A stretch of 32,047 nucleotides of DNA, from the IMG/VR virus record IMGVR_UViG_3300032220_000558, positions 1-32,047 of that record; one strand, given 5' to 3'. Below the pieces are notes generated by a model. That model saw only the letters and a program-made list of their open reading frames with translations. It did not search any database and had not been told where the DNA came from. Shown in pieces: positions 1 through 32,047 of the stretch. Within the stretch, counting starts at the first letter, position 1. Each line of letters begins with the position of its first letter. Origin of the DNA: a virus. The position numbers and the translations under genes were made by a program.

Positions 1-6
1 CTCCTA

Positions 7-678
7 TCAATCGAAAATTCTACCCCAACCATCGTTGCCACCTGGACACCAACGATGCTTGAGAACTGCTTTAGTATAAATGGTTTTCTTACCATTTGTC
101 ACAGGACCAGTATAGTTATCATTCAGAGAACCATAAGGATCGTTTACATAGTATCCTTTGCCATCTGGCGTCTTACCAATTACTACACACATGTGCCCAC
201 CAGTAGGAGCAGATAAAGAGCCCCTATGCAAGATACCAATAACAACAGGTTTCCCAGCATCAAGACTCTTATCAATATCATTAAAAGAAAGATTGTAACT
301 AAAGTGTGACTTAACTCCATAACCTGCCAGAACCTTTGTCTGAACTGCATGGTCGGTTGTGTCACCAATAGCAAAAACTTTTTTAACATACTCATCATCG
401 CCCTTGATTGAACCTGGCTTGAGGAAAGCAAGGCACATAGCACATGATGAACTGTTACAAGTTCTATGTGCGTCTCTGTAGTTGTCTACTTGATTGAAGT
501 ATGGAACTGCAAGAACTGCTGGTGTAGGTGGTTTAGTTCTAAAGATTCCAATCCAATCTGTTTCAGAATCATCCATGAATTCAGCAGGAAGGTTATCCTC
601 TAACCACTGCACTGCTGCTACATGATTCGCATTACCATCATCATAATACTTGAAAAAGTTATGAAGATCTAATGTCAT
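7..678 (-). CDS. C39-like papain-fold cysteine peptidase domain protein
   Basis: 223 aa. The middle and C-terminal part looks like the peptidase C39-like fold. Gln63 and the Cys74-Asn-Ser-Ser-Ser-Cys-Ala-Met stretch match the family's Gln...Cys-Gly-Pro-Thr-Ser-Ala-Ala-Met signature, Gly-Gly-His162 supplies the His, and Val-Asn-Asp180-Pro-Tyr-Gly supplies the Asp. I see no signal peptide or membrane segment. Such domains cleave peptides, either precursors or cell-wall cross-links. In a phage, roles in lysis or virion maturation are both possible, and the substrate cannot be read from sequence. The gene follows a terminator (719-743), so it probably has its own promoter; a weak late-like GCTAAATA lies about 25 nt upstream. 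Just past its stop, the last bases of the window read TAGGAG on the minus strand, a likely ribosome-binding site for a next gene beyond the edge. Confidence 0.65.
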   Translation of the reverse strand: MTLDLHNFFKYYDDGNANHVAAVQWLEDNLPAEFMDDSETDWIGIFRTKPPTPAVLAVPYFNQVDNYRDAHRTCNSSSCAMCLAFLKPGSIKGDDEYVKKVFAIGDTTDHAVQTKVLAGYGVKSHFSYNLSFNDIDKSLDAGKPVVIGILHRGSLSAPTGGHMCVVIGKTPDGKGYYVNDPYGSLNDNYTGPVTNGKKTIYTKAVLKHRWCPGGNDGWGRIFD

Positions 679-718
679 TATTCTCTCGATAGCACTCTGA
701 GTTATTTAGCTCAAGGCA

Positions 719-743
719 TTAAAAAACCCCCTCAAGGGGGGTT
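719..743 (-). terminator. Rho-independent terminator after peroxiredoxin
   Basis: A perfect 7-bp stem (725-731 with 737-743) and 5-nt loop are followed on the minus strand by six T. It lies just downstream of the peroxiredoxin stop and closes the photo-redox operon. The loop reads CTTGA on the minus strand, the same as the loop of the terminator at 2306-2324. Confidence 0.85.
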
Positions 744-748
744 CAATA

Positions 749-1276
749 TTATACAGAAACTAATTCTTTTGTTGTTGATTTAATATATTCTAGAACTGCT
801 TCTGGGGTTGTTGCTTCATAAGGATCTGAAGCAGCATTATCTTGCTTTCCTGCTTCCTCAAAGAACTTTTCAATCACACCGTCATTGATGACGGCTGCAT
901 AACGCCAGGAACGCATTGCAAAACCAAGATTAAACTTTTTCACAAGCATACCCATAGAATCAGTGAACTCACCATTACCATCAGGAATCAGTTTAACATT
1001 TGAGATCATTTGATCTTTAGCCCATGCATTCATTACAAAACCATCATTAACAGAGATGCAATAGATATCATCCACACCATGACCAATGAAATCTTCATAC
1101 TTCTCCTCAAATCCAGGAAGTTGATAAGCAGAGCAAGTAGGAGTAAATGCACCAGGGAGAGAGAAAATAATAACACGCTTACCATTAAAAAGATCTGCAG
1201 ATGTTTTACTTACAAACTCACCAGATTCACGAAAAATAAATTCAACTTGAGGGATCTGATAACCTTCTTTACGCAT
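749..1276 (-). CDS. Peroxiredoxin (Prx5/AhpC-TSA type)
   Basis: 175 aa from the preferred start. It reduces hydrogen peroxide and alkyl hydroperoxides through a peroxidatic Cys. The signature PGAFTPTC ends in that Cys (residue 48 here), followed by the Prx5-typical LPGFEEKYEDF helix; a second Cys lies about 30 residues on. An ATG 12 nt upstream at 1288 is open, but GGAGG lies 5 nt before the ATG at 1276, and the upstream ATG overlaps the stop of the preceding hli gene, so I chose 1276. It is the last gene of the operon with two hli genes and ferredoxin, which suggests removal of peroxides formed by the photosynthetic chain during infection. The electron donor (host thioredoxin or glutaredoxin) is inferred. 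The family call is firm; its presence in a phage is unusual. Confidence 0.9.
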   Translation of the reverse strand: MRKEGYQIPQVEFIFRESGEFVSKTSADLFNGKRVIIFSLPGAFTPTCSAYQLPGFEEKYEDFIGHGVDDIYCISVNDGFVMNAWAKDQMISNVKLIPDGNGEFTDSMGMLVKKFNLGFAMRSWRYAAVINDGVIEKFFEEAGKQDNAASDPYEATTPEAVLEYIKSTTKELVSV

Positions 1277-1287
1277 AGAAACCTCCA

Positions 1288-1407
1288 TCAGAAAATCCCA
1301 GGAATAATTTGACCAGTGATTAGATATGAACCAACTCCAGCAACAAAACCAATCATTGCCAGACGAGCATTGAGGATCTCTGCCTCAGGGGTAAAACCGA
1401 ATTTCAT
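1288..1407 (-). CDS. hli: Very short high-light-inducible protein (Hli)
   Basis: 39 aa. It is essentially one chlorophyll-binding helix of the Hli/CAB family: Glu10, Asn13 and Arg15 in EILNARLAMIG form the ExxNxR pigment-binding motif, and a hydrophobic helix follows. Hli proteins sit in the thylakoid membrane, bind chlorophyll and carotenoid, and protect photosystem assembly under light stress. Cyanophage copies are well known. The start is supported by AAGGAG 7 nt upstream and by a 4-nt ATGA overlap with the stop of the 91-aa gene. At 39 aa it is near the lower limit for the family. Confidence 0.88.
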   Translation of the reverse strand: MKFGFTPEAEILNARLAMIGFVAGVGSYLITGQIIPGIF

Positions 1408-1679
1408 TTTTTTTCTCCTTGATAAGGGTGTTGTTGTTTAAGTTCTGGATTGGGTTGGGAGAAGACCATAGGACTTCTGGTTTTATTTTTAATAACAATA
1501 AAAGCATCGTTTTGATAGGATACTGTTCCAAATGGCTTCGCCCACTTTGCATTTGCATCTGGGTGAGTAGCAGTTCCAGTTACTGCAACCCCACCAATCT
1601 CAACAGAGAGTTCATCATTTTTATCCCACCCAAGTTCTTGAAGAGCTAGTGAGAACTGTCCAAGCATTCCAGCACTCAC
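1404..1679 (-). CDS. Conserved-looking protein of unknown function in the photo-redox operon
   Basis: 91 aa; I do not recognise the family. There is no signal peptide, membrane segment, cysteine motif or coiled coil. The N-terminal part ([20 protein letters not shown]) suggests a short helix followed by strands, and the C-terminal third is rich in Asn, Gln, Lys and Pro. It starts with a 4-nt ATGA overlap with the end of ferredoxin and ends with a 4-nt overlap with the short hli gene, so it is translationally coupled in the operon. That context suggests, without proof, a job linked to photosynthetic electron transfer or light stress. Confidence 0.75.
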
Positions 1680-1966
1680 AGGTTCTCTTCCTGTTCAGTA
1701 AGGATTACACAATCAGACTTGGGATAAGCAACACAAAGAAGTGCAAATCCCTCTGCCATCTGATCATCATCTAGGAAAGATTGTTCTTCATTATCAATTT
1801 CACCAGAGACAACTTTACCAGCACAAGAGGAACAAGCACCTGCTTTGCATGAGTAAGGAAGGTCAACACCTGCCTCTTCTGCTGCTTCAAGAATATACTG
1901 ATCTTCTTCACATTGGATTACATTCTCAGTACCATCAGGTGAACGAAGAGTAATAGAATAAGTCAT
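1676..1966 (-). CDS. petF: Plant-type [2Fe-2S] ferredoxin
   Basis: 96 aa, the usual length for cyanobacterial PetF. The cluster ligands are all present: Cys40 and, within CKAGACSSC, Cys45 and Cys48, plus Cys78 in LLCVAYP. The protein is acidic, as expected for docking to photosystem I and to ferredoxin-dependent reductases. It would carry electrons from photosystem I to host or phage reductases (for example bilin reductases, ferredoxin-thioredoxin reductase or nitrogen enzymes). The start codon overlaps the stop of the tiny upstream membrane protein (TAATG). Phage ferredoxins are known in T4-like cyanophages. Neighbouring hli and peroxiredoxin genes support a role in keeping electron flow safe during infection. 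Confidence 0.95.
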
Positions 1967-2052
1967 TAGTAAGTTTCAGAAAGTTGATTTACAGAATGCG
2001 CCAATAAAACAAAAAAGGCGACACTAGTAATTGTAAAGATAGCTGAAGTCAT
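1966..2052 (-). CDS. Tiny single-span membrane protein
   Basis: 28 aa. Residues 4-20 ([17 protein letters not shown]) form one hydrophobic helix, with a short polar C-terminus. The stop overlaps the ferredoxin start (TAATG) and the start lies 13 nt after the hli stop, so it fits the operon exactly. No clear Shine-Dalgarno is seen; coupling to the hli gene is possible. In size and shape it resembles the small one-helix subunits of photosystems or cytochrome b6f, but I could not match it to one. It may also be an unrelated small phage membrane protein. Confidence 0.5.
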
Positions 2053-2065
2053 TGTCAATCAATTG

Positions 2066-2260
2066 TCAGAAGATTCCGAAGAAGAGTTTGCCAGTGCTAA
2101 GATAAGAAATGAGACCAGCAACAATACCGACCATTGCCCAGCGCCCATTGTACTTCTCCTTTACTTGATTGGGAGTGTCCATACCATAGTTTTCATAGTA
2201 CATAGTAGGTTCTTTGGCAAACATATTTTGTTGACCAAATTCATTGGTTGTTACAGTCAT
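2066..2260 (-). CDS. hli: High-light-inducible protein (Hli)
   Basis: 64 aa with the classic Hli/CAB helix at the C-terminus. EKYNGRWAMVG (residues 36-46) carries Glu36, Asn38 (displaced relative to the classic ExxNxR spacing) and Arg40 for chlorophyll binding, followed by a hydrophobic run to the end. The N-terminal 30 residues are polar and phage-like. It acts in the thylakoid to protect photosystems from excess light. It is the first gene of the photo-redox operon, about 20 nt after a near-perfect host-type promoter, so early and strong expression by host sigma70 RNA polymerase is likely. Confidence 0.95.
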   Translation of the reverse strand: MTVTTNEFGQQNMFAKEPTMYYENYGMDTPNQVKEKYNGRWAMVGIVAGLISYLSTGKLFFGIF

Positions 2261-2287
2261 TGAAGTTTTATTTCAAATTGTTACAAC

Positions 2288-2316
2288 ATTATATAGCAAA
2301 AAGAAAGGGGTGTCAA
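2288..2316 (-). promoter_or_regulatory. Consensus sigma70 promoter of the photo-redox operon
   Basis: On the minus strand TTGACA (2316-2311), a 17-nt spacer, and TATAAT (2293-2288) match the full sigma70 consensus. Transcription would start near 2281, about 20 nt before the hli ATG at 2260. The -35 box lies in the loop and 3' arm of the upstream terminator hairpin, and the U-tract forms the spacer. Confidence 0.88.
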
Positions 2317-2324
2317 GCACCCCT
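2295..2324 (-). terminator. Rho-independent terminator after the porin gene
   Basis: A 7-bp stem (AGGGGTG with CACCCCT; 2306-2312 with 2318-2324) and a CTTGA loop, followed on the minus strand by a T-rich tail. It lies 33 nt after the porin stop and shares its sequence with the next promoter. Confidence 0.82.
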
Positions 2325-2356
2325 AGTAGTAATTTATACCTAATTATGTCAGGAAA

Positions 2357-3859
2357 TCAGAACCTAAATGTTGTTTGAATCACACCACCATAATTGTCAG
2401 AAGCTTGCTTCAGACCTTGGTTGTTAGACACATAGAACACAGCAGGAGTTACGCTAATGTTATCACTAACTTTGTAACGATAGAATGCTTCCCACATAAT
2501 TGCCTTCTGATCATCTTTCAGAGAAGCAGCATTGCCAGGAGCACCAATGGCAAATCCAGCAGCATTGCCCTTAGCAAATACATCTGCCCACTGAAGACCA
2601 GCAAACCAAGTTTGTGAATCGGTAGCACCAGTAGGAGTCTGACTGTTGTTAGACAGACTTACAGTGTTCCATCCATAAGCACCACTCACGGAAGGAATGA
2701 TGCCTGACTTCTTGGGTTGCCAGTAAGCATTAAATGCATAACCATTGGAGGTTTGGTTAGCAGCAAGAGCACCAGAACCACCACCAATAGCATTGAAGTT
2801 ACGAACACGAGTTCCTTCAGTACCATATCTATATCCAAAAGCAACTCCAAGTTGAGGAGTACGATAACCAACTTGAGCAAGAGTGTTCAGAGAACCATCT
2901 TCATCAAACTGACCTTTGGTAGAATCATTGCCATTTTGAGCAACATAGTTAATGCCAGCAACAAATCCACCTTTACCTTTCTTAGTAGGTTGAACCCACT
3001 GAGCACCGAAACCAGAACCAGTTGCCTTGTTATAGACACCAGGAGCACCAGCAACTTGGAAGAAATCTAGGATGTCAGACTTGTAAGCAGAGGGAACCCA
3101 TGCCATCTCAGTATTACGAACCTGAGCACCAGCAGTCAGAGTCATGCCTTTGATGAGACCAGGGAAGCTGTAATACAGACGATCTAGAGTCATAGTATTA
3201 GCATATGTTTCTGCCTTGTCCAGTTTAAACAAGGAAGAAGATGAACCAAAAGGTTGACTAGAGAAGTTACCAGAACGCAAACGAGTCTTGAGAAGATCCT
3301 TACCAGTGAAGGAAGTATCAAAACTCAGACGAAGATCATAGTTAAATGCAGTGTTGCCTACATTGCTGCTGTTAGCAAGTCTAGCACCATCTACCCCACC
3401 CAGAACAAAGGTTGCTTCACCCTTGAGTTTAGTGGTAGTGGAGAACTGAGTTGCCTGGAGTGAACCAACTTGTTTTTCAAGTTTAGCAACACGACCTTGA
3501 ATGACAATGAGTTCATTACGAAACTCATTAGCAAGGCGAGTGAGTTCTTCAGTAACTTCAGTTACACGATCAATACAGGCATTGAGAAGTGCTGCTGCCT
3601 CAAAACGAGTCATTGCCTTACCACCAAGGTAAGTACCATTTTCATAACCAGCAACACAACCATAGCGCTCTACTAGGTTATTGAGTGCCTGATATGCCCA
3701 ATCAGTAGGCTTTACATCAGACAGTTGAGTGATGCTTGAAACTTGTTCTGTAGAAACATATTGGTTGACTGCTGCCATATTAAGATCTGCTGCATTTGCA
3801 ACAACAGGAGCAACCATACCTAAAGCAACAGGTGCAAGCATCAGTTGTTTAAATTTCAT
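2357..3859 (-). CDS. Cyanobacterial-type outer-membrane porin (signal peptide, SLH domain, OprB-like barrel)
   Basis: 500 aa. Residues 1-23 form a Sec signal peptide with a likely cut after ANA. Residues 45-100 are an SLH-like domain (LSDVKPTDWAYQAL ... MTRFEAAALLNACID) that anchors to peptidoglycan. Residues 100-137 form a coiled coil, and 140-500 are rich in alternating Gly, aromatic and polar residues as in an OprB-type beta-barrel. The protein ends in TTFRF, with the terminal Phe used for outer-membrane insertion. This is the domain order of SomA/SomB-like porins of marine cyanobacteria, which allow small solutes and ions across the outer membrane. It forms its own transcription unit, between a structured 133-nt leader and a terminator. 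A whole, host-like porin in a phage is unusual. It might change nutrient uptake or mask receptors, but the solute is unknown. Confidence 0.9.
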   Translation of the reverse strand: MKFKQLMLAPVALGMVAPVVANAADLNMAAVNQYVSTEQVSSITQLSDVKPTDWAYQALNNLVERYGCVAGYENGTYLGGKAMTRFEAAALLNACIDRVTEVTEELTRLANEFRNELIVIQGRVAKLEKQVGSLQATQFSTTTKLKGEATFVLGGVDGARLANSSNVGNTAFNYDLRLSFDTSFTGKDLLKTRLRSGNFSSQPFGSSSSLFKLDKAETYANTMTLDRLYYSFPGLIKGMTLTAGAQVRNTEMAWVPSAYKSDILDFFQVAGAPGVYNKATGSGFGAQWVQPTKKGKGGFVAGINYVAQNGNDSTKGQFDEDGSLNTLAQVGYRTPQLGVAFGYRYGTEGTRVRNFNAIGGGSGALAANQTSNGYAFNAYWQPKKSGIIPSVSGAYGWNTVSLSNNSQTPTGATDSQTWFAGLQWADVFAKGNAAGFAIGAPGNAASLKDDQKAIMWEAFYRYKVSDNISVTPAVFYVSNNQGLKQASDNYGGVIQTTFRF

Positions 3860-3890
3860 AAAAAATTTTTGTATGTACTAAACGACAATT

Positions 3891-3942
3891 GAGGGTTTAA
3901 ATAAAACCTCACTATTTAGAGATTCTTAAGAAAAACTTAAGA
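3891..3942 (-). promoter_or_regulatory. Possible control region ahead of the porin gene
   Basis: Two elements lie in the gap between the last glycan gene and the porin. At 3924-3942 TCTTAAG and CTTAAGA flank five A; because CTTAAG is palindromic this is both an inverted repeat and a direct repeat with an 11-bp step. At 3891-3910 a 7-bp stem with one bulge and an AAATA loop would fold in the porin leader. An 11-bp step of CTTAA-like repeats recalls cyanobacterial PhoB boxes, but only half of that consensus is matched. The 3924-3942 hairpin has no U-tract, so I do not call it a terminator. No clear -10/-35 pair is seen. Confidence 0.35.
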
Positions 3943-3975
3943 CTCTTTTAATTGTAACACAATATTTAAATTCTG

Positions 3976-4758
3976 TCAACCAATCAATGGTTCCCAGAAT
4001 CCATAAAATTCATAATCTAATAATTCCTTTGTGCCAAGTTCTGGTGGTCTATTTTTCCAAAAGTTCATGACACCCTCAACATTTTGTTTATGGAAGACTT
4101 CAATGTGATCCTGATGAATTCCAGAATCAAAATCATACCTATAAGTAAACATGGGCATGGAATAAGTCACACCAGAGTTATAAATGATTTCCTCTGATGT
4201 TGCTCTAGGTTTAATCTTTTGATCAAGTCTATACTTATCCCCCCTGATATGATGCTTGATTAATTTTTCTGCATGATGTCTGGTGATAACATAAAAAGCA
4301 GCACAAAAATCATTAATCAATCTTGGGTGTAGGTTTGCCCTAAGATTTTTTGTACTAGTAATTGCACATTGTAGTACATCCCAATCATATGGAACAGCAG
4401 AAAGATATCCGCCCCAAGTAAAAGGCCAATAAGGGACTGTATCAAATACAATGTCGTCTTCACAAATAATAATGTAATCTAGATCTGTGTTGTCATAGAA
4501 GTGCTTGATAGCCTTCAGATGTGACATTGTACATCCAAGTTCCCCTGGAGTCAATAGGTCTGGAAATCTGCCAACTAAAAATTCAGAGACATCATTCTCT
4601 CCTCTAGCATCAATAGCAGAAATCCTAGTGTTTTCAATTTCATAAAAATCAAACAGTTCATTCATGTGATCCTGTCTGTTAGTTTCTGTGTCCAGATTGA
4701 TCCATAATACAGGACCCATCCCCTTAAGTTTCTTTTTTATTGTAGAAGTATCTGTCAT
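3976..4758 (-). CDS. Glycosyltransferase family 25 (LPS-type)
   Basis: 260 aa. GT25 features are clear: INLDTETNR at 20-28 for the nucleotide-sugar fold, GELGCTMSHLKAI at 72-84, and the acidic IICEDDI at 97-103 that holds the metal. GT25 enzymes add galactose or related sugars to lipooligosaccharide cores. An ATG 12 nt upstream is open, but the ATG at 4758 is preceded by GGGGG and overlaps the upstream stop in ATGA, so it is preferred. This is the last gene of the 15-gene glycan operon. It is similar in fold but not in detail to its neighbour at 4755-5402, so two different linkages are likely. Confidence 0.88.
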   Translation of the reverse strand: MTDTSTIKKKLKGMGPVLWINLDTETNRQDHMNELFDFYEIENTRISAIDARGENDVSEFLVGRFPDLLTPGELGCTMSHLKAIKHFYDNTDLDYIIICEDDIVFDTVPYWPFTWGGYLSAVPYDWDVLQCAITSTKNLRANLHPRLINDFCAAFYVITRHHAEKLIKHHIRGDKYRLDQKIKPRATSEEIIYNSGVTYSMPMFTYRYDFDSGIHQDHIEVFHKQNVEGVMNFWKNRPPELGTKELLDYEFYGFWEPLIG

Positions 4759-5402
4759 GGTTTCCCCCATTGTGGATATCTATGTTGTTTCAAAAAAGTA
4801 TAATCCACATTTGCCTTTTCAATATCAGAATAAGTATTCCTTTGCCAAGTTAAATGGGGAATGATTACATAAGCATTAATTTCTTTATGTGATTCTGCAT
4901 AATGCACATCACATGGTTTTGTAATATTAATTAGGTTATCAATAAATCTATCATAAACTGTACTCTTAAATGCAACTGAATGTGCAGCTAAAGTATATTC
5001 ACATCTATAAACATGTTCAGATACCTGCTGAATATTCATTCCATGGAAGTGTTGTCCACCAAGGTATAGCATATCCCAATCAGATGGAACCTCTTCAATA
5101 TACTGGAAAAATAGTTTATTTACATTTTCATCAAACTGAATGTCATCTTCTAATAAGAGGAAATCAGAAAGTCCAAGTTGTTTGGCATACTTAATACAAA
5201 AGAGCTGTGATAATGCACAACCTACTGCACCTTCTTTAATTTCTGGTGGGAAGTCAAGGTTCATTTTAGAACCTTCAATACCAGAAACTCTTTCTACTTT
5301 AAAACCATATTTTGCAAATTGTTTATGTGCTTCTTCCCATCTATCTAATCTAGAATCAAGATTAATACACAAGGTTTTGTGGAAGTAATCAGTTAAAATC
5401 AT
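4755..5402 (-). CDS. Glycosyltransferase family 25 (LPS-type), second copy
   Basis: 215 aa from the ATG at 5402. Motifs are LCINLDSRLDRW near the N-terminus, GAVGCALSQ at 58-66 and LLLEDDI at 82-88, all in GT25 order. The product would transfer a sugar from a nucleotide donor to a lipopolysaccharide-like acceptor on the inner face of the membrane. The upstream ATG at 5414 is rejected because 5402 has GGGAG before it and forms the ATGA overlap with the fucosyltransferase gene. The protein is shorter than many GT25 members at the C-terminus. Donor and linkage cannot be read from sequence. Confidence 0.87.
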   Translation of the reverse strand: MILTDYFHKTLCINLDSRLDRWEEAHKQFAKYGFKVERVSGIEGSKMNLDFPPEIKEGAVGCALSQLFCIKYAKQLGLSDFLLLEDDIQFDENVNKLFFQYIEEVPSDWDMLYLGGQHFHGMNIQQVSEHVYRCEYTLAAHSVAFKSTVYDRFIDNLINITKPCDVHYAESHKEINAYVIIPHLTWQRNTYSDIEKANVDYTFLKQHRYPQWGKP

Positions 5403-6196
5403 AGTGTCTCCCATCCTTCACAGTAAAGATCTGATGTATCATGATCCAAGGAAGGACCAAACCAAATCTTAGGTGCAATAACTTTCTCACTCTTAGCTAA
5501 CCAGGAACCCCACCAAGAGAATGAGGAGTTAGCAATGATATGATACTTACACAGTGACATAAAGCACATATCATGTTCAGCTGAGTTTGCTTGTGATACA
5601 AAGAATCTATCTGGATCAAATACACTCTGCATCAAACACCAATCAATATCATCAGAAAAAATCAATACAGGAACATTTGAAAGTTTCTTTAATGCTTCAA
5701 TATAATATTCAATTGGAGGAATTGGATGGAATGATTGCAAATGTAGGTAATCACTTCTTCTGATATGTAATGAAATTAATTCAGATGATCCTATTTCATT
5801 GGCAATAATTTCTTTGCAAGACTCTACAACTTCAGGTTTAAAAGTAAAATCTTTTCTAATTTCATCTTCAATGTTTTTAAAATACTTTTCTGATTGAAAG
5901 TATCCATAAAGGTCTACATTATCATCACAATTATTGAACAAGTATTCATCAAAATGAAATCCAGATTCCTTAACCATTTTATTTGGTTCAAGAAATTTAT
6001 TACATTTACTTAGATCAAATGCAGTATGAATGTTTGTTTTTGAATTCTTTACATTTGGATCACTAACACCAAAAGAATATTCTGGAGGAATGCAAAAATC
6101 AAATCCTCTATTCGCAGCAATACCTCTTAAAGAGGCGTACTGAAACATTTGGTTTCCTAGTCTTCCTAGGTTTCCTAGTTGATTAAAAGAGATCAT
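5399..6196 (-). CDS. Alpha-1,2-fucosyltransferase-like glycosyltransferase (GT11)
   Basis: 265 aa. GT11 hallmarks are present in order: GRLGNQMFQYASLRG near residues 11-25, HIRRSDY at 144-150 (the basic GDP-fucose-binding motif HxRRxD), LIFSDDIDW at 178-186, and NSSFSWWGSWLA at 223-234. GT11 enzymes move L-fucose from GDP-fucose to the 2-OH of galactose or a similar sugar in LPS or capsule. The same operon encodes gmd and fcl, which make GDP-L-fucose, so donor supply and use are linked. It overlaps both neighbours by 4 nt. Full length with all motifs intact; I expect it to be active. Confidence 0.93.
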   Translation of the reverse strand: MISFNQLGNLGRLGNQMFQYASLRGIAANRGFDFCIPPEYSFGVSDPNVKNSKTNIHTAFDLSKCNKFLEPNKMVKESGFHFDEYLFNNCDDNVDLYGYFQSEKYFKNIEDEIRKDFTFKPEVVESCKEIIANEIGSSELISLHIRRSDYLHLQSFHPIPPIEYYIEALKKLSNVPVLIFSDDIDWCLMQSVFDPDRFFVSQANSAEHDMCFMSLCKYHIIANSSFSWWGSWLAKSEKVIAPKIWFGPSLDHDTSDLYCEGWETL

Positions 6197-6996
6197 TGTA
6201 GGTAATTAAGGTAAATAAAATCTTCAAGAACTTCAATCTGCTTTACCCTTTCCAGATTGTCTTTGATAGCATCTAATTTGCTTTGATAAATTTCTTCTGA
6301 AACTTCAAACTCATCACTTAATTGAATGATGCCATCTTGGTTAAAATGGTTTGCAATGTCAGGAGATCCCAGATAAACAGGGATAGTACCAGTAGCAAAA
6401 CAATCAAGAATCTTCTCTGTGTAGTATGATTCATAAACTCCATTCTCAATAACTACAGAGAACATGTAATCACAGAGACCTTCTTCTTTTGTAGCAATCT
6501 CATTGATTCCTCTTCCATAAAGATCTACTTGGTCTCCAATTTTTTCCACCCACTCAAGTCTATTCTTTTGCCCTTCTGTAAATGCTTTGTTGGATGAGAT
6601 CATAGAAATCATCTTAGTCTTTTCATAGATCTTTGGTTCTTGAATCCAAAAACCTTGGGCAGGACACCACTTAAATCTTGGATCTAAATCAAGAAGTTCT
6701 TTGTCATGAGTAAAGATATACTTAAAGACATTAAAGTATTCTTCTACATTAGACTTAATCTCTTCAGAAATACCTGGGACTACAAATTTAGATTCAAGAA
6801 GCCATCCATATTTGACTCCTTCAACTTTATCAGTAAATGCCTGATTGATGTTTTGATCTACATATACAGTTTCATCTGCAGACAGATCAAATACCCACTC
6901 AACATACTTGGATTCCTTTCCATGTACTGAGTATCCTTTGTTTCCTCCAGTAAGATGTGTAAAGGAATTGCCTACTAAATTAATCTTGTGTTTCAT
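6193..6996 (-). CDS. GT10-family alpha-1,3/1,4-fucosyltransferase-like protein
   Basis: 267 aa. The C-terminal stretch 179-210 carries the GT10 signature: FSVVIENG, a short gap, YYTEKILDCF, then GTIPVYLG, with Glu184, Asn185 and Lys195 at the positions used for GDP-fucose binding. A further GT10-type block begins at SNKAFTEGQKNR near 135. GT10 enzymes add fucose in alpha-1,3 or alpha-1,4 linkage to GlcNAc or Glc. Together with the adjacent GT11 gene this gives two fucosylation steps. It overlaps the upstream gene by 17 nt in another frame and the downstream gene by 4 nt. No membrane segment is seen. Regiospecificity is not predictable. Confidence 0.87.
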   Translation of the reverse strand: MKHKINLVGNSFTHLTGGNKGYSVHGKESKYVEWVFDLSADETVYVDQNINQAFTDKVEGVKYGWLLESKFVVPGISEEIKSNVEEYFNVFKYIFTHDKELLDLDPRFKWCPAQGFWIQEPKIYEKTKMISMISSNKAFTEGQKNRLEWVEKIGDQVDLYGRGINEIATKEEGLCDYMFSVVIENGVYESYYTEKILDCFATGTIPVYLGSPDIANHFNQDGIIQLSDEFEVSEEIYQSKLDAIKDNLERVKQIEVLEDFIYLNYLQ

Positions 6997-7831
6997 AATT
7001 GATATAATTTTTGTTTTTTAAATCTGGTATCTTACTTTCAAAGAAAGGATACATAATCCACTGTGGAGATTTTACCACATATTCTGGTCCCATATCAAGA
7101 GCCTTTTTATAACTTAATCCAGGAAGATTCATAGAGGAAGACCATCTAATTCCAGGAACTCCATATCCCCATTTCTTAATAAAAACATTCATTGAAACTT
7201 CATGATATTTAATGGAGTTCATATGATGAATATCATTTCTAATAAATCCAGAATGTCTTTCAAAATCTACAAACTCATAATCAATTTTATTATGAACTCT
7301 AAAATGAGGAAAATCATTGATTGAACTATTTTCTTTATTGTAAATCATTTGTCTCAGAAAATAATCACAATCTTGCCATCCAATATTGCAAAATCTTTCA
7401 TCCCAAAGACCAACAGAACTGATAGCATTTGGAGTATAACTATGGAATGCATCACCACACCCATAAGAAATAAAACTATACTTTTTATGATACTCAATTA
7501 AAGTATCAATAATATCTTCATTATACTCAACATCATTTTGAGATAGTATTACAATATCTGCATCAGGATTTTCAAGATCTTTAAACCCATCAATCAAACA
7601 CTCATTCCAATTTCTTGCAAGATGTCCTGTAGAAAAACTTGGTCTTGTTTGATTGGTAACAACTTTAACTGGAAGATTAACATCTTCCAAAATGACAGAT
7701 GCATCTCTAAAATTATTAATTACAGTAACTTCATAATCATATTTTTTAATTCCACTTTTCTCAAAAGTCTTTAGAGTTTTATTCAACTCCAAGTCATTAT
7801 CATAAGTTACAAAGTATACTTTAATTTTCAT
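6980..7831 (-). CDS. GT-A-type glycosyltransferase (GT2-like)
   Basis: 283 aa. The N-terminus (KIKVYFVTYDNDLELNKTL, then VTVINN) is a GT2-like Rossmann half. A candidate acidic metal site lies in ILSQNDVEY around 96-102, and CNIGWQDCDYF later resembles the ED-type catalytic region of GT2 enzymes. It probably transfers a sugar onto the growing glycan. The start at 7831 is the only ATG that fits; the reading frame further upstream opens with TTG. It overlaps the upstream methyltransferase stop as ATGA. Donor sugar is unknown, and the family match is moderate. Confidence 0.68.
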   Translation of the reverse strand: MKIKVYFVTYDNDLELNKTLKTFEKSGIKKYDYEVTVINNFRDASVILEDVNLPVKVVTNQTRPSFSTGHLARNWNECLIDGFKDLENPDADIVILSQNDVEYNEDIIDTLIEYHKKYSFISYGCGDAFHSYTPNAISSVGLWDERFCNIGWQDCDYFLRQMIYNKENSSINDFPHFRVHNKIDYEFVDFERHSGFIRNDIHHMNSIKYHEVSMNVFIKKWGYGVPGIRWSSSMNLPGLSYKKALDMGPEYVVKSPQWIMYPFFESKIPDLKNKNYINYETQD

Positions 7832-8562
7832 AGGATACAAATAGCAGTGTCTTGGACCATGTTATCATGGTAATATTCATCATTCCATTCTTCAAAGTCC
7901 CACTTAATTAATTCAAGTTCATCATAGAACTGTCTTACATCTTTAAGTCTAATGTCCCATACATTATCAATAACAATGAGAGTGTCTTTATCTGCCACTG
8001 TCATAGCAACTTCAAAATCTCTCTTCACCCCCTCATAGGAATGATCACCATCAACAAAGATAAGATCATACCTACCACCAAAATCTTTTGATGCTTCTTT
8101 TAGAATAGCAACATTCTTTTCAGTGATTTCATCATTTGTATAATTAACAAAATCATTAAATGGAAGATCTACCTTATATTTCCAATCATCATAATCTGAA
8201 TGGTGAGGATACCAGTACCTAGCATTAATTCTATCTGAGTGTGGAAGGTATGAAATTTGTCCATCATACCCACCCTTTCTAATATCAAAGGAATCAATCA
8301 CCCCAAATCCATCTTCTCCATAAAGTTCATCCATGGCATATGCCATAGCATTAGAACTTTCATAATGCCAAGATCCAATCTCAAGAACTGTCTTTGCTTC
8401 AATCATCTTAACAAGAGTTGCTAAGCAATTTCTACAATGAGTTGAAGCACCTTCATACTTAAACCCCTGGAGGATGCCATTCTCAGGTCCTTTATCTACA
8501 TAATAATTCTTGAATTCATTTTTAATAAATTCAACTTTATTTGCATAACCTTTATAACCCAT
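7828..8562 (-). CDS. Class I SAM-dependent methyltransferase (Methyltransf_24-like)
   Basis: 244 aa. Motif I is VLEIGSW (59-65), an acidic residue follows in VIDSFD, and DLIFVDGDHSYEGV (around 166-179) is the hallmark of the Methyltransf_24 or cephalosporin-hydroxylase-like group often found in sugar-modification clusters. Later IVIDNVWD fits motif VI. The likely job is O-methylation of a sugar or sugar nucleotide, though members of this group can be hydroxylases or act on other groups. The ATG at 8562 is used; the codon before it is TTG. The start overlaps the SGNH stop in TGATG, and the stop overlaps the next gene by 4 nt. Confidence 0.77.
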   Translation of the reverse strand: MGYKGYANKVEFIKNEFKNYYVDKGPENGILQGFKYEGASTHCRNCLATLVKMIEAKTVLEIGSWHYESSNAMAYAMDELYGEDGFGVIDSFDIRKGGYDGQISYLPHSDRINARYWYPHHSDYDDWKYKVDLPFNDFVNYTNDEITEKNVAILKEASKDFGGRYDLIFVDGDHSYEGVKRDFEVAMTVADKDTLIVIDNVWDIRLKDVRQFYDELELIKWDFEEWNDEYYHDNMVQDTAICIL

Positions 8563-9206
8563 CAAATTAATCCTCTTTTTTCAAAAGCTTTTAGAATTGT
8601 TGGCATTGCTCTTTGAGACAAATGCATATGAGATCCCTCCCAATCATCTAGAAAATCTGGAATTGTTTTCATATCATCAGTTACCATGTCATAAAAAATA
8701 GATACAAATTTGAATCCTTCTTTTACACATGCTAACTGCAATGCAATATTAAATGCAAATGTAACCCAATTCCTTTCTTGATTTGTACCAAAGGAAGGTC
8801 CACCAGTGTATTCCTTCTCTTCAGACCATGAAGCAATAGGACCCCAAACTATAATCTGGACTCCATATTTTTTATAGTAAGTGAGAGCATTGACATATCT
8901 TTCAACACATTCTACCACAATATCATTAACAGGTCTATCCTGCATTTTTGCTTGCTTAATCAAATGTGCTCTAATGTCAACTTCTCCAAAGCAAAACATC
9001 AACTTATCATCAACCCCAAGATCCAAAGAACTAATTAATGAGTCTATAATTGGTTGTTTATTTGCTATCTGATATGCAGTTGCTGGACCAATTCTATAAC
9101 TCTTAAAGTAAGGGAGTGTATTTGCTGCTGGATCTGGCCAACAAGGTTGCATTGCTTCTTCACCACTGAAGACTGCTGAATGACTATCACCAATACAATG
9201 AATCAT
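8562..9206 (-). CDS. SGNH-type hydrolase/esterase
   Basis: 214 aa. GDSHS at 6-10 is block I with the nucleophile Ser8. FGEVDIR around 73-79 replaces the usual GxND block III, and DWEGSHMHLS near the C-terminus supplies the DxxH-like Asp and His. SGNH enzymes in glycan clusters usually add or remove O-acetyl groups, or cleave esters on polysaccharides. There is no signal peptide, so it would act in the cytoplasm on precursors. It is located between two methyltransferase/transferase genes in the operon, which fits a tailoring role. The substrate is not predictable, and GEVD in place of GxND is a family variant seen in sugar-modifying members. Confidence 0.72.
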   Translation of the reverse strand: MIHCIGDSHSAVFSGEEAMQPCWPDPAANTLPYFKSYRIGPATAYQIANKQPIIDSLISSLDLGVDDKLMFCFGEVDIRAHLIKQAKMQDRPVNDIVVECVERYVNALTYYKKYGVQIIVWGPIASWSEEKEYTGGPSFGTNQERNWVTFAFNIALQLACVKEGFKFVSIFYDMVTDDMKTIPDFLDDWEGSHMHLSQRAMPTILKAFEKRGLI

Positions 9207-10165
9207 TTTAATTTACCAAGAATACTTTCTACAAATTCTACTTCATAAGTGTACCCATCTTCCATTCCTATGTTCCAAACATTCTTGTTACCATAGATTG
9301 TATTGTAGATGGTGTGGATTCCAAATCCATTTTCAACATAAAGAAACTTTTTATTATATCTTTCTCTATAAATGTTTAATTGAATTTCATCAAATGAGTC
9401 ATAAGAACCAACCTCTAAAAGTTTTCTCCAATCCTCAGTCTTAATTATAAAAGTGCTAGTTGTATAATAAGGTTCTGTAAATTCTTTAATGCTGTAGTCA
9501 TGCTTTGATACTAATCTATCAAAGTTTTCTACAATATAATTGTTTAATAATAATTGAGACTTAGCACAAATTCTGATAGGGTGTATTCCCTTTAAGTATG
9601 TATTCAGTTTAGAAACACCATCAAAAAATGCATCAGAATCCCAAGTCTTTGCATTGATAGTATATGCATTAAGAGGAGTATAATCTGCACCCCACAATCC
9701 ATTGGGCATTTCTTGATTTAAATAATTTCTATAAATTGCTCCTACTGTCCAAGGATCTTTTATAAAAGATTTTACAAATCTATCTGTATGAGGAATGCCA
9801 TTAGATAGCATTGGAGTCAAAATAAAATTATCTTCATCATCCAAAACATCTATATTCTCAATGATATAATCCCAAACATGGTTTGAGATGAAACAATCTT
9901 CATCTAGTTTTACAGAGTACTTACTTGTAGAAGATAGTGCAACACTAACCTTCTGCATATAATTTAGATTTACATCAGGAAACTGATAAATTTCAAAATC
10001 AAATCCCTTTAGATAATAACTCCAATCATTTACTCTACTTGCAAGAATATTAATCTTTACTTTTTCTTTGTTCTCTGGTTTTATCTTATTGAGAAAGTGG
10101 GAGGTTATTTCCCAATACTTATGAAAGTCCCTTCTGTCATGGGAAAGATAATTTATAGTAATCAT
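9203..10165 (-). CDS. Probable glycosyltransferase, GT-A-like
   Basis: 320 aa. The N-terminus (TINYLSHDRRDF) and a candidate DxD metal site, KLDEDCF with Asp88 and Asp90, suggest a GT-A fold glycosyltransferase. The rest (LWGADYTPLNAYTINAKTW and a long polar C-terminus) gives no sharper assignment. It overlaps both neighbours by 4 nt as ATGA, so expression is coupled to the methyltransferase upstream and the SGNH hydrolase downstream. The role in adding a sugar is inferred from motif and context; it could instead act as a non-catalytic glycan protein. Confidence 0.55.
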   Translation of the reverse strand: MITINYLSHDRRDFHKYWEITSHFLNKIKPENKEKVKINILASRVNDWSYYLKGFDFEIYQFPDVNLNYMQKVSVALSSTSKYSVKLDEDCFISNHVWDYIIENIDVLDDEDNFILTPMLSNGIPHTDRFVKSFIKDPWTVGAIYRNYLNQEMPNGLWGADYTPLNAYTINAKTWDSDAFFDGVSKLNTYLKGIHPIRICAKSQLLLNNYIVENFDRLVSKHDYSIKEFTEPYYTTSTFIIKTEDWRKLLEVGSYDSFDEIQLNIYRERYNKKFLYVENGFGIHTIYNTIYGNKNVWNIGMEDGYTYEVEFVESILGKLK

Positions 10166-10842
10166 GGCAGTTTTGATAGATTAACAATGTTTAACTCATC
10201 TTGTTTATAGGATATAACTTTTTTAAATCCACAATAATCAAACATTTCTTCTACCAATTCTATATCAAAAGTGTGATGATGTACAACTCTGGTTAGGTGA
10301 TTTATTTCACACAATTCATAGAACTGATGATGTCCACCATAACTCCAATCATGAAGATCTTTTTGCTCTTGGATGTGAGTGGTATCATCTTCTCCAATAT
10401 CAGTATTATAATCTTCAATCAAATGTTCCATGGTAGTTAATGGTCTTTTTCTATCAAAGCAATATTGATAATCTGGAACTATAGAAAGAATATATCCATT
10501 CTCTTTAAGTAGATATTTTTCCCACAACTTTAAAGTTTTAATTGGATTGGCAAAATGCTCTATGGCATGAGAAGTAACAATAAAATCATACTTCCTCAAT
10601 CTCTTTAGTTGATCTTCATTTGTACAATCAACATCATATTGCTTACCAAGTTTTTGTCCATACAAAAAATTAGATCCCAAATTAGATTGGAAATAATTAT
10701 TTTTTATAATATTTCCACCATCTAGATGCACATGTGGATACAGGTGCATACCATACTGGGGACTAGAAAAAAGTTCAGTTGGTCCACCAAACTCAATTCC
10801 ACTCTTATCTTTTAGAGAATTTATAATTAATTCAAAGGACAT
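10162..10842 (-). CDS. Class I SAM-dependent methyltransferase (type 11-like)
   Basis: 226 aa. SGIEFGGPTELF near the N-terminus is an altered motif I. The best block is DFIVTSHAIEHFANPIKTL (86-104), the motif IV to V region of type 11 methyltransferases, followed by GYILSIVPD. After that lies HDWSYGGHHQFYEL, a His-rich loop seen in similar sugar-cluster enzymes. It may methylate a sugar hydroxyl. The start overlaps the upstream gene by 16 nt in another frame with no clear Shine-Dalgarno, so the exact start is less sure. The Gly-rich loop is unusual (EFGGPT instead of ExGxGxG). Confidence 0.72.
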   Translation of the reverse strand: MSFELIINSLKDKSGIEFGGPTELFSSPQYGMHLYPHVHLDGGNIIKNNYFQSNLGSNFLYGQKLGKQYDVDCTNEDQLKRLRKYDFIVTSHAIEHFANPIKTLKLWEKYLLKENGYILSIVPDYQYCFDRKRPLTTMEHLIEDYNTDIGEDDTTHIQEQKDLHDWSYGGHHQFYELCEINHLTRVVHHHTFDIELVEEMFDYCGFKKVISYKQDELNIVNLSKLP

Positions 10843-11690
10843 AATACATTTATGTTGTAGGACAATTCTTTAACCAAAAAATATTTTTTTGCTATACTTA
10901 ATGAAGGATAGTAGATTAAACCATTAAATGGTTCAATATCTATAAACACATTTTGATCCCCAATGTGAGGATAAGGTGAGGTAATAATTTCTTCTAAAAT
11001 TCTTTCTTTGGGAAGTCTAGTAAAATAATAATAAAAAATATCTAAAGGTTGATGCTTACCAAAAGGATGAAGTTCTGGACTAAATTGTTGTTCTAATAAT
11101 TGAGTTATATGATATGGTTCTGCTGCATCATATCCAAGATTAATTTTATTTCCAACTTGGACTCCAACATATCCAGCAGCAGTGCACTGATCTCCTATTT
11201 TCATTTCACCATCATGATCATCATCAAACTCCCATTCAATCTGCTTTAATACTTCTGCTTTAGCAAACCAAAAAGGAGCTCTTATATGACTTTCATGTGG
11301 ATATCTTTTATGTCCATTGAAGATTTGACTAGCACCAAATCCAATCTTGTCATGTAGATCTAGTGTATCTACAATATCCTTTAACCATCCATCTCTTTTT
11401 AGAACTACATCATCAGAGATAAAAACAAAGTACTCATAGTCATTTTGATACTTGTAGAAGTAATGTCTATATGCACCAAATGCTCTGTGGGGTATATCTC
11501 TACCATTTACAATTTTATTATGGATGATCATTCTGCCATCCACATTCCTTAGATTAGTAGGAACTCCCAGATAATTTCTATGAATCAATATGAGGTCATG
11601 AGGATACCCAGACTTACAATTAAAATAAGATGGCCAAAACAGGTCTCCCTGCTGTTGACCACCCAACATAATAACTGCAACTTTCTTCAT
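10827..11690 (-). CDS. Probable glycosyltransferase with SDD metal site
   Basis: 287 aa. An N-terminal strand (KKVAVIMLGG) and FVFISDDVVLKRDGWL, with SDD at 92-94, have the look of a GT-A metal-binding site followed by the 'xGWL' helix common to phage and LPS transferases. PFWFAKAEVL and GDQCTAAGYVG later are typical of an acceptor-side lid. I place it as a glycosyltransferase of unknown family. It starts with a 4-nt overlap with the gene before and ends inside the start of the methyltransferase gene (16-nt overlap). Confidence 0.6.
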   Translation of the reverse strand: MKKVAVIMLGGQQQGDLFWPSYFNCKSGYPHDLILIHRNYLGVPTNLRNVDGRMIIHNKIVNGRDIPHRAFGAYRHYFYKYQNDYEYFVFISDDVVLKRDGWLKDIVDTLDLHDKIGFGASQIFNGHKRYPHESHIRAPFWFAKAEVLKQIEWEFDDDHDGEMKIGDQCTAAGYVGVQVGNKINLGYDAAEPYHITQLLEQQFSPELHPFGKHQPLDIFYYYFTRLPKERILEEIITSPYPHIGDQNVFIDIEPFNGLIYYPSLSIAKKYFLVKELSYNINVLCPLN

Positions 11691-12373
11691 TGGACCATCC
11701 TAAGTTTTTGAATTGTTTCTTCCCCAGCAACATTAAATGCAGGATCTTTAAACTTCAAGGATCTAACAGTTGAATATGGATTGATTGAAAAGTCATACAT
11801 TTGTCTAACTTTTTTTGACCAAACAACATCTTCTCCTTGTCCCCAACAAAGATTATCATCTAGAGGATGCTCCTCCATAACTTGTCTCTTAGCAACCCAA
11901 TAAGTACCAGAGATGTATTGATACTTTGAAAGATGGGTCATGTCATATGGAATCAAACACTCCCTATTTGGGAGGACAATATCATCCATAAAGTTTTCAT
12001 TGTGAGGCCAGATCACCCAATCCCTGAATCTAGAATAGTCTGGATTGACAAACTTATTCATACAGATTTTAAAGTCTTCCCCAAACTGAAGAAATCCTTC
12101 ATACCATCCAGGCTCAAAAACAACATAGTCATGACTATAGACTACATTTTCATATCTGGCATTAATAGTAATTAAATTTTTCTTTCTGGTGATCCATGCC
12201 TGTCTAATACTTTCATCAAAAGGAATGATGAAAGTATTATTTCTAGAGACATTACTATTACCAACTATCAAAATTTGGTACTCTGGAATGTTCTGCTGTT
12301 CTATACTGTCAATTACAGTATGTAAAGTATCATCAGAGTTACCTGATGTAATGATTCCAAAGGTAAACTTCAT
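11687..12373 (-). CDS. GT2-like glycosyltransferase with HDY in place of DxD
   Basis: 228 aa. It has the GT2 entrance (FGIITSGNSDDTLHTVIDSI, then YQILIVGNS). It then has ITRKKNLITINARYENV and SHDYVVFEPGW, where His81-Asp82-Tyr83 takes the place of the DxD motif, and later WGQGEDVVWSKKVR (177-190), the ED motif for the catalytic base. This arrangement is typical of a subgroup of GT2 enzymes in surface-glycan clusters. It is expected to transfer one sugar of the glycan. Overlaps of 4 nt on each side couple it to the GDPD-like and GT genes. Confidence 0.78.
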   Translation of the reverse strand: MKFTFGIITSGNSDDTLHTVIDSIEQQNIPEYQILIVGNSNVSRNNTFIIPFDESIRQAWITRKKNLITINARYENVVYSHDYVVFEPGWYEGFLQFGEDFKICMNKFVNPDYSRFRDWVIWPHNENFMDDIVLPNRECLIPYDMTHLSKYQYISGTYWVAKRQVMEEHPLDDNLCWGQGEDVVWSKKVRQMYDFSINPYSTVRSLKFKDPAFNVAGEETIQKLRMVQ

Positions 12374-12834
12374 TGCAAGAAACTCACATAATCACTACAA
12401 ATGCCAAAGCAATCATATGCCCTGAGATCTACAAACTCATCTATATTTTTATTCCACTCTGGCATTACAATAACTGATTTGGGAGTATAAGGTTTGCCAG
12501 GATAAGTCCAAATATAATTTCTACTTGTGAGCGTGTAATCATCTTCCTGATGCCAAAAGTAATTGAATCCACTAGTCCCTCTAGAGAACTCATAAAGTGC
12601 TTCAATATTCTTACAGTGAATCCAAAGATAATCTCTATATTTTCCAAACCAAAACCAATCTATCTTATAGTCTGGCTCATCATGTCCAAGATAAAGTCTA
12701 TTATCAATAGGACTATATCTTACATCAACCTCAACATCAAATCCCTGAGAAATTGCTTGTTCAATATACTCAGGATTATTTTCCTTTGAGGGATCAGGAC
12801 CATCAATGTTTCCTCTGTGTGCAATCAGTTTCAT
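12370..12834 (-). CDS. Short GDPD-like phosphodiesterase-fold protein
   Basis: 154 aa. It resembles the catalytic core of glycerophosphodiester phosphodiesterases: IAHRGN (His6, Arg7), an ENNPEYIEQA helix, EVDVR (Glu35, Asp37) and LYLGHDEP with His51 correspond to the metal and catalytic residues. It is much shorter than the usual 230-250 aa, so the second half of the TIM-barrel is reduced. Similar short forms accompany sugar nucleotidyltransferases in surface-glycan clusters, where they may act on a phosphorylated sugar or glycerol-phosphate rather than on lipids. The substrate is not known. ATGA overlaps on both sides. Confidence 0.72.
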   Translation of the reverse strand: MKLIAHRGNIDGPDPSKENNPEYIEQAISQGFDVEVDVRYSPIDNRLYLGHDEPDYKIDWFWFGKYRDYLWIHCKNIEALYEFSRGTSGFNYFWHQEDDYTLTSRNYIWTYPGKPYTPKSVIVMPEWNKNIDEFVDLRAYDCFGICSDYVSFLQ

Positions 12835-14198
12835 TCTTTATAGTGCTCCAAGAAATAATTTAGATCTTCAGGAGTTCCAATTCCCCACATTCCATCCTTT
12901 TCAATTTCTTTAATTCTGATTTTTTTACCATCAGCAATTGCTTCATTGAATACAGGACAGACATAGAATTCATTGTTAACTCTAATGTCCTTATCAATCA
13001 TTTGTTCAGCATACTTTACATAGTCAGAACCTTTCTTCCAATAGTAGATACCAACAGTTGCATGTTCTGAAATTGGTTTCTTTTCTGCAACCTCAGTTAC
13101 ATAACCATCTTCGCCAAGTTTAGCATAGGACCACTTAGGATGAGTTGCAGGGAATGTCAGAATACCACCATCACAATCTCCATTTTGGAAAGCATAAAGA
13201 GTTTCATTTGAATCCCAAACAACAAACTGATCAGAGTTTGCCATTACCAGTGGTTCATCATTGTTGATAAACTCTTTAGCAAGTAATGTAGTACATGCTG
13301 CACCTTCAGTGATTCCATCTACCTGAACAATATTACAATCAGGAGCAATCAAAGGAAGCAAGTAGTTCAGATTATACTTTTCATAATGCTCTTTCTGAAC
13401 AATAAAAGTATAGTTTGCTTTGATATTCAAGTTCTCTACTACCACCTGAATCATGGGTTTGCCTCTAACTTCAATCAGAGGTTTGGGGAAGGTGTACCCC
13501 TGACTAGCAAATCTACTGCCAGCACCTGCCATAGGGATCAGGACATTCATAGTTTTACTCTCCCATGCAACCTTTTGCTTTGATCCATTCAGAATCTTTT
13601 TAATTCTATTAATCTTCTCTTGATTAAGATCTTTTCTATTCTCTACTGCAACCAAGTGTGCCTTGCTATCCAGAGCACCTTGTCTTCCAATATGACTATC
13701 TTCAACAATCACAGTGTCTGCTGGGAGAGCACCCAGAGCAGTCATACACTTCCAATACATTGCAGGGAATGGTTTATTTCTAACCACATCCTCATTGGAC
13801 ACATACATGTCCACAAACTCCAATACTCCTAATCTCAATAAAATGATTTTAACAGTATTCCTAATAGAGTTGGAAGCAACAGCAATCTTATATCCAGCAT
13901 CTACAAGTTGCTGAAAATATCCCATCAATTCATAGTCTTTTGCAACACAATCATTAAAGATCTTGAGTGTTGCCTCTTGCTTATCTCTCCAGATTTGATC
14001 ATAGAGTTCTACAGGCAATCCCTTATTCTTGGTAAGAAGTTCTAGTTTTGCTCTAGTAGGAAGTCCATCATAAATGCTTACATGATCTTCTCTACTAATG
14101 GCATACTCTTCTCCAAGTGCCTGGTTTAGTGCCTCATAGTGATAGTCTTTACTATCAATCAGAACACCATCTAAATCAAAGATTACTAGTTTGCTCAT
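12831..14198 (-). CDS. Fusion of HAD phosphatase and sugar-1-phosphate nucleotidylyltransferase
   Basis: 455 aa. Residues 1-about 210 are a HAD hydrolase of the beta-phosphoglucomutase type: DLDG with Asp8 and Asp10, ASNS at 108-111, Lys142 in NKPFP, and VEDS at 165-168. Residues 217-455 are a nucleotidylyltransferase: IPMAGAGSRF (221-230) and PKP (238-240), then GKPMI. A single chain could dephosphorylate or isomerise a sugar phosphate and then activate a sugar-1-phosphate to NDP-sugar, as in heptose or similar pathways with HAD and HddC-like steps. The internal Met at 217 could also be a start of its own. The start at 14198 is preferred to 14261 because [11 protein letters not shown] begins the domain exactly; it overlaps fcl by 23 nt. 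Confidence 0.85.
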   Translation of the reverse strand: MSKLVIFDLDGVLIDSKDYHYEALNQALGEEYAISREDHVSIYDGLPTRAKLELLTKNKGLPVELYDQIWRDKQEATLKIFNDCVAKDYELMGYFQQLVDAGYKIAVASNSIRNTVKIILLRLGVLEFVDMYVSNEDVVRNKPFPAMYWKCMTALGALPADTVIVEDSHIGRQGALDSKAHLVAVENRKDLNQEKINRIKKILNGSKQKVAWESKTMNVLIPMAGAGSRFASQGYTFPKPLIEVRGKPMIQVVVENLNIKANYTFIVQKEHYEKYNLNYLLPLIAPDCNIVQVDGITEGAACTTLLAKEFINNDEPLVMANSDQFVVWDSNETLYAFQNGDCDGGILTFPATHPKWSYAKLGEDGYVTEVAEKKPISEHATVGIYYWKKGSDYVKYAEQMIDKDIRVNNEFYVCPVFNEAIADGKKIRIKEIEKDGMWGIGTPEDLNYFLEHYKE

Positions 14199-15114
14199 TC
14201 TTGTACCACTCATATGTTTCATAGATTCCTTGTCTAAGTCCAATCTTAGGACTCCAACCAAGTGATTTAATTTTATCTACATTTAATACCTTTCTAGGTG
14301 TTCCATTAGGTTTGGAATCATCCCACATTGTTAATCCTCCATATCCAACAATAATAGAAATAAGTCTTGTTAGTTCTCTGATGGATACATCTTCTCCAGT
14401 TCCAACATTAATAATTTCAGAATCATTATATGAAATCATACATCTAAAACAAGCTTCTGCCAAGTCATCAACATGCAGAAACTCTCTCATAGGAGAACCA
14501 TCTCCCCAACATTCAACATAAGGTGCATTAGATTCCTTTGCTTCATGGAACTTTCTAATCAATGCAGGAAGCACATGTGAGCTTTGAAGATCAAAATTAT
14601 CATTAGGACCATAGAGATTAGTTGGCATCAGTGAGATGGCATTAAACCCATATTGCTCTCTATATGCCTGACACATTTTTATGCCAGCAATCTTAGCAAT
14701 AGCATAAGCATCATTGGTTGGTTCCAAAGGACCACCAAGAAGATCATCTTCAATGATTGGCATGTGCTCTGGCCATCTTGGATAAATGCAAGAGGATCCA
14801 AGAAACAAAAGTTTTTTGACATTCCACTTGTATGCACAATGAATAATATTGTTCTGAATCATTAGATTTTGATACAGAAAATCAGCTTTGCATAGTTTGT
14901 TTGCCATGATGCCACCAACTTTGGCAGCAGCAACAAAAACATATTCAGGTTTATTTCTACTGAAATAAAATTCAGTATCTTCTTGATCAGTAAAATCAAC
15001 TCTATCACGAGTTGCTTCATTGACATAATATCCCTTCTTCTTCAAGTTCCTCACGATTGCTGAGCCAACCATTCCTTTGGCACCAGCAACCATAATCTTA
15101 GAATCACTGTCCAT
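14176..15114 (-). CDS. fcl: GDP-L-fucose synthase
   Basis: 312 aa, the normal length. It converts GDP-4-keto-6-deoxymannose to GDP-L-fucose with NADPH (epimerase plus reductase). The cofactor motif is GAKGMVG (11-17), the catalytic Ser is in GSSCIYP, and Tyr-Ala-Ile-Ala-Lys is the YxxxK pair. [12 protein letters not shown] and [13 protein letters not shown] are diagnostic of this enzyme. The ATG at 15114 fits; the frame further up opens with TTG. It overlaps gmd by 11 nt. With gmd it forms the complete two-step route from GDP-mannose to GDP-fucose, feeding the GT10 and GT11 enzymes of the operon. Confidence 0.95.
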
Positions 15115-16105
15115 AAATGCACATGTCCTCAATCAATTGATCAAATGAAATTTTAGGTTCCCAACCTAATTCAACTTTTGCCTTTGTGGCATCACCTAAT
15201 AAAGTCTCTACTTCAGCAGGTCTAAAATATTTAGGATCTACTGCAACCACCCTCTTTCCTGTGTTAGTATCAATTCCAATTTCATCAAGACCCTCACCTT
15301 CCCAGGCAATATTGTATCCAAAATAGGGTGCTGTCTTTTCTACAAACTCTTTGACTGAATACTGTTGTCCAGTAGCAATCACATAATCTTCTGCAGTTTC
15401 TTGTTGAAGCATCAACCACATTGCTTCAACATAATCTTTTGCATGTCCCCAGTCTCTCTTAGCATTAAGATTACCAAGATAAAGAGTGTCTTGTAACCCA
15501 GAAGTCATTCTTGAAAATGCTCTGACAATCTTTCTAGTTACAAATGTTTCTCCTCTTCTAGGAGATTCATGGTTGAATAGAATGCCAGTGCAGGCATACA
15601 TTCCATATGATTCACGATAGTTCTTTGTAATCCAATAGGCATAGAGTTTTGCTACACCATAAGGAGACCTTGGATAAAAAGGTGTTGTCTCTTTCTGTGG
15701 AGTCTCTTGAACAAGACCATACAGTTCACTAGTAGATGCTTGATAAATTCTTACCTTCTCCTCCATACCAAGAAGTCTAACTGCTTCAAGAACTCTTAGA
15801 GTTCCAACACCATCCACATCAGCAGTATACTCTGGCATCTCAAATGAAACCTTTACATGACTTTGTGCTGCAAGGTTATAGATTTCATCTGGTTGTACTA
15901 ACTGAATAACTCTAACTAAGTTTGTAGAATCAGTAAGGTCCCCATAATGGAGATGAATTCTATCATATACATGATCAATACGATGTGTATTGATAAGGGA
16001 AGATCTTCTAATAATGCCATGAACTTCATAACCTTTCTCCAAAAGGAGCTCAGCCAAGTAGGATCCATCTTGTCCTGTAATTCCTGTTATTAGTGCTGTC
16101 TTCAT
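15104..16105 (-). CDS. gmd: GDP-mannose 4,6-dehydratase
   Basis: 333 aa, slightly short but within the family range. It converts GDP-D-mannose to GDP-4-keto-6-deoxy-D-mannose. [13 protein letters not shown] (7-19) binds [17 protein letters not shown] is the family loop, STSELYG gives the catalytic Thr and Glu, and YGVAK the YxxxK pair. It is the first gene of the 15-gene glycan operon and lies about 20 nt from a near-consensus host promoter, so it is likely transcribed by host polymerase from early in infection. GDP-mannose must come from the host, since no mannose-activating enzyme is clear here unless the HAD-nucleotidyltransferase fusion provides it. Confidence 0.96.
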
Positions 16106-16124
16106 ATATTAGATACTTTTTACC

Positions 16125-16153
16125 ATTATACAAAAAAAGAGGGGTCTTGTAAA
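16125..16153 (-). promoter_or_regulatory. Sigma70-type promoter of the glycan operon
   Basis: On the minus strand TTTACA (16153-16148), a 17-nt spacer and TATAAT (16130-16125) match the sigma70 consensus in 11 of 12 positions. Transcription would start near 16118, ahead of gmd at 16105. The -35 box lies in the loop of the terminator hairpin before it, as at 2288-2316. No other promoter of this quality is seen across the 12 kb to 3976. Confidence 0.85.
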
Positions 16154-16161
16154 CCCCTCTT
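16132..16161 (-). terminator. Rho-independent terminator between the tRNA/RNA region and gmd
   Basis: An 8-bp stem (AGAGGGGT with ACCCCTCT; 16138-16145 with 16153-16160), extendable by one A-T pair, with a 7-nt loop and then seven T on the minus strand. It ends the transcript of the tRNA-Met/structured-RNA region and contains the -35 box of the gmd promoter. Confidence 0.9.
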
Positions 16162-16367
16162 GATTCCGTATTTGCAGGCTCGCCACCAATTCTTTGACTG
16201 GAAATTGGAAACCAGGCGGGAGTAAGATCCCATCCGCACCACTTGCTCTTTGAGGAAGCAAGAAACCTAATGAGGGTCATATTGACTCCACCAGGATTTT
16301 TAAAGTCTTTCCATGACTGAAGGGGGGGTTTCCCGACCAGGGTGCTTTTTAAGTCATCCCAAGACTA
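16162..16367 (-). ncRNA. Candidate structured RNA between tRNA-Met and the terminator
   Basis: No convincing gene fills these 206 nt. On the minus strand they contain short hairpins that share loops on different stems: AGTC-TTGGGAT-GACT (16352-16366), AGTC-ATGGAAA-GACT (16304-16318) and GCGG...CCGC around ATGGGAT (16216-16237), each followed within about 10 nt by CTGGT; then CTTGCT-TCCTCAAAG-AGCAAG (16242-16262) and CCAATT-TCCAGTCAAAG-AATTGG (16186-16208), the last inside an outer stem (16179-16184 with 16215-16220). It ends in the terminator and directly follows a tRNA, like the stable RNAs C and D in the T4 tRNA cluster. An open frame from 16280 with a GGAG site runs through the terminator and gmd start, so I favour RNA. 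The fold and function are inference. Confidence 0.4.
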
Positions 16368-16440
16368 TGCTCCTTGTGAGGATCGAACTCACCTGGGATC
16401 GATTATGAGTCGATTGCTTTCACCAGATAGCTAAAGGAGC
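16368..16440 (-). tRNA. tRNA-Met (anticodon CAU)
   Basis: A 73-nt cloverleaf. The acceptor stem is GCTCCTT with AAGGAGC and discriminator A, the D stem starts GCT, the anticodon stem is ATCGA/TCGAT with loop CTCATAA (anticodon at 16405-16407), and the T stem is GTGAG/CTCAC with TTCGATC. All stems pair well. It lacks the unpaired 1:72 base pair of initiator tRNA, so it is an elongator; a CAU tRNA can also be tRNA-Ile2 if lysidine-modified. CCA is not encoded. Confidence 0.92.
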
Positions 16441-16444
16441 AGAG

Positions 16445-16516
16445 TAGGAGTACTGGGAGTTGAACCCAGACTAACCCGTTATAAGCAGGTCGCTCTGACC
16501 ATTAAGCTATACTCCC
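16445..16516 (-). tRNA. tRNA-Ile (anticodon UAU)
   Basis: A 72-nt cloverleaf four bases upstream of tRNA-Met. The acceptor stem is GGGAGTA/TACTCCT with discriminator A and a G-U pair at 1:72. The D arm is GCTT/GAGC, the anticodon stem ACCTG/CGGGT with loop CTTATAA (anticodon 16481-16483), and the T stem CTGGG/CCCAG. UAU reads the isoleucine codon AUA, which bacteria usually read with a CAU-derived tRNA, so this phage tRNA adds a decoding capacity the host probably lacks or has in low amount. A+T-rich phage genes use AUA often. Confidence 0.9.
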
Positions 16517-16527
16517 ATTAAGCATGA

Positions 16528-16701
16528 TCAAGAAGCTTCATCATGTTCAAAATACCCATCATAATAATCTGAATAATCATCATATGGAATAAGAACAAGG
16601 TCCTTATCATCAGTACGTATGAGGAAATGCTCCCCCTCTTCTACTCTTTCCATAATTACATCAAAGTTTTCTTCTAGTTCTTGCACTGTAATTTCTGTCA
16701 T
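16528..16701 (-). CDS. Small Phd/YefM-like protein
   Basis: 57 aa. MTEITVQELEENFDVIMERVEEGEHFLI and then VLIPYDDY follow the pattern of Phd/YefM antitoxins: an opening strand, 'xFxxxxxRVExGExxxI' helix and turn, and a 'vLiPxxxY' strand. These proteins bind DNA as dimers and neutralise a partner toxin through their C-terminal tail. Here the tail is very short and acidic, and no toxin gene (Doc- or YoeB-like) lies beside it. It might be a free-standing antitoxin that counters a host toxin, or a small regulator. No clear Shine-Dalgarno is seen. The similarity is my reading of the pattern, not a search result. Confidence 0.6.
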   Translation of the reverse strand: MTEITVQELEENFDVIMERVEEGEHFLIRTDDKDLVLIPYDDYSDYYDGYFEHDEAS

Positions 16702-16719
16702 GAACAATATTAGTTGTCT

Positions 16720-16866
16720 TTATTTAAATTTATCTATAATAGCAATTACACCATGAGCATAAAAGAAAAGCAAGATAGATCCTAGGGTTGCACTAATCAT
16801 TGTAGCAGTTTTGTTGTGCTTGTCAATGGCAGCATCAATCATTTTTTGAACTTCTTCAGGTGTCAT
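16720..16866 (-). CDS. Small membrane protein, one predicted span
   Basis: 48 aa. A polar helix (TPEEVQKMIDAAIDKHNK) is followed by a hydrophobic helix at about 21-44 and a short basic end (IDKFK). It overlaps the gene before it by 11 nt. The shape (amphipathic helix, then one membrane segment) is common among cyanophage small proteins of unknown role; a holin-like or membrane-anchor role is possible but not shown. It has no Cys or charged catalytic motif. Confidence 0.65.
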   Translation of the reverse strand: MTPEEVQKMIDAAIDKHNKTATMISATLGSILLFFYAHGVIAIIDKFK

Positions 16867-17011
16867 ATCCCTGCTTAAAAAAGTTTTCCATAGGATCTCT
16901 TCCTGTTTTTACTACCTCACAAGATCTTTTGTAAAACATGTTATCTGTATTGCCAGATTTTTCAAATGTCTCTTTGATTTTTACCCAGTTCTCATAGGTT
17001 CTTTTGTCCAT
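16856..17011 (-). CDS. Small protein of unknown function
   Basis: 51 aa. It is hydrophilic and rich in Lys, Glu and aromatic residues (TYENWVKIKETFEKSG, then MFYKRSCEVVKTGRDP). There is no membrane segment or metal motif. The sequence has the look of a conserved small cyanophage protein, but I cannot name a family. The start has no strong ribosome-binding site. Its stop overlaps the following membrane-protein gene by 11 nt, so the two are probably translated together. Confidence 0.6.
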   Translation of the reverse strand: MDKRTYENWVKIKETFEKSGNTDNMFYKRSCEVVKTGRDPMENFFKQGYDT

Positions 17012-17078
17012 TGAACTGTATCATAGTACTACTATATACTAGTTCTAAATTTTTGAGTTATCAGGATATGTGTGAAAA

Positions 17079-17234
17079 TCAAAACTTGTTCAGGTGATCC
17101 TCTAGTCTGTGAAGGAGTTTCTCCATTTTAGGCATGTCTGGAACTTCAAGATTTGAAACATACAAATATTCATCTAAGGCAATAGTAAGTAGTTCAATAT
17201 CACCCTTGGAAAGGTTTGGGGATTCCCAGCTCAT
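17079..17234 (-). CDS. Small acidic helical protein of unknown function
   Basis: 51 aa. Two helices are likely: LSKGDIELLTIALDEYLYVS and MPKMEKLLHRLEDHL. It overlaps the zinc-ribbon gene before it by 4 nt (ATGA), which supports both the start and coupling. I do not recognise the family. Between its stop and the next gene are about 67 nt without a feature I can name. Confidence 0.65.
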   Translation of the reverse strand: MSWESPNLSKGDIELLTIALDEYLYVSNLEVPDMPKMEKLLHRLEDHLNKF

Positions 17235-17482
17235 CTAATTTCAAACTCCAGTTTTCTAACTTTACGATTTTTTCTTGATTCTTGAAAAGCAAGATCCTCT
17301 TTTGATAGGACTTCTTTGCTTTCCTTCTTTAGTATATTACTGACTATCTCAATCTTTGTCAAGTCAATAGCAGTAATGGTTTCTCCTTTTATAGTAGTGA
17401 GATTGTCACATCCACAACATCTAGTCTGCGTTGGATGTGACTCTAAAATTGCATTGCAATTCTTGCATCTGATTTTTAACAT
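17231..17482 (-). CDS. Small zinc-ribbon-like protein
   Basis: 83 aa. The N-terminus has Cys6-x-x-Cys9 and, after 12 residues, a Cys22-Cys23-Gly-Cys25 knuckle, enough to bind one zinc ion as a ribbon. The remainder is a charged helix with KESKEVLSKEDLAFQESRKN and a basic tail. Such proteins often bind nucleic acid or RNA polymerase, but nothing further can be said. Its 5' end overlaps the 3' end of the gene at 17421-17582 by 62 nt in another frame; the overlap includes the zinc-binding segment. Confidence 0.72.
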   Translation of the reverse strand: MLKIRCKNCNAILESHPTQTRCCGCDNLTTIKGETITAIDLTKIEIVSNILKKESKEVLSKEDLAFQESRKNRKVRKLEFEIR

Positions 17483-17582
17483 CTTGTATCATCCTTTTAA
17501 TTTCGTCAAGTTCTTCATGTATATCTTGGTGATGAAACCTTAGTGGTTTTTGTATAAGTTCATTAAATTTTTTCTTTTTCAT
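17421..17582 (-). CDS. Small coiled-coil protein overlapping the zinc-ribbon gene
   Basis: 53 aa. A basic start (MKKKKFNELIQKP) leads into a long amphipathic helix (DIHEELDEIKRMIQDVKNQM), probably a coiled coil. The last 20 codons lie in a different frame over the first 62 nt of the zinc-ribbon gene. The start has no strong Shine-Dalgarno, so this gene is less sure than its neighbours; the leading basic segment and helix periodicity argue that it is real. It lies just after tRNA-Gly. Confidence 0.5.
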   Translation of the reverse strand: MKKKKFNELIQKPLRFHHQDIHEELDEIKRMIQDVKNQMQELQCNFRVTSNAD

Positions 17583-17600
17583 TTTTTACATATTTAGAAG

Positions 17601-17671
17601 AGCGGGTAAGGGGATTCGAACCCCTGACTACAACTTGGAAGGATGGTATGTTACCACTACACCATACCCGC
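17601..17671 (-). tRNA. tRNA-Gly (anticodon UCC)
   Basis: 71 nt. The acceptor stem is GCGGGTA/TACCCGC with discriminator U, as in bacterial tRNA-Gly; the T arm AGGGG-TTCGAAT-CCCCT is perfect. The anticodon loop is CTTCCAA (anticodon 17637-17639). The anticodon stem CCATC/GTTGT has two mismatches (27:43 C-U and 30:40 U-U), so the gene may be decaying or may rely on a non-standard fold. UCC reads GGA and GGG codons. Confidence 0.88.
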
Positions 17672-17684
17672 AGATTGGGAGGAA

Positions 17685-17700
17685 GGGGGATTGCTCCCCC
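17685..17700 (-). terminator. Hairpin between the tail-lysozyme gene and tRNA-Gly
   Basis: A 6-bp G+C-rich stem (GGGGGA/TCCCCC) with a GCAA tetraloop on the minus strand. The following bases (TTCCTCCC) are only partly T-rich, so termination would be partial. It may equally protect the 3' end of the lysozyme mRNA or help tRNA processing. Confidence 0.45.
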
Positions 17701-17707
17701 AATTCAA

Positions 17708-18370
17708 TCAAACCTCCACTGAAATTAGACGATTGGCATAATCATAGGCATAACTTGTTCTAGCACCATGAATACCCCAACCAATCCAACTATAAGAGTA
17801 ATTCATATATCTGTCAATAGACTTTCCAGGAATTTTCATCCTATCTTCTATTCTCTTCCATTGAACTTCATTTGTCAAGTATTGAAGTTGGGTTTGTATA
17901 TTTGATGGATTGCCACCATATCTCTTAGCAAAATCACCCAATCCATAATAACGGTTGGCAGATGTCCATTGGATCAGTCCATAACCACCATAGCAGTTTC
18001 TGTAACTGGTCCTGCTACCACCTTCACAAATATTAGGCACGAACATAGATTCCTGCTTAATATTGCCCATGATGGCAGCAAGGGCGTTTCTGTCTTTAAT
18101 TCCTTGATTCTGGAAAAAATCCAAAGCAAGGTTTTCATGTTCTGAACACCCTTTACAAATTAGCCTTCTTTCTTTTGGCTTTTCTGGTGCAACCTCTCGG
18201 ATTGCTGTCTTCTTTTCATCTACAGGAGGCAACTCAGGTATGTTTGAATTAAATGCCACTTCCACAGGAGGTGGAGGACCTTGCATCTTGTAGTTGACGA
18301 ATGGCAGTGATGCCGTACTGGTTGTAACCGTTGCCAATAGAGGCATGGCTACTGTAAAGATTGATTGCAT
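17708..18370 (-). CDS. Exported tail-lysozyme-like peptidoglycan hydrolase
   Basis: 220 aa. Residues 1-20 are a hydrophobic signal-like segment ending in Ala-Ser. A Pro-rich linker (GPPPPVEVAF and on) leads to a lysozyme-like domain from about 78: ENLALDFFQNQG, then ALAAIMGNIKQES with Glu107 as the candidate catalytic acid, GGYGLIQWTS at 128-137, and QTQLQYLTNEV. This follows the phage tail lysozyme family pattern (bond cut: sugar backbone). Unusually for a tail protein it has an export-like N-terminus, so it may act in the periplasm as an endolysin. Three Cys (72, 75 and more) may form disulfides. The leader is about 100 nt, with a sigma70-like promoter upstream. Confidence 0.78.
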   Translation of the reverse strand: MQSIFTVAMPLLATVTTSTASLPFVNYKMQGPPPPVEVAFNSNIPELPPVDEKKTAIREVAPEKPKERRLICKGCSEHENLALDFFQNQGIKDRNALAAIMGNIKQESMFVPNICEGGSRTSYRNCYGGYGLIQWTSANRYYGLGDFAKRYGGNPSNIQTQLQYLTNEVQWKRIEDRMKIPGKSIDRYMNYSYSWIGWGIHGARTSYAYDYANRLISVEV

Positions 18371-18477
18371 TTAAAATAATTGAACTCTACATCCTAATAG
18401 AGAAAGCGCACTTCCCCTTTTTCAAGGGGCAATCTCCTAGGCTCTAATGTCACTGTCAAAGACTCATGACGAATTAC
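18371..18477 (-). other. Untranslated leader of the tail-lysozyme gene
   Basis: About 100 nt between a predicted start near 18471 and the ATG at 18370. It holds a stable hairpin, CCCCTT with AAGGGG, on the minus strand at about 18414-18429. No U-tract follows, so it is not a terminator. It has no open frame of note. A long leader before a lysis-type gene suggests control at translation. Confidence 0.4.
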
Positions 18478-18506
18478 ATGGTATCAGTTTATTTATTTTT
18501 TGTCAA
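18478..18506 (-). promoter_or_regulatory. Sigma70-type promoter ahead of the tail-lysozyme gene
   Basis: Minus strand: TTGACA (18506-18501), 17-nt spacer, TACCAT (18483-18478; 4 of 6 with the -10 consensus). The spacer itself contains AATAAATA (18497-18490), one base from the T4 late box, so the site could serve two polymerase forms. The -35 box overlaps the stop of the 61-aa gene. Confidence 0.6.
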
Positions 18507-18688
18507 ATCTCGTCCAAATAATCTAAAGATAAGACTTCAATATCACCTTTCTGAACTACCCAATCTCTAATTTCATTATAGAGAGCTTGAGCATCTTCAG
18601 ATCTACCTTCAGCACAAAGATGATGCATTCTGTCAATTATATCATCAACCCTTTGTCTACAGAGATTGTGCATCTGAGTTGAATTCAT
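18503..18688 (-). CDS. Small helical protein of unknown function
   Basis: 61 aa from the ATG at 18688. A helical protein (RQRVDDIIDRMHHLCAEGRS, EDAQALYNEIRDWVVQKG) of the short repeat type, with two Cys. A longer frame from 18754 overlaps the endonuclease gene further and lacks a ribosome-binding site, whereas AGGA lies about 10 nt before 18688. It still overlaps the end of the endonuclease gene by 32 nt. I do not recognise the family. Confidence 0.62.
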   Translation of the reverse strand: MNSTQMHNLCRQRVDDIIDRMHHLCAEGRSEDAQALYNEIRDWVVQKGDIEVLSLDYLDEI

Positions 18689-19112
18689 AGTAGTCTTTCC
18701 TGAAGTACCTGGATAGAATATTGCTATTATAGTACTTGGGAACACCACTGTCAAGGGATTCAGTCAAGACATTATTCAGAAACAGTTGTCTTGTTTCTTC
18801 GTAGTTACACTTTCCCTTTGTTTTATGGAGGCTAAGTATTCTTCTGTCCACTGACTCTTTTCCCCAAATGTCAATGTCTGCTTTGAGTTCAGGACAGGAG
18901 CCGTAATATCTTTTCCAATCGGACTCTGACTTAACTTTTCTAGATTTTCCTCTTGGTGTGCGGAAAGACCAGAAATACTTTCTACCAATATATGAACGAC
19001 CAGTCTTATTGCAGTAAAGATGATAAACAAAACCAAAATGATCTTGAATATGATCAGAGTCAAATACTTCCCCATTGTAGATCCAAGGGTTCTCGTAGCT
19101 CATAGAACTCAT
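18657..19112 (-). CDS. SegE-like GIY-YIG homing-type endonuclease
   Basis: 151 aa. GFVYHLYCNKTGRSYIGRKY (27-46) is a GIY-YIG motif in the variant form (FVY...YIG) of T4 SegE-like enzymes, followed by basic RTPRGKSRKVKSESDWKRYYGS and a candidate catalytic Glu in CNYEETRQLF. These free-standing nucleases cut related phage genomes and spread their own gene. A late-type box (GATAAATA, 19134-19127) lies just upstream. Two ATGs (19112, 19103) are close; I keep the longer. It is flanked by short genes in an accessory stretch, as is usual for such nucleases. Confidence 0.83.
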   Translation of the reverse strand: MSSMSYENPWIYNGEVFDSDHIQDHFGFVYHLYCNKTGRSYIGRKYFWSFRTPRGKSRKVKSESDWKRYYGSCPELKADIDIWGKESVDRRILSLHKTKGKCNYEETRQLFLNNVLTESLDSGVPKYYNSNILSRYFRKDYYEFNSDAQSL

Positions 19113-19126
19113 AGTATATGAGCTAT

Positions 19127-19134
19127 TATTTATC
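19127..19134 (-). promoter_or_regulatory. T4-type late promoter box
   Basis: GATAAATA on the minus strand, one base from TATAAATA, 15 nt before the endonuclease ATG. It fits the phage gp55-type late promoter position. Confidence 0.6.
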
Positions 19135-19177
19135 TTGAACCCTTACAGAGTTATTCTAATGACCTTTGAGGATCTTG

Positions 19178-20152
19178 TCAATCCTCTTTTTTACCTTCTT
19201 TCTTTTCTCTGATCTTGTCTATCAGGTGCTGGAGCTTCTCTCTCTTGGCAATTTCAGATGGCTTCCTGCCCTTTCTGGGTGCCTCTGGTGCCTCTGCTGC
19301 TTCATCCATAGATACCCCCTCTACTGCATATCTACGATCAGATCTGGATGTGTCCATGTTTTGCTTTGCCTGTTTAGTGGCAGTAGCATACATTACATTC
19401 TTCCACTTCTTGCCATATCTTTCTTTGAATCCTGCAGCAGACTTCTTCATTCCTTTGACAAGTCTTTCCTTTTCTCCCTTCTCTGCAGTATCAAGTGCTC
19501 TCTCTTGAATCTCAACTTCCTCTGGTACACAGTTTGGAACTTCCTTACCACCCTTCATTTTAGTAGAAGGATTTCCAAGCTTCTTACCAGTCCAGCACTT
19601 GCTGGCTCCTACATTTTGTCTTGCTTGTTTAATGCCTTCAATAATTTGATCTAGTTCTTCTACATTTAAAGTCTTTGGATATCCCTTTTCCCCTGGCTTT
19701 GCAGGTCTTTCTCCACGCTTTCTCTTAGCATGAATATTATCCCAAAGACCTTTTTTCTCTTCTAGGTCAGTTTCTTCAAAATGTTTTCTTGCTGCTTTAG
19801 TCATATCAGCATGTGCCTTGGTCTTCTTCATATCTTCAACCGCCTTTTCATTATTCTCTCTTCTCTTCTTCATATCTGCCTCAAGATATGAATCATCTTT
19901 TTTCTCTACAAGATCTCCATCTACTTCAACAGAGTCTGCCATTCCATGAATGTGCTTGCCCTTTGATTTCTTATCTTCTCTCTCTGCTGACTTTGCTTCT
20001 GAATCTGAATACTTCTTAGCAACTTTTGAATCCATTCTGCTTGCCTTTTTATCAGCAATCTCTGCCCTTCTTAGCGCTCTCTCTTCTGGATCTAGTGCTT
20101 CATCCAGTTGATCTTGGTAAATTGATAAGTATGCTTCTTGTAAATTATTCAT
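19178..20152 (-). CDS. Highly charged protein, probably late/virion-associated
   Basis: 324 aa. About 40 percent of residues are charged. Patches of heptad-like helix alternate with KKSKGK, KRGERPAKPGEKG and similar basic blocks, and GNPSTKMKGGKEVPNCVPEE resembles a module common to marine phage proteins. It starts at the ATG 20152; upstream, TTG would add three residues. A perfect late box sits 22 nt before it. Late timing, charge and repeats fit an internal head or ejected DNA-binding protein, but no enzyme motif is present and the function is unknown. Similar in composition to the 427-aa gene at 26539-27822. Confidence 0.7.
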   Translation of the reverse strand: MNNLQEAYLSIYQDQLDEALDPEERALRRAEIADKKASRMDSKVAKKYSDSEAKSAEREDKKSKGKHIHGMADSVEVDGDLVEKKDDSYLEADMKKRRENNEKAVEDMKKTKAHADMTKAARKHFEETDLEEKKGLWDNIHAKRKRGERPAKPGEKGYPKTLNVEELDQIIEGIKQARQNVGASKCWTGKKLGNPSTKMKGGKEVPNCVPEEVEIQERALDTAEKGEKERLVKGMKKSAAGFKERYGKKWKNVMYATATKQAKQNMDTSRSDRRYAVEGVSMDEAAEAPEAPRKGRKPSEIAKREKLQHLIDKIREKKEGKKED

Positions 20153-20173
20153 GACGCACAAAGACTTTTCAAT

Positions 20174-20181
20174 TATTTATA
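20174..20181 (-). promoter_or_regulatory. T4-type late promoter box
   Basis: A perfect TATAAATA on the minus strand, 21 nt before the charged-protein ATG. It begins at the final T of the nrdB terminator's U-tract, so the terminator and promoter share the junction. Confidence 0.85.
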
Positions 20182-20206
20182 AAAAAAAGAGGGGCATTGC
20201 CCCTCT
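20181..20206 (-). terminator. Rho-independent terminator after nrdB
   Basis: An 8-bp stem (AGAGGGGC/GCCCCTCT) with a 3-nt loop and seven or eight T. It begins 2 nt after the nrdB stop and is abutted by the late promoter box. Confidence 0.92.
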
Positions 20207-20208
20207 GA

Positions 20209-21339
20209 TCAAAGTTTAAATCCAGCAAAACTATCTTTCTTCAAGTCCTGCTTGATGCCACCAACCACATAACTTTCAACCTCAGTTTCCTGTGGAGCAA
20301 CCTGAAGACCTTTGGAACTGATCCAATGCTCAGTCCAAGGGAGAGGATTATTCTTAGCAGGAATATCATAGACTGGTTTGATTCCAATAGCACGCATTCT
20401 TCTATTAGCAATCCACTCAACATAACTGTTAAGTAGTTTGTCATTCAAACCAATCATAGAACCATCTTTAAAGAGATACTGTGCCCATGCCTTCTCTTCA
20501 TCAACACACTTCTTAAATGCAGAGATTACCCAATCTTGCTCTTCTTTAGCAATTTGTTGCATCTCTGGATCATCCCCTTCATTCCACTTATTGAGGATGT
20601 TTTGAGTAATGACAAGGTGTTGATTTTCGTCTCTGGCGATGAGAGAGATAATTTTAGCGGATCCTTCCATAAGTTTGAGTTCACCAAATGCAAAGCTGCA
20701 AGCGAACGAGACATAAAACCTGATACCTTCGAGAATGTTGACATTGGCAATTGCTCTATAAAGTTTCCTCTTTAATTCAATTCTACTTTCTCTTGCATAT
20801 CCAGCACCCTCTTGTGCAAAGATCCAATCATTAGATATTCCATAATGTTGTGCAGAATTAATAAAATCATCATAAGCTCCTGTAACAGAGGATGCTCTTT
20901 CCAGGATCTTTTCATTATTTAAGATGGTGTCAAAGACTTCTGTTGGATCTGAGTAAACATTCTTAATGATATAAGTATAGGATCTGGAGTGAATCATCTC
21001 CATGAACTCCCACACAGTCATACATGCTTCCAGTTCAGGAAGAGAGCAGTATGGAATAAATGCCATGCCAGGACCTCTTCCTTGAACAGAATCAAGGAGA
21101 ATCTGATACTTCAGATTACTAGTAAAGATGTGCTTTTGCTCTGGTCTCAAATGTGCAAAATCTGCACGATCCTTTTGGAGGGAGACCTCCTCAGGTCTCC
21201 AAAAGTATCCCAGTTGCTGTTGAGTTAGTTTATCAAAGATTGGATACTTGTATTGATCATATCTCTGAACCCCCAAGGGATTGCCAAAAAACATAGGTTG
21301 CTTTTTGGTATCTACTTTAGATGTATTGAATACAGTCAT
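20209..21339 (-). CDS. nrdB: Ribonucleotide reductase class Ia, small subunit
   Basis: 376 aa. NrdB holds the di-iron centre and tyrosyl radical that start ribonucleotide reduction by NrdA. Iron-ligand blocks are visible: ELEACMTVWEFMEMIHSRSY for Glu and His ligands and ARDENQHLVITQNIL for Glu and His in the last helix. The ATG at 21339 (TVFNTSKVD...) is preferred to a longer GTG start, because the product then begins like other phage NrdB; the extra upstream codons overlap the nrdA end. A terminator follows at once. It makes deoxynucleotides for phage DNA synthesis with nrdA next to it. Confidence 0.96.
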   Translation of the reverse strand: MTVFNTSKVDTKKQPMFFGNPLGVQRYDQYKYPIFDKLTQQQLGYFWRPEEVSLQKDRADFAHLRPEQKHIFTSNLKYQILLDSVQGRGPGMAFIPYCSLPELEACMTVWEFMEMIHSRSYTYIIKNVYSDPTEVFDTILNNEKILERASSVTGAYDDFINSAQHYGISNDWIFAQEGAGYARESRIELKRKLYRAIANVNILEGIRFYVSFACSFAFGELKLMEGSAKIISLIARDENQHLVITQNILNKWNEGDDPEMQQIAKEEQDWVISAFKKCVDEEKAWAQYLFKDGSMIGLNDKLLNSYVEWIANRRMRAIGIKPVYDIPAKNNPLPWTEHWISSKGLQVAPQETEVESYVVGGIKQDLKKDSFAGFKL

Positions 21340-21367
21340 CCCTTGAATAGACTCCTCTGAATTAACT

Positions 21368-23668
21368 CTAAATTTTGCAACTGTCACAGTCTTCCTCTCC
21401 TTTTGAACTTAAAATTTCCTCAATTAAATCATTAACACTTTGAGATGGTTCTTTAATTTCATCAGTCTTATTATCATATGTATTCTGGTAATAAGATGTC
21501 TTCCATCCATACTTGTATGTGCTCAGGAAATCCTGTGCCATCACTGTAACAGGAACTTCATTATCCTGGTAATTTTCTGGATTATAGGACCAGTTTCCAG
21601 ATATCGCTTGATCAAAGAACTTTTGCATAACTGCAACAATATTAATATACCCAGTATTGCTAGGCATATCCCAAAGGAGCGTGTAATTGTTCTTAAGGTG
21701 TTGGTACTGAGGAACAATCTGCTTAAGGGGACCCTTCTTACTCTTTTTAACGGACAGGAACCCTCTAGGTGGTTCGATTCCATTGGTTGCATTTGACACA
21801 ACGGAACTGCTTTCTGAAGGCATTTGTGCTGACAGTGTGCTATGTCTAAGTCCATGTGCCTGAATCTCGGCACGTAGAGTCTCCCAATCATGCTGGTATG
21901 GAATAGAAGTAATTTCGTCTACATCTTTCTTGTAAGTATCAATTGGCAGAATGCCATCTGCATACTTAGTTCTGTTGAAGTATTCACAAGCACCTTTCTC
22001 TTTAGCAATCTGATTGGATGCCTTGAGAAGATAGTATTGGAATGATTCAGAAAGTCCATGAACTGCATCCCATGCCTCTTGAGAATCATATCTGAATCCA
22101 AGTTTAGCAAGGTAGTGTGCAAGTCCAATAAACCCAACACCAAGAGATCTTCTTGCTTTGGTAGACTTTTCTGCTGCAACCACAGGATAATCCTGATAGT
22201 CAATAAGTTCTTCTAGACCTCTCACTGAGAGTTCACAAAGTTCTTCAAACTCTTCATCATCCTTGACTTTACCCACATTAACTGCAGACAAAATACAAAG
22301 AGCAATTTCACCATCAGGATCATCAATATGATTTAGTGGTTTAGTTGGAAGAGTAATTTCTTGACACAGATTGCTCATCTCAATCTTATCCTTAAAGGAT
22401 GAGTGAGAATTGCAATGGTCAATATTCATGATGTAGATTCTACCAGTTTCTGCTCTCTCTTTCAAGAGGTCCAGAATGAGTTCTTGAGCACCAATAGTTT
22501 TTCTTGGAATAGACTGATCTCGTTCTGCATCCAGATAAAGATCGTCAAATCCATCAAGCCCAAAATTAGCACTAAGCTCAGGAACGTCGTGGGGACTAAA
22601 GAGTGAAATGTCTTGGTTGTTGATGAATCTCTCATAGAAGAGTTTGCTGATTTGAATTGAATAATCTAGTTTTCTAACTCTATTATCTTCTGTTCCTTTG
22701 TTGTTCTTGAGTACAATAATATCTTCTATTTCTCTGTGCCAGATTGGAAAGTGGACAGTAGCACTTCCACCACGAATCCCGTTTTGTGTACAGCATCTGA
22801 CAGTTGCTTCAAACTTCTTGAGGAATGGGACAACCCCTGTATGAGCAACTTCTCCCCCTCTGATCTTAGAGTTGATTGCACGGATTTTACCTGCATTGAT
22901 GCCAATGCCTGCCCTCTGAGCAACATACCTACCAATAGCCATGTCACTGCTAAAGATGCTATCGAGGGAGTCATCAACATCAACAAGAACACAGCTAGCA
23001 AATTGTCTGAGAGTTGTTCTAACTCCAGCCATGATTGGTGTTGGGATGTTGATTTTGTGCTTTGAGATTGCATCGTAGTATCTCTTGATGTATGAAATTC
23101 TAGTTTCTTTAGGATACTTAGCAAAGATAGTTGCAGCAATCATCATATACATGAACTGGGGAGTTTCATATACTTTCCCAGAACTTCTATCTTGTACAAG
23201 ATATTTGTCTACAACCTGCCTTAGACCAGCATAGGTAAAGAGATAATCACGATCATGATTAATATAGTTACCAAGTCTGTTAAGTTCATCCTCACTATAG
23301 TTAGTTAGGATCTCTGGGTCATACACTCCAGCACTGACACAATTTTTAATATGTTCAACAAATGAAGGATGATCCTGTACTCTTCCATACAAAGACTTTC
23401 TTACAGAGAACAGAAGAAGTCTTGCTGCTACAAATTGATAATTTGGATTATCCAAATCAATAAGATCAGAAGCAGATCTAATTAGGATCTCTTGGATTTC
23501 TGCAGTGGTAATGCCATCATAGAATTGAATACCAGACTGCATCTCAACCTGAGAAGCAGATACACCAGCAATATCTCTACATGCTTCCTCTACCATCAGA
23601 TGAAGTTTATTCAGATCAAGGGGCTCAGTAGTACCATTCCTCTTGATAACTTTTGTTCCGTTGCTCAT
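21368..23668 (-). CDS. nrdA: Ribonucleotide reductase class Ia, large subunit
   Basis: 766 aa. It reduces ribonucleoside diphosphates to deoxy forms. The N-terminus is an ATP-cone (VIKRNGTTEPLDLNKLHLMV), which binds effector ATP/dATP. Active-site Cys lie in FASCVLVDVDD, NLCQEITLPT and CILSAVNVGK, and the protein ends CDSCKI, the CxxC pair that takes electrons from thioredoxin or glutaredoxin. No intein or split is seen. The ATG at 23668 forms an ATGA overlap with gp61; upstream TTG is not used. In cyanophages this gene pairs with nrdB downstream to raise dNTP supply. Confidence 0.97.
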   Translation of the reverse strand: MSNGTKVIKRNGTTEPLDLNKLHLMVEEACRDIAGVSASQVEMQSGIQFYDGITTAEIQEILIRSASDLIDLDNPNYQFVAARLLLFSVRKSLYGRVQDHPSFVEHIKNCVSAGVYDPEILTNYSEDELNRLGNYINHDRDYLFTYAGLRQVVDKYLVQDRSSGKVYETPQFMYMMIAATIFAKYPKETRISYIKRYYDAISKHKINIPTPIMAGVRTTLRQFASCVLVDVDDSLDSIFSSDMAIGRYVAQRAGIGINAGKIRAINSKIRGGEVAHTGVVPFLKKFEATVRCCTQNGIRGGSATVHFPIWHREIEDIIVLKNNKGTEDNRVRKLDYSIQISKLFYERFINNQDISLFSPHDVPELSANFGLDGFDDLYLDAERDQSIPRKTIGAQELILDLLKERAETGRIYIMNIDHCNSHSSFKDKIEMSNLCQEITLPTKPLNHIDDPDGEIALCILSAVNVGKVKDDEEFEELCELSVRGLEELIDYQDYPVVAAEKSTKARRSLGVGFIGLAHYLAKLGFRYDSQEAWDAVHGLSESFQYYLLKASNQIAKEKGACEYFNRTKYADGILPIDTYKKDVDEITSIPYQHDWETLRAEIQAHGLRHSTLSAQMPSESSSVVSNATNGIEPPRGFLSVKKSKKGPLKQIVPQYQHLKNNYTLLWDMPSNTGYINIVAVMQKFFDQAISGNWSYNPENYQDNEVPVTVMAQDFLSTYKYGWKTSYYQNTYDNKTDEIKEPSQSVNDLIEEILSSKGEEDCDSCKI

Positions 23669-24681
23669 ACTCGTTTCCAATTGGTAAATTTAAGTTTTGC
23701 TTCTAAACCAGAATATGTGTTTGATTCTACCACCTCTTGGACGTTAAGTCCAGATAAAACCATATCATTAATATCTTTTTCTTTTATACTAGTTGGCCAA
23801 ATGACGATTCTTTCTCCTCTGGAGATGGAAGTGGCATACCTGGAGACAATTTCTGTGTTTCTGGGTTCGTTATCATAGACCCTAACAAAATCACTGATAC
23901 CCCACTTAGTAATATCAGCATCAGCTCCACACATAGCAATCGAGTTGCGTATGAAGAATGAGTCCAGTGGTCCCTCAGTGACATAGATTGTTTCCTCTTT
24001 TTTTGCATTGTCAAATCCATAAATTTTGGGAAAGTTTTCATTCAGTATAATAGTAATGTATTTAATTTTAGAATATTTTTTTAGACTACGACCTTGGAAC
24101 CCTATGACTTCCCCTTGATTGATAAGTGGGATTATGATTCTTGGTTCATCTTGGTCTATAGATTCAAAAGTATATTTTTGTTCATTAGTCCACCTCTTAA
24201 AATGTTCACAGTAATATAACTGATTTAAGAAATTATCTGGAATTTTTCTATTCTTTAAATATACTTTTGCTGGGTGTTCATTATTTAGTTCTGCTATGGT
24301 AGGCAGGTCTATATTTTTCAGGATTTGGGAATTTTCAGGTTTCTTGAAAAACTTTGGTTCCTGAAAATTGAAGATGGGATCTGCAGTGTTGGATCCTTTG
24401 CCAGTCAATCCATCCTTATATCTTTCCATGACATATTGATCATGAAGTGTCACATCTAGATCCTTCAAAAAATGAGTAAAGGATTTTGATACCCCACAGT
24501 TGTGACACTTGAAGTTATGATCATTTTTATACTTGTAAATGTATCCCCTTGCTTTATTCTTATGCCTCTGAGAATCTCCACAATAGGGACACCTGAAATT
24601 ATAAAGTCCTTGCTTCTTCTGTGAAAACTTTTGCAAACGAGAAGAAACCAATCCAATGTATTTGGAATCAATGAAACTCAT
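23665..24681 (-). CDS. gp61: DNA primase (T4 gp61-like)
   Basis: 338 aa. A zinc-binding N-terminus with Cys31-Pro-Tyr-Cys34 and Cys59-His-Asn-Cys62 recognises the priming site. The TOPRIM core follows (ETIYVTEGPLDSFF, then GERIVIWPTS) for primer synthesis. The N-terminal block CPYCGDSQRHKNKARG is typical of phage primases. It works with gp41 helicase, whose end lies at 31711-32047 in this window. The stop overlaps nrdA by 4 nt. Of its neighbours upstream, the 140-aa coiled-coil gene ends 12 nt away. Confidence 0.95.
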   Translation of the reverse strand: MSFIDSKYIGLVSSRLQKFSQKKQGLYNFRCPYCGDSQRHKNKARGYIYKYKNDHNFKCHNCGVSKSFTHFLKDLDVTLHDQYVMERYKDGLTGKGSNTADPIFNFQEPKFFKKPENSQILKNIDLPTIAELNNEHPAKVYLKNRKIPDNFLNQLYYCEHFKRWTNEQKYTFESIDQDEPRIIIPLINQGEVIGFQGRSLKKYSKIKYITIILNENFPKIYGFDNAKKEETIYVTEGPLDSFFIRNSIAMCGADADITKWGISDFVRVYDNEPRNTEIVSRYATSISRGERIVIWPTSIKEKDINDMVLSGLNVQEVVESNTYSGLEAKLKFTNWKRV

Positions 24682-24693
24682 TATAAAGGGGTA

Positions 24694-25116
24694 TTACTTT
24701 GCTCTCTCTATTGTAATGGGTGCTGGTGCCTGTGTCAAGAAAGAAAATACTGGAGGAACAAATTTAATAAAGATTGCAACAACTGCTAACCCACCCAATA
24801 CTTGCCATCTGAATTTTGAAATACTTTCTACTTTTTCTTCTACCTTTTCTATTCTCTCTCCTAGTTTTGCACTGATTTCATCATGTTGTTCCTTTGAAGA
24901 CTTTTTAATATCTTCAATCATGGATACAATCAAATTATCAGTTCTATTGCACTGCTCAATCTTTTCATTGTGAACAGCAAGCATTTGACTAATATTTTGA
25001 CTTGTCTCTCCAATCTTTTGAATTGCTGTATCAATCCTCTCCATCATCTGCTCATACACAGATAATCTTTCTTCTAAGATTGCAATTTTTGTATCTGTGG
25101 ATGATGGAGGAAACAT
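24694..25116 (-). CDS. Coiled-coil protein with C-terminal membrane anchor
   Basis: 140 aa. Residues 8-100 form a near-continuous coiled coil (RLSVYEQMMERIDTAIQKI and further heptads), and 104-127 form a single hydrophobic span, with a short tail APAPITIERAK. The layout is like XhlA or holin-associated phage proteins, but none can be named from sequence. It probably assembles as a multimer at the membrane. It is 1 nt after the stop of the preceding small gene, so it is in the same operon. Confidence 0.7.
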   Translation of the reverse strand: MFPPSSTDTKIAILEERLSVYEQMMERIDTAIQKIGETSQNISQMLAVHNEKIEQCNRTDNLIVSMIEDIKKSSKEQHDEISAKLGERIEKVEEKVESISKFRWQVLGGLAVVAIFIKFVPPVFSFLTQAPAPITIERAK

Positions 25117-25117
25117 T

Positions 25118-25291
25118 TTATTTCTTCTTCTTTTTTAAAAGTTCTCTAAAAAAGTATGGTATTTTTTTATACTTAGTTCTTCTCAAATCAACAGGAGGTT
25201 CATCTGGTGGCAACCCTGACAATCCCCCACCAGTTGCTGTCATGTCTTCTCTAATGATATTTATTATTCTGTCTAATTTAGATAAGTCCAT
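25118..25291 (-). CDS. Small basic protein of unknown function
   Basis: 57 aa. A helix (LSKLDRIINIIREDM), a Gly/Pro-rich centre (GGGLSGLPPDEPP) and a very basic tail (FFRELLKKKKK). It looks like a small adaptor with a nucleic-acid- or membrane-binding tail. The stop is 1 nt before the next ATG and its own start is 3 nt after the previous stop, typical of a tight operon. I know no named family for it. Confidence 0.68.
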   Translation of the reverse strand: MDLSKLDRIINIIREDMTATGGGLSGLPPDEPPVDLRRTKYKKIPYFFRELLKKKKK

Positions 25292-25294
25292 ATT

Positions 25295-25666
25295 TTAAAT
25301 TGATTGCAATATTTTTAAACAATTTTCATCAACAGGTATTTCATCAACAAAAGACTTTGGATATTCTGGAACTCTGTTTAAAAACACTAGGAATGTTTTC
25401 ATTGATGACCAGAGTTCTTTTTCTATTTTAAAGAACAATAAAGGCAAAGCAGCATCATTAAAAATATTAAACACAATAATAAAATGATTAATCAGAAGAT
25501 TTGTTTTTAAATCTCCTGTTCTCACATACTTCCTTAGTAACTTTTTAATATATTTGAATCTGCTTAAGTCTTCAAAAAAATCCTCTTGCGTTACCGCTTG
25601 AGGATTATCATAATGTTTTATTGCAAACAAAATATAATTATCTTCATTCAATTCATCAAATTTCAT
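25295..25666 (-). CDS. Conserved-looking cyanophage protein of unknown function
   Basis: 123 aa. A helical protein, with IKKLLRKYVRTGDLKTNLLI and a hydrophobic helix FNIFNDAALPLLFFKI. The last third is polar. It precedes the small basic protein and gp61. I do not recognise a functional family and see no metal or catalytic motif. Location between a late beta-rich protein and primase gives little guidance. Confidence 0.7.
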   Translation of the reverse strand: MKFDELNEDNYILFAIKHYDNPQAVTQEDFFEDLSRFKYIKKLLRKYVRTGDLKTNLLINHFIIVFNIFNDAALPLLFFKIEKELWSSMKTFLVFLNRVPEYPKSFVDEIPVDENCLKILQSI

Positions 25667-25672
25667 AGACTA

Positions 25673-26242
25673 TTATGGGGTGAATACTGTTGCCCCAATT
25701 CCAGGATTAACATTATCATCATTAGCATCACCAAATGCTGTATAGGAAGGAGTTCCAGAACTAATGCCAGAGAATGCAACTAGAGTTTCTGACTTAACTC
25801 TTAGATTTCCATGCATATCTACATAAGTATGAATGCCAACCCAACCAGGATGAGCAACTGCATACTTAGTTGTTCTTGCAATTCCTGCTTCAGTTGGATC
25901 AATACCATAAATTCTATTGGTTGATGATGAGTTGCCAGACCCAGTTATAGTAGCAAAATTGGGATCATGCAGTACATACTTTGGTCTTTCAGACATAGTA
26001 TAAGCAACTCCAGAAATTGCAGCACCACTCAAGAATTGGGTAGATCCAATTGAAAGTTGAGTTTGGGAAGTTATACCACTTATAATTGCACTACCAAAAG
26101 TTCCACCAACACCAATTGTAATTACATCACCAACTGTAGCTGCTGAAAATGATGTTCCAGAACCAGTTACAACTTTGGTAGCATAAGTAACGCTTACGGT
26201 ACCAACTGAAAATACACTATCTGCTGTTCCCCAAAGAGCCAT
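25673..26242 (-). CDS. Beta-rich virion-type protein (cyanophage MALWG family)
   Basis: 189 aa. The start MALWGTADSVFSVGTVSV and a Gly/Ser/Thr-rich sequence of repeated short strands (VVTGSGTSF, GDVITIG, QTQLSIGS) match a protein type found widely in T4-like cyanophages, generally described as virion structural. A perfect late promoter (TATAAATA) lies 33 nt upstream, which supports late expression and a place in the particle. The C-terminal half (HPGWVGIHTYVDMHGNLRVKSETLVAFSG) is the conserved core. Exact place in the virion is unknown. Confidence 0.8.
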   Translation of the reverse strand: MALWGTADSVFSVGTVSVTYATKVVTGSGTSFSAATVGDVITIGVGGTFGSAIISGITSQTQLSIGSTQFLSGAAISGVAYTMSERPKYVLHDPNFATITGSGNSSSTNRIYGIDPTEAGIARTTKYAVAHPGWVGIHTYVDMHGNLRVKSETLVAFSGISSGTPSYTAFGDANDDNVNPGIGATVFTP

Positions 26243-26274
26243 GTCTTGTACCTAAATGTTTTTTCTTCTTAAGT

Positions 26275-26282
26275 TATTTATA
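26275..26282 (-). promoter_or_regulatory. T4-type late promoter box
   Basis: A perfect TATAAATA on the minus strand 33 nt before the MALWG-type gene. Its first T is the last T of the terminator tail before it. Confidence 0.85.
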
Positions 26283-26308
26283 AAAATAGGAGACCTTTAA
26301 GGTCTCCT
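26282..26308 (-). terminator. Rho-independent terminator abutting a late promoter
   Basis: An 8-bp stem (AGGAGACC/GGTCTCCT) with a 5-nt loop, then ATTTTT. It lies about 25 nt after the 59-aa gene stop and shares its tail with the late box. Confidence 0.85.
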
Positions 26309-26330
26309 AAAAAATGATATGTTAATTTAA

Positions 26331-26510
26331 TTATGGAGTTAAATCTTTAGCACCCTTTTGCTTCAGAACATTTTGTGCCTGAAGAAGAATGAGTGAAAGA
26401 ATACCATTTGATTTTACTTTTGGATTTGCACCCATTGCCTCTGATACTGCAAACAGTACAGTTGCAATTAAAGCCTGATTAGCAATACACCATGCGACTA
26501 ATGCTGACAT
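26331..26510 (-). CDS. Small hydrophobic protein, possibly membrane-associated
   Basis: 59 aa. A hydrophobic helix at about 9-24 (IANQALIATVLFAVSE), a Pro/Asn turn, and a second amphipathic helix (GILSLILLQAQNVLKQK). The shape recalls small holins or tail-associated membrane proteins, but there is no specific motif. A late box (AATAAATA) lies 26 nt upstream and a terminator follows, so it is a single-gene late unit. Confidence 0.7.
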   Translation of the reverse strand: MSALVAWCIANQALIATVLFAVSEAMGANPKVKSNGILSLILLQAQNVLKQKGAKDLTP

Positions 26511-26535
26511 AATGACCTCTATAGATAGTCAATTA

Positions 26536-26543
26536 TATTTATT
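26536..26543 (-). promoter_or_regulatory. Late promoter box (one mismatch)
   Basis: AATAAATA on the minus strand, one base from the T4 consensus, upstream of the 59-aa gene. It overlaps the end of the 427-aa gene. Confidence 0.6.
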
Positions 26544-27822
26544 TTTTAAGACCCTTTAAAACCTTATCAGCAGCTGCTGCAAGTTTATCTTCCTTTCCTT
26601 TTACCTTTCTGTTTGCTTCAGGTGCTGCAGGTTTTGCAGCAGGAGTGGTTTGGACCTTACCTCTTTTGCCAGATGATCTCAAACCAGCAAGAACAGTTTC
26701 ACCTTTGCTATGAATTTCAGCAGTTCTTTCTGCCTCTTTCTTTGCTGCCTTTCTTTGGGCATCAGTCATTGCATTTTTTGTTCTTTCTGAAGCAGGTCTT
26801 AGTTTAGATTTTTTAGGATCAAATCTTGCTTCAAAAAGAGGAGTTCTTCCTTCAACAAAAGCAATGACTGCTTCGGTTGTAGAAACCTTCATTCTCTGTG
26901 CTTGTTGAGCAACTTGGAAGTCTGCTCTTTCCTTAGCAACTTTTGCTCTTGCTGCCTTTGCCTTTGCAGCAGACATTGGATCTGCTTTTTGTCTTTCAGC
27001 ATCTCCTTTTGCAGGCATACCATAAGTATCTGCTTCTTCAAGTTCATACTCTTCTGGAATAGAACCACTTCTTAATCTTGTAGGTGCAATATTATGTCTG
27101 CGACGATAATCTGCTCCATGTGCTCCCTTTGTTGGTGGAGTATAATAAGCACTTGTTTTAGATCTTCTTCTTTTATTTGAATCCATTCTTGCTTCAATAT
27201 CACCTTTTTCCTTTTGGAACTTCATAATCTCTGCTTCTTCAAGTTCAACTGACTCATAAATGTCAATTAATTCTTCAATGCTAAACTGTTGAATATCATA
27301 ACCTTCTTCAACTAGTTCCTCAATCCAAAGTTTGACTTCTTCTTTCACATGAGGTGCAGCCTTATAGGAAGAGTTTCCTGCTTTATAATTTTGCCATGCT
27401 TTAGTATTTGCCTTTTTGTCTGCATTGGTTACAGTCATTCTGGTGTCTTTTGGATCTTCTTTCTTTGGTTCACCACCATAAGTTGCTTCAGACACTGTTG
27501 GTTTTGTATTAATCTTATTGCTAATACCCTTTCTTACATCAATCTTATCGTTCTTGTCTGACTTACTGTGAAAATCTCTCTCTTCTTTTTTTACTTTCTT
27601 CTTGAAACTGTTTTTTACTTCTCCCTTCTCATATCCAATTCCATCTCCATCATCATCCCACCATCTCTTTGGTTTATCTTCGTTCTCTTTTTTTGCTTCT
27701 GCATTTTCTTCAGCAGGACCTTCCTTATGTTTTTTCTCGCCTTTTTCTTCTTTCTCTTTCTTTTCTTCAGAAAGATGAGGTTCTCTAATTGCAGAAAAGG
27801 TATCCGCCCAAATATTAGACAT
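26539..27822 (-). CDS. Highly charged late protein, probably virion-associated
   Basis: 427 aa. Very rich in Lys, Glu, Asp and Ala; the first 110 residues are a near-pure charged segment with KRWWDDDGDGIGYEKGEV, an EF-hand-like calcium motif. The middle is helical (IEELVEEGYDIQQFSIEELID), and the last third has Ala/Lys helices of histone-like type (KAKAARAKVAKERAD). A perfect late box lies 27 nt upstream. This suggests an internal capsid or scaffold-type protein, similar in style to the 324-aa gene at 19178-20152. No enzymatic motif is present. Confidence 0.7.
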   Translation of the reverse strand: MSNIWADTFSAIREPHLSEEKKEKEEKGEKKHKEGPAEENAEAKKENEDKPKRWWDDDGDGIGYEKGEVKNSFKKKVKKEERDFHSKSDKNDKIDVRKGISNKINTKPTVSEATYGGEPKKEDPKDTRMTVTNADKKANTKAWQNYKAGNSSYKAAPHVKEEVKLWIEELVEEGYDIQQFSIEELIDIYESVELEEAEIMKFQKEKGDIEARMDSNKRRRSKTSAYYTPPTKGAHGADYRRRHNIAPTRLRSGSIPEEYELEEADTYGMPAKGDAERQKADPMSAAKAKAARAKVAKERADFQVAQQAQRMKVSTTEAVIAFVEGRTPLFEARFDPKKSKLRPASERTKNAMTDAQRKAAKKEAERTAEIHSKGETVLAGLRSSGKRGKVQTTPAAKPAAPEANRKVKGKEDKLAAAADKVLKGLKK

Positions 27823-27848
27823 TTAATTAAAGTAACTAGTTCTTTTTT

Positions 27849-27856
27849 TATTTATA
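27849..27856 (-). promoter_or_regulatory. T4-type late promoter box
   Basis: A perfect TATAAATA on the minus strand, 27 nt before the 427-aa gene, overlapping the end of the preceding gene. Confidence 0.85.
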
Positions 27857-28964
27857 CTAAAGCAACATCTTTAATCCAAGATTTGAACATGATGCCATCT
27901 TCTGTGACACAGATAAGATGATTAGCACCTGATCTAATAATTTCTCCTCTTAATCCTGTATTGCAACTCTCTACAATATCTCCAACTTTAAAAAGATTTC
28001 CAAATACATAATTTTCTCTTAGTCCTTGAACATCAAGATCAGGTGCAATTTGCCAAGTTTCCTTTACTTCTAATGATCCACCAAGTTCTCCAAATAATTG
28101 TTTGATTAATTTTGGTTGAACTCCAGTAGGCATTGCTTTTTTAAATGTTTCAAAGTCTCCAGATGCTGCTGCTTTTCTTGCAACAGATGAATTTTCTTCT
28201 GTATCAGGATCTTTTGGTCCAGAAGAAATTACATTAATAGAACTAAATTGATAGAGTTGACCATTCTGTTTTTTGGCAAGATTATCAATCTCAGAGCATC
28301 TTTCTGCACCACATACTATATTAATAGCAGTGTATCCCTCTTGGTTTAAGAATGCCAGAACATCAAAAATAGTTTTAAACTCTTCACTATCAATGATTCT
28401 ATCTGCATACTCAGGGAACATTGCCTTCATATACTCAACCTTTACATCAGGAGATAAAGGATTCTTTTTCCCATCTTGAGTCCTAGATGGGAATATATAG
28501 AAGTTTCCACCAGATGCTGCTTTCTTTAAAGCATTTAAAAGATTTTTATGTGCTTTGGTTGGGGGATTAAACTTACCAAATGCAACAGTAACAACATCCC
28601 CACTAGGACCTTTCTGTTGTTTCTGAGATCCTCTTGCACTTGTTCCAGATGCTTGAGGTTTTTTAGTTCTTTCTGATGAAGTTGGTTTTGGTTTTGCACC
28701 AAGTCTCTTTGGTGCTGGTTTTGCTTTTGATAATTTATTAGACTTTATATCAGAAGGTTTTTGTGCTCCAGAAGTTTCCTCTTCTCCTTTCTTCTTTTTC
28801 TTTTGCTGAAGAAATTCAAGTTTACCTTTTACTGTCTGGGCTTTTCTGGCACCTTCTTTGTCTACCCAATATCCATGCCCATCACCAACATACCCAAGTT
28901 TTTTTGCTTGCAGCGCAGCCTGGGATGATCTTGCTTCTGTTATAAACTCTAAGAACTTTTTCAT
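27852..28964 (-). CDS. Nucleotidylyltransferase-like protein with charged N-terminus and KOW/SH3-like C-terminus
   Basis: 370 aa. Residues 1-120 are basic and low-complexity, with a GYVGDGHGYWVDKEG module. Residues 124-290 form a nucleotidylyltransferase domain: FGKFNPPTKAH (129-139) is the TxGH-type signature with Gly changed to Ala, and SVARKAA (near 263) stands where the family has its S-x-x-R motif. Residues 322-370 resemble an SH3/KOW barrel (VGDIVESCNTGLRGEII). Family enzymes transfer a nucleotide to a phosphate acceptor, as in cytidylyl- or NMN-adenylyltransferases; cyanophage genes like this are often called cytidylyltransferase. Its substrate is unclear and it may be packaged. A late-like GATAAATA lies within the preceding gene. 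Confidence 0.77.
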   Translation of the reverse strand: MKKFLEFITEARSSQAALQAKKLGYVGDGHGYWVDKEGARKAQTVKGKLEFLQQKKKKKGEEETSGAQKPSDIKSNKLSKAKPAPKRLGAKPKPTSSERTKKPQASGTSARGSQKQQKGPSGDVVTVAFGKFNPPTKAHKNLLNALKKAASGGNFYIFPSRTQDGKKNPLSPDVKVEYMKAMFPEYADRIIDSEEFKTIFDVLAFLNQEGYTAINIVCGAERCSEIDNLAKKQNGQLYQFSSINVISSGPKDPDTEENSSVARKAAASGDFETFKKAMPTGVQPKLIKQLFGELGGSLEVKETWQIAPDLDVQGLRENYVFGNLFKVGDIVESCNTGLRGEIIRSGANHLICVTEDGIMFKSWIKDVALV

Positions 28965-29203
28965 TTATTAATTTCTGAGTATATCAAATCCTGATTGTCA
29001 AGAATATACTGCAATCCTATGCTCTTCACATGTAAATATTTATCTTTCTTATCTTTCTTTTGTTTTTTATCTTCTGGGTCAGAATACTGATCTACAAAGG
29101 AAGAGTAAAATCTAGAAAAGTTTTCAATAGTTTTTCTTTTGAGTTGTTTCACTCTTACATATTTTTTATAAATTGGAATCAACTCTTTGAAAAAATCTTC
29201 CAT
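28961..29203 (-). CDS. Small basic helical protein of unknown function
   Basis: 80 aa. Two helical stretches around a charged block (DPEDKKQKKDKKDKYLH). The stop overlaps the following start by 4 nt and its own start overlaps the DNA methyltransferase stop by 1 nt, so it belongs to that operon. No family recognised. Confidence 0.66.
   Translation of the reverse strand: MEDFFKELIPIYKKYVRVKQLKRKTIENFSRFYSSFVDQYSDPEDKKQKKDKKDKYLHVKSIGLQYILDNQDLIYSEINK
29037..29044 (-). promoter_or_regulatory. Possible late promoter box
   Basis: GATAAATA on the minus strand inside the 80-aa gene, about 70 nt before the nucleotidylyltransferase-like gene. One mismatch; location inside a coding region lowers confidence. 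Confidence 0.4.
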
Positions 29204-29973
29204 CAGGATTCAAGTAAACTAAAAAGACCTCTTTCATTATTTACCTCAATTCCACATTCTTCAGTAAACTTCTCAAGATCTCTTCTAGAAGGATTAGACA
29301 TTCTTTCCCTTGCCATAGCATGATAATCATCAGAAAGATCAAACCCAATATAATCATGACCAAGAAGAGTAGCAGCAAGACCAGTAGTTCCTGAACCACT
29401 ATAAGGATCAAGAACAACACCAGGAGATTCCATTACTGCTTGAATGCATCTGAGAGGAAGAACAATAGGAAATGGAGCTGGATGAGGATTCTTCATCTCT
29501 GGACCAAACTTCCAAACACTGCCATAGTTTACAGATCTCCTAGGAAGTTTGGGACGCTTTGCTCCTTTGCACAACCAATAGATTCTCTCATCAATCTGAG
29601 TAAATCTGTATCCAGAAATCTCAGGACCACTGCCTCTATTCCAGATAATCTCTTCTCTTATGTGCCACTTAGTTTTAGGCAACCATGCCCAAGGAGAAGT
29701 TGCATTACCCTCCAGATATCTGACTTTATGATTATAGAAAAGAGAACCACCTTCTTTAGTTTTATCAAACAGAACATTCAGAAGTTCAATCTGTTGCTCC
29801 TGATAAACATCTTCTGGAAGTGAGTCATCAAACTTATCATATTCAATTTTACGAAACAATCCACCACCAATCTTCTGTTTGTTGTATGGTGGTGAAGTTA
29901 CAGTACAATCAATGGAGTTGTCATCAAGTTGTTTTGCCAACTCAATGCAGTCTCCAGTCCTCAAGTCAATCAT
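29203..29973 (-). CDS. Orphan site-specific DNA methyltransferase (beta class, N4-C or N6-A)
   Basis: 256 aa. Motif IV is TSPPYN (26-31), motif I is DPYSGSGTTG (189-198), and the order IV before I gives the beta class. TSPPY is most often N4-cytosine but is also found in N6-adenine enzymes. The target recognition part lies between (about 85-165, WHIREEIIWNRGSG on). No restriction enzyme gene is near, so it is a solitary phage methylase that may shield phage DNA or set expression timing. It starts at 29973 with a TGGAGA site and its own host-type promoter. Confidence 0.93.
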   Translation of the reverse strand: MIDLRTGDCIELAKQLDDNSIDCTVTSPPYNKQKIGGGLFRKIEYDKFDDSLPEDVYQEQQIELLNVLFDKTKEGGSLFYNHKVRYLEGNATSPWAWLPKTKWHIREEIIWNRGSGPEISGYRFTQIDERIYWLCKGAKRPKLPRRSVNYGSVWKFGPEMKNPHPAPFPIVLPLRCIQAVMESPGVVLDPYSGSGTTGLAATLLGHDYIGFDLSDDYHAMARERMSNPSRRDLEKFTEECGIEVNNERGLFSLLES

Positions 29974-29993
29974 AAGGTCTCCAGTATTTTACC

Positions 29994-30022
29994 AGTATAG
30001 CACATCACTGGACTTTGATAAA
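29994..30022 (-). promoter_or_regulatory. Host-type promoter of the DNA methyltransferase gene
   Basis: Minus strand: TTTATC (30022-30017), 17-nt spacer, then TATACT (29999-29994), preceded by TG (extended -10: TGCTATACT). The -35 is weak, the extended -10 strong. It lies 20 nt before the ATG, overlapping the end of the gene upstream. Confidence 0.6.
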
Positions 30023-31282
30023 GGGTCCAGAGAGGTCAGCTTGACTAATGTTCATTTTTGATGACAGAAAATAAGCATGAGTAATAAGTTCTGATATTTT
30101 TCCCTGTCTCTTTGCTTCTATAAACATTTTAATGTATCTAAGAATTCTTAATTTACTTCTCAATTTAACAGCAAAATTTTTTCCTGATGGATTTGGGGAT
30201 TGATCATCTAACAAGATTGCTTTTTGTATAAACTCTTCAGGAGTTGCAGGTTTCCCCATGTAAGAAATATTTCCAAAACTTTTTTTAATTGTTCTATCTT
30301 GAACAATGTCTGCAAAATATTCTTGCCAGTATTTCATTTGCTGTTCTGTAAATTTTCCATTTAATGGAATATTGTAATTGATTGTTTCTCCTGTGTATTT
30401 TTTTACCAACTCCTCCATCTTTGGAGCAGGGATTGCACCATTTCTAGCAGTTGCATTTACATATTTTCCTTTGTTATTAGGAACTCTGTCTCTAGGTTCA
30501 GTGGCGTGGGCAGAAACACTAGAGACTTTACTCTCCCAAAAATATCTTTTAATGTATTTTCCTGCTTTGAATTGAGCTTCAAATGTCAATGAATTTCCAG
30601 CAAAATCATTTTCCCCACCTCTTTTTGTAATTTCCATATAGGTAAACATTTCACCTATAATATCACCTTCATGAACTTCAATTCCATCAGGACCAACATC
30701 CAAGTTTGTCTCATAGACATGAGATTCTGGTTCTGCCTTTGTTGGTTTTTTAAGAGAAATTCCAAGTAGAGATTTCTTTTTTAACAGTTGACTCAAATAC
30801 GCATTTACTGTTCCAACAAAAACTTCAGGTGAAGTTGTTCCATCAGAAAATTCATCTTTCAAATGGTCTACCATTTGTTTAATTTTGCTTTCATCAGATG
30901 CCTTTACCATGTAAACATCTGTGGTATTCCAACTATCTTTTTTGCCAGTAAAGATTTTTTGCTGATCTTTATTGAAGATAGACCAAATGTAATCATAGAT
31001 ATCTGTTGATTTTCCAGCAGGAATAGTTTTTGTCTTTCCCCCATACCTGGCATATTTCCAAGAGGTATCTGTATTTCCTTCTGAGTGTCCCAGATATTTA
31101 ATTAGTGCCTTTGCCTGTTTTAATAGACCAAGATACCATTCAGAATCCATATTAGGGAATTCTGTTTTTAGATCATTGTACAAATCTAAATCTTGATTTG
31201 GAGTTAAATCTGCTCCTTTTTCTACAGCATGGTAAAAAACAACTATAGAAGCTGCTTCAAAGAGATCTGTTTCTGCTGCCAT
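30005..31282 (-). CDS. Protein of unknown function, helix-rich
   Basis: 425 aa; I do not recognise the family. It is mostly helical with basic patches (KSLLGISLKKPTKAEPESH; KLRSKLRILRYIKMF) and a beta-type middle (DGIEVHEGDIIGEMFTYMEITKRGG). There is no signal peptide, membrane span, Cys motif or known catalytic triad. It begins 18 nt after mazG and has no strong ribosome-binding site. Position between mazG/gp41 and a DNA methyltransferase suggests early or middle expression, but the role is open. Confidence 0.72.
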   Translation of the reverse strand: MAAETDLFEAASIVVFYHAVEKGADLTPNQDLDLYNDLKTEFPNMDSEWYLGLLKQAKALIKYLGHSEGNTDTSWKYARYGGKTKTIPAGKSTDIYDYIWSIFNKDQQKIFTGKKDSWNTTDVYMVKASDESKIKQMVDHLKDEFSDGTTSPEVFVGTVNAYLSQLLKKKSLLGISLKKPTKAEPESHVYETNLDVGPDGIEVHEGDIIGEMFTYMEITKRGGENDFAGNSLTFEAQFKAGKYIKRYFWESKVSSVSAHATEPRDRVPNNKGKYVNATARNGAIPAPKMEELVKKYTGETINYNIPLNGKFTEQQMKYWQEYFADIVQDRTIKKSFGNISYMGKPATPEEFIQKAILLDDQSPNPSGKNFAVKLRSKLRILRYIKMFIEAKRQGKISELITHAYFLSSKMNISQADLSGPFIKVQ

Positions 31283-31300
31283 TTATCTACAGTTTTATTA

Positions 31301-31711
31301 TTATCTATCGTCTTCAGAACGATTTTCAGAATAGAAAACATCAAAAGCGCCACCAGGATAACGCTTCTCAAGTTTCTCTACATTCTTTGCAATCACCTGA
31401 TCAATAGGAGTTTCCAATGCAATACATGCTTGCATAACATACCACATCAGATCACCAAGTTCAGTGAGAAGGTGGTCTTTATTATCTTCATTCCAGGGTT
31501 TACCTTGGAAGATCATCTTCTTAACAATTTCCAGGAACTCACCACCTTCAGCATTGATGCCAACCCCAGCAGTGAGAAGTCTTTCAATGTTAGCACCTTT
31601 ACGATCCAGTTCAACAATGCGATCAGAGAAAGCAACAAAGTCTCTAGATGCATCAGAAGTTACAGCATCTACAAATTGTTGGTACTTATTAAAATCAACT
31701 TGTCCAGTCAT
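31301..31711 (-). CDS. mazG: MazG-type nucleotide pyrophosphohydrolase
   Basis: 136 aa, a single MazG domain. GINAEGGEFLEIVKKM supplies the first ExxE metal pair and LTELGDLMWYV the ExxD pair, with KRYP at the end as in phage members. MazG hydrolyses nucleoside triphosphates to monophosphates; cyanophage MazG was proposed to lower ppGpp, and later work points to dGTP/dCTP as preferred. It overlaps gp41 by TAATG, so it follows the helicase in one operon. With nrdA/B it adjusts the nucleotide pool during infection. Confidence 0.93.
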   Translation of the reverse strand: MTGQVDFNKYQQFVDAVTSDASRDFVAFSDRIVELDRKGANIERLLTAGVGINAEGGEFLEIVKKMIFQGKPWNEDNKDHLLTELGDLMWYVMQACIALETPIDQVIAKNVEKLEKRYPGGAFDVFYSENRSEDDR

Positions 31712-32047
31712 TAGAATTTAAAACCTGCGAATTTACTTTGTTTTGGTTCGTCATCATTAGTATACTCTTCTTCTTGCCCAGAGTCAAGAATATCATCCTG
31801 TGCTTTTTGTTCACAGTCATAGAGTCTCATCTTTGCCCTATCAATACCAACAATGAACCTCTTGTTGATAGTAGGATCATTATATCTATTCTTCAATTGT
31901 TTCACCATAATCTGACCCAGTTGTTCCAACTCTTCTGTACTAATAAGGGCAAACATAAGATCAGCAGTAGCAGGGAGACCAAAGGACTCACTAGTATCAG
32001 TAAGTTCAACATCAGAATTCCCATAACCACTCCTAGTGGTTTGGGTA
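31711..32047 (-). CDS. gp41: Replicative DNA helicase, T4 gp41-like (C-terminal part)
   Basis: The frame is open to the window edge; 111 residues are visible. GNSDVELTDTSESFGL then PATADLMFALISTEELEQ, QLKNRYND, and RFIVGIDRAKMRLYD are the end of the RecA-like core of gp41 (DnaB-type) helicase. Within this helicase an ATG at 31956 could be read as a short start, but the homology continues past it without break, so it is internal. The protein ends in an acidic tail and FAGFKF, a possible partner-binding tip. gp41 unwinds DNA at the fork and loads gp61 primase. Confidence 0.88.
   Translation of the reverse strand, partial: TQTTRSGYGNSDVELTDTSESFGLPATADLMFALISTEELEQLGQIMVKQLKNRYNDPTINKRFIVGIDRAKMRLYDCEQKAQDDILDSGQEEEYTNDDEPKQSKFAGFKF

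Follow-up and report, generated by a model that had tools for sequence, protein, structure and literature searches.

The 32,047-nt viral DNA analyzed here (IMG/VR record IMGVR_UViG_3300032220_000558; referred to as the window) contains, at 16162 to 16367, a stretch lying between a tRNA gene and an intrinsic terminator, and it raises the question of what this stretch encodes. The sequence-only reading had taken it for a structured non-coding phage RNA beside a tRNA, which was supported: the stretch was a real structured RNA, located on the minus strand. It very probably consists of tandem H-type pseudoknots (two A-type units plus two B-type units, the latter being the wcaG RNA) that run from the tRNA-Met end to the terminator, with pairings, not codons, being conserved. 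Half of the stretch was already catalogued (wcaG, RF01761), which the earlier reading had missed.

Genomic location of the stretch

The window was part of a T4-like cyanophage, with DSL-LC03 as the closest isolate (78% identity, with 45% of a 12-kb piece covered). The minus strand displayed the order Phd/YefM-like antitoxin gene, tRNA-Ile, tRNA-Met, stretch, terminator, sigma-70-like promoter, and gmd (Table 1). tRNA-Met had the discriminator base A at 16368, did not encode CCA, and ended one base ahead of the first A unit, as expected from the claim that the stretch follows a tRNA; the strong terminator claimed to close it was likewise present (hairpin 16161-16137), and the RNA predicted from 16367 to the terminator was about 237 nt. 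The promoter comprised TTTACA (16153-16148), a 17-nt spacer, and TATAAT (16130-16125); within 16125-16161 (minus strand), the loop of the terminator contained the -35 box, and its T run was the promoter spacer, as at the corresponding place in 70/87 relatives. The first gene past the promoter, gmd, opened a GDP-mannose/fucose plus glycosyltransferase cluster; the whole 12-kb region of nucleotide-sugar, glycosyltransferase, and methyltransferase genes spanned 3976-16105 (minus strand), and next came a porin-like ORF of 500 aa (2357-3859, minus strand) whose start resembled a signal peptide. No toxin gene was seen adjoining the Phd/YefM-like gene at 16528-16701, upstream of the two tRNAs; such genes without an adjoining toxin recurred just upstream of the tRNA/array locus in L063 (6634-6837), L070 (2872-3048), and many related phages.

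Table 1. Features of the array and its flanks in the window
Feature	Position	Strand	Evidence
Phd/YefM-like antitoxin gene	16528..16701	-	phrog_375, E 3.8e-12; PF02604, E 1.9e-5, below curated cut-off
tRNA-Met (CAU)	16367..16441	-	ARAGORN; Rfam tRNA 53.4 bits
A-type pseudoknot unit 1	16334..16367	-	R1 model 41.3 bits; knot pairs placed by homology with unit 2
Unit 1 linker hairpin CGGGAAACCCCCCC	16322..16335	-	sequence; CGGGAGCAACCCC and similar kept in relatives
A-type pseudoknot unit 2	16288..16319	-	R1 model 46.4 bits; covariation
Unit 2 linker hairpin GGAGUCAAUAUGACCC	16273..16289	-	sequence; kept in relatives
wcaG RNA (RF01761), full length 1-98	16172..16270	-	98.9 bits, gathering score 42, E 5e-18
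B-type pseudoknot 1 in wcaG	16242..16268	-	covariation AGG/CCU, GAG/CUC in relatives
B-type pseudoknot 2 in wcaG	16186..16215	-	covariation CUGG/CCAG, CAGG/CCUG, CCUG/CAGG, CCAG/CUGG, UAGG/CCUA
Intrinsic terminator	16132..16161	-	11-bp stem AAGAGGGGUUU/AGACCCCUCUU plus T run
Sigma-70-type promoter over terminator	16125..16153	-	11/12 consensus matches
GDP-mannose 4,6-dehydratase (gmd)	15104..16105	-	ORF; PHROG 540 nucleotide-sugar epimerase, E 2.9e-105

A-type units

The 5' half of the stretch (16366-16271, minus strand) was composed of two copies of a ~46-nt A-type unit, each displaying the layout of a 4-bp stem, a loop N-Y-G-G-N-N-N, an A-rich tail, CUGGU, and a short G/C hairpin: (i) unit 1 had the hairpin AGUC-UUGGGAU-GACU (16366-16352; arms AGUC 16366-16363 and GACU 16355-16352) and the knot pairs loop U16361 with tail A16343 and loop G16358 with C16344, and (ii) unit 2 had the hairpin AGUC-AUGGAAA-GACU (16318-16304; arms AGUC 16318-16315 and GACU 16307-16304), the tail UUAAAAAUC followed by CUGGU, and the pair loop U16313 with tail A16297. 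The pattern WTGGRAWGACTTNAAAA occurred twice in the 32-kb window, both times in the stretch (mean 0 over 100 shuffles), and 16366-16271 (minus strand) gave zero family matches in Rfam 15, even at E = 5.

Three hairpins with (A/T)TGG(A/G)A(A/T) loops had been read here, of which hairpins 1 and 2, with CUGGU after them, were retained, while the third was not: in its putative loop AUGGGAU (in CGGAUGGGAUC), UGGGA formed an arm of the middle wcaG stem in the Rfam structure. The idea of one loop kept on changed stems applied to relatives, among which the A-unit stems were AGUC, AGAC, CGUC, CGAC, CGUG, and UGUC, but not to the two window copies, which had identical stems.

IMG/VR was scanned with two exact patterns (more than 200 loci among the matches listed), and 67 distinct A units with 7-nt loops, drawn from the IMG/VR matches listed, made up the covariation set. 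The second loop base and the tail base three positions ahead of CUGG were C:G in 42 units, U:A in 24, and another combination in 1 (n = 67, kinship ignored); this loop-tail pair was outside the selection criteria for the 67 units, while complementarity of the stem P1, at every pair of which double changes were found, was inside them. These two bases changed together, and each A unit was thus an H-type pseudoknot. In the long-tail class, a second knot pair (loop 5 with tail -4) was present in 25/25 units, with AU, GC, and UA types and 11 double changes. The covariation score of the whole structure was reached by 0/500 shuffles, and slid registers were all far below it. When pattern matches were taken without any pairing criterion, the loop-tail pair was found in 87/100 and P1 was complete in 80, compared to 37 for shuffled strands; 12 of the 13 loop-tail misses also had no full P1 and were mostly the same element one base out of register. 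Units in arrays were mostly spaced 45-48 nt apart, and adjacent units of one array had different pair types in 18/79 cases, so the changes were not one inherited event. The covariation in homologues on which the sequence-only reading had staked its proposal was therefore present, and the A-type unit was a compact pseudoknot with near-perfect covariation that was absent from Rfam. Thermodynamic z-scores (free energy; whole stretch z = -1.23, 5' half z = +0.88) were discarded as uninformative, the support for structure resting on covariation.

Two further arrangements of A units were observed. L122 (6553), L123 (3170), L162 (4635), and L205 (4432) each displayed a tRNA, a single A unit, a terminator/promoter, and a gmd-like gene without the wcaG core; judging from these sequences, the A unit can apparently stand without that core. 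In the AGAC class (L003 2241-2498 plus relatives, phrog_481), the A unit doubled as the end of the upstream CDS (...Glu-Asp-Thr-Glu-Ser-Leu-stop), the same stretch thereby being both protein code and pseudoknot.

The wcaG RNA and its B-type units

The 3' half of the stretch was a full-length, high-scoring wcaG RNA located upstream of a GDP-mannose/fucose cluster, as originally described, but it was here just one part of a longer tandem array, the A- and B-type units forming one tandem chain. Both of its hairpins were pseudoknots: (i) B-type knot 1 paired AGG (16268-16266) with CCU (16255-16253) and had a UUU loop, the stem CUUGC/GCAAG (hairpin 16262-16242), and an A-rich loop, and (ii) B-type knot 2 paired CUGG (16215-16212) with CCAG (16201-16198) and had a UUU loop, the stem CCAAU/AUUGG (hairpin 16208-16186), and the loop UCAAAGA. 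The two hairpins with TCC..TCAAAG loops on unrelated stems that had been noticed earlier were thereby recovered, as UUCC...CAAAGA-type loops on the different stems CUUGC/GCAAG and CCAAU/AUUGG. Helix II of the B units was fully paired in 129/141 unselected matches, and the knot helix was paired in 81/130 (shuffled mean 25, maximum 38). In both knots, the first loop was UUU and the third was A-rich; triple-helix pseudoknots likewise combine a U-rich first with an A-rich third loop. In S-PM2 and L004, an A-type unit replaced the first wcaG hairpin. No novelty is claimed for the knots relative to the drawing published in 2010.

In 2010, the wcaG RNA, originating from marine and cyanophage sequences, was put forward as probably cis-regulatory and possibly a riboswitch, located near exopolysaccharide or high-light genes (Weinberg et al., PMC2864571), and this description was repeated in later phage papers (PMC9602691 and PMC9964418). 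In contrast to it, no sugar gene followed the array in many isolates. A co-oriented sugar gene was located downstream of wcaG in the window, with a terminator and a promoter between them, and tRNA genes occupied that place in other phages; the position of wcaG before a terminator plus promoter makes the label of 5' leader doubtful. The wcaG pattern gave at least 118 matches in bacterial genome contigs; among the matches listed, none had wcaG context by a motif check, and the three cyanobacterial ones were dismissed by eye as chance.

Position and distribution of the array across phages

Among 227 A units, 65 were second in an array, and 17 were located behind a tRNA, 14 of them abutting it exactly. 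In most of the remaining A units, a stop codon overlapped the stem (-2, +1, and +2) or fell in the tail (+18 and +19), whereas 5.5% of random positions had a stop codon within -15 to +10. Just past wcaG, a terminator was found in 80/87 loci (control 13%) and a promoter in 76/87 (control 19%). With its start at a stop codon or tRNA and a terminator after it, the array was interpreted as the end of the upstream transcript.

Both models were searched against 24 genomes or records, in which the Synechococcus phages had been picked because they matched. The wcaG RNA was found at one locus in each of the 24 genomes, with most A units located within 1 kb of it and one or two small genes sometimes lying in between. 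The A-unit model had no match in 2/24 genomes (syn9 and, when whole genomes were scanned, S-SKS1), and the only strong A unit of S-RIM8 was far from its wcaG RNA, directly after tRNA-Leu. The first IMG/VR scan had suggested a dispersed repeat family, which was rejected on the whole-genome scans, as these usually showed a single locus containing 1-3 A units. In the majority of the Synechococcus T4-like phages examined, the array was present at a single locus, and neither model matched in the six Prochlorococcus myoviruses P-SSM2, P-SSM4, P-SSM7, P-HM1, P-HM2, and P-RSM4. A gene for a small two-helix membrane-like protein (phrog_2318) separated the A units from the wcaG core in L010 (7102-7326) and many IMG/VR loci, and a hairpin with compensatory changes overlapped its stop codon.

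Recurrent upstream neighbors of the array were a Phd-like antitoxin, the gp206/GC250 family, and tRNAs. Its downstream genes overall included sugar genes, tRNA-Gly/Pro/Met, hli, and 2OG-oxygenase, arranged as follows: (i) a nucleotide-sugar or polysaccharide gene directly after the array in S-SM2, Bellamy, S-SKS1, DSL-LC03, and IMG/VR loci, (ii) such a gene a gene or two past the array in S-SCSM1 and Sf-FS3, (iii) a tRNA gene in S-RIM8, S-CREM1, S-CAM1, S-CAM3, S-PM2, and S-RSM4, and (iv) high-light genes in syn9. Because the downstream genes vary, control of sugar genes is not the general purpose of the array, though it may be a local one. A match to cyanobacterial-type tmRNA (128 bits) was additionally seen in S-CAM1 (L226 391-659), just before tRNA-Arg plus tRNA-Val.

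Possible functions of the array

One explanation, proposed for wcaG in 2010 (PMC2864571), is a cis-regulatory leader, possibly a riboswitch, that would sense a metabolite or condition and thereby control whether transcription from the tRNA/small-gene side continues past the terminator into the cluster of sugar or high-light genes. An array, a terminator, and then a co-oriented gene were found at nearly every locus, the next gene having the same direction in 69/69 readable IMG/VR loci (phage genes mostly run one way), and the IMG/VR downstream genes were overwhelmingly nucleotide-sugar or polysaccharide ones. This explanation is nevertheless rather unlikely: the next gene has its own promoter, with the -35 box inside the terminator loop in 70/87 wcaG loci; a tRNA gene comes next in the phages named under (iii) above; and the recurring upstream neighbors contrast with a changing downstream cassette. 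A covarying antiterminator was not found (terminator arm versus its own core 7.51, shuffled 7.49 +/- 0.08), and a simple terminator/antiterminator switch was rejected, since terminator arms and core do not covary. The array could also be a 3'-end stabilizer or processing spacer, in which the knots would stop exonucleases working 3'-to-5' or direct cleavage to the A-rich tails, protecting phage transcripts, and the several units would be spare barriers. It fits with units starting precisely at tRNA ends or at stop codons, with the closing terminator, and with the triple-helix-like loops of the B units, but a stabilizer would be expected behind many genes and not at mostly one locus per genome, and the sequence is conserved far beyond the need of a passive block; we regard it as unlikely.

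Terminator and promoter overlap at most loci, and one flank is conserved while the other is a variable cassette, which recalls the PeSL cassettes described for T4-like phages (cited in PMC4503421). That the array is such a promoter-terminator cassette, which marks the border of a variable region and mediates gene shuffling there, with the knots carried along, is highly improbable, as the compensatory knot changes would be left unexplained and in fact lower DNA identity, and hence recombination. Scarcely credible is a 76-aa small protein encoded from 16280 through wcaG: GGAG a few bases ahead of ATG and the open frame in the window speak for it, but the frame of the conserved GGTGCGG relative to the start was 19/18/18, stops lay inside it in 36/55 relatives, and there were zero Pfam or PHROG matches. 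A conserved coding sequence from 16280 was thereby refuted, in line with the earlier statement that the stretch fits no protein.

The best overall explanation, which the sequence comparison leads us to favor with about even confidence, would be a discrete non-coding RNA. It would be made as the 3' tail of a tRNA/small-gene transcript and freed, as an RNA of ~237 nt with its 3' end at the terminator, by a cut at the tRNA 3' end (normal maturation, past the discriminator base), while the next gene would be served by its own promoter within the terminator. The repeated knots, in each of which the same GG or U/A-rich elements lie exposed, would provide several putative sites for a single protein, from either the phage or its Synechococcus host, which the RNA would titrate or shield. 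The repetition of the knots points to one partner binding several times, and action in trans as a protein-binding RNA is a tentative but reasonable possibility. Against one discrete RNA stands the small gene between A units and wcaG in many loci, which means that the array is not always an uninterrupted non-coding RNA.

By analogy, the array might, as a long shot, be a phage decoy for host toxins that are normally held by knotted RNA antitoxins, i.e., a multi-site pseudo-antitoxin freed from the tRNA transcript within a small counter-defense island. A pseudo-ToxI of this decoy sort is known from phage escape mutants (PMC5086642). The context of such a decoy would include the orphan Phd/YefM antitoxin genes near the array, the abiF RNA of S-CREM1 without an AbiF toxin gene, and the presence of the array in Synechococcus phages together with its not being found in the six Prochlorococcus myoviruses tested.

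As a candidate riboswitch of marine origin, the wcaG RNA has long lacked a ligand; should it prove instead to close a knot chain running from tRNA ends or stop codons to a terminator, the search for a ligand would be misdirected, and a protein partner would be the target. The A-type unit covaries near-perfectly and is not in Rfam, which would permit the annotation of many phage genomes in one go.

Comparison with known RNA systems

The type III antitoxins (ToxI and CptI) were the closest match for a possible way of working, given their tandem knots and terminator. They and the array share tandem H-type pseudoknots, a variable unit number, and an intrinsic terminator directly after, and CptI additionally shares a one-base first loop plus an A-rich later loop. 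The units are comparable in length, at 34-36 nt in ToxI and more in CptI (PMC5086642), and about 46 nt in the array; in contrast to type III antitoxins, units within one array differ from each other. The array matched no antitoxin family in Rfam. A cognate endoribonuclease was not found past the terminator, where the gene was gmd or another, and PF13958 scored above its cut-off in 0/15 phage records; as no toxin gene follows, the array does not qualify as a type III antitoxin. ToxN was found in 0/299 host-order genomes, a weak result since no control matched.

In S-CREM1, an abiF RNA (RF03085, 52 bits; L223 5885-5921, OP535465 10531-10567) was observed in the tRNA cluster, and this abiF RNA and a manA RNA (RF01745) were located in the same tRNA region as the array. 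The two differ from the array in having separate models, with no A unit within either. In C. difficile, abiF RNA acts as an RNA antitoxin (PMC12373285), and by analogy the S-CREM1 copy is possibly an orphan RNA antitoxin: Abi_2 was not found in S-CREM1. It was found in 0/9 phages and in 4/200 host-order genomes.

The loops of the common class (CACGGAUGG and CAUGGAGAG) agree with the CsrA consensus. A CsrA/RsmA sponge was rejected, only GG and not GGA being invariant in the loops, and CsrA was excluded as a partner in the host order, with PF02599 in 0/200 genomes while controls matched. The PeSL cassettes of T4-like phages, as defined in text citing them, resemble the locus in fusing a terminator hairpin with an early-type promoter, and differ in that the element here comes after a pseudoknot array and has its -35 box within the terminator loop.

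T4 RNAs C and D, of which the sequence-only reading had suggested a counterpart, agreed with the array in position but not in sequence or model similarity. The R1 model, run with filters off on the T4 rnaC/rnaD region, gave a best score of 5.7 bits (E 0.44) and no homology, and these RNAs have long-range stems in place of a chain of short knots. They share with the array the position at the end of a tRNA cluster: rnaD (L367 1554-1748), located where the T4 tRNA cluster ends, starts one base past tRNA-Arg, and the A unit is placed likewise. The array accordingly offers a concrete, testable parallel to the still unexplained T4 RNAs C and D.
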